Assembly (NCBI RefSeq): GCF_000212815.1
Contig: NZ_GL890986.1
Coordinates: 248,001 to 312,000 of the forward strand
From: Streptococcus sanguinis SK49
GTDB taxonomy: Bacteria > Bacillota > Bacilli > Lactobacillales > Streptococcaceae
Length of the DNA: 64,000 nt
Direction: 5' to 3'
Of the stretch, positions 1 to 64,000 are shown in pieces. How positions within the stretch are numbered: position 1 is the stretch's first letter; each line of letters starts with the position of its first letter. The notes under the pieces were generated by a model. That model made no database searches. It saw only the letters and a program-made list of their open reading frames with translations, and had not been told where the DNA came from. The position numbers and the translations under genes are program-made.

Positions 1-841
1 CTAATAAGGTTGCAAGTGTATCTCTCATATCACCACGCTTGACGATGGCATCCACAAAACCATGCTCCATGAGAAATTCGGCCTTTTGAAAATCATCTGG
101 CAGCTTCTCACGAACCGTGGACTCAATAACTCGACGTCCGGCAAATCCAACTAGAGCCTGTGTTTCAGCCAGAATAATATCGCCTTCCATGGCAAAAGAG
201 GCTGTTACACCACCAGTTGTCGGATCTGTCAAGACGGTCAGATAGAAGAGACCTGCTGCAGAGTGCCGCTGTACAGCAGCAGAGACCTTAGCCATCTGCA
301 TCAAGCTCATAATGCCCTCTTGCATGCGGGCACCACCAGAAGCCGTAAACAGAACGACTGGCAATTTATGCTCTGTCGCATACTCAAAGAGACGGGTAAT
401 CTTTTCACCCACAACTGTCCCCATAGAAGCCATGATAAAGTTCGAATCCATGATTCCAAGAGCAGTTTTATGCCCCTTGATACTAGCCGTCCCAGTCAGA
501 ACCGCCTCATCCAACCCTGTCTTCTCACGGGTAAGTGCTAATTTCTCCTGATAGTTAGGAAAGTTCAGAGGATCCTTGGTTTCAATTCCAGTGAACATCT
601 CCTCAAAACTGTTCTCATCCACAGTTAGATTTAAGCGCTCATGAGCAGAAATACGGAAATTATAGCCACAGTTAGGACACACACTGTCATTTCCAAGATC
701 TTTTTGGTAAATGGTATGCTTACAACCTGGGCATTTCGAAAAGAGTTCGTCTGGTACCTCAGGCTTTGCTTGAGGCTTTTCCCGACTCGCTCGATTAGGA
801 TTGATACGGATATATTTATCCTTCTTTGAAAACAAAGCCAT
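1..841 (-). CDS. accD: Acetyl-CoA carboxylase carboxyltransferase subunit beta (3' end outside window)
   Basis: AccD pairs with AccA and moves the carboxyl group from carboxybiotin on AccB to acetyl-CoA, making malonyl-CoA in the cytoplasm. About 280 codons are inside the window without a stop; the last few residues lie beyond base 1, since streptococcal AccD is usually close to 288 residues. The N-terminal four-cysteine zinc ribbon is visible (Cys37, Cys40, Cys55, Cys58), followed by a crotonase-fold core with the SGGARMQEG loop near residues 168-176. The ATG at 841 follows an AAGGAGAAG ribosome site. It lies about 100 bases downstream of accC and is the last gene of the FASII transcript inside the window; accA would be expected next. 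Confidence 0.96.
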
Positions 842-940
842 CGTTTACGTCTTCTCCTTTTCAAGATTTTATACTCAGGCACATCAAACAGCAAGAGCCG
901 CCGTCTTTTTAGTTTACAGAGCAGCTCTTACATGTCTCAT

Positions 941-2308
941 CTATTGTTTCTCTTGATAAGCCGGAAGGAACTTCTCCATGAGAAAAGCTGTGTCATAATC
1001 ACCAGCAATTACATTGGGATCTGAGATTAAGTCCAATTGGAAGCCACTATTGGTCACAACACCGTCAATTTCTAATTCATAGAGTGCACGTTGCATCTTC
1101 ATCAGAGCATCAAAGCGATTTTCCCCGTGAACAATTATCTTCGCAATCATGCTATCGTAATAAGGCGGGATGGTATAGCCAGGATAAACGGCTGAATCCA
1201 CGCGCAGACCCACTCCACCGCTTGGCAGATAAACATTTGAAATCTTACCAGGACTCGGTGCAAAGTTAAAGGCTGGATTTTCAGCATTAATCCGACACTC
1301 AATCGCATGCCCTCGGATTTCAACATCATCCTGACTGAAGGACAGCTCCTGACCGTTTGCTATCTTAATCTGCTCTTTTACAATATCCACACCGGTAACA
1401 AACTCGGTGACTGGATGCTCAACCTGCACCCGAGTGTTCATCTCCATAAAGTAGAATTCGCCCTTGGCTTCATCAAGCAGAAACTCAATCGTTCCAGCAT
1501 TTTCATAGCCGACAGACTGAGCAGCCCGAACAGCTGCTTCACCAATCTGCTGACGCAAGGTTTTCCCAATCGCCACAGATGGGCTTTCTTCCAGCACTTT
1601 TTGATTATTACGCTGCAAAGAGCAATCCCGCTCGCCCAAGTGAACCACATGCCCCTGCTGATCTGCCAAGATCTGCACTTCAATATGGCGCGCTGGATAG
1701 ATGACTCGCTCCATATACATGGCACCATTCCCAAAGGCTGCTTTGGCTTCGCTAGATGCAGACTCAAAGGCCGCTACTAAATCCTCAGCCTTTTCAACCT
1801 TACGAATGCCCTTGCCGCCGCCGCCAGCAGAAGCTTTAAGCATGACTGGATAACCAATCTTTTCGGCGACTTCCAAAGCTTCTTCAGAGGTATGAACTTC
1901 TCCATCAGAACCTGGGATAACTGGCACTTTCGCCTTAATCATCTGAGCCCGAGCATTAATCTTGTCCCCCATCATGTCCATAACAGCACCTGAAGGCCCA
2001 ATAAACTTAATGCCGACTTCTTCGCACATGGTCGCAAATTTAGAGTTTTCGCTCAAAAAACCAAAACCAGGATGAATGGCTTCTGCACCTGTCAGAACAG
2101 CAGCAGACAGGACAGCGTTCATATTTAGATAAGAATCAGTTGACTTGGCTGGACCGATACAGACAGCCTCATCAGCCAGTAGGGTATGGAGTGCTTCCTT
2201 GTCAGCTGTTGAATAAACAGCTACCGTATCAATTCCCAACTCGCGAGCTGCACGAATGATTCTGACCGCAATTTCCCCACGGTTAGCAATTAAAATTTTA
2301 CGAAACAT
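941..2308 (-). CDS. accC: Acetyl-CoA carboxylase, biotin carboxylase subunit
   Basis: AccC uses ATP and bicarbonate to carboxylate the biotin carried on AccB, the first half of malonyl-CoA synthesis. The 455-residue length is normal. The N-terminal biotin carboxylase domain opens with KILIANRGEIA, the ATP-grasp glycine loop AGGGGKG sits near residues 161-167, and the metal/ATP-binding segment MEMNTRVQVEH lies near residue 290, followed by the C-terminal biotin carboxylase domain. The gene begins 18 bases after the fabZ stop and has a GGAG ribosome site, so it is clearly co-transcribed. No key residue appears to be missing. Confidence 0.98.
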   Translation of the reverse strand: MFRKILIANRGEIAVRIIRAARELGIDTVAVYSTADKEALHTLLADEAVCIGPAKSTDSYLNMNAVLSAAVLTGAEAIHPGFGFLSENSKFATMCEEVGIKFIGPSGAVMDMMGDKINARAQMIKAKVPVIPGSDGEVHTSEEALEVAEKIGYPVMLKASAGGGGKGIRKVEKAEDLVAAFESASSEAKAAFGNGAMYMERVIYPARHIEVQILADQQGHVVHLGERDCSLQRNNQKVLEESPSVAIGKTLRQQIGEAAVRAAQSVGYENAGTIEFLLDEAKGEFYFMEMNTRVQVEHPVTEFVTGVDIVKEQIKIANGQELSFSQDDVEIRGHAIECRINAENPAFNFAPSPGKISNVYLPSGGVGLRVDSAVYPGYTIPPYYDSMIAKIIVHGENRFDALMKMQRALYELEIDGVVTNSGFQLDLISDPNVIAGDYDTAFLMEKFLPAYQEKQ

Positions 2309-2326
2309 GGTGAAAGCTCCTTTTAT

Positions 2327-2749
2327 CTACTGGCCAATCGCAAAGGTCAAGGTACCGCTGGCTGCAAGTTTTCCATCAACTTCTGCTTTCGCCTCTACAA
2401 CTGCAATGGTTCCGCGGCGCTTGACAAACTTAGCTGTCATAATCAGCTGATCACCTGGTACAACTTGCTTTTTGAACTTGACCTTGTCCATGCCAGCATA
2501 GAAGACCAGTTTGCCCTTATTTTCTTCTTTGGACAATTCCAGCACGCCGGCTGTTTGAGCCAGAGCTTCCATGATTAAGACACCTGGCATAACAGGATAT
2601 TGAGGAAAATGCCCGTTAAAGAAAGGCTCATTGACTGTCACATTTTTCAGAGCAACAATCTCATCTTCGCTAACTTCCAAAACTCGGTCTACCAAAAGCA
2701 TCGGATAGCGGTGCGGAAGTGCTTCTTTTATTGCATTGATATCAATCAT
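2327..2749 (-). CDS. fabZ: 3-hydroxyacyl-ACP dehydratase FabZ
   Basis: FabZ removes water from 3-hydroxyacyl-ACP to give trans-2-enoyl-ACP in each elongation cycle. The hot-dog fold enzyme is 140 residues, the usual size. The catalytic His47 lies in [12 protein letters not shown] and the catalytic Glu61 in the following helix (IMEALAQ). Its start overlaps the accB stop by four bases (ATGA type), so the two are translationally coupled. In streptococci that lack FabA, the unsaturated branch is made by FabM acting on the FabZ product, and fabM is at the head of this same cluster. Confidence 0.98.
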
Positions 2750-3234
2750 TTGATGCGTACCAGCCCTTTCCCAAATTCAACCATTTCTTCATTCTGAACC
2801 AGAATTTCTGTAACCAGGCCATCTTTAGGTGCTGGAACTTCATTCATGACCTTCATTGCTTCAATAATCATCAGGGTTTGACCTTTTTTAACTTGGTCTC
2901 CAACAGATACAAACGGCGGCTTGTCTGGACCAGCTGCTAAGTAAGCCACACCAACCAAAGGGCTTTCCACAACATCACCTTCAGCAGCAGGTGCCGGAGC
3001 TTCTGAAGCTATTTCTGGCTCTGCAGACGGAGCTGCTTGAGGAGTTGGCTCAATCACAGGCGCACTTGCAGCCTGCAAAGGTGCAGCAATTGGAGCAGCA
3101 CTGGCTGTTGGAACTGGAGCCTGACCTTCATTCTTACTAAAAGTCAGCTCATCGCTCTGATTTTTGTAAGAAAACTCACGCAGACTAGACTGGTCAAACT
3201 GCGCCATTAAATCTTTAATTTCGTTGATATTCAT
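2746..3234 (-). CDS. accB: Biotin carboxyl carrier protein of acetyl-CoA carboxylase
   Basis: AccB carries the biotin that shuttles CO2 between AccC and the AccAD carboxyltransferase. It is 162 residues: an N-terminal helix, a low-complexity Ala/Pro linker around residues 35-85, and a C-terminal biotinyl domain with the canonical EAMKVMNE motif, biotinylated at Lys128. It lies six bases after the fabF stop and its stop overlaps the fabZ start. Biotinylation by a BirA-type ligase encoded elsewhere is expected from family knowledge. Confidence 0.97.
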
Positions 3235-3240
3235 AGGTTT

Positions 3241-4473
3241 TTAAGCCTCCCAGCGTTTAAAGGCAAGAACTGCATTGTGGCCGCCAAAGCCAAATGTATT
3301 GGAAATCGCATAAGGGATTTCCTGTTCCTTACCTTGACCGTAAATAACGTTGGCTTCAATATAGTCTGGCAACTCTGTTGTACCAGCTGTTTTTGGCACA
3401 TAGCTATGACGCATTGCTTCAATCGTCGCAATAGCCTCAACCGCGCCCGCTGCACCGAGCAAATGTCCTGTAAAGGATTTAGTAGAAGATACCGCTACAT
3501 CTTTACCAAAGACAGAAACAATGGCTCCGCTTTCGCCTTTTTCATTAGCAGGAGTTGATGTACCATGAGCATTGACATAAGCTACATCTTTCGGCTCAAT
3601 TTCAGCTTCTTCAACCGCCTGTTTGATAGCCTTGATAGCGCCCAAACCTTCTGGATGCGGAGAAGTCATATGGTAAGCGTCACAAGTATGACCGTATCCT
3701 ACCACCTCAGCCAAGATAGTCGCTCCGCGTTTCTCAGCATGTTCCAAACTTTCCAGAACCAGCATACCAGAACCTTCACCCATGACAAAGCCATTGCGAT
3801 CCTTATCAAAAGGAATAGAAGCACGCTTAGGATCTTCTGTGGTAGAAAGAGCTGTCAGAGCTTGGAAACCAGCAATCGCAAATGGTGTAATAGAAGCTTC
3901 TGAACCACCGACCAGCATTACATCTTGATAGCCAAATTTAATTGAGCGGAAAGCTTCACCAATCGCATCGTTTGCTGAGGCACAGGCCGTATTGACAGAT
4001 TTACAGATACCATTGGCTCCAAAGCGCATCGCTACATTTCCTGCCCCCATATTTGGTAGGGCTTTTGGCAAGGTCAAAGGTTTGATACGTTTAGGACCTT
4101 TTTCATGCAAGCGAACAACTTGCTCTTCAATTTCCTGAATCCCACCGATACCTGAAGCCACAATGACACCAAAGCGATCCTTATCCAACGCATCTACATC
4201 TAAGTGAGCATTGTTGACCGCTTCTTGAGAAGCATAAATCGCATAAAGTGTGTAATTATCATAACGGTTGGTATCCTTTTTGACAAAATATTTATCAAAT
4301 GGAAAATCCTTAATTTCTGCCGCATTGTGAACACTGTATTCACTATGATCAAATTTAGTAATTGGACCGATTCCAATATTGCCTTCTTTTAAATTATTCC
4401 AGAATTCTTCTGGAGTATTCCCGATAGGTGAAGTTAAACCGTATCCTGTTACAACAACTCGATTAAGTTTCAT
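3241..4473 (-). CDS. fabF: 3-oxoacyl-ACP synthase II
   Basis: FabF condenses malonyl-ACP with a growing acyl-ACP, the elongation step of FASII. The 410-residue thiolase-fold protein has the Cys-His-His triad: Cys164 in NTACASANDA, a histidine in VNAHGTSTPANE and another in KSFTGHLLGAAGA. The Gly-rich C-terminal NTFGFGGHN loop is intact. It starts 64 bases after fabG and is followed closely by accB. It is the condensing enzyme inhibited by cerulenin and platensimycin in this family. Confidence 0.98.
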   Translation of the reverse strand: MKLNRVVVTGYGLTSPIGNTPEEFWNNLKEGNIGIGPITKFDHSEYSVHNAAEIKDFPFDKYFVKKDTNRYDNYTLYAIYASQEAVNNAHLDVDALDKDRFGVIVASGIGGIQEIEEQVVRLHEKGPKRIKPLTLPKALPNMGAGNVAMRFGANGICKSVNTACASANDAIGEAFRSIKFGYQDVMLVGGSEASITPFAIAGFQALTALSTTEDPKRASIPFDKDRNGFVMGEGSGMLVLESLEHAEKRGATILAEVVGYGHTCDAYHMTSPHPEGLGAIKAIKQAVEEAEIEPKDVAYVNAHGTSTPANEKGESGAIVSVFGKDVAVSSTKSFTGHLLGAAGAVEAIATIEAMRHSYVPKTAGTTELPDYIEANVIYGQGKEQEIPYAISNTFGFGGHNAVLAFKRWEA

Positions 4474-4537
4474 ATTGAGCTCCTTTTTTTAGATGAATCA
4501 ACTGATTTTCTACTCGTTAATATTCAAAAACTGTGAC

Positions 4538-5272
4538 TTACTGCATAGTAAAGCCGCCATCAATCGTGATGACTTGACCCGTCAGATATTCTTGACCTGC
4601 CAAGAAGAGAGCAACATCTGCTACTTCTTCTGGAGTACCAAAACGCTTCATCGGAATGAGCGCCAGAGACGCTTCCTTAATTTTTTCTGGGAGCACATCT
4701 GTCATATCAGATGCGATAAAGCCAGGGGCAATGCAGTTCACACGGATATTACGCGCTGCCACTTCACGGGCTACTGACTTAGAAAAACCAATCAGACCAG
4801 CCTTGGAAGCTGCATAGTTTGCCTGACCGATATTTCCAGCCAAACCAACGACACTCGATAGGTTGATTATAGCACCCTGACGAGCTTTTGTCATCGGTTT
4901 CAGGACTGATTGTGTCATATTGAACGTTCCAGTCAAGTTCACTTTCAGCACCTGCTCAAAATCTTCTTCCGTCATTTTCAGCATGAGCTTATCACGGGTA
5001 ATACCAGCATTATTGACCAATACATCAACAGACCCCAGAGCCGCAACAGCTTCTTCCACTATCCGCTGAGCATCCGCAGATTTAGACACATCCCCAATAA
5101 CAGCCACGACTTTACCAGAATAGCCGGCAAATTCAGCCAAAATATCATCAGAAATCCCGCTTAGTCCGTTTAAAATAACATTGGCTCCGAAACTGGCAAA
5201 TTTATGCGCAATTGCCAGCCCAATCCCACGAGCGGACCCTGTAATTAACACATTCTTGTTTTGTAATTCCAT
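4538..5272 (-). CDS. fabG: 3-oxoacyl-ACP reductase
   Basis: FabG reduces 3-oxoacyl-ACP to 3-hydroxyacyl-ACP with NADPH. It is a 244-residue short-chain dehydrogenase: the cofactor-binding GSARGIGLA lies near residues 12-20, NNAG near 87-90, and the catalytic Ser-Tyr-Lys set is represented by the NLSSVVG serine and the NYAASKAG tyrosine and lysine. The start at 5272 is 12 bases from the fabD stop, within the same operon. Family membership is clear and context fixes it as the FASII reductase rather than another SDR. Confidence 0.97.
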   Translation of the reverse strand: MELQNKNVLITGSARGIGLAIAHKFASFGANVILNGLSGISDDILAEFAGYSGKVVAVIGDVSKSADAQRIVEEAVAALGSVDVLVNNAGITRDKLMLKMTEEDFEQVLKVNLTGTFNMTQSVLKPMTKARQGAIINLSSVVGLAGNIGQANYAASKAGLIGFSKSVAREVAARNIRVNCIAPGFIASDMTDVLPEKIKEASLALIPMKRFGTPEEVADVALFLAGQEYLTGQVITIDGGFTMQ

Positions 5273-5284
5273 GATGATTCCTCA

Positions 5285-6205
5285 TTATTTTTCTAGAAGA
5301 GCATTCAAACTTTCTACATCTTCAACTTGGCGTACATCCGCAGACCTATCAATTTTCTTAATAAAACCAGACAGAACTTTGCCAGGACCGATTTCGATAA
5401 ATTCAGTCACACCAGCTTCCTGCATTTTAGCAATGCTGTCATAAAAGCGTACTGGCTCCATTACCTGACGAGTCAAAAGCTCTTTGACTCTTTCTTTTTC
5501 CATCACAGTTGCTTCAGTATTTCCGACTAATGGCCATACAAAATCTGAAAATTCAACTGTTTCCAAGACTTCTGCCAATCGTTCGCTGGCTGGCTTTAAA
5601 AGCGCTGTATGGAAAGGTCCGGATACATTGAGAGGAATTAAGCGCTTGACACCGGCATCTTTCAAAAGCTCCACAGCCTTATCCACTGCTGCCACTTCTC
5701 CTCCGATAACAATCTGACTTGGCGTATTATAGTTAGCTGGTGAGACTACACCAATAGCGCTTGCTTCCTGACAGACTGCTTCAATGAGAGAAACTTCTGC
5801 ATTTAAGACTGCGACCATTTTCCCGGAGCCAGCTGGAGCTGCCTCTTCCATGAAGCTACCGCGCTTAGCGACCAAGCCCACTGCCGTCTTAAAATCAAGG
5901 GCACCAGCAGCTACCAAAGCAGAATATTCTCCAAGCGAGAGCCCTGCTACCATATCAGGCTCGATTCCCTTATCAGCCAAGAGCCGATAAATAGCTACTG
6001 AAGTTGTTAAAATAGCCGGTTGCGTGTAGCGAGTTTGATTGAGCTTTTCTTCATCTTGATCGATCAAAGCTCGGACATCATAGCCTAGAACTTGGCTAGC
6101 TTCATCGAAAGTTGACCGCACAAGCTCATACTGATCATAAAGCTCGCGCCCCATTCCAAGGTACTGCGCTCCCTGACCGGCAAAGAGAAAGGCTCTTTTA
6201 GTCAT
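5285..6205 (-). CDS. fabD: Malonyl-CoA:ACP transacylase
   Basis: FabD transfers the malonyl group from malonyl-CoA to the phosphopantetheine of ACP, supplying the extender unit. It is 306 residues. The N-terminal FAGQGAQ motif and the nucleophile elbow GLSLGEY (Ser90) are present, with the catalytic histidine in GPFHTALL near residue 200. Its start overlaps the fabK stop by eight bases, indicating translational coupling. Confidence 0.97.
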   Translation of the reverse strand: MTKRAFLFAGQGAQYLGMGRELYDQYELVRSTFDEASQVLGYDVRALIDQDEEKLNQTRYTQPAILTTSVAIYRLLADKGIEPDMVAGLSLGEYSALVAAGALDFKTAVGLVAKRGSFMEEAAPAGSGKMVAVLNAEVSLIEAVCQEASAIGVVSPANYNTPSQIVIGGEVAAVDKAVELLKDAGVKRLIPLNVSGPFHTALLKPASERLAEVLETVEFSDFVWPLVGNTEATVMEKERVKELLTRQVMEPVRFYDSIAKMQEAGVTEFIEIGPGKVLSGFIKKIDRSADVRQVEDVESLNALLEK

Positions 6206-7172
6206 TTCTAGTTACTCCTGCCCAACGTTTTGCTTCCTGCTGAATCTTCTCAGCAGCACCATAGTAGATATCTTTGAGGATCTCTTCGACTGTTTCTTCC
6301 TTACTGATTAAACCAGCAATTTGACCAGACATGACGGAACCATTTTCCACATCTCCTCGAACAACTGCATTGGCCAAAGCACCAGCTCCAAGATTTTCAA
6401 AAACAGTCAAATCTGGATTTTCTTGCTTGAAGGCTTCTTTTTCTGCCTTTTCAAAATCACGCGTCAGCTTATTCTTGATAGCGCGAACCGCATGACCGAA
6501 ATGCTGGGCAGAGATAGTCGTATCAATATCGCGAGCCTTCAAAATCATGTTCTTGTAGTTCTGATGAGCATTGGATTCCTTAGCAACGACAAAGCGAGTC
6601 CCGACCTGAACGGCCTCCGCTCCCAGCATAAAGCCAGCCGCAGCCCCAGAACCATCTGCAATACCACCGGCAGCAATAACCGGAATGCTAACTGCTTCTG
6701 CAACCTGACGAACCAAGGACATGGTAGTCAATTTCCCGATGTGGCCGCCGGCTTCCATACCTTCTGCAATGACTGCATCCGCACCGATTTTTTCCATCCG
6801 CTTAGCCAAGGCCACGCTTGGAACTACAGGGATAACTGTAATTCCTGCTTCATGGAAACGAGCCATGCGCTTGCTTGGATTACCCGCACCAGTGGTTACT
6901 ACTTTTACTCCCTCTTCAATGACGAGATCAACAATGTCGTCCGCAAAAGGAGACAGTAGCATGATGTTAACCCCGAAAGGACGGTCTGTTAAAGACTTAA
7001 TCTTGTCAATATTAGCCTTTACCACTTCCTTAGGTGCATTTCCGCCACCGATGATACCAAGACCACCAGCTTTTGAAACTGCGCCAGCCAAGTCACCGTC
7101 AGCAACCCAGGCCATTCCGCCTTGGAAAATAGGATAATCAATGTTCAATAATTCTGTAATACGTGTTTGCAT
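6198..7172 (-). CDS. fabK: FMN-dependent enoyl-ACP reductase II
   Basis: FabK reduces trans-2-enoyl-ACP with NAD(P)H, completing each elongation cycle. It belongs to the FMN-binding nitronate monooxygenase-like TIM barrel family and is unrelated to FabI, which is why streptococci are naturally triclosan tolerant. The 324-residue protein shows the N-terminal YPIFQGGMAWV, the flavin-site GGHIG segment near residue 143 and the AAGGIADG phosphate-binding loop near residue 168. A FabT-like box lies about 73-90 bases upstream in the acpP-fabK gap, so a second promoter of the cluster probably starts here. Confidence 0.97.
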   Translation of the reverse strand: MQTRITELLNIDYPIFQGGMAWVADGDLAGAVSKAGGLGIIGGGNAPKEVVKANIDKIKSLTDRPFGVNIMLLSPFADDIVDLVIEEGVKVVTTGAGNPSKRMARFHEAGITVIPVVPSVALAKRMEKIGADAVIAEGMEAGGHIGKLTTMSLVRQVAEAVSIPVIAAGGIADGSGAAAGFMLGAEAVQVGTRFVVAKESNAHQNYKNMILKARDIDTTISAQHFGHAVRAIKNKLTRDFEKAEKEAFKQENPDLTVFENLGAGALANAVVRGDVENGSVMSGQIAGLISKEETVEEILKDIYYGAAEKIQQEAKRWAGVTRND

Positions 7173-7244
7173 AATACCTTCCTTTTATCATTGCTTAAGT
7201 AATAGCTTGATCTCAAACTACCACACGCTAGATGTATTTTCTTT

Positions 7245-7261
7245 ACTTTGACAGTCAAACT
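7245..7261 (-). promoter_or_regulatory. FabT-like operator upstream of fabK
   Basis: The 17-mer ACTTTGACAGTCAAACT is a near-perfect inverted repeat (TTTGA-N3-TCAAA core) matching the known FabT/MarR box of streptococci. On the minus strand its TTGACT can also serve as a -35 element for fabK. A FabT site in this same position is established in S. pneumoniae; its use here is inferred from sequence. Confidence 0.8.
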
Positions 7262-7308
7262 ATTACCTAAACAAGAGAGAATATCTTTCGATACTCTCAG
7301 TTACTTGC

Positions 7309-7533
7309 TTATTTAGTTTTTTCTTCTACATAAGCAACCAAATCACCAACTGTGTTCAAACCTTCTTCAGTTTCGATTTGGATGTCAAATGCATCTTCAA
7401 TTTCTGAAATCACTTGGAACAAGTCCAATGAATCTGCTTCAAGATCATCAAAAGTTGACTCAAGAGTAACTTCTGATGGCTCTTTACCAAGTTCTTCAAC
7501 GATAATTTCTTGTACTTTTTCAAATACTGCCAT
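7309..7533 (-). CDS. acpP: Acyl carrier protein
   Basis: AcpP carries growing acyl chains on 4'-phosphopantetheine and delivers them to all the Fab enzymes; acyl-AcpP is also the corepressor of FabT. The 74-residue acidic protein has the modification motif EADSLDLFQ with the prosthetic group expected on Ser35. The DSLDLFQ form is usual for streptococci. An AAAGGAG ribosome site precedes the ATG at 7533. It sits 55 bases after fabH, and a 136-base gap with a FabT box separates it from fabK. Confidence 0.97.
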
Positions 7534-7588
7534 GGATAGACTCCTTTAAAAATAAAATATTTTTTATCATGTGTTTCCACTTGATTAA

Positions 7589-8563
7589 CTAAATTGTAAC
7601 AATAAGCGTGCCCCATGTCAAACCTCCACCAAAACCTGACATCAAAATTGTCTGATTTCCGTTCAGTTTGATCAGTCCTTGCTCCACACACTCAGATAAT
7701 AAAATCGGGATGCTAGCAGCGCTAGTATTGCCGTATTCCATCATATTGGCTGGAAGTTTCTCCCGCGCAACACCAAGCTTCTTAGCCATTTTATCCAAAA
7801 TACGGATATTGGCCTGATGCAGCAACAGAAAATCCAAATCTTCCGCTGAAAGCTGACTGCTTTCAATGGTTTCCCTGATAGAACGAGCAACATCACGAAT
7901 AGCAAAGTCGAAAATAGCTCTACCGTCCATTGTCAGATAAGGCTGATTCTCACCCTTTTCAGAAAAAGGTGAAGACAAACCGATTTTTCCGCAGGTCAGA
8001 CTACCTCCGCGAGATCCGTCTGTAAACTGACTTTCTGCCAAAAAATGCTGTTCTGAAGCGCTTTCCAACAGGACACCGCCAGCACCATCTCCAAAGAGAA
8101 CCGCTGTTGAACGATCCGACCAATCTACCGTCTTAGAGAGAGTCTCACTTCCTATGACTAGACCTTTTTGATAACGGTCTGAAGAAATAAATTTTTCCCC
8201 AGTAGACAGGGCGAAGATAAAGCCACTGCAGGCCGCCGTCAGATCAAAGGCAAATGCATTCTTAGCACCAATATTGGCCTGTACTCTCGCAGCCGTTGAA
8301 GGCATTAAAGAATCCGGCGTAATGGTGGCAACAATGATAAAGTCCAGGTCTTGAGCAGAAATTCCTGACTTTTGCAGCAAATTCTCTGCTACTTTTGTAG
8401 CTAAATCACTGGTCGTTTCATCTGACGATAAATGGCGGTTTTTAATCCCAGTTCGACTTGAAATCCACTCATCACTGGTATCCATAATCTTGGCCAGATC
8501 ATCATTGCTGACAACCTGACGGGGAGCATAATGAGCCACTTGGCTAATCTTAGCATAGTTCAT
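7589..8563 (-). CDS. fabH: 3-oxoacyl-ACP synthase III
   Basis: FabH starts fatty acid synthesis by condensing acetyl-CoA (or a branched primer) with malonyl-ACP. The 324-residue protein has the Cys-His-Asn triad: Cys112 in LTAACSGF, a histidine in LLLHQANIR near residue 249 and an asparagine in GNTSAASIP near residue 279. The start codon overlaps the fabT stop in a TAATG arrangement, so regulator and first enzyme are translated together. Confidence 0.97.
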
Positions 8564-8997
8564 TATTTCAAATCCTCTAGGAAACTATATAAATTTTGCA
8601 GGCCCTTTTGCATCACTTGTCTCTCTTCTGGACTCATCCCATCCACTACCTGCATGACCATGCGGTTGTGGAATCGCTTATGAAGACGATACAAAAGCCG
8701 CCCATTCTTTGTCAAATTCAGATGCACCACACGACGGTCAACTTCCGACCGACGCCGCTCAATATAACCCTTGCGTTCCAGATTATTCAAACTAGTCGTA
8801 ACAGTTCCCAAAGTAACCATCAATTCTCGTGATATATCACTTGGAGTAGCATTTGGGGTTGTACCGATGACATCTATCGTATGCATTTCCTTAATGGAGA
8901 CATCGTTGAAGCGACTGCTTCTTAGGCTCGATTCTTCAATAACCAAGACATTATTGAAAATAGACGTTAAGTAATCATTTACTAACTGAAAATTCAA
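8563..8997 (-). CDS. fabT: MarR-family fatty acid synthesis repressor FabT (TTG start)
   Basis: FabT is the streptococcal repressor of FASII genes; it binds DNA more tightly when complexed with long-chain acyl-ACP. The MarR winged helix is clear ([14 protein letters not shown] through [14 protein letters not shown] and the DRRVV wing). I chose the TTG at 8997, seven bases after AAGGAGG, giving 144 residues and an N-terminus [14 protein letters not shown] that matches pneumococcal FabT; a TTG two codons earlier directly abuts the ribosome site and is less likely. The gene is autoregulated if the box over its -10 is functional. Confidence 0.93.
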
Positions 8998-9019
8998 AAC
9001 CAACCCTCCTTAAGAAAAT

Positions 9020-9062
9020 ACTTTGACAATCAAATTTTATCAGATAGAAAAGCAATTTGCAA
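9020..9062 (-). promoter_or_regulatory. fabT promoter with FabT-like operator
   Basis: On the minus strand a TTGCAA -35 (9057-9062), a 17-base spacer and an extended TGA-TAAAAT -10 (9034-9039) precede fabT. The FabT-like palindrome ACTTTGACAATCAAATT (9020-9036) overlaps the -10, a repressing position. The elements are read directly; regulation by FabT is by analogy with S. pneumoniae. Confidence 0.82.
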
Positions 9063-9077
9063 GCTTTTTTGAAAATT

Positions 9078-9094
9078 AATTTGATTTTCAAATA
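9078..9094. promoter_or_regulatory. Second FabT-like box upstream of fabT
   Basis: AATTTGATTTTCAAATA is another inverted repeat of the FabT type (TTTGA-N3-TCAAA), centred 58 bases upstream of the box over the fabT -10 and beyond the -35. It could allow cooperative or looped binding by FabT. The local sequence is AT-rich, so the match is weaker evidence than the other boxes. Confidence 0.55.
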
Positions 9095-9138
9095 TTTTTG
9101 TAAACAACTCACAAATTAAGCAAACTTGAACCACTACA

Positions 9139-9930
9139 TTATTTACCAGTAAAGTTTGGACGACGTTTCTCAGAGTAAGCCCGAACCCCTTCTTTAAAAT
9201 CTTCTGTAAAAGCCAGCGATTTCTGTAGTTCCAACTCTAGCTCAGCATACTCAGACCAGCCGCTGAACAGACTCTTCCAGACCATTTCTTTCATAGCTCT
9301 GTAAGAATTTAGAGAGCCACGTTTCAGCTTCTTCAGCAACTGTTCCGTTGTTTTTTCCAATTTCTCTGTTTCACAGACTTTATAAAGCAAGCCGTAATCC
9401 AGAGCTTTCTCTGCAGTCAGAGCTTCCCCAGTCATAACCAGATGGGTCGCCCGAGTTACCCCGATAGCACGAGTCAGTAAGAAAAGACCACCAGCATCTG
9501 GCGCCAGACCAACACCGACAAAGGCCTGAATGAAACGGGATTTTTCAGTGGCAATACAGAAATCTGCTGCAACGACCATATTAGCAGCCGCACCAGCAAC
9601 AGGGCCATCAACACTCATGATAACCGGCTTAGGCAGACGCTTCATAGCAAAGGAAATATCATTCACCAGTTCTGCGATTTTCACCAAGGATTGGACGTCA
9701 TCATCACTGACAGCTCTCTGCATCTCAGCCAAATCCCCACCCACTGAAAAAACCTTACCATTAGCATTGATAACTAAAAATTTGACGGAGTCATCCTTAG
9801 CAGCAAGTTCAATAGCCTCTAAAATTTCCTCACACATAGGAATATTAAAGCCATTTGAAACTTCAGGGCGATTAAAAGTAATCGTTGCTACCTCATCTGC
9901 TACATGATAGAGAATTCCATTAAATGTCAT
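9139..9930 (-). CDS. fabM: Crotonase-family trans-2, cis-3-decenoyl-ACP isomerase
   Basis: In streptococci FabM isomerises trans-2-decenoyl-ACP to the cis-3 isomer and so sets the unsaturated fatty acid content. The 263-residue protein is a single-domain crotonase with oxyanion-hole segments (GGDLAEM near residues 63-69 and [12 protein letters not shown] near 112-123). Sequence alone could also fit an enoyl-CoA hydratase, but position at the head of the FASII cluster beside fabT supports FabM. The ATG at 9930 has a GGAG ribosome site. It has its own promoter and about 140 bases separate it from fabT. Confidence 0.9.
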
Positions 9931-9984
9931 TTCAGCTCCATTCCCGACCCGATTTCAAATCAGCCGTTTTGTTTTATTCTTAAA

Positions 9985-10005
9985 TAATTTGATATTCAAA
10001 TTATA
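9985..10005 (-). promoter_or_regulatory. FabT-like palindrome at the fabM promoter
   Basis: TAATTTGATATTCAAATTA (9985-10003) is a fully symmetrical 19-mer of FabT type. It overlaps a minus-strand TATAAT -10 (10000-10005) that would drive fabM. The -35 region is poor. The site lies in the divergent gap with aspartokinase but about 125 bases from that promoter, so fabM is the likely target. Confidence 0.65.
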
Positions 10006-10127
10006 AACAACTTATATTTTATCATAAAATATAAAAGAAAGGAAATAAAAAATGGGAAAAATTAGATGGTCTTCAAATTTAAAGTGTAAAAGCAATATTA
10101 TGGATAAAAATAGTATAAAAACAGTGT

Positions 10128-10175
10128 TTGAATAATTTTCAGAATTTTGTTATAATTTTTAAAATAAGATAGGAG
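10128..10175 (+). promoter_or_regulatory. Aspartokinase promoter, CodY-like box and ribosome site
   Basis: A TTGAAT -35 (10128-10133), 17-base spacer and extended TGT-TATAAT -10 (10151-10156) lead to the aspartokinase start; AGGAG at 10171-10175 is the ribosome site. The spacer holds AATTTTCAGAATTTT (10134-10148), a 13/15 match to the CodY consensus AATTTTCWGAAAATT, in a position where binding would block polymerase. CodY control is inferred. Confidence 0.75.
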
Positions 10176-10180
10176 AATCT

Positions 10181-11542
10181 ATGAAAGTTGTAAAATTTGG
10201 CGGAAGTTCACTGGCTTCTGCGACTCAATTAGAAAAAGTTTTGAATATTGTCAAATCTGATCCTGAACGTCGATTTGTTGTAGTATCAGCGCCAGGAAAA
10301 CGCCACGATAACGATATCAAAGTAACCGATGCTCTGATTAAATACTACCGAGAGTACATAGCAGGAAATGATGTCACACCAAATCAACAGTGGATTATCA
10401 ATCGCTATGCAGATATGGTGGCAGAACTAGGTTTGAAACCAAAAGTTCTGGAGAAAATTTCCAAAAGCATCACAAGCCTTGCAACTTTACCAATTGAAGA
10501 TAATGCATTTCTTTATGATACTTTTCTTGCAGCAGGAGAAAACAACAACGCCAAATTAATTGCAGCTTATTTCAGTCAAAATGGCGTTCCAGCTAGCTAC
10601 GTACATCCAAGAGAAGCGGGACTCGTCGTTTCCAGTGAACCTGGCAATGCAAGAATTCTTCCTTTCAGCTATGATAAGATTGAAGAGCTCAACAATTCTG
10701 ATGAAGTTCTAGTTATTCCTGGTTTCTTTGGTGTAACTCAAGATGGCCAAATCTGTACTTTCTCTCGCGGGGGGTCTGATATTACGGGCTCTATCATTGC
10801 TGCGGGTGTCAAAGCAGACATTTATGAAAACTTTACTGATGTTGATGGCATCTTTGCTGCCCATCCCGGCATTGTCCACAAACCACATTCCATTCCTGAG
10901 CTAACCTATCGGGAAATGCGTGAATTGGCCTACGCTGGCTTTACAGTTCTCCATGATGAAGCTCTGCTTCCAGCTTACCGCGGCAAAATCCCGCTGGTTA
11001 TTAAAAATACCAACAATCCAGAACATCCAGGTACTCAAATTGTCCATAAACACAGCAAGGACCATCTACCAGTCGTTGGAATTGCTGGAGATGCAGGCTT
11101 TGTCAGCATTAACATGTCTAAGTACCTGATGAACAGAGAAATTGGCTTTGGTAGACGCGTCCTTCAAATTCTCGAAGACCTGAATATTGGTTGGGAGCAC
11201 ATGCCTACAGGAATTGATGACCTTTCCATTATCTTGCGCGAGCGCGAATTAACTCCTATCAAAGAGGAAGAAATCCTTCGCCAGCTTATCCAAAAAGCAG
11301 AGGTTGATCATGCAGAAATTGAACACGACCTTTCCATTATCATGATTGTTGGCGAAAAAATGAAAAGTCATATTGGTGTAACAGCCACTGCAACCAAAGC
11401 TCTTTCAGAAAATAACATCAACATTCAAATGATATCCCAAGGCTCAAGCGAAGTATCCATCATGTTTGTTGTTGAAAAAAATCAAGAAAAAGCTGCCATT
11501 CGTGCACTTTACAGTGCATTTTTCGAAGAAAAATCTCAATGA
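10181..11542 (+). CDS. lysC: Aspartokinase
   Basis: Aspartokinase phosphorylates L-aspartate, the first step toward lysine/diaminopimelate, threonine and methionine. The 453-residue protein has the N-terminal amino acid kinase domain (KFGGSSLAS from residue 5, SRGGSDITGS near residue 204) and a C-terminal region with ACT domains (IGVTATATKALSENNINI near residue 405) for feedback control. It is the only plus-strand gene between fabM and dacA and appears to be monocistronic, with its own promoter and terminator. The aspartokinase-fabM neighbourhood is conserved in streptococci. Confidence 0.95.
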   Translation: MKVVKFGGSSLASATQLEKVLNIVKSDPERRFVVVSAPGKRHDNDIKVTDALIKYYREYIAGNDVTPNQQWIINRYADMVAELGLKPKVLEKISKSITSLATLPIEDNAFLYDTFLAAGENNNAKLIAAYFSQNGVPASYVHPREAGLVVSSEPGNARILPFSYDKIEELNNSDEVLVIPGFFGVTQDGQICTFSRGGSDITGSIIAAGVKADIYENFTDVDGIFAAHPGIVHKPHSIPELTYREMRELAYAGFTVLHDEALLPAYRGKIPLVIKNTNNPEHPGTQIVHKHSKDHLPVVGIAGDAGFVSINMSKYLMNREIGFGRRVLQILEDLNIGWEHMPTGIDDLSIILRERELTPIKEEEILRQLIQKAEVDHAEIEHDLSIIMIVGEKMKSHIGVTATATKALSENNINIQMISQGSSEVSIMFVVEKNQEKAAIRALYSAFFEEKSQ

Positions 11543-11587
11543 TCCCATTCGAATAATACAAGTATATTTAACCTTAATCAATAAAAA

Positions 11588-11611
11588 AGAAAAGCCTAAA
11601 GAGGCTTTTCT
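11588..11611. terminator. Bidirectional terminator between aspartokinase and amiF
   Basis: A 9-bp perfect stem (AGAAAAGCC / GGCTTTTCT) with a six-base loop is followed by T-rich sequence on the plus strand and flanked by an A-run giving T's on the minus strand. It closes both convergent transcripts; its distal arm ends four bases before the amiF stop codon. Confidence 0.85.
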
Positions 11612-11614
11612 TTC

Positions 11615-12541
11615 TTATTGTTTTGCTTTCTTATACTTTTCGAGTTCAGCTTTATTAGCCCAGACATAGTGTCCTGGACGAATCTCTGCCATTTCTGGTT
11701 TATCAACTGAATAATCGTGCTGTTCAGGATCATAGACCTTCAACACTTTTTTACGCTCCAAGATTGGGTCTGGAATTGGAACAGCTGAGAGCAGGGATTG
11801 TGTATAAGGATGGACAGGATGGTTGAACAATTCCTCTGTCTCTGCCACTTCTACAATGACACCTTTGTAAATCACGGCGATACGATCAGAAATAAAACGA
11901 ACTACCGAAAGGTCATGGGCAATAAACAGGTAGGTCAAGCCAAGCTCTTTTTGAAATTTTTTCAAAAGATTCAAAACCTGAGCCCGAACAGATACGTCCA
12001 AGGCAGAAATCGGCTCATCTGCAATTACGAAGTCTGGTTGCATGACCAAAGCACGAGCAATCCCGATCCGTTGACGCTGTCCACCAGAGAATTCGTGAGG
12101 ATAGCGAGTTAAATGCTCAGCCAACAAGCCAACTTCATTGATGATATCTTTGACTTTTCTTTGACGGTCTTCTTCACTATCAAACAAATGGTAATTATAG
12201 AGACCCTCAGATATGATATAGTCAACCGTTGCACGTTCATTCAGACTGGCAGCTGGGTCTTGGAAAATCATCTGAATCTTGCGAATCAAGTCCGCTTCTT
12301 CTGCTTTTGACTTTTTACCATTAATCTTTTTGCCTTCATAGAAGATATCTCCTGCACTGGTATCATTAAGACCGATAATAGCTCGACCAATAGTAGTCTT
12401 ACCAGAGCCTGATTCTCCTACAAGAGAGAAAGTTTCTCCCTTGTTGATGAAGAAATTTGCATTTTTAACTGCTACAAATTTCTTACTTCCTTCACCGAAG
12501 GAAATTTCTAAATCTTTAATTTCAACTAATTTTTCAGTCAT
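11615..12541 (-). CDS. amiF: Oligopeptide ABC transporter ATP-binding protein AmiF
   Basis: AmiF is one of two ATPases that power the Ami/Opp oligopeptide importer. The 308-residue protein has Walker [10 protein letters not shown] near residue 40, the signature [14 protein letters not shown], Walker [14 protein letters not shown], and the C-terminal oligopeptide/dipeptide extension ([16 protein letters not shown]). It starts 10 bases after the amiE stop and is the last gene of amiACDEF. Imported peptides serve nutrition and intracellular peptide signalling in streptococci. Confidence 0.96.
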
Positions 12542-12551
12542 TTCCTTCCTC

Positions 12552-13619
12552 CTAAGCTTCTAATTGATTGAAGCCCATTTTTGAACGAATTTTTTCATGT
12601 AGGTTTTCGATAATCTCTGGTTTATCAACCTTAGGCGCATCTTCGTGCAGGAGCCAAGTCTTTGCCCAATGAGTATCTGAGACCTTGAAAGCCGGTGCTT
12701 CTTCTTCAAAGTCAATAGACATGGCATAGTCAGAACGCAAAGCAAAGGCATCCCCTTTGATTGGTGAATAAAGTGACGGCGGAGTTCCAGGAATCGAGTA
12801 AAGCGCACCATTCGCATCTGCCAACTGAGGCAAGCTGGATAGCAAACTCCATGTATAAGGATGTTTTGGCTCGTAGAAGATTTCTTCAACTGTACCGTAT
12901 TCTACAATTTCACCGGCATACATAACCGCAACCTTATCTGCAATACTAGCCACAACACCAAGGTCGTGCGTAATAAAGATGGTTGTGAAATGATATTCTT
13001 GCTGCAAGGATTTGAGCAAATCAATAATCTGCGCTTGAATCGTTACATCAAGGGCTGTTGTCGGCTCATCACAGATAAGAATATCAGGACGGCAAGCCAA
13101 GGCAATAGCAATAACAATCCGCTGACGCATACCACCTGAATATTGGAAAGGATATTCTTCGAAACGTTTTTCCGCATCTGGAATTCCGACCTTACTCATA
13201 TAATCGATGGCCATTTTCTTAGCTTCTTTAGCTGATTTTCCTTGGTGCTTGATAATGACTTCTGTAATCTGGCTTCCAATCGTATTAATGGGATCCAAGC
13301 TCGTCATCGGATCTTGGAAGATAGTCGCAATTTTTGCACCGCGAATCGGCTCCCAATCCTTATTACTACGAAGAGTTGTCAAATCTTTGCCACGGTAGTC
13401 AATGGTTCCTTGAGCTACACGGCCATTTTCTTCTAGCATTCCAGTAAAGGTCTTGGTCAATACAGACTTACCTGAACCAGATTCACCAACAATAGCCAGT
13501 ACTTCACCTTCAATCAAGTCCAGAGAGACTCCGCGAATGGCTGTTAAAACTCGGTCGCGAACATCAAATTCCACGACAATATCGCGAGCAGTCAATATTA
13601 CATTTTCATTCTTTGTCAT
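12552..13619 (-). CDS. amiE: Oligopeptide ABC transporter ATP-binding protein AmiE
   Basis: AmiE is the partner ATPase of AmiF. It is 355 residues with Walker [11 protein letters not shown]-loop [11 protein letters not shown], signature [14 protein letters not shown], Walker [14 protein letters not shown] and the oligopeptide transporter C-terminal region ([14 protein letters not shown]). The C-terminal tail beyond residue 300 is typical of AmiE/OppD. It lies between amiD and amiF with short gaps in one transcription unit. Confidence 0.96.
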
Positions 13620-13627
13620 ATTTACTC

Positions 13628-14554
13628 CTATCTATGTGTACGTGGATCGCTGGCGTCAGCTAAGTTTTGACCAACTACGAAGAAGGTAAGGGATACCAAA
13701 ATCAGAGTTGTAAGTGGAATCCAAAAGAGGTAGGCATTCGTCGTCACGTTTTGTGAATAATCTGAAATCAAGCGTCCCAAACTTGGCACTGTTACAGGAA
13801 GCCCTAATCCAAAGAAGGACAGAAAGGCTTCGTAAGAGATGAAGCTTGGCAACATCTGTGAAGTGGTGGTCACAATAACAGATACCAACTGAGGCATAAT
13901 GTTCTTCGTAACAATCTTGAGGGTCGGTGTACCAAGAGTACGAGAGGCAAGGTTGTATTCCAAATCTCGATAGCGCATAATCTGCACACGGATAGTGTAA
14001 GCAATACCAACCCAACCAGTAATCGTCATGGCAAAAATAAGATTCCAGAAACCAGCACCGATAGAGTAGGTCAAGACAATGACAATCAAGAGGGCTGGGA
14101 TATTTGAAATGATATTGTAGATTTCCATCATGACACGGTCAACTGTTTTGGAAATTCCCCAGATGCCGCCAATGATAACTCCGATAGCCAGATTAATAAC
14201 CGTCGCAATAATCGAAATAAGAATAGAGTTACGAGCACCAAACCAAACACCATCAAAGAGAGACTTACCATTACTATCCGTTCCAAACCAGTACTGACCA
14301 CTCGGCTTGATGTAACGCATGCTAAAGTCGTTTACCTTGCTCACGTCATTAAAGTCGAAGTTTGAAAACATAGGATAAATGAAGCTCATGAGAATAATGG
14401 CAATCAGAATCCCCAGCATGGTAATAGTTGATTTCTTTTTCAGAAATTGACGCATGACTGATTTCCAGTAAGAATAGGCTGGAGCATCAATCGTTTCAGA
14501 GGCAAAATCGTCACGTTTGACAAATTGGAATTTGCTTTTATCAATTGTAGCCAT
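13628..14554 (-). CDS. amiD: Oligopeptide ABC transporter permease AmiD
   Basis: AmiD is one half of the membrane pore for oligopeptides. The 308-residue protein has a cytoplasmic N-terminus, a first membrane helix near residues 40-60 ([20 protein letters not shown]), a periplasm-facing loop and five more predicted segments, with the permease EAA-type loop around residues 195-215. The start overlaps the amiC stop in a TAATG arrangement, so the two permeases are translationally coupled and made in equal amounts. Confidence 0.95.
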
Positions 14555-16050
14555 TATTTACCTCCTTTTGATGTTAACTTAATACGTGGGTCCAGTACGG
14601 TCATCAGAATGTCACCCAGCAAGAGAGCAAAGATAGACAGACATGTGAAGATGAATACAAGACCAACAACCATAGAGTTATTGGATGCCTTAACAGAATC
14701 AATCAGCATCTTACCCATACCAGGGAAAGCAAAGACAGTTTCTGTCAGAGTCGCACCTGCAATAACACCAACGATAGAAGCTGGGATACTAGATACCAGC
14801 GGCACCATAGCGTTTTTAAAGATGTGCTTGTTAGAAATTTCTTTTTCAGAGAGTCCCTTAGCACGCGCAAAGCGGACAAAGTCCTGAGACTGCAAGTCAA
14901 TCATATACCGGCGAATCCAAACAGCTGTCCAAGGAGCACTCAAAAGCCCTAGAATAACAGCTGGAAGGACATAAGAACGCCAATCTCCCGCTCCCAAGAT
15001 TGGGAAGGAGTCTGGAAGACCAACAGCAGACCCCGCCAAACGAACGATGTAGACCAAGGCGATGGTTGGCAGTGACATCATAAAGGTCAAACCCGCTGTA
15101 GAAATGCTATCAAACCATGTATTCTTGAGTCGAGCCATGTAGGATCCGAGTGGAATAGCAATCAGATAAGACAGAGCCACACCAATTAAACCAATAATGG
15201 CTGAGCTGGTAATCATGGACGGATTTTGATAGTTGCTTTGAGTCGCTGTATAGGCATCTCCCTTACCAAACTTAGCAATGTCCTGTGAATCGGCTTTGCT
15301 TGGCGTCTTATAGGTACGAGAGTAAATGTTAACAGACGATGTCTTTTTGCCTGTTGGGAATTGAACTTCAGAAGACTTAGTTTGTCCTTGCCCTTGTGTA
15401 ATAACCTGCAGTACAGGGATATTAGCATAGGTTGGATAAGAATTCCCTAAATTAAAGGTAATAAAGTTCTGATGAACAAATGGGAACTGACCATTAAAGT
15501 AAAGCAAATACTTATGCTTGGTACCTGAACCTACAAGAGACCAGCCGACAGAAGGATCATTTTCAAACCGGATATAACGCTCTAGGTTTGGATTTTCCTC
15601 ATCTTGGATAACATTTGGATGGTCAATTTGAATCAAATTAGCATAGAACTCGAAGACACGTTCATACACAGGTACTTCACGCACAGCGTAGAATTCTCCG
15701 CTCAGTGGGAATTTCTTCAATTTCCAACCATTACCAAGTTTATCAACATACTTCTGATAAATCTTCTCGTTTGCTTCAGTAGCTTCTGTGGTAACAGAAG
15801 AATCTTCCTTGCTGGCCTTCTCCTGCAGTTCCTTGGTATCATAATAGTCAATGTAACCCATCCGCTCAAAGATGGTGTTTTCGTAGTTAGTCTTTTTATC
15901 TTTATTCGTCGCTATTTTATTATAGTTGGGATCCTGCTTGAAAATCAACCTTCTTGGCACCATAGTATAGATAATGGCATAAGTCAGGGTCGTCACCAAG
16001 AAAATCGACACAATTGAGCGTAAGATACGCATAAAAATATATTTTTTCAT
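14554..16050 (-). CDS. amiC: Oligopeptide ABC transporter permease AmiC
   Basis: AmiC is the other permease subunit. At 498 residues it is long for an OppB-type protein because of a large extracytoplasmic insert between the first membrane helix (residues 10-30) and the second (about 280-300), which is a known feature of streptococcal AmiC. The C-terminal part carries five membrane segments and the conserved cytoplasmic loop ([15 protein letters not shown]). It follows amiA after a 64-base gap containing a strong hairpin, probably reducing permease expression relative to binding protein. Confidence 0.95.
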
Positions 16051-16074
16051 TTATCGTTTCCTTTAAATTCCAAA

Positions 16075-16104
16075 AGAACTTTCTCCTCTATTAGAGAAAG
16101 TTCT
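16075..16104 (-). terminator. Intercistronic hairpin between amiA and amiC (partial terminator)
   Basis: An 11-bp perfect inverted repeat (AGAACTTTCTC / GAGAAAGTTCT, loop eight bases) lies between amiA and amiC. On the minus strand only four T's follow, so termination is likely partial, or the hairpin protects the amiA message 3' end. Either would give more binding lipoprotein than permease. Confidence 0.65.
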
Positions 16105-16114
16105 CTTAGCAAGC

Positions 16115-18100
16115 TTATTTCACGTGGTCTGCTAATTCTTCTTGAGCTTTTTTATTAGATTCCGCACGTTCTTTATTCCATTTTTCCTGAGCACTATTAT
16201 AATCTTTTGTCGTTACAGGCTCATCCTGCAATTTCATATACTTATAACTTGCTGCTTCACGCGCCTTAGCACCAGACCAAGCAAACGGTGCTGAGAAAGG
16301 TACTACCTTAGTCAAGGTTGGACGACCTGTTCTAGAAGTTACCGGAATCAACAAAGCACTATCAGTCAGCCAAGCCTGAGCAGCCGCATATTTTTCATAA
16401 CGCTTGTTCAAATCTTGCTTTTCTGCACCAGCTTCGTCAACCAGCTTGGTATATTCATCCAAACCAACTTGTTTCGCTGCGGCATTATCTGTGCCATCAA
16501 ATCCTAAGAAGGTCTTGGTATTTTCACCACCAGGTTTGATGATATCAAGATAAGTAGATGGATCTTGATAGTCCGGAGTCCAGCCGACATTGTCTGAAAT
16601 ATCCCAGTCTTCTTCAGCAGCAGAAGGAGCAAACAAGGTAATGTTAGTCACTTCATCCTTAGACAATTGGTGAACATCAATCACAACATTATCTGTTCCC
16701 AAAGTCTTTTCAATAGACTGCTTGAGGGATTGAACACGTTGTACTTTAGAAGTAGCTGTTTGATCAACCGGAATGTCCAGATGGATTGGAAATTCTACGC
16801 CATCGGCTTTCAAAGCTTCTTTTGCTTTAGCAAATTCAGCCTTTGCTTTGTTCTCGTTATAGAGACCATCTTGACCATCTGAGAAGTCAACATCTTTCCA
16901 TTCGTCACCATAAGTTACTACTTTTTCCTTAACTAAGTCACCGAAGGACTTGTCACCAGCCTGCACAAATGTAGGTGGGATGTAAAGGTTACGAAGAAGT
17001 TTGTCTGCCCCGTCCTTACCATTAATCTGAGATGCATAGGACTCACGATTGAAAGCAAAGGTCAAAGCCTGACGGAAGTCTTTGTTAAGCAAGGCTTTCT
17101 TAGTTGAAGTCTTTTGAGCTTCTGATGTCTTAGCCGTATGATTATAAGACTGGCGATCAATGTTAGTACCTACTAAGAAAGTTGAGGCATCTTGAGGTGT
17201 ATAGACGATATTATCTTTAAAGTCTTTTTCAACCTTTTCATAAGTCGCACTAGTTGGGAAAAGTCTGGCTGTTGTCAATGCGCCTTGGCTGAACTGATCA
17301 GCTAGTTTCCCTTGATCTTGTCCATCATAGAAAGAGAGTTTCACTGCATCTACATGAACATTTTCTTTGTCCCAATAATTAGGATTCTTCTCAAATTGGA
17401 TTTCCGATTTTGAAGTCAATGATTTGAGCAAGAAAGGTCCGTTGTAAAGCAAGCTTGTTGGATCAGTTGCTTGAGCGAACTTATCTCCTTGGTTTTTCAA
17501 AAAGTCTTTGTTTACTGGGTAGAGAATTCCCATTGTAGTCTTAGAATTCCAGAAACTTTCTGGCTCATTAAGAGTATACTCAACGGTATGATCATCGACT
17601 GCTTTGATCCCTACTTCTGAGAAATCAATCTTCCCAGAAATATAGTCCTTAAGCCCTTTGACAGAATCCTGAACCAAGTAGATTGTTTCAGATTTATTGT
17701 CTGCCGCATACTTAAGACCTGTAACAAAGTCTTCTGCTGTAACATCTGCGTACTCTTCACCTTCGGAAGTATACCACTTAGCGTCTTTGCGAAGCTTATA
17801 AGTATAGGTTTTCCCATCTGGTGATACAGTCCATTTTTCTGCCATTGAAGGAACTAAGTTTCCATATTGGTCGTTTTCTAAAAGACCGTCAATGACATTG
17901 GCAGTCAAGTCTGTTGTAGCAGCCTTGCTTGAAGTGAGATAGTTCAAGTTTTCAGGATCTGTCTCGTAGATATAATTAAAGGTGTTAGAAGAGTCTGAGC
18001 TGCCTGACTTTGTGTTTGGCTTAGAGCCTGAGCAAGCTGCAAGAAAGCCAGCCGCAAGAAGAGTAACTCCTGCTAACGCAAGGACTTTGCTTTGTTTCAT
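16115..18100 (-). CDS. amiA: Oligopeptide-binding lipoprotein AmiA (first of three tandem copies)
   Basis: This extracellular lipoprotein captures oligopeptides and hands them to AmiCD. The 661-residue protein begins with a lipoprotein signal (MKQSKVLAL then LLAAGFLAAC), with Cys23 the expected lipidated residue. The remainder is a bacterial extracellular solute-binding family 5 domain with ESFWNSKTTMGILYP near residues 180-195. It heads amiACDEF and is followed upstream by two paralogues of almost equal length. I assign AmiA by position next to amiC; the three copies share many blocks and could have overlapping specificities. A CodY-like box sits at its promoter. Confidence 0.93.
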   Translation of the reverse strand: MKQSKVLALAGVTLLAAGFLAACSGSKPNTKSGSSDSSNTFNYIYETDPENLNYLTSSKAATTDLTANVIDGLLENDQYGNLVPSMAEKWTVSPDGKTYTYKLRKDAKWYTSEGEEYADVTAEDFVTGLKYAADNKSETIYLVQDSVKGLKDYISGKIDFSEVGIKAVDDHTVEYTLNEPESFWNSKTTMGILYPVNKDFLKNQGDKFAQATDPTSLLYNGPFLLKSLTSKSEIQFEKNPNYWDKENVHVDAVKLSFYDGQDQGKLADQFSQGALTTARLFPTSATYEKVEKDFKDNIVYTPQDASTFLVGTNIDRQSYNHTAKTSEAQKTSTKKALLNKDFRQALTFAFNRESYASQINGKDGADKLLRNLYIPPTFVQAGDKSFGDLVKEKVVTYGDEWKDVDFSDGQDGLYNENKAKAEFAKAKEALKADGVEFPIHLDIPVDQTATSKVQRVQSLKQSIEKTLGTDNVVIDVHQLSKDEVTNITLFAPSAAEEDWDISDNVGWTPDYQDPSTYLDIIKPGGENTKTFLGFDGTDNAAAKQVGLDEYTKLVDEAGAEKQDLNKRYEKYAAAQAWLTDSALLIPVTSRTGRPTLTKVVPFSAPFAWSGAKAREAASYKYMKLQDEPVTTKDYNSAQEKWNKERAESNKKAQEELADHVK

Positions 18101-18140
18101 ATGGGTTTCTCCATCTTTTAGATTTTTAGATTTAATTAAG

Positions 18141-18187
18141 ATTATAGCATAGATAGTACTAAAAGTAAAATAAATTTTCAGAATATT
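18141..18187 (-). promoter_or_regulatory. amiA promoter with CodY-like box
   Basis: On the minus strand an extended TGC-TATAAT -10 (18141-18146) and a TTTACT -35 17 bases further upstream precede amiA. Just upstream lies AATTTTCAGAATATT (18173-18187), a 14/15 match to the CodY consensus. CodY repression of ami genes is known in streptococci; here it is inferred from the box. Confidence 0.75.
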
Positions 18188-18296
18188 AAGTTAGCTCACT
18201 AACACCCTCATATGTTTATGTAATCAGGTTTCCCGCATGTCTGTCATCTAGGATTAGACAACCTTAGTCTCGCCTATTCCGCCTCTAAAATCATCA

Positions 18297-18326
18297 AAAA
18301 TCCCACTGTTGCTACAATGGGATTTT
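18297..18326 (-). terminator. Terminator after the second binding lipoprotein gene
   Basis: A 13-bp stem with one G-T pair (AAAATCCCACTGT / ACAATGGGATTTT) and a four-base loop ends just before the stop codon region of the 18333 gene on the minus strand and is followed by further T's. It separates the second binding-protein gene from amiA. Confidence 0.8.
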
Positions 18327-18332
18327 CTTGCT

Positions 18333-20303
18333 TTATTTGATATGTTCTGCGAGTTCTGCTTGAGCTTTTTTATTAGATTCTTCCTTTTCTTTAGCCCATT
18401 TTTCACGCGCTTTTTCATATTCTTTAGTCGTTATTGCTTTATCTTGGATTTCAACATATTTAAAGCTATATTCACCCTTGTTTCCAGTCCAAGCAAATGG
18501 TCCTGAGAATGGAACAACCTTACGGACACTTGGTGTTGCACCAGATGACCAAGCTGGCATCAACAGAGCACTGTCTGTCAGCCAAGCCTGAGCTGCAGCA
18601 TATTTTTCGTAACGTTTGTTAATATCCTCGTTTTCCGCAGCTGCGTCTTCCAAGAGCTTGTCATACTCTTCAAAGCCGGCCTCTTTAGCTGCTGCATTAT
18701 CTGTTCCAGGGTCAAAACCAAAGTAGCTGTCAACATTCTCACCAGTCTTAGAGCCAGTGATTTCCAGATAAGAAGATGGATCGTTATAATCTGGACTCCA
18801 GCCAAGATTATTATTCAAATCCCAGTCTTCTTGAGATGCCGAGGTCGCAAAGTAGGTGATGTTATTCAACTCATCATCTGTCATCTGCTGAATATCAATC
18901 ACCACATTGTCAGAGCCAAGATTAGCTTCGATAGACTGCTTCAGTGACTGAACACTCTTAACGCCATTGGTATCTGCTGAGCTGACCGGAATATCCAGAT
19001 GAATAGGGAATTCCACTCCTTCTGCCTGCAGCGCTTCTTTAGCTTTGGCAAATTCAGCCTTAGCTTTTTCTGGGTTATAAAGACCATCCTGAGCGTCGTC
19101 TAATTTAACTCCCTTCCACTCATCACCGTAGCTAGCCAGATTTTCTTCTACAATGCTGCCGAACTCTTTACCATTAGCTTGAACAAAAGTTGGCGGAACA
19201 AAGGTATTACGAAGCTGCTTGTCTGCTGCTTCTTCGCCATTGGTTTGGGCAGAATAGGCAGTCCGGTCAAAGGCAAAAAGCAAAGCCTGACGAAAATCTT
19301 TATTGAGCAGTGCTTTCTTAGTGGAAGATTTCTGTGCATCCGTTGTCTTAGAAGTATGCTCGTAAGACTGACGATCAATATTAGTTGTAACAAAGAAGGT
19401 TCCTGAGCCTTGAGGCGTGTAGACGATATTGTCGCCATACTGTTTCTTCACACTGGCAAAGTTTGAGCTGTTTGGGAAAAGACGAGCAATGGTGTAGTTG
19501 CCATCAGAAAAGCCACGCACCAGAGATTCTGTATCTTGACCATCATAGTAAGAGAATTTTACAGTATCAATTTTCACCTTTTCCTTATCCCAATAGTTAG
19601 GATTCTTCTCTAAGCTAATTTGAGATTTCGAGGTGATAGATTTCAAGATAAACGGACCGTTATAGAGAACACTGGTTGGATCTGTCCCCTGAGCAAATTT
19701 GTCACCCTTTGATTTCAGAAATTCTTCATTGATTGGGAAAAGAATCCCCATGGTTGTCTTAGAATTCCAGAAACTTTCTGGCTGATTCAAAGTATACTGA
19801 ACAGTAGAATCATCCACCGCCTTAACACCAACTTGGGAGAAGTCAGTTATTTTACCATTGACATAGTCGTCCAAGCCTTTAATGGATTTTTGAACGATAT
19901 AGAGACCATCAGACTTGCTGTCTGCGGCATGCTTCAGACTGGTCACAAAGTCCTTAGCAGTCACATCTGCATACTCTTCACCATCAGAAGTATACCATTT
20001 CACTCCCTCACGAAGCTTATAAGTATAGGTCAGACCATCTTTTGAAACGGTCCAATCTTCTGCTAGAGAAGGCACTAAGTTACCATACTTATCGCTTTCC
20101 AGCAAACCATCCACTACATTAGCCATAATCTCATTGGTTGCCCGCTTATTAGACACAGTGTAATCCAGCGTATCTGGATCTGCGGTATAAACATAGCTAT
20201 AGTTTTTCCCAGATGAATTGGAGCCACCAAACGAACAGGCAACCAAAATTCCTGCAGAGAGAATGACAAGCCCAGCAGCTGCAGCTAACTTAGATGTTTT
20301 CAT
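18333..20303 (-). CDS. Oligopeptide-binding lipoprotein, AmiA paralogue (second copy)
   Basis: A 656-residue family 5 solute-binding lipoprotein with signal MKTSKLAAAAGLVILSAG then ILVAC, lipidated at Cys23. It shares long blocks with AmiA, such as ESFWNSKTTMGILFP and EGVEFPIHLDIPV, and differs in others, so it is a paralogue of similar age rather than a fresh duplicate. It has its own promoter and terminator, hence is expressed independently and probably feeds peptides to the AmiCDEF pore, as AliA/AliB do in pneumococcus and the Hpp proteins in S. gordonii. The peptide it prefers cannot be told from sequence. Confidence 0.9.
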   Translation of the reverse strand: MKTSKLAAAAGLVILSAGILVACSFGGSNSSGKNYSYVYTADPDTLDYTVSNKRATNEIMANVVDGLLESDKYGNLVPSLAEDWTVSKDGLTYTYKLREGVKWYTSDGEEYADVTAKDFVTSLKHAADSKSDGLYIVQKSIKGLDDYVNGKITDFSQVGVKAVDDSTVQYTLNQPESFWNSKTTMGILFPINEEFLKSKGDKFAQGTDPTSVLYNGPFILKSITSKSQISLEKNPNYWDKEKVKIDTVKFSYYDGQDTESLVRGFSDGNYTIARLFPNSSNFASVKKQYGDNIVYTPQGSGTFFVTTNIDRQSYEHTSKTTDAQKSSTKKALLNKDFRQALLFAFDRTAYSAQTNGEEAADKQLRNTFVPPTFVQANGKEFGSIVEENLASYGDEWKGVKLDDAQDGLYNPEKAKAEFAKAKEALQAEGVEFPIHLDIPVSSADTNGVKSVQSLKQSIEANLGSDNVVIDIQQMTDDELNNITYFATSASQEDWDLNNNLGWSPDYNDPSSYLEITGSKTGENVDSYFGFDPGTDNAAAKEAGFEEYDKLLEDAAAENEDINKRYEKYAAAQAWLTDSALLMPAWSSGATPSVRKVVPFSGPFAWTGNKGEYSFKYVEIQDKAITTKEYEKAREKWAKEKEESNKKAQAELAEHIK

Positions 20304-20336
20304 AAACTTCCTCCAGTTTTCATTAAGATTACTTTC

Positions 20337-20373
20337 ATTATAGCACTTCTGCGACAGGATGTAAACGCTTCAA
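20337..20373 (-). promoter_or_regulatory. Promoter of second binding lipoprotein with cre-like site
   Basis: On the minus strand a TTTACA -35 (20360-20365), a 17-base spacer and an extended TGC-TATAAT -10 (20337-20342) form a strong promoter. The -35 is embedded in TGTAAACGCTTCAA (20360-20373, plus-strand reading), a 12/14 match to the CcpA cre consensus. Catabolite control is an inference. Confidence 0.65.
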
Positions 20374-20396
20374 TGTAATAGAGGGCGATATAAAAA

Positions 20397-20418
20397 GAGA
20401 GAACAAAAATGTTCTCTC
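20397..20418 (-). terminator. Terminator after the third binding lipoprotein gene
   Basis: An 8-bp stem GAGAGAAC / GTTCTCTC with loop AAAAAT, followed on the minus strand by TTTTTAT, lies 59 bases beyond the stop of the 20477 gene. It isolates that gene from the next copy. Confidence 0.8.
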
Positions 20419-20476
20419 AACTAAATAACTTAATTCAGGACATCCACAAAAAGTCAAACTTTTGCTGTTCAAAATC

Positions 20477-22432
20477 TTATTTGATATGTTTTTCTAGCTC
20501 TTCTTGGGCTTTTTTATTGGATGCTTCTTTTTCTTTTTCCCATTTCTTAAGAGCTGCTTCATAGTCTTTGGCTGTCACAATATCATTTTGGAGTTCCATG
20601 TTCTTAAAGACATAGACATCCCCTTTGATTCCGACATAAGAGTAAGACTTGGTAAATGGAACAACCTTCTGAACAACTGGTGAACCACCCGCAGAAACAC
20701 TAGGAATAACAATGGAGCTATCTGTCAGCCAAGCCTGAGCTGCTGCGTATTTGGTATAACGAGCGTCGGTATCTTGTTTTTCCTTATCTGCCTCATCCAA
20801 TAACTCTTTGTATTCGTTCAAGCCGACTTTATTAACGATATCTTGATTTTTCCCTTTTTCTAAGCCTATATTATCCAGCATATCACCAGTTTCTGGGTTG
20901 AAAATATTCAAATAGGTAGATGGATCTTGGTAGTCTGCTGACCAGCCAGACATGTTGAGATCGTAGTCCTTCTGAGCGGCTGTTTCTGCAAAGTAGGCCG
21001 AATTATCATAATCATCTGTGGACATTTGCTGAACATCAATAACGACATTTTCTTGACCAAGCGCTGCTTCAACAGACTGTTTGAAAGAGTTGGTTCGCTG
21101 TACTAAGACTTTGTCAGTCTGATCCACAGGAACATCAATATGGATAGGGAATTCAACACCTTCTGCTTGCAAGGCTTCCTTAGCCTTAGCAAACTCTGCC
21201 TTGGCCTTGTCAGCATTGTAGATGGTATCTTGGGCATCTGTCAGCTTGACACCGCTCCACTCATCGCCATAAGTAGGAAGTTTGCTCTCTACTTCATCTG
21301 AAAAGTCTTTGCCATCAACCTGCACGAAACTAGGAGGAACTAGCAAGCTACGGATGAGTTTAGTCGCTCCATCTTTACCATTCATCTGAGCTCCGAAAGA
21401 TGTCCGATCAAAGGCAAAGTTGATTGCCTGACGGAAGTCTTTGTTTTGAATAGCCGCTGTAGTCGATGCCTTCTGAGCATCTGTGGTCTTAGACGAATGA
21501 TTATAAGCCTTACGATTCAGATTGAAGCTAAAGAAATAGCTGGTTGAGTTCTGTGGTGTGTAGATAATATTATCTTTGTACTGCTTTTCAACAGAAGCGT
21601 AGTTAGAACTTGTCGGATAAAGCCGTGCTTGAGAATAGGCTCCGTCTGAGAAGTTGCGGATCAAGGATTCCTGATCTGAGCCATCAAAATAAGTCAGTTT
21701 TATATTTTCAACCTTGACATTGTCCTTATCCCAGTAGTTCTGGTTTTTAGCATATTCAATGACAGACTTAGAGGTAAAAGACTTCAGAATATAAGGACCA
21801 TTATAAAGAATAGAGGAAGGTTTTACAGTACCAAAATCTTTTCCTTTTGATTCCAAGAATTCTTTGTTAATCGGAAAGAGAATCCCCATAGTCGTCTTAG
21901 AATTCCAATAACTTTCTGGCTGGTTAAGAGTGTACTCGACCGTATAGTCATCGACAGCCTTGACGCCAACCGTTGAAAAGTCATTTGACTCACCCTTGAC
22001 ATAGGCATCCAAGCCTTTGATAGAGCTTTGGACAATTGGAAGGGCTTCTGATTTTTCATCTGCTGCATGCTTCAAACCAGTGACAAAGTCTTGAGCTTTT
22101 ACCTCTGAGTATTCTTCACCGTCTGATGTATACCATTTAGCATCTTTACGAAGCTTATAGGTATAGGTCAGACCATCCTTTGAAACAGTCCAGTCTTCCG
22201 CAATAGATGGAACCAGATTACCATACTTGTCATTTTCCAAAAGACCATCGACCAGATTTGAAGCCACATCAGAAGTCGTTGCCCGATTGGAGTTTACATA
22301 ATCCAAGGTATCAGGATCAGCAATATAAACATAAGAATATGTATTGCTGGCACTAGAGCTTCCACAAGCAGCTAGAATCAGTGTTGACACGACTGTCAGT
22401 CCAGTAATGGCCAACCATTTAGATTTTTTCAT
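20477..22432 (-). CDS. Oligopeptide-binding lipoprotein, AmiA paralogue (third copy)
   Basis: A family 5 solute-binding lipoprotein of 651 residues. I use the ATG at 22432 because GAAGGAG lies eight bases upstream; an upstream TTG and ATG would put the ribosome site inside the gene or too close. The signal peptide is MKKSKWLAITGLTVV then STLILAAC, lipidated at Cys23. The mature part repeats blocks seen in the other two copies (ESYWNSKTTMGILFP, EGVEFPIHIDVPV) but is the most divergent near the C-terminus. It probably works with AmiCDEF. The seven residues before the cysteine resemble a known sex pheromone (see findings). Confidence 0.9.
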   Translation of the reverse strand: MKKSKWLAITGLTVVSTLILAACGSSSASNTYSYVYIADPDTLDYVNSNRATTSDVASNLVDGLLENDKYGNLVPSIAEDWTVSKDGLTYTYKLRKDAKWYTSDGEEYSEVKAQDFVTGLKHAADEKSEALPIVQSSIKGLDAYVKGESNDFSTVGVKAVDDYTVEYTLNQPESYWNSKTTMGILFPINKEFLESKGKDFGTVKPSSILYNGPYILKSFTSKSVIEYAKNQNYWDKDNVKVENIKLTYFDGSDQESLIRNFSDGAYSQARLYPTSSNYASVEKQYKDNIIYTPQNSTSYFFSFNLNRKAYNHSSKTTDAQKASTTAAIQNKDFRQAINFAFDRTSFGAQMNGKDGATKLIRSLLVPPSFVQVDGKDFSDEVESKLPTYGDEWSGVKLTDAQDTIYNADKAKAEFAKAKEALQAEGVEFPIHIDVPVDQTDKVLVQRTNSFKQSVEAALGQENVVIDVQQMSTDDYDNSAYFAETAAQKDYDLNMSGWSADYQDPSTYLNIFNPETGDMLDNIGLEKGKNQDIVNKVGLNEYKELLDEADKEKQDTDARYTKYAAAQAWLTDSSIVIPSVSAGGSPVVQKVVPFTKSYSYVGIKGDVYVFKNMELQNDIVTAKDYEAALKKWEKEKEASNKKAQEELEKHIK

Positions 22433-22453
22433 GAGCATTCTCCTTCGCAATTT

Positions 22454-22491
22454 ATATTGTATTATTATACAATATTTTTTTATAAAAACAA
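22454..22491 (-). promoter_or_regulatory. Promoter of third binding lipoprotein with dyad over the -10
   Basis: A TTGTTT -35 (22486-22491), 16-base spacer and TATAAT -10 (22464-22469) on the minus strand. The -10 sits inside a dyad ATATTGTAT-N4-ATACAATAT (22454-22475). It may be an operator or, being AT-rich, partly fortuitous. Confidence 0.55.
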
Positions 22492-22726
22492 ATGCTTTAT
22501 GTAGAAAAATAATAATTTTCTATTTTTCAGCTTGTATATCTGTATTATTTCAAATATTTTTCTATTTTGTGAGATTTTTTCGAGAGATATTTTTTATAAA
22601 AAATCTCTTTAAGGGGATTACTCTACTTTTCTTTACATTTATTTTGTAATCTTTTATTATCCTTGATTTATAAAAGAAAAGAGAATTTTATGATACAATG
22701 GTTATATCTTGTTTTAGGGGAAAGAA

Positions 22727-23995
22727 ATGAAACGATTATTCCTATGTTTACTAGTTTTGGTCGGAATGACCGCCAGCAAGGTTGCAGCAGATGATTTCAA
22801 CATTGCCGCTAAGAGCGCAATGGCTGTGGACGCTACTTCCGGAAAGATTCTCTACGAAAAAGATGCTAATACTCCAATTGAAGTCGGCTCCATCACCAAT
22901 CTTTTGACCGTCTATCTGGTCTATGAAGCCATTGACAGAGGAGACCTGACTGCCGATACTTATGTTGATATTTCAGACTACGCCTACAATTTGACAGCTA
23001 ATCCAAATATCAGTAATGTCCCTTTGGAAGCCAAACGTTACAAAGTCAAAGACTTGATTGCCGCTTCCTTGATGTCCAGCTCCAACAGTGCCACGATTGC
23101 CTTGGCTGAGAAGCTTGGAGGCAGCGAAGAAAATTTCGTCCAAATGATGAAAGCCAAGCTCAAAGAATGGGGTATCACAGATGCTACTATTGTAAACTCC
23201 ACAGGGCTGAATACTCTTCTTCTGGAATACGCAACTGAAGAAACAGAGTATAGTGCCTCAGCTAGCACAACTAAAAAAAGCAAGGACACTGAAAACAAAT
23301 TCAGCGCCTACGACTTGGCTGTTATCAGCCGGCATCTGATTATGGACTTCCCTCAAGTGACAGACATCACGTCCAAGTCTACAGCCAAAATCGCGGGGAC
23401 GAGTCTGGAAAATTATAACTTCATGCTGGAAAACCAGTCCAACTTCCGCTCAGGTGTAGACGGACTCAAAGCCGGCAGTTCAGATAAGGGGGGCTCTTCC
23501 TTTGTTGCGACGACTACTGAAAATGGTATCCGCATGATTACTGTTGTGCTGGACGTTGAGCAAACTGACGGCGACCCCTACGCACGCTTTGTAGCCACAG
23601 CATCTTTGATGAACTATGTTTCGCAAAACTTCACCCAGACGACCATTGTGGCTGAGGGGGAGGCCTACAATAAAAGCAAGTCAACAGTTATTGACGGCAA
23701 GCAAAAGACCGTTCCAGCCGTCGCCAGCAAGGATTTCACCATCATTGAGCGCATCGCCAATCAGGCTGAGCACAAGGTGGAATTTTCTACCAACGAAAAA
23801 GGCTTCCAAGCTCCACTAAAAAAAAACACTGAGCTTGGCACCCTGACCTATACCGACCCTGAACCGATTGGCCAAGGCTATCTGGAAAACAAAGCACCTT
23901 CTGTCACAATGGTGGCAGGCCAAGAGGTGGAAAAAAGTATTTTCTTCAAGGTCTGGTGGAATAACTTCGTCCGCTATGTCAACGAGAAATTATAA
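22727..23995 (+). CDS. dacA: PBP3/DacA-family D-alanyl-D-alanine carboxypeptidase homologue with altered active-site motifs
   Basis: DacA trims the terminal D-Ala from peptidoglycan stem pentapeptides. The 422-residue protein has a signal peptide (cleavage after about residue 21), a peptidase S11 domain, a PBP5-like C-terminal domain and a terminal amphipathic membrane anchor (FFKVWWNNFVRYVNEKL), as in pneumococcal PBP3. Its place beside the suf operon also matches that gene. However the SxxK motif reads S55-I-T-N58, lacking the catalytic lysine, and the KTG motif reads K248-A-G250; only SxN (S118-S-N120) is standard. It may therefore be catalytically dead, or retain only beta-lactam or substrate binding. 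Extended TGA-TACAAT -10 at 22694-22699. Confidence 0.88.
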   Translation: MKRLFLCLLVLVGMTASKVAADDFNIAAKSAMAVDATSGKILYEKDANTPIEVGSITNLLTVYLVYEAIDRGDLTADTYVDISDYAYNLTANPNISNVPLEAKRYKVKDLIAASLMSSSNSATIALAEKLGGSEENFVQMMKAKLKEWGITDATIVNSTGLNTLLLEYATEETEYSASASTTKKSKDTENKFSAYDLAVISRHLIMDFPQVTDITSKSTAKIAGTSLENYNFMLENQSNFRSGVDGLKAGSSDKGGSSFVATTTENGIRMITVVLDVEQTDGDPYARFVATASLMNYVSQNFTQTTIVAEGEAYNKSKSTVIDGKQKTVPAVASKDFTIIERIANQAEHKVEFSTNEKGFQAPLKKNTELGTLTYTDPEPIGQGYLENKAPSVTMVAGQEVEKSIFFKVWWNNFVRYVNEKL

Positions 23996-24002
23996 AGAAC
24001 AA

Positions 24003-24024
24003 CCGCGAATCAAATGATTCGCGG
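24003..24024 (+). terminator. Terminator after dacA
   Basis: A 9-bp GC-rich stem CCGCGAATC / GATTCGCGG with loop AAAT, followed by CTGTTTTGT, begins eight bases after the dacA stop. No convincing terminator was found for sufB, which ends convergently at 24135; this hairpin may serve both. Confidence 0.8.
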
Positions 24025-24134
24025 CTGTTTTGTATATTTTCTAAATGTTGGACTAGAGCTAGCAAACATCTTTGAATATTAACTCACAATGCGTGTCTTC
24101 AAGCAGTGATTCAAAATTTTGCTTAGACGAAGCT

Positions 24135-25547
24135 TTACCCAACTGATCCTTCCATTTCATAACTGATCAAGCGGTTAAGCTCAACAGCATACTCCATAGG
24201 CAGTTCTTTGGTGAAAGGCTCAACAAAGCCCATGACAATCATTTCGGTGGCTTCGGATTCGGACAAGCCACGGCTCATGAGATAGTAGAGTTGTTCTTCT
24301 GAAATCTTAGAAACCTTGGCTTCATGCTCCAGAGCCACCTGAGAGTTATGAATTTCATTAAAGGGAATGGTATCTGATGCCGAAATATCATCCATGATAA
24401 TCGTATCACACTCAATATGGCTAACGGACTTCTGTGAATTCTTTCCAAAGGTCACTTGACCGCGGTAATCCACTTTACCTCCGCCCTTAGCAATAGACTT
24501 AGACACGATAGATGAGCTGGTATGCGGAGCATTGTGAATCATCTTAGCACCTGTATCTTGGTGCTGATTGGTATTGGCAAAGGCAATAGAAAGCATGGTT
24601 CCACGCGCTCCAGGCCCATCCAGATAGACAGACGGATACTTCATGGTTGTTTTTGCACCTAGGTTCCCGTCAATCCACTCAACCGTCGCATCTTTCATGG
24701 CCCTCGCCCGCTTGGTCACGAGGTTGTAGACATTATCGGACCAGTTTTGAATAGTGGTGTAGCGCATATAGGCCCCATCAAGGGCAAAAATTTCAACAAT
24801 CGCAGCATGCAAGCTATTGCTGGAATAAGTCGGAGCTGTACATCCTTCAACATAATGGACGCTAGCGCCCTCATCAACGATAATCAAAGTCCGCTCAAAC
24901 TGACCAGAATTTTCATTGTTAATCCGGAAATAAGTCTGCAAAGGAACATCTACCTTGACGCCTTTTGGCACATAGATAAAGGTACCACCTGACCAGACGG
25001 CGGAGTTGAGAGCTGCTAGCTTGTTATCTGTCGGAGGAACCAGCTTAGCAAAATACTGCTTGAAGAGCTCTGGATATTCCTTTAGAGCTGAGTCGGTATC
25101 CGTGAAGACGATTCCTAGCTTTTGGAACTCTTCCTTCATATTGTGGTAGACCACTTCGGACTCATACTGGGCCGCCGCACCAGCGAGATAAGCTCTCTCC
25201 GCTTCTGGGATCCCAATCTTCTCAAAGGTTTCCTTAATCTTCTCAGGCACTTCATCCCAGCTTCTAGCAGGCTTATCAGAGGCCTTTTGGTAATAAATCA
25301 AGTCATCAAAATTAATTTCCGACAAATCCGGTCCCCAAGTCTGCATCGGCATCTTCTTGAAAGCCTCGTAGGATTTGAGGCGGAAATCCAGCATCCACTC
25401 TGGTTCATCCTTGGCTGCAGAAAGCTCACGAATGACCGCTTCATTCAGCCCTTTCCCTGTCGAGAGAACAGGTTCAACATCGTCATGGAAACCAAACTTG
25501 TATTCACCGAGATCAATCGGTTTTGGTTCTACTCTTTCTTCTGACAT
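24135..25547 (-). CDS. sufB: Fe-S cluster assembly protein SufB
   Basis: SufB is the core scaffold of the SUF system; with SufC and SufD it builds Fe-S clusters in the cytoplasm. The 470-residue protein has the SufBD beta-helix core ([16 protein letters not shown] near residue 235, with a conserved cysteine) and C-terminal [17 protein letters not shown]. It is the last gene of sufCDSUB, 17 bases after sufU. SUF is the main Fe-S system in streptococci, which lack ISC. Confidence 0.97.
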
Positions 25548-25564
25548 AATTTCCTTTCACATTC

Positions 25565-27233
<1,669 letters not shown>

Positions 27234-27262
27234 CTAACTAATACGGGACAAGGCCCAGCTTT

Positions 27263-28525
27263 TTATCTTTTTGCGAGAATAATATCGATATTTTCAATCA
27301 TTTCATCACGGACTTCCTTAACAGGGATTTCCACAATCACTGAGCCCAAGAAGCCACGCACGACCAAGCGTTCAGCCGTCATCTTATCAAGACCCCGACT
27401 CATGAGGTAATACATATCCTCCGGATCAACCTGACCGATAGAAGCCGCGTGACCAGCTGTCACATCGTTTTCATCAATCAAGAGGATGGGGTTAGCATCT
27501 GAGCGCGCTTGATCAGACAGCATGAGAACCCGGCTTTCCTGCTGGGCATCTGCTCCCTTGGCACCTTTGATAATATGACCGATACCATTGAAGGTCAGGG
27601 TTCCTTTTTCTAGGATAACCCCGTGCTGCAGGATATTTCCGATAGAGTTGCAGCCATAATTAGTTACGCGGGTATCAATCCCCTGAACCTGCTTACCGCT
27701 TGAGAGAGCCACCACCTTCATATCCGCATGGCTACCCTTGCCATAGAGGTCACTATCAAAGTCAGCCACGACATTGCCTTCGTTCATAACGCCGATAGCC
27801 CAATCAATCATGGCATCATTATCCAGCTTGCCACGACGACTGATATAAGCCGTTACATTTTCGCCCAAGCGATCAATAGCTGAAAACTTAATCTGAGCTC
27901 CAGCCTGAGCAATAACTTCGACAGTGATATTGGCTGTTACTGGAACAGAGCCCTCGCCGTAAGTTTCCAAGCGTTCCAAGTAGTTAACCTTGGAATGCTT
28001 GCCCGCGATAATCAAAATATGCTTGTTAAAAGGAACATCGCTTTCGCTGTCCTGATAAAAAATTCCTTCAATTGGCTGATCAATCTCAACATTGTCCGGC
28101 ACATAAAGAACGGAACCGCTGTTGAAATAGGCAGTGTGGTAAGCTGCCAATTTGTCCTCGTCATACTTAACTGCGGACATAAAATGCTTCTCTACCAGCT
28201 CTGGAATCTCTTCTAAGGCAGTGTGGAAATCAGTGAAAACCACACCTTGCGCTGCCAAGTCAGCTGGCAATTGCTCCAGAACAGTATGAGTTCCCAACTG
28301 AACAAGTTTGAGATTGTCATCTAGAGCTGTAAAGTCTGGAACACTTGTCAGCGGCTCGCTCTCTGAAATACGGCCGTCACCCAGATTCCAGCGATGAAAT
28401 TTAACCCGCTCAATACGCGGCAATTCTAACTGGTCAATTTTATCAAAGGCCTGCTGGCGCAGTTGAAAGAGCCAGTCTGGCTCTGCATGTAGCTGTGAAA
28501 ATTCTTGAATCAATTCTTTAGTCAT
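27263..28525 (-). CDS. sufD: Fe-S cluster assembly protein SufD
   Basis: SufD is the SufB-related partner in the SufBC2D scaffold and assists iron acquisition. The 420-residue protein shares the SufBD core fold (QQESRVLMLSDQARSDANP near residue 330, [22 protein letters not shown] near 370-390). It lies between sufC and sufS with short gaps on the same transcript. Confidence 0.96.
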   Translation of the reverse strand: MTKELIQEFSQLHAEPDWLFQLRQQAFDKIDQLELPRIERVKFHRWNLGDGRISESEPLTSVPDFTALDDNLKLVQLGTHTVLEQLPADLAAQGVVFTDFHTALEEIPELVEKHFMSAVKYDEDKLAAYHTAYFNSGSVLYVPDNVEIDQPIEGIFYQDSESDVPFNKHILIIAGKHSKVNYLERLETYGEGSVPVTANITVEVIAQAGAQIKFSAIDRLGENVTAYISRRGKLDNDAMIDWAIGVMNEGNVVADFDSDLYGKGSHADMKVVALSSGKQVQGIDTRVTNYGCNSIGNILQHGVILEKGTLTFNGIGHIIKGAKGADAQQESRVLMLSDQARSDANPILLIDENDVTAGHAASIGQVDPEDMYYLMSRGLDKMTAERLVVRGFLGSVIVEIPVKEVRDEMIENIDIILAKR

Positions 28526-28566
28526 GTCATTCTCCTATCTTTTATCAAAGTCAAAAGAATGTTTGA

Positions 28567-29337
28567 CTAGGCTTCTTCAGTATAGGTGAAGCCCAACTCT
28601 TCAGCCAATTTAGCATAGCCTTCTTTCTCCAAGCGAACCGCCAATTCTGGACCGCCAGAAAGAACGACTTTACCATCCATCATGACATGAACCACATCTG
28701 GAGTGATATAGTTGAGCAGGCGTTGGTAGTGGGTGATAATCATAGCACCAAAGCCTTCACCGCGCATAGCATTAACTCCTTTGGACACGACCTTAAGAGC
28801 ATCGATATCGAGACCTGAGTCAATCTCATCCAAGAGTGCAAAAGTCGGCTCTAGCATGAGCAACTGCAGGATTTCATTGCGCTTCTTTTCACCACCAGAG
28901 AAACCTTCATTAAGGTAACGCTCAGCCATTTCTTCTTTCATGTTGAGCAGTTCCATCTTTTCATCCAGCTTCATGATAAAGTCACGGACAGAGATTTTTT
29001 CCTCATCTTCTTTGCCAGCATTCATAGCTGCACGTAGAAACTCTGCATTAGTAATACCAGGAATTTCACTAGGGTACTGCATAGCCAGGAAGAGTCCCAT
29101 GCGAGCACGCTCATCCACTTCTAACTCTAAGATATTGACTCCATCAAAAAGCACCTCTCCTTGAGTCACTTCGTAGTTAGGATTGCCCATGATGGCTGCA
29201 GACAAGGTGGACTTCCCTGTTCCATTTGGACCCATGATGGCTGCAACCTCTCCTGTTTTCAGAGTGAGATTCACCCCTTTGAGAATTTTTTTCCCTTCAA
29301 TTTCAACATGAAGATCTTTAATTTCTAAGACAGACAT
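28567..29337 (-). CDS. sufC: Fe-S cluster assembly ATPase SufC
   Basis: SufC is a cytoplasmic ABC-type ATPase that drives SufBD conformational change; it is not a transporter. The 256-residue protein has Walker A GPNGTGKST near residue 36, signature SGGEKKRNEILQLL near 149 and Walker B FALLDEIDSGLD near 172. It is the first gene of the operon. An extended TGG-TATACT -10 lies at 29377-29382 next to the rgpG terminator. Confidence 0.97.
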   Translation of the reverse strand: MSVLEIKDLHVEIEGKKILKGVNLTLKTGEVAAIMGPNGTGKSTLSAAIMGNPNYEVTQGEVLFDGVNILELEVDERARMGLFLAMQYPSEIPGITNAEFLRAAMNAGKEDEEKISVRDFIMKLDEKMELLNMKEEMAERYLNEGFSGGEKKRNEILQLLMLEPTFALLDEIDSGLDIDALKVVSKGVNAMRGEGFGAMIITHYQRLLNYITPDVVHVMMDGKVVLSGGPELAVRLEKEGYAKLAEELGFTYTEEA

Positions 29338-29388
29338 TTCTTTTTCCTTCCTTTGCTTAGCTGATTTACATACTTTAGTATACCAAAA

Positions 29389-29407
29389 AAAAGCCCAAAA
29401 GGCTTTT
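29389..29407 (-). terminator. Terminator after rgpG
   Basis: A 7-bp stem AAAAGCC / GGCTTTT with a five-base loop, followed on the minus strand by T's, ends 20 bases beyond the rgpG stop. Its T-run runs into the -10 of the suf promoter, so the two units are packed tightly. Confidence 0.8.
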
Positions 29408-29426
29408 ATTTTGTTTAGAGCTATTC

Positions 29427-30593
29427 TTATTTATTCCTCTTTTGACGCCATTTCCGCCGAACTTCCTCTCGGTAGGAGGAATTCCCAATAAAGCGGAGAA
29501 TATTGAGCAAAGGAGTACGATTAGGCCCCAAAACTCCAACCAGCTCAGCAAAGAGCTCAACACCCAGAAGTAAGCCAATCATCAAGAGAACGCCACCAAT
29601 TCGACTGGAAACATTCAACAAGAGTGAAATCATGGCAAAGACCAGCGAAATCCCATAGATAACCAGCACTGTTCCTCGGTGAGTCAATCCCAAGGACAAG
29701 AGTCTGTGATGGAGATGGTGCTTGTCAGGTGTGTAGAATTTCTGGCCAGACAGAGTACGGCGGATAATCGCTAGAAAAGTATCCGTAATCGGCACCCCTA
29801 AGATAATCATAGGAGTCACCACCGCAACAGCTGTCGCATTTTTCAGCCCTTGCAAGGACAAGACGGCAATCATAAAGCCGATGAAGAGAGCCCCCGTATC
29901 ACCAAGATAGATGATAGCTGGGTGGTAATTGTAAGGGAAAAAACCTGCAATTGACAAGACCAAAACGAAAATAGTCAAGGTCAGAAAGAGATTGTGCTGG
30001 GGCAAAAAGAAGTAAGAAACAATCCCCATCGTCACTAGCGAGATGATGGACACCCCACTCACCAGACCATCCAAACCATCAATCAAATTAACTGCATTGG
30101 TGATAGAAATAATCCACACCACTGTCAAAATATAGGACAGCCAAGGCTCAAAATGCAGGAAAGGTCCGCCAAAAGGAAGCTTAAAATCATCCAATCGGAA
30201 ATCTGTCAGCCACCAGATTAGACTGGCTGCTAGAACAATCCCACCCATTTTCAGCATAGGTGACAGCTCTTTGATATCATCGACCAGCCCTGTAAAGGCA
30301 ATAATCAAACCACCTAGTACAACCGGCCAAACATAATCAAAATAGGTCTGTCCAAAAAAATCTACAGCAACAATTTGCGGCATCAAGAGCAGAGTAGAGA
30401 TAGAAAAGGCCGCTACAATCGCCAGCCCGCCACTGCTAGGCATGGGCTTTTTATTGATACGACGAGCATTGGGATAATCTACCGCCCCAATCTTAAAGGC
30501 TAGGAGCCGAACTAAGGGTGTCAGAATCACCCCGATAAAAAAAGTTCCCAGCAATACCAAGATAAACTTTAACGGAAAAGTAATCATAGGCAT
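29427..30593 (-). CDS. rgpG: Undecaprenyl-phosphate N-acetylglucosamine-1-phosphate transferase (RgpG/TagO/WecA family)
   Basis: The enzyme starts wall polysaccharide or teichoic acid synthesis by moving GlcNAc-1-phosphate to undecaprenyl phosphate. The 388-residue protein has about eleven membrane segments and the family's aspartate-rich motifs: GLVDDIKELSPMLKM near residue 101, NLIDGLDGLVSG near 165, YLGDTGALFIG near 230 and a cytoplasmic HHLHHRL loop near 294. Its start overlaps mecA by ten bases; the mecA-rgpG pair is conserved in streptococci. Which polymer it primes is not visible here. Confidence 0.92.
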   Translation of the reverse strand: MPMITFPLKFILVLLGTFFIGVILTPLVRLLAFKIGAVDYPNARRINKKPMPSSGGLAIVAAFSISTLLLMPQIVAVDFFGQTYFDYVWPVVLGGLIIAFTGLVDDIKELSPMLKMGGIVLAASLIWWLTDFRLDDFKLPFGGPFLHFEPWLSYILTVVWIISITNAVNLIDGLDGLVSGVSIISLVTMGIVSYFFLPQHNLFLTLTIFVLVLSIAGFFPYNYHPAIIYLGDTGALFIGFMIAVLSLQGLKNATAVAVVTPMIILGVPITDTFLAIIRRTLSGQKFYTPDKHHLHHRLLSLGLTHRGTVLVIYGISLVFAMISLLLNVSSRIGGVLLMIGLLLGVELFAELVGVLGPNRTPLLNILRFIGNSSYREEVRRKWRQKRNK

Positions 30594-31336
30594 TCAACCT
30601 TCTGCAGGCCGGAGACGGCATCTGTCACCAAAAGAAGATGTCCGTGCTCCTGCAGCACTGCCCGAGTGATATCTGAGTCATCTGCGAATTCACGCATCTT
30701 GGCCAAGAGCCAAGCTGGATAGCGCTCTGGGAAGCCCTCAACATCTACTAAAATCGTCAAATAATAAGCTGAATCATACTTATAAAGCTCTGATAAGTCA
30801 ATCTTATAGTCCACCGTCTGGGCAAAAGCCGCAGCAGCATTAATATCTTCAAAGCGCAGGATATAGTAAATGTAACGCTCTGCATTTTCTGCTGACTGCT
30901 CATCAGCCGCCTCCTGAGAAAGCTGCTCCCTTTCCTCTGCTTCAGCTGTTTCCAAAGATTGGACTGCTTCTATGTCTTCCTTACTTTTTTCAAAAATGCT
31001 CTTTTCCAGTGTCTTGAGGAATTCATCTGGAGACATATGAGACAGCTCATCCATGTCTGGCAGATCTGCCAAATCCTCAAAACTCAGATTCTTATCCAAC
31101 TTAGACTTGGTAACAAAAACATCCACCTTATCTGGCTTAGGCGTCACACGGAAACTCAGCATACCGCTGTCCAAAAAATTATCCGGCATTTCCAACTCAT
31201 CTAAGATAGTATAGAAAAACTCTTCCGTCTTTTCTTGGGGGACCAAGAAATCGGCCATTTCCATGCCGCGCTCTTCCAAATCTTCCAGCTGAATCGTGAT
31301 TTTTATGGTCGAATCACTAATCTGTTTCATTTCCAT
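30584..31336 (-). CDS. mecA: Adaptor protein MecA
   Basis: MecA targets proteins to ClpC for degradation; in streptococci it limits competence by delivering ComX/ComW-type substrates. The 250-residue protein has the N-terminal substrate-binding part (MEMKQISDSTIKI), an acidic linker rich in Glu around residues 110-145, and a C-terminal ClpC-binding domain. The ATG at 31336 follows GAGG seven bases upstream. A near-consensus promoter precedes it, shared with rgpG. Confidence 0.95.
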   Translation of the reverse strand: MEMKQISDSTIKITIQLEDLEERGMEMADFLVPQEKTEEFFYTILDELEMPDNFLDSGMLSFRVTPKPDKVDVFVTKSKLDKNLSFEDLADLPDMDELSHMSPDEFLKTLEKSIFEKSKEDIEAVQSLETAEAEEREQLSQEAADEQSAENAERYIYYILRFEDINAAAAFAQTVDYKIDLSELYKYDSAYYLTILVDVEGFPERYPAWLLAKMREFADDSDITRAVLQEHGHLLLVTDAVSGLQKVECL

Positions 31337-31366
31337 ATCTCTACCTCATACACTTCTAGTCCTACT

Positions 31367-31395
31367 ATTATACTAAAAAATCCCCCGTATTTCAA
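31367..31395 (-). promoter_or_regulatory. mecA-rgpG promoter
   Basis: On the minus strand TTGAAA (31390-31395), a 17-base spacer and TATAAT (31367-31372) form a strong sigma-A promoter about 31 bases upstream of the mecA start. Confidence 0.8.
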
Positions 31396-31440
31396 AAAAT
31401 AGCTAGTATTGGTCTGAAAATGGAAGTTGCAAGAAAAAAA

Positions 31441-31460
31441 CTCTCAGAAAATTCCGAGAG
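31441..31460 (-). terminator. Terminator after uppP
   Basis: An 8-bp stem CTCTCAGA / TCCGAGAG (one wobble pair) followed on the minus strand by a seven-base T-run, about 50 bases beyond the uppP stop. Confidence 0.78.
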
Positions 31461-31511
31461 CTTCTTATTTCACTACATGAGAGAGTCAGGGAAACATTAA
31501 ATTTTCCCCTT

Positions 31512-32354
31512 TTATCCCATCAAAGCTTTGATGGCTGCATAAACCAGAAGCACGCCGCCTAGGCCAATCCGATATTTCCCAAAAATTGTAAAGTCATGCT
31601 TTTTGACGTAGTCTGTCAGGAAACGAATCACGACTAGACTGACACCGAAGGCCACTCCCATGGCAACTAAAAGCAAGAAGATTTGCCCAAATCCCAGACT
31701 GTTCCCATTCTTGATGAACTTGAGAATTTTCCAGCCGCTAGCGCCAAACATAATGGGAATCCCCAGGTAGAAAGTGAACTCTGTCACGACAGAACGACTG
31801 ACACCATTCAGGAGACCGCCGACAATGGTGGCACCAGAACGGCTAGTCCCAGGGAAGAGAGCTAGAATCTGAAAGAGACCAATTTGCAAGGCAGTTTTGT
31901 AAGGAAGAGAAGCTAAATCTGTCACAGCAGGCTCCTCATGCTCGCGCCTTTCCAGATAGATAAAGGCCGCCCCATAGACAATCAGCATCACTGATACAGA
32001 TACTAGATTGTAGAAATGCGCTTCAAACCAATCATCCAAGAATAAGCCGATAACAGCAGCCGGCAAGGCTGCCACGACGACCTTAGCCCAAAGCTGCCAG
32101 GTCTTTTGAACCTGACGTGCTGACTTGCCCGGTTTAAAAGGGTTTAACTTGTCAAAATAGATAACGACAACCGCCAAAATAGCTCCCAGCTGGATAACGA
32201 CATTAAACATTTCCATAAAGGCTGGACTTTGATTCTTAAACTGGATAAAGTCTTGAATCAAAATCAGGTGGCCTGTACTAGAAATCGGCAGCCATTCTGT
32301 GATTCCTTCGATGATTCCGTAAATAATAGAGATAAAAATTTCAATGATAAACAT
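31512..32354 (-). CDS. uppP: Undecaprenyl-diphosphate phosphatase UppP (BacA)
   Basis: UppP dephosphorylates undecaprenyl pyrophosphate, recycling the lipid carrier for cell wall synthesis and giving bacitracin tolerance. I start at the ATG at 32354, eight bases after AGGAG, giving 280 residues ([11 protein letters not shown]); a TTG ten codons upstream lies before the ribosome site. Both family motifs are clear: [15 protein letters not shown] near residue 15 and [15 protein letters not shown] near 163. About eight membrane segments. Extended TGA-TATAAT upstream. Functionally linked to rgpG nearby, which uses the same lipid carrier. Confidence 0.96.
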
Positions 32355-32493
32355 AGAATACTCCTGAAACAAGGGTTTACTCAAGGAAAGTCATATATAA
32401 ATTCCCAAAGAGTATTAGGTCTTATTATATCACAATTTCAAGGCTAGGAAAAGCCAGTACTAAGACTTTTCCGGATAGGCAAGGGCTTGTCTA

Positions 32494-34389
32494 TTAGAAA
32501 GCTCCACCGCCTCCGCCGCCTCCGCCACCGGAGAACCCACCACCTGAACTTCCGCCAGAAGAGACAGAGAAATTGCTGGCTGTGGTGGCTACATGGCCGT
32601 AGTTTGAGAAACTGTGCATGCTGCTATAGAAGGCATAGTGCAGGTTAGCCTGAACATAGCTGTCCATAGATGGATTTTCCAAGTGAATCTGACGCAGAGC
32701 CATGACACGGCTGACACGATCTGCATAGCCAAAGAGGGTCGCATAGACCAAGAGACGGTTCCACAAGATAATGCCTTCGATTTCCGTCTTGTCCAGATGG
32801 GCAATATCTCGCAGCATATTTGAAAAACTTCTCCACAGATAGTAATCATGCGTGCCTTCATCATTCAGGACGCCATCTCGCCAATAAAGCTGTGCCTTGC
32901 TAGCAAAAATGCAAATCATAACAAGTCCCACCAGTGCTAAGGGAATATATATCCAGATAAGACTTTCAAAAGCGGCCATATAGACAAACAAAACTCCAAG
33001 AGAGAACAGCAAAACAGCACTAGCTAGAATGATGGCAGTAATCAGCAATCTCTTTTCCTGAACTTTAAGAGGCCGGTAGTGGCCAAAGAGACCCAAACGC
33101 TTGCCCTCAGAACGCACTTCTTTAGATAAGGAGCGCAAACTGTTAGTAAATAAGGACTTGATATTGCTACCTATGTTACGGATATAGGACTCATCCGCAG
33201 AAGACTTGTGCTTATAAATATCTTCTGAAATTTGATAGGCTGAAAAGAGATCTTTGACTTTTGCTTGGGATTGCTTGTTAAAAGCCATGCCCAGAAAACG
33301 TCTCTCAAAGTCTGCCAACCCATCATAAGTCGCAATTTGCAGAACAGGATTTTCAGCATCTCCCTGCAGTAGGAGATTGCCCCTATCCAGCAAGTCTAAC
33401 AAAGTCGCCTGGACCATATTTTCAAAGTTCAGCACTGCCTTGCCGCCCCTAGTCGGGTCGACATCCTCCATGTCCACCGCGTAAATATTTTCCGCCAAGA
33501 CAAGAGGAGACAAGTCCTGAGGAGCCTCATATAGACGGGCATTCTTGGGATAAGACTGCTTAGGCTTGATCTTCTGGGCAAAGACAAAATAAAGGATAGC
33601 AGCTACAAGGATGGCACATAGGAGCAGCAAAGGCATATAAATTTCTCCTAGCTGCCGGTAAAAGACCGTCTTGCGGGCAATCTTTTCTTCTTGAGCTTTA
33701 AAGGTTGGCAAGTAGTCGCTCTCGTCTTCATTCTGGGACACAAGAGAGACCGCTTGTCGATCCCAATAGCCGTGGAGCTCGACATTATCGCCCGAGCCAA
33801 TTCCATTGAGTTTGACCAGATAGTCGGTGCCATCCTTATCCACGAAAGGCTGGGTTCCAAAGTAGCCACTATGAGCAAAAAGCTCGCTCTTATCTGGATT
33901 GCTCAAGCCAGAAACTGTCAAAACGACTTCCCCTATACCCTGGTCCCAGTCGCTGATAGGAGTCCAGTTGAGCTCAGCAATATCCCTGTGAAGAAAAAGG
34001 AGATTTCTCAGCTGCCAAGTTACAGTGACAACAACTCTGTCACCGTCGTTTCCGGAGTTATAGATTTTGACTTCATAGCCATCTCCCAAGTCTTTGACTT
34101 GGGGGTTAATATCCATATCTACCTCACCATTCGTCAGAACCGAGACCGTCGGATTCCCATCAATGGCAAAGCCATTAGGCATCTTTCCAGCAGAGCCCAG
34201 CGACACAATTTGACCATTATAGTCGTCATTAAACTTGTAGGTCACTTTCTCTGTGTAGGTAGCTGTATTGTCCTCACGCAAGGCCAGATCGCCTTGATAG
34301 GATTCAATATCATAGTCAACAGCCGAGACAACCCGACCAAAACAAAGGCAGGAAAATAAAACTAACAGGAGATAAAAATATCGTTTCAT
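32494..34389 (-). CDS. DUF2207 membrane protein with glycine-rich tail
   Basis: A 631-residue surface membrane protein of unknown role. I use the ATG at 34389, preceded by AGAGAGG, rather than a TTG two codons upstream. It has a signal peptide (MKRYFYLLLVLFSCLCFG), an extracellular DUF2207 domain to about residue 240, a membrane helix near 250-270, a cytoplasmic region, and a pair of adjacent membrane helices near 445-490. The last 30 residues are almost only Gly and Ser, ending GGGGGAF. That tail is common in DUF2207 proteins. It lies divergent from the amino-acid ABC transporter and is monocistronic, with an extended -10 at 34421-34426. Confidence 0.85.
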   Translation of the reverse strand: MKRYFYLLLVLFSCLCFGRVVSAVDYDIESYQGDLALREDNTATYTEKVTYKFNDDYNGQIVSLGSAGKMPNGFAIDGNPTVSVLTNGEVDMDINPQVKDLGDGYEVKIYNSGNDGDRVVVTVTWQLRNLLFLHRDIAELNWTPISDWDQGIGEVVLTVSGLSNPDKSELFAHSGYFGTQPFVDKDGTDYLVKLNGIGSGDNVELHGYWDRQAVSLVSQNEDESDYLPTFKAQEEKIARKTVFYRQLGEIYMPLLLLCAILVAAILYFVFAQKIKPKQSYPKNARLYEAPQDLSPLVLAENIYAVDMEDVDPTRGGKAVLNFENMVQATLLDLLDRGNLLLQGDAENPVLQIATYDGLADFERRFLGMAFNKQSQAKVKDLFSAYQISEDIYKHKSSADESYIRNIGSNIKSLFTNSLRSLSKEVRSEGKRLGLFGHYRPLKVQEKRLLITAIILASAVLLFSLGVLFVYMAAFESLIWIYIPLALVGLVMICIFASKAQLYWRDGVLNDEGTHDYYLWRSFSNMLRDIAHLDKTEIEGIILWNRLLVYATLFGYADRVSRVMALRQIHLENPSMDSYVQANLHYAFYSSMHSFSNYGHVATTASNFSVSSGGSSGGGFSGGGGGGGGGAF

Positions 34390-34456
34390 ACTCAACCTCT
34401 CTTTACAGATATTTTGTTCTATTATATCATTTTTATCAAGTAAGGGCTTACTAGGA

Positions 34457-34485
34457 TTGAAAAGAACGGTAATTTTCGATAGAAT
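34457..34485 (+). promoter_or_regulatory. Promoter of the amino-acid ABC operon
   Basis: TTGAAA (34457-34462), a 17-base spacer and TAGAAT (34480-34485) lie 35 bases upstream of the start at 34521, with AGGAG just before the ATG. Confidence 0.7.
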
Positions 34486-34520
34486 AGGAAGAACTATTAT
34501 TAGATAAGCAGGAGAAACCC

Positions 34521-36086
34521 ATGAAGAAATTATTACTCACTTTATTTACAGCCCTCCTGGTCGCCTTCGGAACAGCCCAAGTTATCCAAGCCGATGACTA
34601 TCTGAGAATCGGTATGGAAGCAGCCTACGCCCCCTTCAACTGGACTCAAGATGACGATTCCAACGGTGCTGTAAAAATCGAAGGCACCAACCAATATGCC
34701 AACGGATACGATGTACAGATTGCCAAAAAAATTGCTCAAGAGATGGGCAAGGAACCTCTGGTTGTCAAGACTTCTTGGAATGGCTTGATTCCTGCTCTGA
34801 CCTCCGGCAAAATTGACATGATTATTGCGGGTATGAGTCCAACTGCCGAGCGGAAAAAGGAAATTGCCTTTTCCAACAGTTACTACACCAGCGAACCAGT
34901 TCTCCTAGTTCGTAAAGATGGAAAATATGCATCTGCTAAGACTCTAGAAGACTTCAAAGACGCTAAAGTCACTTCCCAGCAAGGAGTTTATCTCTACAAT
35001 CTCATTGACCAACTGCCTGGTGCCAAAAAAGAAACAGCTATGGGCGATTTTGCTCAGATGCGTCAAGCCTTAGAATCCGGTGTTATTGATGGCTATATCT
35101 CTGAGCGGCCAGAAGCCTTGACTGCCGAGACTGCCAACTCCAACTTCAAAATGATCCAATTTGAGAAAGGCTTTGAAGTCGGCGAAGAAGATGCTTCCAT
35201 TGCCATTGGGATGCGCAAGGATGACAATCGTATCGAGCAAGCCAATGCAGCAATCGCTAAGATTACTACCAATGACCAAGTCAAGCTGATGGATGAGATG
35301 ATTCAGAAACAGCCTGTTGATACGGATAGTGAAACAACGAATGAATCATTCTTCAGTCAAGTTGCTAAGATTCTGGCTGAAAACTGGCCTCAATTCCTAC
35401 GCGGAGCTGGTTTGACCTTGCTCATTTCGATAACAGGAACCATTGCAGGCCTCATCATCGGACTGCTGATTGGCGTTTATCGGACGGCACCAGCTTCTAA
35501 GAATAAACTCCTAGCATCACTGCAAAAAATCTTCGGCTGGTTCTTAAATATCTATATTGAGATTTTCCGCGGAACTCCCATGATTGTTCAGTCCATGGTT
35601 ATCTACTACGGAACAGCCCAGGCTTTCGGAATCTCTATCGACCGAACTATCGCGGCCATTTTCATCGTCTCCATCAACACCGGAGCTTATATGAGTGAGA
35701 TTGTCCGCGGTGGTATCTTTGCCGTTGATAAGGGGCAATTCGAGGCCGCAACAGCACTGGGTATGACCCACGGCCAGACTATGCGCAAGATTGTTCTGCC
35801 TCAGGTCGTCCGCAATATTCTGCCCGCAACCGGTAATGAATTTGTCATCAACATCAAGGATACATCCGTGTTGAACGTTATCTCGGTAGTTGAGCTTTAT
35901 TTCTCTGGAAATACCATCGCTACCCAGACTTACCAGTACTTCCAAACCTTTACTATCATCGCTGTAATCTACTTTGTCCTGACATTCAGCGTGACACGCA
36001 TCCTGCGCTATGTTGAAAAACGCTTTGACACAGACAACTACACGACAGGTGCCAATCAAATGCAGACAGGAGAAGTAAAATCATGA
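34521..36086 (+). CDS. Amino-acid ABC transporter, fused substrate-binding and permease protein
   Basis: A 521-residue fusion of a polar amino acid solute-binding domain and a membrane permease. After a signal peptide (to about residue 24) the family 3 binding domain runs to about residue 260 ([13 protein letters not shown] near 28-40, [15 protein letters not shown] near 106). The permease part (about 280-510) has five membrane segments and the EAA loop ([21 protein letters not shown]). Such fusions are typical of Lactobacillales GlnP-type glutamine/glutamate or arginine importers. The substrate cannot be fixed. It overlaps the ATPase gene by four bases. Confidence 0.93.
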
Positions 36087-36823
36087 CAGAAACTATTTTA
36101 GAAATTAAAAACCTCAAAAAGTCATACGGTGAAAACCAAGTCCTCAAGGACATCTCCCTCACCGTTCATAAAGGAGAAGTGATTTCCATCATCGGCAGTT
36201 CCGGCAGCGGAAAGTCAACCTTCCTGCGCTCCATTAACCTTCTGGAAACACCAACTGGCGGACAGATTTTCTATCGCGGCAAGAATGTCCTGGACGAGAA
36301 TTACGACTTGACCCATTACCGTGAAAAGCTGGGCATGGTCTTTCAGTCTTTCAATCTCTTCGAGAATCTTAATGTCCTAGAAAATACCATCGTCGCTCAG
36401 ACAACTGTCCTGAAAAAAGAACGGTCAGAAGCCGAGAAAATTGCCAAAGAAAACCTCAACAAGGTTGGCATGGGCGAGCAATACTGGCAGGCCAAGCCTA
36501 AGCAACTCTCAGGAGGTCAGAAGCAGCGGGTCGCTATTGCCCGCGCCCTCTCCATGAATCCTGATGCCATCCTCTTTGACGAGCCGACTTCAGCCCTCGA
36601 CCCTGAAATGGTTGGTGAAGTTCTGAAAATCATGAAAGAACTGGCTCAGGAAGGACTGACTATGATAGTCGTAACCCACGAAATGGAATTTGCCCGTGAT
36701 GTCTCCAGCCGAGTTATTTTTATGGATAAGGGCATCATCGCTGAAGCTGGCAGCCCGCAGGATATCTTCACCAATCCCAAAGAAGAAAGAACCAAAGAAT
36801 TCCTGCAACGCTTCCTCAGCTAA
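36083..36823 (+). CDS. Amino-acid ABC transporter ATP-binding protein (GlnQ family)
   Basis: The 246-residue ATPase powers the fused permease encoded just upstream, with which it overlaps by four bases. Walker [10 protein letters not shown] is near residue 37, Q-loop VFQSFNLF near 90, signature [15 protein letters not shown] near 140 and Walker [15 protein letters not shown] near 160. It belongs to the polar amino acid (GlnQ/ArtP) class. A strong terminator follows. Confidence 0.94.
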
Positions 36824-36844
36824 ATTATTTATTTTCAAAAGCAA

Positions 36845-36876
36845 AAAGGAATCTGGATCCAAGTCCAGATTCCTTT
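36845..36876. terminator. Strong terminator between the amino-acid ABC operon and the small HTH gene
   Basis: A 13-bp perfect stem AAAGGAATCTGGA / TCCAGATTCCTTT with a six-base loop is followed by T's on the plus strand; A's before the stem make it usable from the convergent minus-strand gene too. Confidence 0.9.
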
Positions 36877-36916
36877 TTTTATTTAATGAGCAATATCGGT
36901 TGCACAATTTTGAAGT

Positions 36917-37132
36917 TTAGTCTTCAAATTTTTCATGGTTTTTGTCGTAGAAATCAATCAAGCCAAGAGCTGTTTCAAAAGAGATATTTTTCACTTTTGC
37001 ACGTCCTTGAGCAAGAGCAATGATAGACATTTCACGTGCATTTGTTTCTTTACTAATACGGTAACCGGTGATCTTCTTATCACGTACCCAACTAACAACA
37101 GTTTCTACTTTCTCAAAATTAGATTTAGCCAT
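36917..37132 (-). CDS. Small helix-turn-helix protein (71 residues)
   Basis: A 71-residue basic protein with one compact domain. The segment ITGYRISKETNAREM then SIIALAQGRAKVKN looks like a short XRE/Cro-type helix-turn-helix, and the C-terminus (FETALGLIDFYDKN) fits the closing helix. Function is not known. The ATG at 37132 has a GAGGAG ribosome site. It has a near-consensus promoter with a dyad over the -10, and stands alone between two terminated units, which fits a self-regulating DNA-binding protein. Confidence 0.75.
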   Translation of the reverse strand: MAKSNFEKVETVVSWVRDKKITGYRISKETNAREMSIIALAQGRAKVKNISFETALGLIDFYDKNHEKFED

Positions 37133-37153
37133 TTCTTACTCCTCTCTATCTAG

Positions 37154-37193
37154 TTATAGTATTAACTATAATTGTTTTTTAACAGTTTGTCAA
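37154..37193 (-). promoter_or_regulatory. Promoter of the small HTH gene with dyad operator
   Basis: Consensus TTGACA -35 (37188-37193), 17-base spacer and TATAGT -10 (37165-37170) on the minus strand. A dyad TTATAGT-N4-ACTATAA (37154-37171) covers the -10. The sequence elements are direct observations; binding by the gene's own product is inferred. Confidence 0.75.
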
Positions 37194-37239
37194 CTTAAAC
37201 AGACTACTTTCAAAAAAAATAAATAATTCAGAATTTTCT

Positions 37240-38133
37240 TTACTTAGCTTTGAGAGCTGAAAGTATCTGAGTTCGAATACTTTCAACACCTTCTGGATTT
37301 GCTGGAAGGAAGATGGTATTACTACCCGAACTATCTGCAAAATTATTCAGCGTATCCAGGTACTGGTTGGTCAAAAGAATAGACATAATCTGCTCTTCTG
37401 TCAACTCAATATTGGCACCCTTCAATTCCTTGATCGAGTCTGCCAAACCATCCACAATGGCCTTCCGTTGCTCGGCAATACCAACACCATGCAGGCGGTC
37501 TTTCTCAGCTTCCGCAGAAGCAGCGGTCACAATCTTAATCTTATCCGCTTCGGCCAATTCCTGAGCAGCCACGCGCTTACGCTGCGCCGCATTGATTTCG
37601 TTCATAGACTGTTTAACTTCTGCATCTGGTTCAACCTTAGTGATTAATGTTTTAACAATAATATAGCCATAAGTCGACATTTCTTCTGCCACCTGCTTTT
37701 GGACTTCTAGGGCAATTTCGTCCTTCTTTTCAAAGAGCTCGTCCAAGGTCAGTTTTGGAACTGAGGAACGAAGGGCATCTTCAATATAGGACTTAATCTG
37801 AGCTTCTGGCCGCATAAGCTTGTAATAAGCGTCAATCACGTTGTTTTCATTTACACGATATTGAGTCGCAACGTTCATAGTTACGAAAACATTATCCTGT
37901 GTCTTAGTCTCAACGATAATTTCGCTCTGCAACAAACGTAGCTGAACACGAGCCGCTATCTTGTCAATTCCTAATGGAAGACGAAAATTGATGCCGCTGC
38001 TGCTAGTTTTATGATAACGTCCAAACCGTTCAATGATTGCTACAGATTGTTGACGAACCACATAAACCGCACTAAGTATTAAGAATATAAATATTATAAG
38101 CAATATGATAAAGAAGAGTGGAATAAAAAGCAT
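37240..38133 (-). CDS. SPFH/Band 7 (stomatin-like) membrane protein
   Basis: A 297-residue SPFH-domain protein of the stomatin/QmcA type, expected to form rings at functional membrane microdomains and to support membrane protease or protein assembly. I start at the ATG at 38133, eight bases after AAGGAGG; a TTG two codons earlier is too near. One N-terminal membrane helix (residues 3-25, very hydrophobic) is followed by the SPFH domain (VVRQQSVAIIERFGRYHK near 24-42) and a charged Ala/Glu-rich coiled-coil around residues 180-225. No NfeD partner gene is adjacent. Exact role unknown. Confidence 0.88.
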   Translation of the reverse strand: MLFIPLFFIILLIIFIFLILSAVYVVRQQSVAIIERFGRYHKTSSSGINFRLPLGIDKIAARVQLRLLQSEIIVETKTQDNVFVTMNVATQYRVNENNVIDAYYKLMRPEAQIKSYIEDALRSSVPKLTLDELFEKKDEIALEVQKQVAEEMSTYGYIIVKTLITKVEPDAEVKQSMNEINAAQRKRVAAQELAEADKIKIVTAASAEAEKDRLHGVGIAEQRKAIVDGLADSIKELKGANIELTEEQIMSILLTNQYLDTLNNFADSSGSNTIFLPANPEGVESIRTQILSALKAK

Positions 38134-38229
38134 GTTCAAGTCCTCCTTGATTCACTACAATATATTCTACCATATCTAATTTGTAGTTTCAAACAAAAAC
38201 ATAAAAATTAGGCTAAAATATTTTTATAA

Positions 38230-39480
38230 TTAGACCAGCATATTATAGAGTGTTTCATTTCCGTTCAAATTGATAAAGGATGGATCGAACTGCTCAATAC
38301 GGTTAATCAAAGAAGCATAATCATGCTTATCTGCCAGTGAAATACCAATCAAAACCGGCCCCGTTCCCTTGCTTGCCCGCTTGATATATTCAAAACGAGT
38401 AATATCGTCATTAGGCCCCAAAATATCATTCACAAATTCCCTCAGGGCACCCGGACGCTGCGGGAAATTAACCACGAAATAGTGCTTGATACCATCATAA
38501 ATAAGTGCCCGTTCTTCCATCTCTGGCATACGGTTGATGTCATTATTACCACCTGAGATAATGCAGCAGATAGTCTTCCCCTTGATATACTCGCTCAGCA
38601 CTTCCAAAGCAGCAACACTTGCCGCACCAGCTGGCTCTGCGACAATCCCTTGCTTAGAATATAGGTCAATGATGGTCTCTGAAATAAGCCCTTCATCTAC
38701 ACCAATAAGATTTTGAACATTCTTTTGTGTAACCTCATAGGTTGACGCACCGACCTTCTGAACTGCGATACCGTCAGCAAATTTGTCGATTTCTTTAAGC
38801 TTGACCGGACCTCCAGCTTCAAAAGCTGCTTTCATACTACGGGCACCGTTGGCTTCCACACCAATAACTTCGATAGTTGGCTGACTTTCTTTGATATAGG
38901 TTGAGACTCCTGATATCAGGCCGCCGCCGCCAACTGGTACCAAAACTGCATGAAAATCGATAGCTTCTCTCTTGGCCTCGTCTAAGATTTCATAAGCCAC
39001 TGTTCCTTGACCAGCTTGGACATCTTCATTATCAAAAGGATCGATAAAGGTGCGGTTTTCAGCCTTAGTATAGTCAAGCGCTGCCTTAGCCGAAGCATCA
39101 AAGGTATCTCCAACCAGCTTGATATCCACAAATTCACCGCCAAAGAAGCGGACTTGGCCAATCTTCTGCTGAGGAGTCGTGATGGGCATAAAAATAGTTG
39201 CTGGAATTTTCATTTCCTTACAAGTATAGGCCACTCCTTGGGCGTGATTCCCCGCAGAAGCACAGACAACTCCACGCTGGCGCTCCTCTTCATTAAGTTG
39301 AGAAATGGCATAATAAGCCCCACGAAGTTTAAAAGAGCGCACCCGCTGCATATTTTCCTTCTTCAGGTAAATCTTGGCCTGGTACTTCTCCGACAAATAG
39401 TGGTCGTAGTCAAGCGGAGTATTGACAACCACATCTTTTAACACTTTATGAGCATGAGTGATATCTTTTGCTCTGAGCAT
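38230..39480 (-). CDS. ilvA: Threonine dehydratase (biosynthetic)
   Basis: IlvA converts threonine to 2-oxobutyrate, the committed step to isoleucine. The 416-residue PLP enzyme has the cofactor lysine in RSFKLRGAYYA near residue 53, the glycine loop PVGGGGLISG near 184, and a single shortened C-terminal regulatory ACT-like domain (about 325-416), the Firmicutes form. It is the last gene after ilvBNC, about 100 bases from ilvC, and probably shares their transcript and CodY control. Confidence 0.95.
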   Translation of the reverse strand: MLRAKDITHAHKVLKDVVVNTPLDYDHYLSEKYQAKIYLKKENMQRVRSFKLRGAYYAISQLNEEERQRGVVCASAGNHAQGVAYTCKEMKIPATIFMPITTPQQKIGQVRFFGGEFVDIKLVGDTFDASAKAALDYTKAENRTFIDPFDNEDVQAGQGTVAYEILDEAKREAIDFHAVLVPVGGGGLISGVSTYIKESQPTIEVIGVEANGARSMKAAFEAGGPVKLKEIDKFADGIAVQKVGASTYEVTQKNVQNLIGVDEGLISETIIDLYSKQGIVAEPAGAASVAALEVLSEYIKGKTICCIISGGNNDINRMPEMEERALIYDGIKHYFVVNFPQRPGALREFVNDILGPNDDITRFEYIKRASKGTGPVLIGISLADKHDYASLINRIEQFDPSFINLNGNETLYNMLV

Positions 39481-39579
39481 ATTTTTTCCTTCCCTATTCT
39501 TCCAGTTTATTCTCTATCAAGCAAAACAAGGGGCTGGGAATTCGCATTCCTACCCCTAATTTCTTATATGCTCTTTATC

Positions 39580-40635
<1,056 letters not shown>

Positions 40636-40666
40636 TTAGGCGGTTTTAACAAATTAAAGGTTTGAT

Positions 40667-41143
40667 TTAATCTCGGGTAAAGCCTGTTGCTCCAGTCCGA
40701 GCAATATTTTTGATACCATATGGGCGAATGACTCGAAGTAGAGCCTCGCTCTTCTCCGCATCACCAGTCATCTGAACGGTAATGGAGCTAGGTGCTACAT
40801 CCACAACTGTTGCCCGGAATGGCTGGATAATAGACAGAATCTCTGCTCGCTTATCAGCTGGAGCCGAGACCTTAACCAGAATCACTTCACGCTCCAAGTG
40901 AGGACGGTCTGTGATATCTCGAACCCGAATCACATCAATCTGACGATTGAGCTGCTTGATAATCTGCTCAACCTCTGCCAACGAAGCCACATCAATGATG
41001 ATGGTGATACGGGAGACTTCTGGATTTTCTGTCGTTCCGACTGAGATACTCTCAATATTAACCTGACGTCTGGAAAGAACACCCGTGAAGCGGTTCAGAA
41101 CACCCGAACGGTTTTGGAGTTTAGCTGTCAACATTCTACGCAT
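40667..41143 (-). CDS. ilvN: Acetolactate synthase small (regulatory) subunit
   Basis: IlvN binds valine and confers feedback control on IlvB. The 158-residue protein has an N-terminal ACT domain (MLTAKLQNRSGVLNRFTGVL, residues 4-23, where the valine site forms) and a C-terminal domain typical of IlvN. Its start overlaps the ilvB stop by eight bases, assuring coupled synthesis. Confidence 0.97.
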   Translation of the reverse strand: MRRMLTAKLQNRSGVLNRFTGVLSRRQVNIESISVGTTENPEVSRITIIIDVASLAEVEQIIKQLNRQIDVIRVRDITDRPHLEREVILVKVSAPADKRAEILSIIQPFRATVVDVAPSSITVQMTGDAEKSEALLRVIRPYGIKNIARTGATGFTRD

Positions 41144-42836
41144 GGAACTTCACCCCCAACATCTCATGATTGCTCTTGCCAGCCGGCACCATTGGAAGAA
41201 CGTGCTCCTTGCGAGAGATATCCACCTCGATAAACATCGGTATATCTTCCTTTAAGGCTTCCAAATCCTGGACAATGGTCTCCGGATCGTCAAATTTATA
41301 GGATTTAACACCATAAGCCTGAGCCATGAGCTGGAAATCTGGCAACGTTTCAAAGACAGACTCAGAGGTACGACCGTCATAGAAAGCTTCCTGCCACTGG
41401 CGCACCATGCCTAACGAATGATTGTTAAGCATGATGACCTTAATCGGAATCTTATAGATATTGAGAATAGCCATCTCTTGGTTTGTCATCTGATAGCCAC
41501 CATCTCCGACAAAGAGCACCACTTCCTTATCCGGATTAGCAATTTTAGCTCCAATCGCTGCAGGTACACCGAAGCCCATAGTTCCTAGACCACCAGACGT
41601 TACCAGTTGACGCTCGTTTTTATACGGATAATATTGGGCAGCCCACATTTGGTGCTGACCGACGTCTGTTACGACGATGGCATCACCCTTGGTCAGCTCA
41701 CCCACGCGCTCAATGACAGCTTGAGGTTGTACGACACGTTCTTTCTTATCATATGAGCGAACCCGTTCCTTATCTTGCGTTACTTTTTCAATCCACTTGC
41801 TGGTATTATTATGCACCTGCTCTTCATTCAGCAGCATCTGTAGTGCTTTCTTAGCATCCCCTACGATAGGAATATCTACGCTAATAATTTTTCCAATTTC
41901 TGCTGGATCGATATCAATATGTGCTACTTTAGCGTTCTTGGCAAAGGTTTTCGGATTACCGGTTAGACGGTCATCAAAGCGGCAGCCGATACTAATCATA
42001 AAGTCGGCCTCAGTCATGGCAATATTGGCCGCAAAAGAACCGTGCATTCCACCCATACCTAAAAACAAAGGATGATCTATCGCAATAGTCCCCTGACCCA
42101 ACAAGGTAGTGACTACTGGAATCTGATACCGTTCCGCCAAAGCAACCAGCTCTGCTGCTGCCTCGGCATAACTAATACCGCCTCCTGAAAGAAGAACCGG
42201 CTTTTTAGCCTTAGAAATCTGCTTGATAATCTTCTTAATCTGCAATTCATTAGGCTCAATAGTCGGCTGATAACTCGGCAGATGTAACTTGCTATCATAG
42301 ATAAAGTCTGTTTCCAGAGCGGAGACATCCTTAGGCAAATCAATAACGACTGGCCCAGGACGACCTGTCGTCGCGATGTGAATAGCTTCTGTAATAATAC
42401 GCGGAATTTCTGCCGTCTCCCGAACCTGATAATTGTACTTGGTAATAGGAGTCGTAATCCCAACAATATCCGCTTCCTGAAAAGCATCTTTACCGATTCC
42501 AGCCTTGGCCACCTGACCAGTAAAGACTAAAAGGGGGACGCTATCACTCATGGCATCAGCAATACCGGTAATGGCATTAGTCGCTCCCGGACCGCTAGTC
42601 ACAACTGCTACTCCGATTTTCCCAGTAGACTTAGCATAGCCTTCTGCCTCGTGAACACAGCCTTGCTCATGACGGCCTAGAATATGACGGATGCCTTCAA
42701 AACTATAGATAGCATCATAAAGCGGCAGTACAGCGCCGCCGGGATAGCCAAAAATCGTATCAACGCCAAGATTTTTCAAGGTTTCTAAAACAAGCTCTGA
42801 ACCTGTCTTAGAAGTTTCCAATTTGATTTTCTCCAT
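41136..42836 (-). CDS. ilvB: Acetolactate synthase large (catalytic) subunit
   Basis: IlvB joins two pyruvates, or pyruvate and 2-oxobutyrate, using thiamine diphosphate. The 566-residue protein has the ThDP catalytic glutamate in GRHEQGCVHEAEGYA near residue 57, the FAD-binding middle domain, and the ThDP-Mg motif GDGGYQMTNQEMAILNIY near residues 440-457. It heads ilvBNCA. A CodY-like box lies in its leader just after the -10. Confidence 0.97.
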   Translation of the reverse strand: MEKIKLETSKTGSELVLETLKNLGVDTIFGYPGGAVLPLYDAIYSFEGIRHILGRHEQGCVHEAEGYAKSTGKIGVAVVTSGPGATNAITGIADAMSDSVPLLVFTGQVAKAGIGKDAFQEADIVGITTPITKYNYQVRETAEIPRIITEAIHIATTGRPGPVVIDLPKDVSALETDFIYDSKLHLPSYQPTIEPNELQIKKIIKQISKAKKPVLLSGGGISYAEAAAELVALAERYQIPVVTTLLGQGTIAIDHPLFLGMGGMHGSFAANIAMTEADFMISIGCRFDDRLTGNPKTFAKNAKVAHIDIDPAEIGKIISVDIPIVGDAKKALQMLLNEEQVHNNTSKWIEKVTQDKERVRSYDKKERVVQPQAVIERVGELTKGDAIVVTDVGQHQMWAAQYYPYKNERQLVTSGGLGTMGFGVPAAIGAKIANPDKEVVLFVGDGGYQMTNQEMAILNIYKIPIKVIMLNNHSLGMVRQWQEAFYDGRTSESVFETLPDFQLMAQAYGVKSYKFDDPETIVQDLEALKEDIPMFIEVDISRKEHVLPMVPAGKSNHEMLGVKFHA

Positions 42837-42857
42837 TCTTCCCCTTTCATTATTTAC

Positions 42858-42916
42858 AATTTTCTAAAAATTCAAAAAGCTTTCTACTATGATAACATTT
42901 TTGAAAAAAATTGCAA
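42858..42916 (-). promoter_or_regulatory. ilvB promoter and CodY-like box
   Basis: On the minus strand TTGCAA (42911-42916), a 16-base spacer and extended TGT-TATCAT -10 (42889-42894). AATTTTCTAAAAATT (42858-42872) matches the CodY consensus at 14 of 15 positions and lies over the start of the leader, a roadblock position. No T-box or leader-peptide attenuator was seen in this 260-base region. Confidence 0.8.
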
Positions 42917-43096
42917 GCAGCTAGTTAATTTTTTTCTTGATTTTTTATCTAAATCCGAATGTTTTTTCTAATACAAGATAAAAAGTCAGAACTATATTTA
43001 TAGTCCCGACACTTCGTTAGAATATTCATCACACAAATATTCACTTTAGCTAAAAACTATCTTATCTCACCTTTTCTCCAAAGCTGAATCTTCTAG

Positions 43097-43696
43097 CTAT
43101 AGCCAGCCTTTCTCTTGTCCGATTCGGACTGCTTCTGTTCGATTTTCAGCGTCTAGCTTGGTCAAAATAGCAGACATATAGTTACGAACCGTTCCATTTG
43201 ACAGGTAGAGTTTTTCAGCAATTTCTTTATTGGACAGGCCAGTCGCCGCAGCTTGCAGGACTAGCCTCTCCTGCTGAGAGAGAGGGTTCCTACTGGTCAT
43301 TAGCACCTCCATCAATTCCGGCGAATATTCCTTTTGCCCATCTAGAACAGTGTGGATGGTCTTCATCAAATCCGCAATGCTACGCTCTTTAAGCACATAA
43401 GCATCCACATCTGCCTTAACAGCTCTCTCAAAATAGCCCGGTCGCTTGAAGGTTGTGACGATGATGACCTTGATGTTGGGTCGATTGGCCTTGACCCATT
43501 CGAGAACGTCTAGGCCGGTCTGATGGGGCATTTCCACGTCCAAAATAGCTACATCAACAGTTTCTGAGCTAAGACAGTCAATAGCCTTCTGCCCATCTGC
43601 GGCCTGATAGACTTCTTCGACATCTGGCTGCAGCTGCAAGAGCTGAGCTAAGGCATCTCTCAGCATACTTTGATCTTCTGCTAACAAAAGTTTCAT
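43097..43696 (-). CDS. NarL/LuxR-type response regulator
   Basis: A 199-residue response regulator: receiver domain with the phospho-acceptor aspartate in [11 protein letters not shown] near residue 54 and the conserved lysine in YVLKERS near 103, then a LuxR-type helix-turn-helix ([21 protein letters not shown] near 150-170). Its start overlaps the histidine kinase stop by four bases. The set ATPase-permease-kinase-regulator resembles B. subtilis yvfRSTU and, from memory, the pneumococcal TCS11 locus, so it most likely controls its own ABC exporter. The signal is unknown. Confidence 0.92.
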
Positions 43697-44793
43697 GCTT
43701 CCTTCCCTCCGTATGGCAATTCAATCCGAATCCATGTTGGATCTTGGCTGCTAAGAATCTCAAGCCTTCCTGATAAGGCAGACAATCGCTCTCGAATACT
43801 ATGCAACTCCCGACCAGTCAGCTTTTGAAAACCACAACCATCATCCTGAATGTCTAAAATAAGCCTTTCATCTTTCTTTACCAAAGAAAAATTGCTCTTT
43901 TTAGCCTTGGCATGTTTAATGATATTGGTCGCTGCCTCCAGTAAGATCATACTAATCGTTGACTGCTGACTCGGTGGGATACTGGCAACATTGAGCTGGT
44001 TATCTATCTCGACCTGAATACCGCTCATCTCCAGCATGGCACGAATGGTCACTAGTTCCTCGTCCAACGTCCGATTCTTTAGATCATTAATAATCCGCCG
44101 AACATCAGCCATGGACTTCTTACTAATCTCTTGCACTTCCTGCAGTTCTTTTGCTGCCTTGTCGTAAGCTTCCATCTGCAAAAACTGCTGAGCCAGCTCC
44201 GCTTTGACACTGAGCATAGCAAAGGTATGTCCTAGACTATCATGTAAGTCACGGCCAATCCGATTGCGCTCATTTTCTGCTAGAAAGAGATTCAGCTGGG
44301 CATTTTGTTTGGTCTTTTCTTCCTTGATTCGCTCGGTCGTCTGAATCCGATGGAGACCAAAGGTCAAGCCATCTGAAAAGAGAAAAGTGACAATAAAGAA
44401 AAGTAGTTCTGCTGGACCAACATGACCCATCAAATAATTAGTCAGCACAATAGCAGGCTGCAAATCAATAAAGGTCCAAAAACGCCAGGATTTAAACGAG
44501 ACATCATCCAGCTCATAAATCAGCAGATTAGATAGATAAAAAATATACCAGGTAAATCCTGTATTTAACCAGACAGAACCATAGTATATGTAAACAACCA
44601 AGAAGCACCAAGAAAAAAACTGAGTAAGGCGATGGTTACTTAGCAAAACCGCATAGTAAGCCGCAACAAAAATAGCTGTCCCAAGCAAGAGGAAAAGCGG
44701 GTATTCCCCGCTGATTACTCCCGCCACTGGAAAGATGATAAAGACCAGCGCAATATGAAACATATAGTGGACTTGTTTAAGCTTTTCCCACAT
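43693..44793 (-). CDS. DesK-type sensor histidine kinase
   Basis: A 366-residue kinase of the HisKA_3 family. The N-terminal 150 residues hold about five or six membrane segments with almost no outside loop, as in sensors of membrane state. The phospho-acceptor histidine is in [15 protein letters not shown] near residue 183, followed by a short HATPase domain with IQDDGCGF near 318. Immediately downstream of the ABC permease and overlapping the response regulator. An intramembrane-sensing kinase of this form often responds to cell envelope stress or antimicrobial peptides; here that is inference. Confidence 0.92.
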
Positions 44794-44797
44794 GCTT

Positions 44798-45532
44798 TTA
44801 TTTTACCTCAATTCGCTTTTTGAGCTGCAGCACAAGAATGCTGACTAAAACCGTATAAATCAGAACAATCAAAGCTGCCTTGCCATTGAACTGATGGTGT
44901 TCTAGATAAGAAGACACGACCTGCATCAGTTGATAACTTGGCGTCAGCTTACCGATTGGTTGGAGCCATTTTGGAAACATAGTCAGAGGGAACCATAGAC
45001 CGCCCAGAACAGCCAGTGCCATATAGACGATATTTCCCACTACAGACATGAGCTGAGCACTTGGCAAGAGACTGACCAATACACCCATGGCAATAAAGAC
45101 AACACTTCCTACCAGAAGGATCAAGGCAATAAGAAGCCAGTCCACCATTGGCAGATTAACCCCGCGAACAAAATGCCCAATCGAGAAGACTACGATTATG
45201 GAAAGCATAAAAGTCAACAAAGTACTGCAAAGCTTTGATATATAATATTTTACCATAGAAATCGGCGAGTGCTGAATCATTTTTTGCCAGTTATTGTTTT
45301 TATCAGACTGCAAAGTGCTTGGAATGCTAAAGAAGGCACTAGACATGATACTAAAAAGGGTCATAGAGAAGAGATATCCTCGAAGCACACGCTCAGGCGT
45401 ATCACTTCCAGACATCATTCCTGAGAAAATCAGGTAAAAGACGCTGGGCAGACCAATAGACAAGAGATAATAAGCAGCCTGCCGCTTCATTAAAATCAAC
45501 TCAATCTTCATAAGACTTGCCATATTTTTCAT
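44798..45532 (-). CDS. ABC-2 type exporter permease
   Basis: A 244-residue membrane protein of the ABC-2 family with six predicted helices, partner of the ATPase encoded just upstream. I start at the ATG at 45532, preceded by TAGGAG and ten bases after the ATPase stop; a longer reading frame extends back into the ATPase gene but has no support. It ends five bases before the kinase start. The substrate is unknown; the linked DesK-type system suggests a drug, peptide or lipid export role. Confidence 0.9.
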   Translation of the reverse strand: MKNMASLMKIELILMKRQAAYYLLSIGLPSVFYLIFSGMMSGSDTPERVLRGYLFSMTLFSIMSSAFFSIPSTLQSDKNNNWQKMIQHSPISMVKYYISKLCSTLLTFMLSIIVVFSIGHFVRGVNLPMVDWLLIALILLVGSVVFIAMGVLVSLLPSAQLMSVVGNIVYMALAVLGGLWFPLTMFPKWLQPIGKLTPSYQLMQVVSSYLEHHQFNGKAALIVLIYTVLVSILVLQLKKRIEVK

Positions 45533-45542
45533 GATTACTCTC

Positions 45543-46418
45543 CTATTCTTGTGTCGTTTCAAAAATACTATCCAAGAGGGTACGGTTACGTACTTCAATC
45601 TCTTCGATTGTACAGCCGTGTTCCTGCAGGACTTGCCAAACTTGACCAGCATCTCTGGTAGCAAAAGATAAAGCCTTTTGCTTGATTTCTAAATCAGTCA
45701 CATTATCCAGCTTTTCAAGCACAGACTGATAAGTCAGTGGCAAGGTAAAGTGTTTTTCCTGCTCCTCACTGCGCATGGCATAAGGCGTCGTGTCCCGAAT
45801 CAACTCGCCCTTGTGCAGCACCAAAATCCGATCTGCCGTATGCTCGACTTCTTCGATATAGTGAGAGGAATAAACAATGGTCACTCCCTGCTGCTTGAGC
45901 TGATTAACAATTTCCCAGAAATGCTGACGAGTGGAGGTGTCCATAGCTGAAGTCGGTTCGTCCAAGAACAGAATCTTAGGACGGCCAATCAGACTTAGAA
46001 CAAAAGAGAAGAGACGCTTTTGTCCACCAGATAGCTTACTGGCCATCTGATTCTTTTGCTTGTCTGTAAATTGTAATAAATCATCAATTTCTTGATTGGA
46101 TAAACTATTTGGATAAATTGCTTGGAAGAACGTCAAGAGTTCCTTGACCTTCAAATCCTCCACCACTGTATTTTCCTGTGGTAAAATCGCTACAGACTGC
46201 TTGAGATGATTGTCAGTTGGTTTGAGCCCCTGAATCCTTGCTTCACCTGCTGTCAGAAACTTATCGCCCAGCAAACAATCCATGAGAGTCGTTTTCCCTG
46301 CTCCGTTGGGACCAATCAAGGCCACACAGTCACCTTGGGAGATTTCAAACGAAATATCCTTTAAAATTTCCTTACCATGAATGCTTTTTGAAAGATTCTT
46401 TACTTCAATCAGTTCCAT
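45543..46418 (-). CDS. ABC-2 type exporter ATP-binding protein
   Basis: A 291-residue ATPase of the bacitracin/multidrug (CcmA-like) type. Walker A GPNGAGKTT is near residue 37, signature KLSGGQKRLFSFVLSL near 130 and Walker B KILFLDEPTSAMD near 150. It opens the four-gene operon with the permease, kinase and regulator. Its promoter region has a TATAAT -10 with a poor -35 and two interlocking dyads upstream, as expected for an activator-dependent promoter. Confidence 0.92.
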   Translation of the reverse strand: MELIEVKNLSKSIHGKEILKDISFEISQGDCVALIGPNGAGKTTLMDCLLGDKFLTAGEARIQGLKPTDNHLKQSVAILPQENTVVEDLKVKELLTFFQAIYPNSLSNQEIDDLLQFTDKQKNQMASKLSGGQKRLFSFVLSLIGRPKILFLDEPTSAMDTSTRQHFWEIVNQLKQQGVTIVYSSHYIEEVEHTADRILVLHKGELIRDTTPYAMRSEEQEKHFTLPLTYQSVLEKLDNVTDLEIKQKALSFATRDAGQVWQVLQEHGCTIEEIEVRNRTLLDSIFETTQE

Positions 46419-46545
46419 TTTTCTCCTCCTTTGATTTGATAAGCCTCATATGCATCTTTCCTTTATTTTTCCAAAGCCGGAAGAATAATAAAGACCAAAT
46501 GCTATTTGAATTCTTACAGCAACCTTTTATCATGTTGTTAACTAT

Positions 46546-46609
46546 ATTATAAGGCAAAGAAATTTTTCCTACTAGTTTATTTTGTCACCGACTGACATGA
46601 CAAATGTCA
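46546..46609 (-). promoter_or_regulatory. Promoter and candidate response-regulator operator of the ABC/two-component operon
   Basis: A TATAAT -10 (46546-46551) on the minus strand lacks a good -35. Upstream lie two interlocking dyads: TGACAT-N5-ATGTCA (46593-46609) and TTTGTCA-N10-TGACAAA (46581-46604). They are placed where an activator such as the linked LuxR-type regulator could bind. Confidence 0.6.
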
Positions 46610-46623
46610 CTTTCTCACATAAA

Positions 46624-46645
46624 AAAAACGAGTTACCTCGTTTTT
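46624..46645 (-). terminator. Terminator after the small lipoprotein gene
   Basis: A 9-bp stem AAAAACGAG / CTCGTTTTT with loop TTAC, followed on the minus strand by further T's, begins four bases beyond the stop of the 46649 gene. Confidence 0.85.
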
Positions 46646-46648
46646 ATT

Positions 46649-47209
46649 CTATTCTTCTTTCAGACCATTCATTTTCAGTCCTAAAATAACTCTTTCCGGT
46701 GTAAAATCTTTAAAGTCTCCTAAGCCCAACTCTTTTTTACTTGAAATTTTATCTATTTGTTCCTTTGTAAGCTTTTGAAAATCCATCTCAACATTTGTTT
46801 GAAACTTTCTCTCCGCTGTTACAGAGTAGACTAATTTAAAACCATCGATTGCTAGTAATTCAGCAATCTGAGGATCTTGTTTTATTCCTTCTTGAATACG
46901 AGTTGTCATTTCTTCAGGAGATAACTCAGCGTATGATAATGCTATATCTTGCGGTAAGTCTGTCTGCATTTCCATGTGCAAACTAAGAATCTTTTTCCCT
47001 TGATAGGTTACCGTATCACGATGATGAACCCCTTGAACATCTCCTACTAAGGTTTTACTTGTTATCTCAACTTCTCCAGAAGATTTTGATGACGAATCAA
47101 TTTGCAGGCTAGACTGCTTTACAGACTCACTATCAGAACGATGTTCTGCCATAGAACATCCTGTCAATAGGAATAAAGCCGTTGAAAATATTATTAATAA
47201 TTTTCTCAT
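46649..47209 (-). CDS. Small lipoprotein, possibly DUF1307/YehR family
   Basis: A 186-residue putative lipoprotein. I start at the ATG at 47209 (AAGGTG upstream); the signal MRKLLIIFSTALFLLTGC gives lipidation at Cys18. After a Ser-rich linker (residues 20-50) the mature domain has the alternating pattern of the DUF1307/YehR family (TVTYQGKKILSLHMEM near 70, ending with KDFTPERVILGLKMNGL). Function unknown. Family assignment is tentative. It stands alone with its own promoter and terminator. Confidence 0.7.
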   Translation of the reverse strand: MRKLLIIFSTALFLLTGCSMAEHRSDSESVKQSSLQIDSSSKSSGEVEITSKTLVGDVQGVHHRDTVTYQGKKILSLHMEMQTDLPQDIALSYAELSPEEMTTRIQEGIKQDPQIAELLAIDGFKLVYSVTAERKFQTNVEMDFQKLTKEQIDKISSKKELGLGDFKDFTPERVILGLKMNGLKEE

Positions 47210-47239
47210 TATACACCTTTTTCTATAATTATATACCAT

Positions 47240-47268
47240 AGTATAGCATAATACCATAAATTTGTCTA
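47240..47268 (-). promoter_or_regulatory. Promoter of the small lipoprotein gene
   Basis: TAGACA (47263-47268), 17-base spacer, extended TGC-TATACT (47240-47245) on the minus strand. Two copies of ATACCATA (47233-47240 and 47251-47258, 18 bases apart) flank the -10. Confidence 0.65.
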
Positions 47269-47287
47269 AATATTTTTTTAAAAAAAA

Positions 47288-47323
47288 CAAAAAAGGCTGC
47301 AGGAAAGCTTCCTTTGCCTTTTT
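47288..47323 (-). terminator. Terminator after fakA
   Basis: An outer stem AAAAAAGGC / GCCTTTTTT enclosing an inner AGGAA / TTCCT pair lies about 50 bases beyond the fakA stop, with a T-rich tail on the minus strand. Confidence 0.75.
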
Positions 47324-47371
47324 TTATTATAAAATTTAAAAGTCAAATCCAAGAATCGTTAGACTATAGTA

Positions 47372-49036
47372 TTATTCAACACTAAAAATATATGGATAAA
47401 CCGGCTGACTGCCCTGATGAATTTCTACTTCGACATCCTCGAATTGTTCCATCAAATCTTGAGCAAGACTGCTAGCCAACTCTTCGCTGCCATCTTCACC
47501 GATATAGATAGAGACAATCTCGCTGTCTTCATTGAGCATCTTGCTGAACGTTTCTTTCAAAGTTGCCAGCATATCTGGATTAGAAACAACAATCTTACCA
47601 TCCACCATACCGAGGTTGTCATTCTCATGAATTTCCAAGCCATCAATCGTCGTATCGCGAACCGCAGTCGTCACGCTGCCGCTGACTACTTCTGCCAAGG
47701 CTGCAGTCATACGCTCTTGGTTTTCCTCGATAGTCTTGCCGCCATCAAAAGCTAGGAGACTGGTCAAACCTTGAGGAATCGTGCGAGTCTCAATAACAGC
47801 TGCAGGCTGTTCAATCACTTCTGCTGCTGATTGGGCTGCCATGAAGATGTTTTTATTATTTGGCAAGATAATAATATTACGAGCATTGACTTGCTCCACA
47901 GCTTTGATAAAGTCTTCCGTTGATGGGTTCATAGTTTGCCCGCCAGAGATGATATAGTCAACTCCCTGAGCCTTAAAGATTTCAGCCAGACCATCACCAG
48001 CCACTACAGCGATAATCGCAAACTCTTTTTCTTGAGCCGGCTTAGCTGAGCGCTCTTCCTTTTCAACCTGCGCTTCGTGCTGGTTGCGCATATTGTCAAC
48101 CTTGACCTTGACCAGACTACCATACTTGAGACCTTCCTGCATAACCAGTCCTGGATCTTCGGTATGGACATGGACTTTGACAATTTCATCATCGTTGACT
48201 ACCAGCAGGGAATCTCCCAAATCGTTGAGGTAGTTGCGGAACTCATCATAATCAAAGTCTTTTACATAGGTTGGTCCTTTCTTGAGAGCCACCATGATTT
48301 CTGTACAATAGCCGAAAGTAATGTCTTCTGTTGCCACATGGCCAGCTACAGACTTATGATGCTCAGCATTGATCATCTCAGACATGGTCGCAGGTGTCGC
48401 CACAAAGTCCTCAGATGCGATATATTCGCCTGTAAGTGCAGACAAGAATCCTTCATAGATAAAGACAAGCCCTTGACCGCCAGAGTCCACAACACCGACT
48501 TCTTTCAGAACCGGCAGCATATCAGGTGTCTTAGCCAGAGCAGCTTTTGCTCCTTCAAGAGCCGCTTTCATAACTTCTACAGCGTCATTAGTGACTTCAG
48601 CTTTCTTCTTGGCACCAATAGCCGCACCGCGAGAAACAGTCAAAATCGTTCCCTCAACCGGCTTCATAACTGCCTTGTAAGCCACTTCTACACCAGACTG
48701 AAAGGCCAGAGCAAGATCTTCACCAGTCAGCTCTTCATGCTCTTTCACACTTTGAGAAAAACCGCGGAAAAGCTGGGAGGTGATAACGCCTGAGTTACCA
48801 CGCGCACCCATCAAAAGACCTTTCGCAAAGATACCTGCCGCTTCGCCAACTGTTGAAGCAGACTTGTCTGCCACTTCCTTAGCACCATTTTCAATGGTCA
48901 TGCCCATGTTGGTACCTGTATCTCCGTCTGGAACTGGGAAGACATTCAAAGAATTTACATATTCAGCCTGTTTATTTAAGCGAGTAGATGCTGCCTGCAC
49001 CATTTCTTGGAATAAACTAGTAGTAATATTTGCCAC
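47372..49036 (-). CDS. fakA: Fatty acid kinase catalytic subunit FakA (DAK2-domain protein, YloV)
   Basis: FakA phosphorylates fatty acids bound to FakB proteins, feeding exogenous fatty acids into phospholipid synthesis. The 554-residue protein has the N-terminal DAK2 ATP-binding domain (VPDGDTGTNMGMT near residues 35-47 and GARGNSGVI near 77) and a C-terminal FakB-interacting region. The start is GTG at 49036, seven bases after AGGAG. It begins two bases after the Asp23 gene stop. It connects functionally with the FabT-controlled cluster, since acyl-phosphate products pass to PlsX and acyl-ACP. Confidence 0.93.
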   Translation of the reverse strand: MANITTSLFQEMVQAASTRLNKQAEYVNSLNVFPVPDGDTGTNMGMTIENGAKEVADKSASTVGEAAGIFAKGLLMGARGNSGVITSQLFRGFSQSVKEHEELTGEDLALAFQSGVEVAYKAVMKPVEGTILTVSRGAAIGAKKKAEVTNDAVEVMKAALEGAKAALAKTPDMLPVLKEVGVVDSGGQGLVFIYEGFLSALTGEYIASEDFVATPATMSEMINAEHHKSVAGHVATEDITFGYCTEIMVALKKGPTYVKDFDYDEFRNYLNDLGDSLLVVNDDEIVKVHVHTEDPGLVMQEGLKYGSLVKVKVDNMRNQHEAQVEKEERSAKPAQEKEFAIIAVVAGDGLAEIFKAQGVDYIISGGQTMNPSTEDFIKAVEQVNARNIIILPNNKNIFMAAQSAAEVIEQPAAVIETRTIPQGLTSLLAFDGGKTIEENQERMTAALAEVVSGSVTTAVRDTTIDGLEIHENDNLGMVDGKIVVSNPDMLATLKETFSKMLNEDSEIVSIYIGEDGSEELASSLAQDLMEQFEDVEVEIHQGSQPVYPYIFSVE

Positions 49037-49038
49037 GA

Positions 49039-49404
49039 TTATTCTCCTACGACTTTAATATTTTGGATATAAACATTCACTGCATGGGCAGTAATTCCGA
49101 GCTTGTTTTCCAAACTGAATTTAACACGCTCTTGGATGTTTTTGGAAACTTCGCTGATTTTGACTCCATAGCTTAACACAGTGTAGACATCAACTGCGAT
49201 ATCACCTTCATCAGTCGCTTTCACAACCACGCCCTTAGCATAGTTTTCTTTTCCTAAAAGGGCTTGAAAATTATCCTTGATTGCATTTTTGCTGGCCATG
49301 CCAACTACACCAAAAATTTCAGTCGCTGCACCACCGACGATTGTCGCAATCACATCATCAGTCAGCTCAATTTGACCATCTTTTGTATTAATTTTCACAG
49401 TCAT
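49039..49404 (-). CDS. Asp23/Gls24 family protein (YloU)
   Basis: A 121-residue Asp23/Gls24 (DUF322) domain protein without a membrane anchor. The characteristic DDVIATIVGGAATEI-like start and VSKNIQERVKFSLEN near residue 85 are present. In Firmicutes the gene lies immediately before yloV/fakA, and it is thought to assist cell envelope or fatty acid kinase function; the exact role is not proven. Confidence 0.92.
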   Translation of the reverse strand: MTVKINTKDGQIELTDDVIATIVGGAATEIFGVVGMASKNAIKDNFQALLGKENYAKGVVVKATDEGDIAVDVYTVLSYGVKISEVSKNIQERVKFSLENKLGITAHAVNVYIQNIKVVGE

Positions 49405-49510
49405 AATTTGTACCTCAAAAGTATTTTATAGTTTATTCTACCATATTTTATACAGGGTGTAAAAGAGGAAGGGTCTAAATCAACTGTCTAGGCGGAAATT
49501 TCAAAGCAAA

Positions 49511-49536
49511 AAAAGGATGGAAAATTCCATCCTTTT
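49511..49536 (-). terminator. Terminator after rpmB
   Basis: An 11-bp stem AAAAGGATGGA / TCCATCCTTTT with a four-base loop and further T's on the minus strand, 11 bases beyond the rpmB stop. Confidence 0.85.
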
Positions 49537-49546
49537 GAAATAAAGA

Positions 49547-49735
49547 TTAAACGCGTTCAACTTTACCTGATTTAAGGGCACGAGCTGAAGCCCAAACTTT
49601 TTTAGGTTTACCGTCAATCAAAACAGTAACTTTTTGAAGATTTGGTTTAACAGCGCGTTTTGTTTGGTTCATCGCGTGAGAGCGGTTGTTTCCTGATACA
49701 GTCTTACGACCAGTAAAGTAACATACTTTAGCCAT
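49547..49735 (-). CDS. rpmB: 50S ribosomal protein L28
   Basis: The 62-residue basic protein is L28 of the large ribosomal subunit: [21 protein letters not shown] at the start is diagnostic. This form lacks the paired zinc-binding cysteines of C+ L28 (only Cys5). It is transcribed alone, toward the Asp23-fakA pair, with a terminator between. Promoter at 49796-49824 on the minus strand. Confidence 0.97.
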
Positions 49736-49795
49736 TATCGTGTTTCCTCCTATTAGATCTAATATTACGGATGTGCTAGCACCACATACCTTCCT

Positions 49796-49824
49796 ATATT
49801 ACCAAAAAACTTGACGTTTGACAA
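49796..49824 (-). promoter_or_regulatory. rpmB promoter
   Basis: TTGTCA (49819-49824), 17-base spacer and TAATAT (49796-49801) on the minus strand. The 60-base leader contains the palindrome GTGCTAGCAC (49773-49782), of unknown meaning. Confidence 0.6.
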
Positions 49825-49861
49825 GTACATTTGTCCAAACTTTCGAAATTAATCCGTTTTC

Positions 49862-50524
49862 CTAAACATAGCTAATCTTCAAAGAGCCGAAAGATACATC
49901 GCCTCTGACATAGAGAGTTTTTCTCTTTTCATTGACATTGCGAGGATTATAGACAGAGGCAAAGGCATTATCTACATCCAGCTCTACACGCCAGTCACTG
50001 GGCACATAAAGCATCACACTGCCAAAAGATAGATCCACTTCAAAAGTTGCTGAGTCCCCTTCGATAGTCGCATTATCAAAATAAACCGATGCACTTCCAA
50101 AAGCACAGTCTAACTTTTCATAGGTGAAGTTATCTGAGTTGATATAGCGCGTGCCACTGCCAAAAGCAATATCATCTTTTGAGGAAGAAGAGGCAGCCGA
50201 GAAGATACGCCCCTTAAAAATGCGCTGGGGCTTGAAAATCATATTGAGACCAATACAAGCCAGAATACCACCCAAAACCAAGGTTCCTGTTGAAATAGCT
50301 AAAAAGTGGTAAACGGCATTGGCAATAATCAGCGCAATAACTGCCATGATAAGCCCAGTACCAAAGTCTCTTTCTAAGAAATTTTCCAAGGCGAAATAGG
50401 CGAACATTGCAACTACTAGCATGGGCCAAATATTAAAATTGAAGGCAGGAATCCCAAAATTCCCCTGCAGCAGAACCCAAGCTGCCAAGACTAGAAAGCC
50501 GATTCCAAAAATTGTTTTTTTCAT
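49862..50524 (-). CDS. LiaF-like membrane protein partnered with a LytTR regulator
   Basis: A 220-residue protein with four membrane segments in the first 100 residues and a C-terminal LiaF-type beta-helical domain (FGSGTRYINSDNF, DCAFGSASVYFDN, DLSFGSVMLYVPSDW, NAFASVYNP), the repeating FGS pattern being typical of the DUF2154/LiaF C-terminal fold. LiaF proteins inhibit an envelope-stress kinase; here no kinase is adjacent, but a LytTR regulator gene lies just five bases upstream and shares the transcript. It probably acts as a membrane inhibitor or sensor of that regulator. Confidence 0.85.
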   Translation of the reverse strand: MKKTIFGIGFLVLAAWVLLQGNFGIPAFNFNIWPMLVVAMFAYFALENFLERDFGTGLIMAVIALIIANAVYHFLAISTGTLVLGGILACIGLNMIFKPQRIFKGRIFSAASSSSKDDIAFGSGTRYINSDNFTYEKLDCAFGSASVYFDNATIEGDSATFEVDLSFGSVMLYVPSDWRVELDVDNAFASVYNPRNVNEKRKTLYVRGDVSFGSLKISYV

Positions 50525-50529
50525 GATAA

Positions 50530-50976
50530 TTACCTCACTTCACTTAACTTTTCTTTTACTAACTGATAATAATGCCTAGACACATGCACCTGTTTATGGG
50601 TATTGTAAAACTGGACAGTGCTCGTTCCTGAAAAGGACTTATCCAAAGCATAGATTGCCTTGATATTGGCAATGGTGGACTTAGAAATCCGACAGAAATA
50701 ACGGGGCAGAATCTCTTCTAACTCATAGAGCTTTAGCTTGACCTCATAAGCATCATTGCGGGCATGGGCAAAAATCTTGCTGCCGTCCGTCTCGAAAAAG
50801 AGAATGTCCGCTAAATCAAGAAAGTACTCACTGCTTTCCTTATAGAAAAGAATGGATGGAGTCGCCGTTTCTTCCAGAGCTTCCTGGATACGCTGAATCC
50901 GCTCATCCAGCCGCGAAACTTTTATCACCATTTCTGTTTCATCCAAACTCTGATCTAATTCAATCCGAATGTTCAT
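50530..50976 (-). CDS. LytTR-domain transcription regulator without receiver
   Basis: A 148-residue DNA-binding protein. The C-terminal LytTR domain covers about residues 50-148 (LADILFFETDGSKIFA, then RYFCRISKSTIANIKAI and VHVSRHYYQLVKEKL). The N-terminal 50 residues form a helical segment and there is no phospho-receiver domain, as in the LytTR Regulatory Systems (HdrR, BrsR of S. mutans), where activity is governed by a membrane partner. Two 9-base direct repeats spaced as LytTR proteins require lie at its own promoter, indicating autoregulation. AAGGAGAG ribosome site. Confidence 0.92.
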   Translation of the reverse strand: MNIRIELDQSLDETEMVIKVSRLDERIQRIQEALEETATPSILFYKESSEYFLDLADILFFETDGSKIFAHARNDAYEVKLKLYELEEILPRYFCRISKSTIANIKAIYALDKSFSGTSTVQFYNTHKQVHVSRHYYQLVKEKLSEVR

Positions 50977-51004
50977 AGACTCTCCTTTCCATCTGCTTAT
51001 CTTT

Positions 51005-51072
51005 ATTATAACAAGAAACTCCCGAGAAACAAGGCCTTTTCAGTAAGTGGTCAATTTTGACCGGTAAGTGGT
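51005..51072 (-). promoter_or_regulatory. LytTR direct repeats and promoter of the LytTR/LiaF-like operon
   Basis: Reading the minus strand, ACCACTTAC occurs twice (51064-51072 and 51043-51051) separated by exactly 12 bases, the geometry known for LytTR dimers. Ten bases further is TTGTTT (51027-51032), a 16-base spacer and extended TGT-TATAAT (51005-51010). The repeats thus sit just upstream of the -35, fitting activation. Confidence 0.85.
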
Positions 51073-51140
51073 TTATAAGAGATGATAGAAAGTATATTTA
51101 CCCCAGACAACAAAAATTTCTAGCATAAGCAAAGAAAAAA

Positions 51141-51156
51141 GAAGCCTTTAAGCTTC
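51141..51156 (-). terminator. Terminator after tRNA-Thr
   Basis: A short stem GAAGC / GCTTC with a six-base loop followed on the minus strand by six T's, 11 bases beyond the tRNA 3' end. Confidence 0.7.
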
Positions 51157-51166
51157 CAAATTAAGA

Positions 51167-51239
51167 TGCCGATTGCAGGGATCGAACCTGTGACCTACGC
51201 GTTACGAGTGCGTTGCTCTACCAACTGAGCTAAATCGGC
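51167..51239 (-). tRNA. tRNA-Thr (anticodon CGT)
   Basis: A 73-base cloverleaf: acceptor GCCGATT / AATCGGC with discriminator A, D arm with GTTGGTAGA, anticodon loop CTCGTAA reading CGT (codon ACG), and T arm with GGTTCGATCC. The 3' CCA is not encoded. It is transcribed alone from a promoter at 51254-51281. Confidence 0.96.
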
Positions 51240-51253
51240 GCCTTTTCCCTTTT

Positions 51254-51281
51254 ATTTTAGCATCTTGAGCTTTTTTGTCAA
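51254..51281 (-). promoter_or_regulatory. tRNA-Thr promoter
   Basis: Consensus TTGACA (51276-51281), 16-base spacer, extended TGC-TAAAAT (51254-51259) on the minus strand. Confidence 0.8.
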
Positions 51282-51290
51282 GGGAAAATT

Positions 51291-51749
51291 TCACAATTTT
51301 TTAACCCAAATCAAACAAGGGTTGCTTTTATCCCAAAGTTCAGGAAAGATTTCTAACTTTTTAAAGCCCTGAGCATGATAGAAAGCATTAGTCCTGTCGT
51401 AAGTAGGATAATGACCTGGTGCTACCGTTTTTACTTGCAGATAGGATGCTTTTTGACGAGCAGATTTTTCTAAAACTTCTAGAAGTTGACTGCCAATTCC
51501 CGCTCTATGATAGAATTTTTTAACAGCTAGGCAGTCAATCTCAGCACAATCTTCACTAGAGTATGATAAGCTTACAAAGCCAGCCAAATCACTCTCCTGA
51601 TAGGCAGCCCAAACTTGCAAATCCTTAGCTCCTTCAATGTAAGCTTGTGTACTTTCAGATATTCCAAACCATTCTGGTAAATCCTTTAAAACTTCGCTAA
51701 CCGCTATCATCTTTTGTTTTTCTTCCTTCACTTCTTCAATTACTATCAT
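51291..51749 (-). CDS. GNAT family N-acetyltransferase
   Basis: A 152-residue GNAT-fold protein expected to transfer an acetyl group from acetyl-CoA to an unknown amine. I start at the ATG at 51749 (AAAGGA upstream) rather than a TTG two codons earlier. The acetyl-CoA loop is HRAGIGSQLLEVLE near residues 80-93, and the C-terminal YDRTNAFYHAQGFKKL is typical of the family. Substrate unknown. It overlaps no neighbour and ends ten bases before the tRNA-Thr promoter. Confidence 0.88.
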   Translation of the reverse strand: MIVIEEVKEEKQKMIAVSEVLKDLPEWFGISESTQAYIEGAKDLQVWAAYQESDLAGFVSLSYSSEDCAEIDCLAVKKFYHRAGIGSQLLEVLEKSARQKASYLQVKTVAPGHYPTYDRTNAFYHAQGFKKLEIFPELWDKSNPCLIWVKKL

Positions 51750-51799
51750 CTTCAAATCCTTTCTTGTTTTAAGCTTTAGGACTAAACATATTTTCTATC

Positions 51800-52585
51800 T
51801 TACGATCCTGCACTTTCGTAGGCGTCTAAGCCCCTGTCCCAGAGTTTGAGCGAAATGAAAAAGAAAACAAGGGAAACTAGAATCAAACCTCCGATATTAA
51901 AGAGTCCATTCTTTTCCTGCAAGAAATAGCTAGCTGGATAGTAGGCCGTAAAGGCGAAAGGCACAATAAAACTAATCAACCAACGGATAAGCGAATGGTA
52001 AATCGAAATCGGGTACTTGGCAAAATCATTGAACATATAGAAAATGTAGATCATAGCGCCTGATTGCTTGGTCCAAAAAGCAATACTAGCTGTCGCTATT
52101 TTTAAGGAAGTATAAATCAAGGTCGCAAAAGGAATACAGACTAGGAAAAGCAGGAATTTGGGAAAGGTCCAGCTAATACTGGTGACCGTTGTTGCCAGAA
52201 GGATTCCACCAACCAAAAGTTCGCCCAAGGCATCAATCTGAAAGGTTTCAACTAGGATGTGAAAGAGTGGATTGATAGGACGAGTCAGGTATTTGTCAAA
52301 CTCTCCCTTGCGCACCAAGCGTTGCCCCAGTGCCCAGAGATTGTCAAAAAAGAGATGGTCCAATCCCTTGGGAATTAAGGAAAATCCATAGATAAAGGCA
52401 ATTTCTTGAAAGGTCCAGCCCTCTAAGGAAGGAATATGTTGAAAGAGTACGTTTAGAAACAAGAGGTTCAAGCCTTGGGTCAGGAAGACACCTAAAACAC
52501 CAACCACAAAATCAACCTTATATTCCATGATTTGCTTGATGTATTGTCTGATAAAAATCAGATGCATGCGCTGATATTTTTTCAT
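51800..52585 (-). CDS. ABC-2 type transporter permease (second of pair, DUF990-like)
   Basis: A 261-residue membrane protein with about six helices, of the ABC-2/DUF990 type. It forms a pair with the 52587-53405 protein and the ATPase upstream. The start at 52585 has AAGGAGG and lies one base after the previous stop. Substrate unknown; such triads export drugs, lipids or polysaccharides. Confidence 0.88.
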   Translation of the reverse strand: MKKYQRMHLIFIRQYIKQIMEYKVDFVVGVLGVFLTQGLNLLFLNVLFQHIPSLEGWTFQEIAFIYGFSLIPKGLDHLFFDNLWALGQRLVRKGEFDKYLTRPINPLFHILVETFQIDALGELLVGGILLATTVTSISWTFPKFLLFLVCIPFATLIYTSLKIATASIAFWTKQSGAMIYIFYMFNDFAKYPISIYHSLIRWLISFIVPFAFTAYYPASYFLQEKNGLFNIGGLILVSLVFFFISLKLWDRGLDAYESAGS

Positions 52586-52586
52586 A

Positions 52587-53405
52587 CTAACCTCCTTGAA
52601 TGGTGATAAATGACTGGACTCTTTTCCAAATCAACTGAGACAAGCCCACCATCACTAAAAGCCAAAACAACTGCAAGAAAAGAGCCTGAAGAATCTGACT
52701 AGTATCGTATTTCCCAACAATGATCATGACCGGAGTATAAATCAAGGATGAAAAAGGCAAAAAGGACAGAATATCTGAAACAATCTTAGGAAAGAAAGCC
52801 AAGGGAATCAAACTCCCCGACATAAAGGCAATCAGAGAATTCTTGAGCAGATTAGAGCCCCATAGATTTTTAAAAACAAAAGCTGAAAATCCAAAACAGA
52901 TATTAAAGAAGAAATTGATCAGGTAGGCTAGCGTTAAGCTAAAGAGATAAATGACAGTTAATCCCAGCACTTCTAAAATGCCTTGCCCAGATAAGATTTT
53001 CATCAAAACAATGACACTTAAAAATGGGAGGCCGACAGAGACAAAAATCAACCACTTGGAACCAAGCTCGGTGAAGAGATAAGAGGCCGCAAAGTGCACT
53101 GGTCTCAGCAAGCGCATGATAATGGAGCCGTCCTTGACCTCCTCTCCAATCATAAAGGAAGAATCCGACTTGGTCAAAAGGTTAGTCACAAAACTCATGA
53201 TGATGTAGAAGGTGATATCCGCCATACTGAAGCCCTGAATCAAAGACTCTTGCGACGAATCAAAGACTGCCTTCCAGAGATAGAAAGCGACAAAAGCACC
53301 CATGACATCGCCAATTCGATAGAGAATAAAGTTGACTCGATAGGTAATCAACTCCTGAATTCCTGCATTGATAAAGGGTTTATAACGTCTCCACAATTTG
53401 ACCAT
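52587..53405 (-). CDS. ABC-2 type transporter permease (first of pair, DUF990-like)
   Basis: A 272-residue membrane protein with six predicted helices. I use the ATG at 53405 (MVKLWRRYKPF), preceded by AAGGAG; the longer frame would run into the ATPase 3' end. It lies one base before the second permease and directly after the ATPase, so all three are co-translated. Confidence 0.88.
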   Translation of the reverse strand: MVKLWRRYKPFINAGIQELITYRVNFILYRIGDVMGAFVAFYLWKAVFDSSQESLIQGFSMADITFYIIMSFVTNLLTKSDSSFMIGEEVKDGSIIMRLLRPVHFAASYLFTELGSKWLIFVSVGLPFLSVIVLMKILSGQGILEVLGLTVIYLFSLTLAYLINFFFNICFGFSAFVFKNLWGSNLLKNSLIAFMSGSLIPLAFFPKIVSDILSFLPFSSLIYTPVMIIVGKYDTSQILQALFLQLFWLLVMVGLSQLIWKRVQSFITIQGG

Positions 53406-53406
53406 C

Positions 53407-54399
53407 TTAGAGCTCCTTTCGGTAGAAGCGACGGATAATATCCTCAATATCCGTATCCACCATCTTCAAATCACGGATCTCAAAATCAGACAGGGTTTGC
53501 TTGATAATATCAGCTGACTGGTAGCGTGAACTATCGTATTGAATGTTGAGGCTATTTCCTTGTCTTTCAATAGTGATATCAGGCAAGCCTTCATAGTGAG
53601 AGACAAGATGACTTTGCCCTGGCACCAGTTCAAAGGAAAGTGTCTTCATCTTACCAAAGGTTTCCTTGAGCTGGCTAACCGTTCCATCAAAAATCTCATG
53701 CCCCTTGTCAATCATAAAAATCCGATCGCAAAGTTGCTCAATATCACTTAAGTCGTGAGTGGTCAAGAGAATAGTTGTTTCTTCCTCCTGATTGATTTGG
53801 GTAATGGCCCGACGAATGTTGTCCTTGACCGAAACATCCAAACCAATGGTCGGCTCATCTAAAAAGAGAACCTTGGGATTGTGGAGCAAGGAAGCCGCAA
53901 TGTCCGCCCGCATCCGTTGACCAAGTGAAAGAGTCCGCACGGGATCCTTGATAAAGTCCTTCAAATCCAAGACTTCATTCAAAAAGTCCATACGTTTGTG
54001 AAAGAGCGCGTCTGGCACATCGTAAATCTCTTTCAAGACCGTGTAAGTCTCTTGCAGAGCCAAATCCCACCACAACTGGGTTCTTTGCCCGAAGACCACT
54101 CCAATATCCTTGACATAGTCTTGGCGATTATCCTGCGGAATCTTGCCATTGATTCGACACAAACCAGAAGTGGGCTTCAAAATCCCGGTCAGAATTTTGA
54201 TGGTTGTTGACTTCCCAGCACCATTGGCCCCGATGAAACCTAAAATCTGCCCTTTTGGAACCTCAAAGGTTAAATCCTTGACCGCTTCAAAGGTCTGCTT
54301 TTCGGGATGAATAAAGGAGCGCAAAGCTCCTTTCAAACCTGGTTCCTTAACTGTCTTCACAAAATTTTTCTGAAGATGCTCTACTTCTATCATTGCCAT
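53407..54399 (-). CDS. ABC transporter ATP-binding protein for the DUF990 permease pair
   Basis: A 330-residue ATPase. Walker A GANGAGKSTT is near residue 57, signature LSLGQRMRADIAASLLHNP near 160 and Walker B KVLFLDEPTIGLD near 179. The signature reads LSLGQ rather than LSGGQ, as is common in this subgroup. The long region after the core (about 240-330) is a regulatory C-terminal domain. It is the first gene of a three-gene operon with no linked regulator. Confidence 0.9.
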   Translation of the reverse strand: MAMIEVEHLQKNFVKTVKEPGLKGALRSFIHPEKQTFEAVKDLTFEVPKGQILGFIGANGAGKSTTIKILTGILKPTSGLCRINGKIPQDNRQDYVKDIGVVFGQRTQLWWDLALQETYTVLKEIYDVPDALFHKRMDFLNEVLDLKDFIKDPVRTLSLGQRMRADIAASLLHNPKVLFLDEPTIGLDVSVKDNIRRAITQINQEEETTILLTTHDLSDIEQLCDRIFMIDKGHEIFDGTVSQLKETFGKMKTLSFELVPGQSHLVSHYEGLPDITIERQGNSLNIQYDSSRYQSADIIKQTLSDFEIRDLKMVDTDIEDIIRRFYRKEL

Positions 54400-54557
54400 A
54401 CGTTTCTCAATATCCTATCATTCAATTCATGTTACAGACCATTTCCCCACCTAACTCAGGAAAAACAGAATCTTATCTCCTCACTATACTACCACTTTTA
54501 CTATCAAACTAACATAGGAAATTCAAAAATAATTATCATATTTTATCACACACCAAA

Positions 54558-54581
54558 AAACCCACCCTTACGGGCAGGTTT
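54558..54581 (-). terminator. Terminator after adcAII
   Basis: A GC-rich hairpin AAACCCACCC / GGGCAGGTTT with a two-base internal mismatch and loop TTAC, followed on the minus strand by T's, about 40 bases beyond the adcAII stop. Confidence 0.7.
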
Positions 54582-54619
54582 CTGTTTTGTATTGTTCAGC
54601 TAGATTATGCTTTACCTTC

Positions 54620-55537
54620 TCATTTCAATTCTTTAGCCAAGATACTCATGTTTTCTTCTAGATTCTCTAGGTAGTTTTTATCATTTTGAGGATCTGCTTC
54701 CAAAGGATTGAGAGTTTTTAGCCTGACACCTGTTGACTTGACGAGCGTTTCTGCCACTTTCGACGATGCATTGCTTTCGGTAAAAATCGTTTTAACTTTA
54801 TAGGTTTTCACAAATTCTTGAATTTCAGTAAGCTGCCTTGCATTTGGCTCTTGTTCAGGAGAAATCCCTGCAATACCTAGCTGCTGCAAACCAAACCGCT
54901 TTGCTAAATACGAGAACGCAGTATGTTGAGTGACGAAAGTCTTTTGCTTAGCCTTTTCAAAGATTGGTTGGTATTTTTTGGTCAATTCTTGAGCTTTAGA
55001 AATGAATTTCTTAGCATTTTTTTGATATATTTCCTTGTGTTCTTTATCGAGTTCAGATAGCTTATCCGCAATAATCTGCGCTTCTTCACCAGCTTTTTCA
55101 GGATCTAGCCATGTATGAGGATCATAAAGAGTTTTTTCATCGATTCCTTCGCTAGCTTCCACGTCTTCCAAACCCGGTACACGTTCCAGGGGCATTCCTT
55201 CGGAAGCTTCAAGTACTTTCACCTTAGATTTTTGCAAATTTGGATCCAAGCTCCCCGCCCACGACTCTAAGGTATGTGAATGATAGACAAAAACATCCGC
55301 ATCATAGATAGCAGCTACATCATTAGCCGATGGTTCAAATGAATGGATCCCTGTACTAGATTGAATCATGCGAACATCATTCAAATCACCAGATACTTCT
55401 TTAACCATGGCATAAACCGGATAAAAACTGGTCACAATCTTCAAACCTTTAGCTTGTTGTTCTTCTTTCTGAGTACACGCTCCCAGCATCAAAGCTAGTA
55501 TACTCAGCACTAGTAATACTGCAGTTCTTTTTTTCAT
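54620..55537 (-). CDS. adcAII: Zinc-binding lipoprotein AdcA-II (Lmb family)
   Basis: AdcA-II is a surface lipoprotein that scavenges Zn2+ and passes it to the AdcCB importer encoded elsewhere. The start is the ATG at 55537 (AAGGAG six bases upstream; a GTG five codons earlier would put the ribosome site in the gene), giving 305 residues. Signal MKKRTAVLLVLSILALMLGAC, lipidated at Cys21. Metal-ligand histidines are in GIHSFEPS, DPHTWLDP and TQHTAFSY, with an acidic ligand near the C-terminus. It lacks the His-rich loop of AdcA, as AdcA-II does. It follows the pht gene by 20 bases in one transcript. Confidence 0.93.
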   Translation of the reverse strand: MKKRTAVLLVLSILALMLGACTQKEEQQAKGLKIVTSFYPVYAMVKEVSGDLNDVRMIQSSTGIHSFEPSANDVAAIYDADVFVYHSHTLESWAGSLDPNLQKSKVKVLEASEGMPLERVPGLEDVEASEGIDEKTLYDPHTWLDPEKAGEEAQIIADKLSELDKEHKEIYQKNAKKFISKAQELTKKYQPIFEKAKQKTFVTQHTAFSYLAKRFGLQQLGIAGISPEQEPNARQLTEIQEFVKTYKVKTIFTESNASSKVAETLVKSTGVRLKTLNPLEADPQNDKNYLENLEENMSILAKELK

Positions 55538-55557
55538 ACAATACTCCTTCACCTCAG

Positions 55558-57978
55558 CTAATCAGTTACTTCTGTACTTGACACAGAAGCTGAAGAAGCA
55601 GATTGCAGCAAGGCTAGCAATTTTTCTACTTCTGCCATGATGTTATTATTATCCATAGTCCCTAAATTAAGATTATTTCGCAATCCTGTTAAGGTCTCAG
55701 TTGCATTGGATTTCAAACTTGGATCCGTCGTCTTTTCAAGTAAGTCTTCCGCCTCTTGCAACTTAGCTTCTACTTTAGCAGTTTCAACTTGAGGTACTTC
55801 TGGCTCAGTTGGTGTTTCCTCTTCAACTTCTTCTTGAGGTTTCTCTGGGCTAACAGCATCCTCCTTGTCATCTTTTTTACCTAAAACATGATCACTTGCA
55901 TTCCCCCATCCATCGCTAGACTGTGGTCGCTCATCTGGATGTTCAACATAATACTTGATAGTTGCAAATAAATCCTCTAATGTATAGCCATTAGGAGCTC
56001 GGTAAGTCTTATCATCGAACCAAGCAAATTTGATGTTGTGGTAGTGATCCTTATGAGGGATAATCAGATTACCATTTTTAACTGCTACAGTATGCTCAAC
56101 ATTGTAAGGTAGACGAACGAGCGGTATCCGTTTCTCTCCTTGAACACGTTCATAAATCGCAGCTGCACTTTCTCCACTTGGATTGGCTTTGGAATCATCT
56201 GTTGGTGCAGGTGGAAGAAGACCTTTTTCTTTAGTATACGCCTGAGCAGCTGCTTTTTCTTTAGCTGAAAGACTATCTTTTCCTATCCAGTGACTGTGTC
56301 CCATATGAGGGGTTACATAAGCATCTCCTTCGTCGCTGATAATATCCCGGGCATCAAAGATATATCCATCAGATGTCGTATATTTGTCAGCCAGCTGGGC
56401 TACTCGAACTTCGGTTTCAGTATACTCAATCTGTGAATTTGCTTTGCCGAGACGTTCTGGATGATTGATAGGCGCAAGAAATGCTAATAAGTCATCAATT
56501 AATTGCACCTTATCACTTGTCTCATCATTTAAACGCTTGACTAAATCATCCAAGACTTGAAAATCTGACAAACGTCCCTTATTTTCTAGTAATTGCTGAT
56601 GGGTCTGACTCAGAAGACCATATACTTTATCGTAAAATTCTTGATTTTTCGGTTCAACTGATTCTTTCTTAGCTTGCAGGACATGAGATATGCTTTTCTG
56701 CTTCGCCAATTTATTTTCAATCGCTGTAATAATCTCTTTAGGCAAGTCTTTAGCTAAAAGATAGCGGGACACTCCTTTATCCTCTAGCACATAACCGCCA
56801 GCTATTTTCCTAACGACCTGCTGGATTAAATCCTTATCCAATGAATCCGCATGTTCCAAATTTAACTTTGGAGGAAGAATCGGTTTTAAAGCTGGTTGAG
56901 ATGGAGTTGGTATAGGTCTATAAGGTGTCAATCCTAACATAGGTTTATTAGGCTGACTTATAAGAGGAATTGTCCGAGCAAGCTTTTCTTCCAATGCCGA
57001 CATTTGTGTATAAGGAATAAAGTGATAATGATTACCATGCGGCACTGCTACTCCATTTTGTGTTCGACTAGTAATTTGTGCTGGATCAAAGATCAAGCCA
57101 TCTGATTCAACATGACGATGACTAAGTGGAAGATTATAAAGTTGCTGAAGGAGACTCTTAACATCTTCTCCTTGACTCGGTTGATAGTTGTTTGAAATTT
57201 GAGTAAAAGTAGGTTGTGTCTGTATCCAGCCACTGCTTCCATTATTATACGAACGGCTGACTACAGTACTAGCTACTTTTCCTCTACCTGATAGGTAAGC
57301 TTGAGCTGCAGCTAGCTCACTAGGCGACAAATCACTCTTTGGGATATAGTGAAAATGATCACCATGAGGTACAATATACGCATCTCCCGTATCCTCAATA
57401 ATGTCTGAAGCATTAAAAACATAGCCATCATCTGTTGTATAACGGCCTTGAGCTCTAGCTGTTGCTACTTCATTGCTTATTTTCGTAACATTATGACCAT
57501 GTTCCTGTTTTTGACGATTAATCTCTTCCTTACTGCGAATATTATCCGCACGAGCTATATCTTTCAGATAAACATAATATTGTCCATTAACCTTGATAAC
57601 ATATCCACCCTTGACTTCATTGACAATATCCTCAGTCCTAAGTTGATAGTTGGGATCTTTCATCAAAAGATCTTCGCTGAAAATCGCATCATATGGAACT
57701 TTCCCATTATAATAATGATAGTGATCACCATGAGAAGTGACATAACCCTGATCAGTAATTTTGATAACAATCTGCTCCGCGTTAATCCCCTCTTTTTTGC
57801 TTACTTCGTCAGGCGTTAACTCCTCAGACTTTTGAACACCTTGCTTACCATCAATATAGCTAACTCGATTGGATTTTTTAATCGAACTGTTTGCCTGATA
57901 ATAACCTAACTGATGAGCAAAAAGACCCACAGTAGCAATGACAACAATTCCTGTTAAGTATTTCTTATTTTTTTCCAT
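55558..57978 (-). CDS. Histidine triad protein of the Pht family
   Basis: An 806-residue surface protein close to pneumococcal PhtD. Five HxxHxH triads are visible: HGDHYH at residues 83-88, HGDHFH at 205-210, HGNHYH at 314-319, HMGHSH near 570 and HKDHYH near 665. The triads bind zinc and the protein is thought to store it for AdcA-II. The N-terminus (MEKNKKYLTG then a hydrophobic stretch to about 25) is signal-like without a lipobox cysteine, as in Pht proteins. The C-terminal part is Pro/Glu-rich (residues 710-745). It heads the operon under tandem AdcR boxes. Confidence 0.95.
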   Translation of the reverse strand: MEKNKKYLTGIVVIATVGLFAHQLGYYQANSSIKKSNRVSYIDGKQGVQKSEELTPDEVSKKEGINAEQIVIKITDQGYVTSHGDHYHYYNGKVPYDAIFSEDLLMKDPNYQLRTEDIVNEVKGGYVIKVNGQYYVYLKDIARADNIRSKEEINRQKQEHGHNVTKISNEVATARAQGRYTTDDGYVFNASDIIEDTGDAYIVPHGDHFHYIPKSDLSPSELAAAQAYLSGRGKVASTVVSRSYNNGSSGWIQTQPTFTQISNNYQPSQGEDVKSLLQQLYNLPLSHRHVESDGLIFDPAQITSRTQNGVAVPHGNHYHFIPYTQMSALEEKLARTIPLISQPNKPMLGLTPYRPIPTPSQPALKPILPPKLNLEHADSLDKDLIQQVVRKIAGGYVLEDKGVSRYLLAKDLPKEIITAIENKLAKQKSISHVLQAKKESVEPKNQEFYDKVYGLLSQTHQQLLENKGRLSDFQVLDDLVKRLNDETSDKVQLIDDLLAFLAPINHPERLGKANSQIEYTETEVRVAQLADKYTTSDGYIFDARDIISDEGDAYVTPHMGHSHWIGKDSLSAKEKAAAQAYTKEKGLLPPAPTDDSKANPSGESAAAIYERVQGEKRIPLVRLPYNVEHTVAVKNGNLIIPHKDHYHNIKFAWFDDKTYRAPNGYTLEDLFATIKYYVEHPDERPQSSDGWGNASDHVLGKKDDKEDAVSPEKPQEEVEEETPTEPEVPQVETAKVEAKLQEAEDLLEKTTDPSLKSNATETLTGLRNNLNLGTMDNNNIMAEVEKLLALLQSASSASVSSTEVTD

Positions 57979-58128
57979 TGAATATCACTTTCTTTTTTGA
58001 TTACATAGAATTCGCTAAAACCTATCACAATTTACAATTAACTCATAATATACCCCCAAAGAAATCATCTAAATATTTTTTCTATAAAATATAGAAGAAA
58101 CCCAATTTTTAACAACTTACCAAACTAA

Positions 58129-58152
58129 TTAACCAGTTAATTAACTGGTTAA
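58129..58152 (-). promoter_or_regulatory. Tandem AdcR boxes upstream of the pht-adcAII operon
   Basis: Two perfect 12-base palindromes, TTAACCAGTTAA (58129-58140) and TTAACTGGTTAA (58141-58152), abut each other with no spacer. Both match the AdcR consensus TTAACYRGTTAA. They lie about 150 bases upstream of the start. AdcR repression in high zinc is the established meaning; I could not fix the promoter with confidence. Confidence 0.9.
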
Positions 58153-58247
58153 TATTTTACTCCTCATCATCTAGTCTGTCAAGATTATTTTATTAGATTG
58201 TAAGAAAAATATTATTTATTCTTTACTTGTCCAATTATCATAATACA

Positions 58248-58277
58248 AAAAAGCTTATCCTTTCGGATAAACTTTTT
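58248..58277 (-). terminator. Terminator after fba
   Basis: A 13-bp stem AAAAAGCTTATCC / GGATAAACTTTTT (one wobble pair) with a GAAA loop on the minus strand, followed by T's, 20 bases beyond the fba stop. Confidence 0.88.
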
Positions 58278-58296
58278 TAAAAATATATCAAGCTTC

Positions 58297-59178
58297 TTAT
58301 GCTTTACCTTCTGAACCGAATACGTCGATACGTTCTTCAACTGATGCTTGGATGGCTTTTACACCGTCAGCCAAGAATTTACGTGGGTCGAAGAGTTTCT
58401 TCTTGTCGTATTCTGCTTCGTTTGCTTCGTAGTCGCGAGCAAATTTACGAGTTGCGTTAGCGAATGCGATTTGGCATTCAGTGTTAACGTTAACTTTGGC
58501 AACACCAAGTTTGATAGCTGCTTGGATTTGGTCATCAGGAATACCTGAACCACCATGCAATACGATTGGGAAGCCTGGAAGAGCTTCTGTCAATTTCTTC
58601 AAGTGGTCAAGGTCAAGACCTTCCCAGTTTGCTGGGTAAGGGCCGTGGATGTTACCGATACCTGCTGCCAAGAAGTCGATTCCAGTTTCAACCATTGCTT
58701 TAGCGTCTTCGATTGGAGCCAATTCACCTTTACCGATGATACCGTCTTCTTCACCACCGATAGTACCAACTTCAGCTTCTACTGAGATACCTTTAGCGTG
58801 TGCTTTTTCAACAACGTCTTTAGCCAATTTAAGGTTTTCTTCTACTGGAAGGTGTGAACCATCAAACATGATAGAAGTGTAACCAACTTCGATACACTCA
58901 AGTGCATCTTCGTAGTGACCATGGTCCAAGTGAATCGCAACTGGTACAGTGATGCCCATTGATTCTACAAGGTTAGCGATCAAGTTACGAGCAACTTTGT
59001 AGCCACCCATGTATTTAGCAGCACCCATTGAAGTTTGGATAAGCACTGGTGCTTTCTTTGCTTCTGCCGCACGCAGGATAGCTTGAGTCCACTCAAGGTT
59101 GTTTGTGTTGAATCCACCAACTGCGTAACCATTGTCACGAGCTGCTTGGACAAATTTTTCTGCTGAAACGATTGCCAT
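58297..59178 (-). CDS. fba: Fructose-bisphosphate aldolase, class II
   Basis: Fba cleaves fructose 1,6-bisphosphate into dihydroxyacetone phosphate and glyceraldehyde 3-phosphate in glycolysis, using Zn2+. The 293-residue class II enzyme has the catalytic and metal residues in VAIHLDHGHYED near 77-88, EVGTIGGEEDG near 135-145, and the GGSGIPDDQI phosphate loop near 210-219. Strong codon bias (frequent GAA, AAA, GTT, CGT) fits high expression. Ribosome site GAGGAGG. The leader contains two inverted repeats of unknown role. Confidence 0.97.
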   Translation of the reverse strand: MAIVSAEKFVQAARDNGYAVGGFNTNNLEWTQAILRAAEAKKAPVLIQTSMGAAKYMGGYKVARNLIANLVESMGITVPVAIHLDHGHYEDALECIEVGYTSIMFDGSHLPVEENLKLAKDVVEKAHAKGISVEAEVGTIGGEEDGIIGKGELAPIEDAKAMVETGIDFLAAGIGNIHGPYPANWEGLDLDHLKKLTEALPGFPIVLHGGSGIPDDQIQAAIKLGVAKVNVNTECQIAFANATRKFARDYEANEAEYDKKKLFDPRKFLADGVKAIQASVEERIDVFGSEGKA

Positions 59179-59228
59179 TCTTATCAGGCCTCCTCTTATT
59201 TTTTGTGGTTAAACCACTTACATTGTTT

Positions 59229-59311
59229 ATTTTATCACTTTTTCACTAAAATTGCTAGTTTTTCCTGAAATTTTAAAGAATTGCAGGGAGACGCTTAGCC
59301 TTTTTAAGCGT
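59229..59311 (-). promoter_or_regulatory. fba promoter region
   Basis: An extended TGA-TAAAAT -10 (59229-59234) on the minus strand has a weak -35 17 bases upstream. An inverted repeat ACGCTTA / TAAGCGT (59291-59311) lies upstream and GTGGTT / AACCAC (59205-59217) in the leader. No regulator could be named. Confidence 0.5.
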
Positions 59312-59329
59312 ACCTATCGCAAAAAGAAA

Positions 59330-59349
59330 AAGCTGACCGAAGCCAGCTT
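59330..59349 (-). terminator. Terminator after tRNA-Leu
   Basis: An 8-bp stem AAGCTGAC / GCCAGCTT (one wobble pair) closed by a TTCG tetraloop on the minus strand, followed by TTTTCTTTTT, six bases beyond the tRNA. Confidence 0.85.
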
Positions 59350-59355
59350 ACTTGA

Positions 59356-59441
59356 TGCGGAGAGAGGGACTTGAACCCTCACGACCTAAAGCGGTCACAG
59401 GATCCTTAGTCCTGCGCGTCTGCCAATTCCGCCATCCCCGC
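59356..59441 (-). tRNA. tRNA-Leu (anticodon AAG)
   Basis: An 86-base class II tRNA: acceptor GCGGGGA / TCTCCGC, anticodon stem CAGGA / TCCTG with loop CTAAGGA reading AAG (codon CTT), long variable arm (TGACCGCTTTAGGTCGT) and T arm GGTTCAAGTCC. The CCA end is not encoded. Transcribed alone from a consensus promoter. Confidence 0.96.
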
Positions 59442-59457
59442 GATTGAGTACCTTACT

Positions 59458-59486
59458 AGTATAACAGGACAGCTAAGGCTTGTCAA
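59458..59486 (-). promoter_or_regulatory. tRNA-Leu promoter
   Basis: TTGACA (59481-59486), a 17-base spacer and extended TGT-TATACT (59458-59463) on the minus strand, a near-consensus strong promoter. Confidence 0.85.
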
Positions 59487-59585
59487 GAAAATTTTTGACT
59501 TTATTTCAAAAAATCAACTTTCTACTCAATCAACAAAATTGGGAAATCTAAGCGAAAATGAAGCTAAGGACGGAACACAGAAAAC

Positions 59586-59996
59586 TCAGTGCTGCTGAGT
59601 CGCAACAAAGACAGCCACCGTTTGGTCGGGATCGTATTTTTCAAAGTCAATAGTGTAGTCTCGATGAAGCTCACCTGTTTCTTCTGCCTGCCAAATCCTC
59701 TGCCAAGCATGAAGAATTGCTTGCGGATCCTCCTTATCAGCCTCAAATACTTGATAGGTCTGCTCGGATGTATCAAAATCATATACTTCCCCATCTGTCA
59801 AACGACAGATAGAGAGACTGTAGTCTCCTTTGTAATCACTGGCATAGTCATGATAGACGGCATAGACTGGTTCCCCTTGGGCAAAAGCTTCTTTCACCGC
59901 TTCCTCTTGTTCCTGCCAGAGAGCCTGGATTTTTTCTATACAGTGCTCATCTTGAAAATTATTAGTACGAATACTAGCTAAAATGTTTAGAAACAT
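59586..59996 (-). CDS. Hypothetical protein with GyrI-like/effector-binding (Cass2-type) fold
   Basis: A 136-residue acidic protein. I start at the ATG at 59996, six bases after AAGGAGGG; a longer form adds eight residues. The segment VYAVYHDYASDYKGDYSLSI near residues 43-62 and the C-terminal YTIDFEKYDPDQTVAVFVAT match the pattern of AraC effector-binding (GyrI-like) domains, small ligand-binding proteins without a DNA-binding part. Function unknown. It stands alone between pyrG and tRNA-Leu. Confidence 0.7.
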   Translation of the reverse strand: MFLNILASIRTNNFQDEHCIEKIQALWQEQEEAVKEAFAQGEPVYAVYHDYASDYKGDYSLSICRLTDGEVYDFDTSEQTYQVFEADKEDPQAILHAWQRIWQAEETGELHRDYTIDFEKYDPDQTVAVFVATQQH

Positions 59997-60065
59997 CTTC
60001 TTCCCTCCTTTTGTTTTCATTATAACATTTCTCTAGAAAAGTCGCTTAGGTCAGACAAAACTAGT

Positions 60066-61679
60066 CTATCTCTCCTGACTCTTTTCTACCGCTGCGGTGA
60101 CAAAAGCCGTATAAAGACCTTCAGGTCGATTCGGTCGGCTGGAAAGCTCTGGGTGATACTGACAGGCCACGAAGAATTTATTTTCTGGGATTTCCACTAT
60201 TTCGACCAAGCGATTGTCTGGTGAAACTCCTGAAAATGTAAATCCGGCCGCCTCAAACTGCTCGCGAAAATCATTGTTAAACTCATAGCGATGACGGTGA
60301 CGGCGCTGCACGACTTCTTGATAGTCGTAAGCCGCTGCTGCCTTAGAGCCAGGCTTAAGCTTAGAAGGATAGAGCCCCAGCCTCAGCGTTCCACCCAAGT
60401 CTTCGACATCAATCTGATCACGCATGAGATCAATAATCGGAAATGCTGTGTCTGGATTGAGCTCTGCTGAGTTGGCATCTGCCAGCCCTAGGACGTGACG
60501 GGCGAATTCGACACAGGTTAGCTGCATACCCAAGCAAATGCCCAGCATAGGCACATCCTGCTCACGCGCATAGCGGATTGCCTGAACCTTACCCTCAGTT
60601 CCTCTCTGACCAAAGCCACCCGGAACGATAATCCCATCCGCATTTCCAAGAAGCTCTGCGGCGTTTTCAGCCGTTACCTGATTCGCATCAATCCAGTCAA
60701 TCTTAACTTCCGCATCATTGGCATAGCCGGCATGCTTGAGCGCTTCAACAACTGAAATATAGGCATCTGGCAACTCAACATACTTACCGACTAGAGCAAT
60801 ACGGACCTGCTTTTCCAGACTCATCACTTTCTCTACCATGGCTGACCATTCAGTCATATCCGCTGCCGGCACATCCAGCTTCAGATGATCACAGACGATT
60901 TGGTCCATCTTTTGCGCCTGCAAATTGAGAGGAATTTGGTAAAGATGCTCCACATCTAGCGACTCAATGACCGCCTCCGGCGCCACATCACAGAATTGAG
61001 CCAGCTTATTTTTGATATTTTGTCCAGCCGGCTTCTCTGTACGGATGACCAGCATATTAGGCTGAATCCCCAGACCGCGCAGCTCTTTGACAGAATGCTG
61101 AGTCGGCTTGGTCTTCATTTCGCCAGCCGCCTTGAGATAGGGCAGGAGGGTCGTATGGATATACATGACATTGTCTGCTCCGACGTCCGACTTCATCTGG
61201 CGCAAAGCTTCTAAAAAAGGAAGAGACTCGATGTCGCCCACTGTGCCACCGACCTCTGTGATAATCACATCCGAGTCCGTCGTCCGCGCTGCCCGCTTGA
61301 TCTTGTCCTTGAGAGCATCCGTAATATGCGGAATGACTTGAACCGTCGCCCCCAGATACTCGCCTTTACGCTCCTTGCGTAGGACTTCGCTGTAGATTTT
61401 ACCAGTGGTGACATTGGAGTATTTATTGAGATTGATGTCAATAAAACGCTCATAATGCCCCAGATCCAGATCCGTCTCGGCTCCATCATCTGTGACAAAC
61501 ACTTCCCCATGCTGGTAAGGGCTCATGGTACCGGGATCAATATTGATATAAGGGTCAAATTTCTGAATTGTAACCTTGAGACCGCGATTCTTCAAAAGCC
61601 GACCCAAGCTGGCTGCCACAATCCCTTTCCCGATAGAAGAAACCACACCGCCGGTGACAAAAATATATTTAGTTGACAT
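60066..61679 (-). CDS. pyrG: CTP synthase
   Basis: PyrG aminates UTP to CTP with glutamine and ATP. The 537-residue protein has the N-terminal synthase domain ([14 protein letters not shown] at 7-20) and the C-terminal class I glutaminase with the catalytic cysteine in [14 protein letters not shown] near residue 380 and the His/Glu pair in [11 protein letters not shown] near 510. AAGGAG ribosome site. Its leader contains a start-site GGGC run and a terminator, the arrangement of the CTP-sensing attenuator known for Gram-positive pyrG. Confidence 0.97.
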
Positions 61680-61761
61680 ACGTGCTCCTTTTCATAAAAC
61701 TATTCATTCCAGCAACCACGTCGTTGCTGGAAACTTATCTAGAGGAGAATTTTCCATAATC

Positions 61762-61859
61762 TGTCTGAAAAAGAAAAATAGCTCCCTGAACACAGGAAGC
61801 TCTGACCTCTAAAAGAGGTGCCCGAACAGTATCATATCGCAAACCTAAAAAATTGTCAA
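61762..61859 (-). promoter_or_regulatory. pyrG promoter and leader with GGGC start and intrinsic terminator (CTP-sensing attenuator)
   Basis: On the minus strand TTGACA (61854-61859), a 17-base spacer and TATGAT (61831-61836) predict a start at 61823, where the transcript would begin GGGC. About 20 bases on comes a terminator: AGCTTCCTG / CAGGGAGCT (arms 61780-61788 and 61793-61801) with loop TGTT and a T-rich tail. A small hairpin ACCTCT / AGAGGT (61805-61819) lies between. This matches the B. subtilis and L. lactis pyrG attenuator, where G residues added at low CTP form an antiterminator. Confidence 0.75.
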
Positions 61860-61876
61860 ATGATTTCATTTGGTTT

Positions 61877-62563
61877 TCATCCATTTTCACCAATACTGAT
61901 GACATGTGTTTCGAATTCTACATCAGGCATGCACTCTGCTAAATCGTGTCGGATTCGTTCCAAGGCTTCCAGACGCATTTCGACAGAGGTATTGGCATTC
62001 CCCTGAATGATGAAAATGGCATCCTTGGTCTCTTCATCAAACTTATAATACTCACTGTCACGAACATCCAGCCAAGCCAAAATGCCTTTGGCATCCCGAT
62101 AGACATAGTCCGTCTTGGCAACATGCTTCTCCTTGGACAAAATAGGCAGAAAAACATCTTCCTTTTGGCTTACAGTGAATTCTATCTGACCATCAATCTT
62201 ATCAAAATCATGCCCACCAATAGCCAGTAGAGAATGCAGGGCTTCGACATTATAAATATCAATAATGCTATTAATATGAGGGAGCGAGCCTCGGTGCTGG
62301 ATATTGCGAATCAGAGCAGGAACCGTCGGAGGATTTTTCTTGACACTGCGACCTACGCGCTGGAGTATTTCTATATAACCTTGAACCACTGGCGACTCAA
62401 GCACCTCATCCAAGTCGCAAGCCAGAGCCCAGTCTTCCATTCCCTTTTTCTTTTTTAGAAATGAGGGTGACAGTTCTGCATGAGGATTGACATTCTTGGC
62501 AATCCCGATAACGACACTCTTAATGCCTAAATCACCCAGACTCTTATCAATGACAAATTTCAT
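61877..62563 (-). CDS. B3/B4 tRNA-binding domain protein
   Basis: A 228-residue protein of the B3/B4 domain family, the module found in the phenylalanyl-tRNA synthetase beta subunit that may edit or bind. Motifs: RVGRSVKKNPPTVPALIRNI near residues 69-88 and NSIIDIYNVEALHSLLAIGG near 98-117, and GILAWLDVRDSEYY near 160. Stand-alone B3/B4 proteins are thought to act on misacylated or free amino acids, but this is not proven. Gene lies between rpoE and pyrG; the pyrG promoter starts 18 bases after its stop, and the pyrG leader terminator may also end its transcript. Confidence 0.85.
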   Translation of the reverse strand: MKFVIDKSLGDLGIKSVVIGIAKNVNPHAELSPSFLKKKKGMEDWALACDLDEVLESPVVQGYIEILQRVGRSVKKNPPTVPALIRNIQHRGSLPHINSIIDIYNVEALHSLLAIGGHDFDKIDGQIEFTVSQKEDVFLPILSKEKHVAKTDYVYRDAKGILAWLDVRDSEYYKFDEETKDAIFIIQGNANTSVEMRLEALERIRHDLAECMPDVEFETHVISIGENG

Positions 62564-62641
62564 AGCAGCATACCTCCATCTTTTCTTTGTTAAATTTTAT
62601 TAGTATTCTACACCTTCCGAACTTATATTTCAAGGAATATT

Positions 62642-62676
62642 AAAAGAAACAAAGGATTTCGCCCCTTGTTTCTTTT
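62642..62676 (-). terminator. Terminator after rpoE
   Basis: A hairpin AAAAGAAACAAAGG / CCTTGTTTCTTTT (one bulged A), loop ATTTCGCC, beginning seven bases beyond the rpoE stop. Confidence 0.75.
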
Positions 62677-62683
62677 GGTTGAT

Positions 62684-63274
62684 TTATTCTTCCTCTTCGG
62701 TCTCCGTGTCTTCGTCAGAGTAGTCGTCATCTTCTTCGTTGAGTTCGACTTCTTCACCAAGATCATCCGGAGCGATTTCGTTGATTTCAGCATCATAAGC
62801 TTCCACTTCATTCTTCTCATCGTCTGGATTTTCCTCATCGTATGAGAGAGCTGGATCTGCTTCGTAGCCGTCCTCATCTTCTGGATCGTCATCGCTGTAG
62901 TCAATGGCATCCTCGTCGCCATCCATAAAGGCATTGACGCGTTTCTTCTTACGTTTCTTAGGTGCATCGTCCTCATCAGTCTCTTCCAAGGCGATGATCT
63001 CTTCATCCACTTCGTCGATGGCATACCATGAACGCAGACCCCATTTATTATCCCCCAGCGGAATAAAGCTGCCGTCTACATTGAGTTCTGTGTAGAATAA
63101 AGGCAGAGCATCACGAATCTCACTGTTTGATTTTCCCAGATAGTTTTGAATTTCATTGACCAGATCATTAAAATACATCTCATGGTCGCGGCCGCGGGCT
63201 TCCAAAATGGCACGCGCCACTTCAATCATAGAAAGCTCACTTTTTTCCTGTCCAGCAAATACTTCTAATTCCAA
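62684..63274 (-). CDS. rpoE: DNA-directed RNA polymerase delta subunit (TTG start)
   Basis: RpoE (delta) binds core RNA polymerase and aids release and promoter selectivity in Firmicutes. The 196-residue protein has an ordered N-terminal HARE-HTH domain to about residue 90 ([17 protein letters not shown] near 19) and a highly acidic, disordered C-terminal half rich in Asp and Glu, typical of delta. The start is TTG at 63274, seven bases after AAGGAG. Promoter TTGACG-N17-TACAAT at 63338-63366. Confidence 0.96.
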
Positions 63275-63337
63275 AGTTGATCTCCTTTAAGATTAAGTAA
63301 AGGCTTGTCGCCCTCTTGCAATTTTTCGCTACTTTCT

Positions 63338-63366
63338 ATTGTACGATAAATTTCTATTTTCGTCAA
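63338..63366 (-). promoter_or_regulatory. rpoE promoter
   Basis: On the minus strand TTGACG (63361-63366), a 17-base spacer and TACAAT (63338-63343) form a good sigma-A promoter about 64 bases upstream of the TTG start. Confidence 0.75.
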
Positions 63367-63404
63367 AAGAAAATCCAGGAAAAATCACGGAACAAGTACA
63401 AAAA

Positions 63405-63432
63405 GAAACTAGTGCATCTGTACACTAGTTTC
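63405..63432 (-). terminator. Terminator after tig
   Basis: A 10-bp perfect stem GAAACTAGTG / CACTAGTTTC with an eight-base loop, followed on the minus strand by TTTTTGT, 28 bases beyond the tig stop. Confidence 0.88.
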
Positions 63433-63459
63433 AAATAATCTCATTTTGAATGATGAAGC

Positions 63460-64000
63460 TTATTTCACTTTCGCAGTGCTAGTAATCAATTCAACAGCTT
63501 TCTTGATAGCAATGTCGTGTTTTAGCATATCTTCTGACAGCAATTGACGAACACGTTCTACTTCCATGTTGTAGTCTGAAGCCAATGAAGTTACTTCTGC
63601 TTCGATTTCTTCTGAGCTAGCTTCAAAACCTTCTGCCTTAGCAACTGCTTCTACGACAAGGTTTGTCTTAGTGCGTGACTCAGCATCTGCTTCGTATTGC
63701 TTGTGCAGATCTTCCTGAGTAGTTCCAGTGATTTGGAAGTACATGTCAGGTGAGATTCCTTGGCGTTGCATGTTGCCCAAGAATTCATTAACAGCGCGGT
63801 GTACTTCTTCGTGGACCATTTCAGCTGGCAAGTCAACGATTTCAGCGTTTGCTACTGCTTGATCAATAGCTGCTGCTTCTACCGCATCCTTATAAGCTGT
63901 TTCCTTAGCTTCTGACAATTCTTTGCGGTACTTTTCTTTCAGCTCGTCAAGAGTTTCAACTTCTTCGTCGATGTCTTTTGCAAGTTCGTCGTCCAATGCT
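63460..64000 (-). CDS. tig: Trigger factor, C-terminal part (5' end outside window)
   Basis: Trigger factor is a ribosome-bound chaperone with peptidyl-prolyl isomerase activity. The C-terminal 180 codons are in the window; the frame is open through base 64000 ([20 protein letters not shown] at its visible start), so an internal methionine is not the start. The part seen is the helical chaperone domain ([13 protein letters not shown] near the middle). The rest, including the ribosome-binding and PPIase domains, lies beyond the window. Confidence 0.94.

Follow-up and report, generated by a model that had tools for sequence, protein, structure and literature searches.

Two adjacent minus-strand genes, with a pair of perfect direct repeats ahead of them, form a compact operon in the window (the whole 64,000-nucleotide stretch of the Streptococcus sanguinis SK49 genome that was analyzed). 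The first gene encodes a LytTR-family regulator; the second, co-directional and separated from it by 5 bp, encodes a membrane protein that we refer to as the partner. Feature positions are given in Table 1.

Table 1. Features of the LytTR operon and its promoter region in the window
Feature	Positions	Strand	Basis
Operator: direct repeats ACCACTTAC-N12-ACCACTTAC	51043..51072	minus	exact match; kept in orthologous promoters
Promoter: -35 TTGTTT (51032-51027), 13 nt, extended -10 TGTTATAAT (51013-51005)	51005..51032	minus	
Receiver-less LytTR-family regulator, 148 aa	50976..50530	minus	ORF and Pfam LytTR
Membrane partner, HdrM/LiaF type, 220 aa	50524..49862	minus	ORF, Pfam, homology, hydrophobic segments

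Regulator and membrane partner

The Pfam scan of the regulator returned a LytTR domain alone (E 1.9e-23) and no receiver domain. This domain spans residues 51-144 and follows a variable N-terminal stretch of 50 aa. The AlphaFold2 model (pLDDT 74) is reliable in the LytTR part only. When the PDB was searched by sequence, AgrA gave a weak match (E 0.054), and matches to designed repeat proteins were set aside because they covered a short helix only. The sequence-only reading, which had placed a LytTR gene without a receiver five bases before a gene for a four-helix membrane protein, is borne out by the coordinates, by Pfam and by four computed hydrophobic segments in the partner.

These segments lie within partner residues 1-97 and are followed by a beta-rich C-terminal domain at approximately residues 124-219. 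In the Pfam scan, the partner passed the cut-off for LiaF-TM (38.1 bits; cut-off, 27 bits), remained under that for LiaF-like_C (20.5 bits, E 4.6e-4; cut-off, 29 bits) and showed no kinase domain. The AlphaFold2 model has a mean pLDDT of 64, with helices at 3-97, values of 71-88 in the C-terminal domain and poor values elsewhere. A PDB fold search with this model gave no significant match (the Toastrack structure 4opw, named in PMC11237479, ranked 48th with a meaningless E of 5.7), and a PDB sequence search found no solved relative.

The operon is not adjoined by any kinase or receiver gene: the scanned neighbors encode L28, Asp23 and an acetyltransferase, and the nearest histidine kinase lies 5 kb off, behind an ABC transporter. 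Six LytTR genes were counted in the genome. One belongs to a second LytTR system (L013:1025-1932, minus strand), in which LytTR is combined with DUF3021; its repeat pair, read by eye as ACCAGATAG-12-GCCACATAG and located 10 bp before TTGTTT, differs in sequence from that of the operon. A third LytTR pair, also with DUF3021, is found at L014 behind ABC transporter genes.

Operator and promoter

The repeats occupy positions 51072-51064 and 51051-51043. The full operator reads ACCACTTAC-CGGTCAAAATTG-ACCACTTAC and is followed by a 10-bp linker to the -35 element. The regulator ATG at 50976 is preceded by the Shine-Dalgarno-like sequence GGAAAGGAG. The -35 element is poor (3/6 bases), the extended -10 is near-consensus, and a generic sigma-70 scan did not list the operon promoter. 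A weak -35 with a near-consensus extended -10 would fit a promoter that relies on an activator.

In the window, the exact repeat pair has a single match, and window shuffles gave a mean of 0.02 matches at up to 3 mismatches. A second window match with 3 mismatches (59213-59242) lacks the promoter geometry. Over the 2.28-Mb genome we found 3 exact pairs, compared to 0 for the backwards pattern and about 7e-5 expected from base composition. A genus survey gave 47 exact pairs in 38/197 genomes, with no backwards match in the table. The two perfect repeats with their 12-base spacing, ten bases from the -35, as described in the sequence-only reading, are thus exact and beyond chance. The genome search for more sites that it had proposed leads to a candidate regulon (see below).

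Kinship with HdrRM-type systems

LytTR Regulatory Systems (LRS) were defined by Zou 2018 (PMC6193735). The operon shows their sequence features: by Pfam, the LytTR regulator has no receiver; it lies directly upstream of a co-directional multi-helix membrane protein; this protein is of the kind with DUF2154 (LiaF C) or DUF3021 and without a kinase, its LiaF-like_C score being below cut-off; and 9-base direct repeats within the 11-13 bp spacing range stand just upstream of the -35. According to PMC6193735, the S. mutans operon is induced on loss of the membrane protein, through repeats before the -35, and membrane sequestration is given as the HdrRM mechanism in PMC13384398. In PMC3198404, hdrR appears in the reference list only.

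For comparison, an S. mutans-type genome was located by the published hdrRM promoter (1/284 genomes). The partner matched its HdrM with 32% identity over residues 1-219 (E 3.4e-13; 27% in BLASTP), and a search of that genome at E up to 10 gave no match besides HdrM. Homology therefore extends along the whole length, as in the HdrRM subtype. The regulator was 41% identical to HdrR across 98 aa. The published pneumococcal promoter was matched in 21/284 genomes, and the protein behind one such promoter was 38% identical to the window partner over its full length. A partner homologue at E 1e-5 or better was present in 234/284 genomes, a count that mixes true LiaF proteins and LRS partners.

The closest published promoter is that of S. 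anginosus SANR_RS01820/RS01825, given in Table 3 of PMC6193735 as ACCACTTAC-12-ACCACTTAC, 10 bp, TTGAAT-13-TGTTATAAT. Its repeats, distances and -10 are like those in the window; the -35 differs (TTGAAT instead of TTGTTT) and the sequences have diverged. Among the named loci of S. anginosus and S. intermedius the same operon is found, with 66-67% identity in the partner and 76% in the regulator; the S. anginosus one may be another locus than SANR_RS01820/RS01825. S. mutans HdrRM has the same order of a receiver-less LytTR gene and a LiaF/DUF2154 membrane protein gene with repeats before the -35. Its repeats, however, are imperfect (ACCTCTTAG, ACCACTTAA) and stand 8 bp from the -35, and its published targets, bacteriocin and competence genes, differ from the candidate targets described below. 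S. pneumoniae spr1731/spr1730, also included in Table 3 of PMC6193735, departs from the window in its second repeat (ACCACTTGC) and in its neighbors, which were named by eye as PAP2-like and ABC transporter ORFs. The two LytTR-DUF3021 systems of the window's genome share the order of regulator and membrane protein, but the membrane domain is unrelated and one of them has repeats of another sequence.

The partner also resembles LiaF of LiaFSR, with a four-helix N-terminus and a LiaF/Toastrack C-terminal domain. This resemblance, together with the LiaF-TM hit and the report that LiaF/Toastrack proteins accompany several regulator types (PMC11237479), could mean that the partner is an accessory of LiaRS or another envelope-stress kinase and that this system controls the LytTR protein as an orphan regulator. 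We consider this highly improbable. LiaF of LiaFSR is encoded with the kinase LiaS and the regulator LiaR, whereas no kinase or response regulator gene adjoins the operon; the regulator lacks the receiver that marks LytTR response regulators of two-component systems; and the partner aligns along its whole length with both HdrM and the pneumococcal LRS partner. A direct LiaRS link, suggested earlier, is unsupported because of the missing kinase and receiver genes, although envelope sensing by the pair is plausible. The LiaF domain had further been presented as a contrast to HdrRM. As a novel feature of the pair it was rejected: DUF2154, the LiaF C-terminal domain, is present in HdrM (PMC6193735), HdrM of the S. 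mutans-type genome scores in the same LiaF-like_C model (25.9 bits, likewise under cut-off) and it is homologous to the partner over the full length. The LiaF-type character of the partner shows in the LiaF-TM hit and the HdrM homology; its C-terminal domain scores beneath the Pfam cut-off. PMC11237479 likewise describes LytTR genes that share operons with LiaI-LiaF-TM/Toastrack proteins.

By these comparisons the operon is the S. sanguinis-group member of the HdrRM-type LRS, a known kind of system. The LRS reading with a self-activating promoter, already put forward in the sequence-only reading, fits every feature testable by sequence alone.

Conservation of the operator

Sixteen named homologous loci were fetched by the membrane protein alone, the repeats not being used for choice. 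All 16 have a pair of repeats spaced by 12 bases upstream of the regulator, with at most 1 mismatch per 18 bases in 15 of them and 3 in Liquorilactobacillus. Five named S. sanguinis genomes carry a membrane-protein homologue with 97% identity. The wider set comprised 38 readable operons of 39 given; it was partly picked by exact repeats and contains three genomes twice. In 37 of these 38 operons, TTG begins exactly 10 bp past the repeats, the exception again being Liquorilactobacillus.

Thirteen distinct promoters, also partly picked by exact repeats, were used to calculate mean pairwise identity. The highest values were those of the repeats (0.98), the -10 (0.94) and the -35 (0.91); the linker stood at 0.79, and the spacer (0.58) and the stretch separating the -35 from the -10 (0.51) were lowest. 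Since 20 loci of the wider operon set and the 21 genomes of the mismatch search described below were chosen for holding repeats, only the 16-loci set is free of that bias. Judged from these alignments, the operator is under constraint: the repeats are kept and the spacer drifts. From S. mutans, we infer that the regulator binds to the repeats.

Candidate regulon

Because the operator is nearly invariant, a regulon can be read from the sequence. In the 21 genomes holding the exact pair, 42 pairs were found at up to 2 mismatches, compared to 2 for the backwards pattern. As 30 of the 42 were exact, 12 were new sites with 1-2 mismatches, and eight of these 12 are positioned before one gene, which encodes a 413-aa membrane protein with 12 hydrophobic segments. 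No family was assigned to it in Pfam, NCBIfam or PDB sequence searches; the segments and inspection by eye suggest that it is probably a transporter. The gene was found in all 16 genomes searched, at 17 loci including one paralogue. Repeats with at most 3 mismatches precede it at 14/17 loci, and the others have 4, 5 and 8 mismatches, the last at the paralogue. In a control with 2000 random 260-bp stretches, 0 had 3 or fewer mismatches, 15 had four and 27 had five. In the window's genome, the site is followed, after 10 bp, by TTGTTT and a TATAAT.

The second candidate target is a serine hydrolase with a beta-lactamase fold (PF00144) and four C-terminal hydrophobic segments; an alpha/beta hydrolase gene follows it. 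Exact repeats precede the 6 copies sharing 96-100% identity with the target copy. The whole serine hydrolase family was rejected as a regulon, the repeats being present at 6/30 loci, absent at 18 and unscored at 6. The third candidate is a CPBP-type protease (PF02517), preceded by repeats with 0-1 mismatch at 5/8 loci and lacking them at 3 paralogues. The serine hydrolase and CPBP sites combine a weak -35 with the -10 TAGGAT, which would again suit a promoter that depends on an activator. In addition, a methyltransferase gene in the window's genome only has a site with 2 mismatches and the same geometry, and one further two-mismatch site is present in G041. Sites with 3 mismatches in the window's genome were as frequent as in the backwards control (6 vs 4 at up to 3 mismatches) and were therefore left out of the regulon.

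Beta-lactamase-fold serine hydrolases of about 600 aa, often in tandem, gave 1-19 matches per genome (fragments included) in 13/16 genomes searched. In G000, members of this family lie at C1:360415-363989, 785281-787077, 978694-980487 and 1120153-1126689. At L066 (G047 C1:1200478-1201545), a serine hydrolase gene behind an exact operator has lost its middle, with residues 1-169 and 510-598 matching.

The distant sites could also be chance matches or targets of another LytTR protein, the system controlling its own operon only. The genome has six LytTR genes from which such a protein could come, the distribution of the serine hydrolase and CPBP genes across the group is patchy, and 18 further scored copies of the serine hydrolase lack the repeats. 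The sites nevertheless agree with the operon operator in the 9-base repeats, the 12-base spacer length and the 10-base promoter distance, and the two spacer versions of the serine hydrolase differ at 6/12 bases and the repeats at none. The second LytTR system, for its part, has a repeat pair of different sequence. Control of the own operon alone is thus rather unlikely in our estimate. Given that the operator geometry recurs before a few other genes, we consider it most likely that a small regulon is driven by the loop, a candidate set of export and envelope-modification genes with a defence-like character.

Proposed mechanism

We are confident that the operon encodes an LRS of the HdrRM kind, with a mechanism modeled on S. 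mutans. To what the DNA itself provides (anatomy, homology, operator conservation and other sites), the analogy would add binding, inhibition, activation, a signal and the roles of the targets. In the resting cell, the partner would prevent the regulator from acting, probably at the membrane, and little transcript would be made. A membrane or envelope signal would relieve the partner, and dimers of the freed regulator would bind the two repeats on one DNA face and recruit RNA polymerase to the promoter with its weak -35. The regulator would in this way switch on its own operon in a positive loop and also activate the few target genes with the same operator geometry.

The pneumococcal strain Xen35 was weighed as a natural case of an inhibiting partner and set aside. 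According to PMC5771582, Xen35 carries lux genes in SP_1914, and SP_1914/SP_1915 are strongly raised. The same source reports that the SP_1915 promoter copied elsewhere gave no light and that recombinants made with PCR products at the same place were dark. Furthermore, PMC11739294 labels spd_1717 as a LytTR gene, and PMC5771582 equates spd_1717 with SP_1914. The strain was not used because the same-site recombinants are dark and the labels for the disrupted gene conflict.

In the account of PMC6193735, the characterized LRS are those of S. mutans, and the input signal of LRS is not known. S. sanguinis, a naturally competent relative, has a single HdrM-type system, a small number of exact operator sites and allele swaps already made in nature; the short gene lists and natural chimeras provide a way to find the signal and the contact between the partners. 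The conservation of the operator regulon and the allele mosaic described below look new, and the open-access literature searched gave no account of either.

Allele mosaic

Regulator and partner alleles were typed in 13 genomes. Twelve form one close S. sanguinis group, whose transporter-like targets share 95-100% identity with the one in the window's genome (88% in the 13th genome, G056, from another lineage). Six of the 12 have A/A alleles for regulator and partner (G000, G048, G105, G063, G046 and G009), four have chimeric B/A alleles (G035, G257, G145 and G182) and two have C/C alleles (G047 and G173); G056 is B/B. In the B/A genomes, regulator identity is 100% to the G056 protein and 71.6% to type A; for the partner, the figures are 97% to type A and 66.8% to type B. 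The alleles are deeply diverged (67-72% identity for the regulator, 53-67% for the partner), and the operator is kept in all of them. Between alleles, the regulator has 50-58% identity in its N-terminal 50 residues and 76-83% beyond them; the partner is 51-59% identical in the helices and 58-82% in the C-terminal domain. Along the proteins, therefore, the DNA-reading part is conserved, as is the operator, and the input parts vary.

Tiles of 500 bases place the exchanges at the operon. G047 and G173 match the window at about 465-475/500 bases per tile on both flanks, at 34/500 in tile 50001-50500 and at about 295/500 in tile 50501-51000. G145 drops over the regulator and promoter only (269 and 318 of 500), with 488 in the membrane gene. 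In G173, a type C operon lies downstream of a type A operator spacer; thus, one crossover occurred at or next to the operator. We tentatively propose, as a possibility that we rate below even chances by a wide margin, that the operon is a swappable sensor module. Its alleles would be exchanged between lineages by recombination, jointly or as regulator plus promoter alone, with operator and targets constant, so that different inputs feed the same export and envelope regulon under strain-to-strain competition. If true, the module would be the LytTR counterpart of polymorphic signaling loci such as agr or com.

The chimeras also bear on whether the two proteins form a functional pair. The regulator could instead be a constitutive or repressing LytTR factor that merely shares an operon with a separate effector, e.g., an immunity protein. 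Inhibition by the partner rests on analogy with S. mutans, and a type B regulator beside a type A partner in 4/12 genomes is not obviously allowed for a strictly matched pair. Gene order, however, is tight: the gap is 5 bp in 15/16 named loci, and the genes overlap by 4 bases in the remaining one. Moreover, in two more distant genomes (L094 and L095, in G075 and G172) the exact repeats and promoter are intact, the regulator is truncated and the partner is absent behind it; these are two cases only, and such losses would be expected if an unrestrained regulator harmed the cell. We regard a separate effector as improbable and retain the HdrRM-type pair.

The operon locus is not alone in varying. 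Window positions 46501-47500, which include a 213-aa lipoprotein-like ORF (46649..47290), match poorly in all five relatives (101-127/500 bases per tile), and their flanks match well in four of the five. The region 52001-58000, with ABC transporter, zinc-lipoprotein-like and histidine-triad-like ORFs, varies too: much of it is unmatched in the stretches fetched from G046, G047 or G173.
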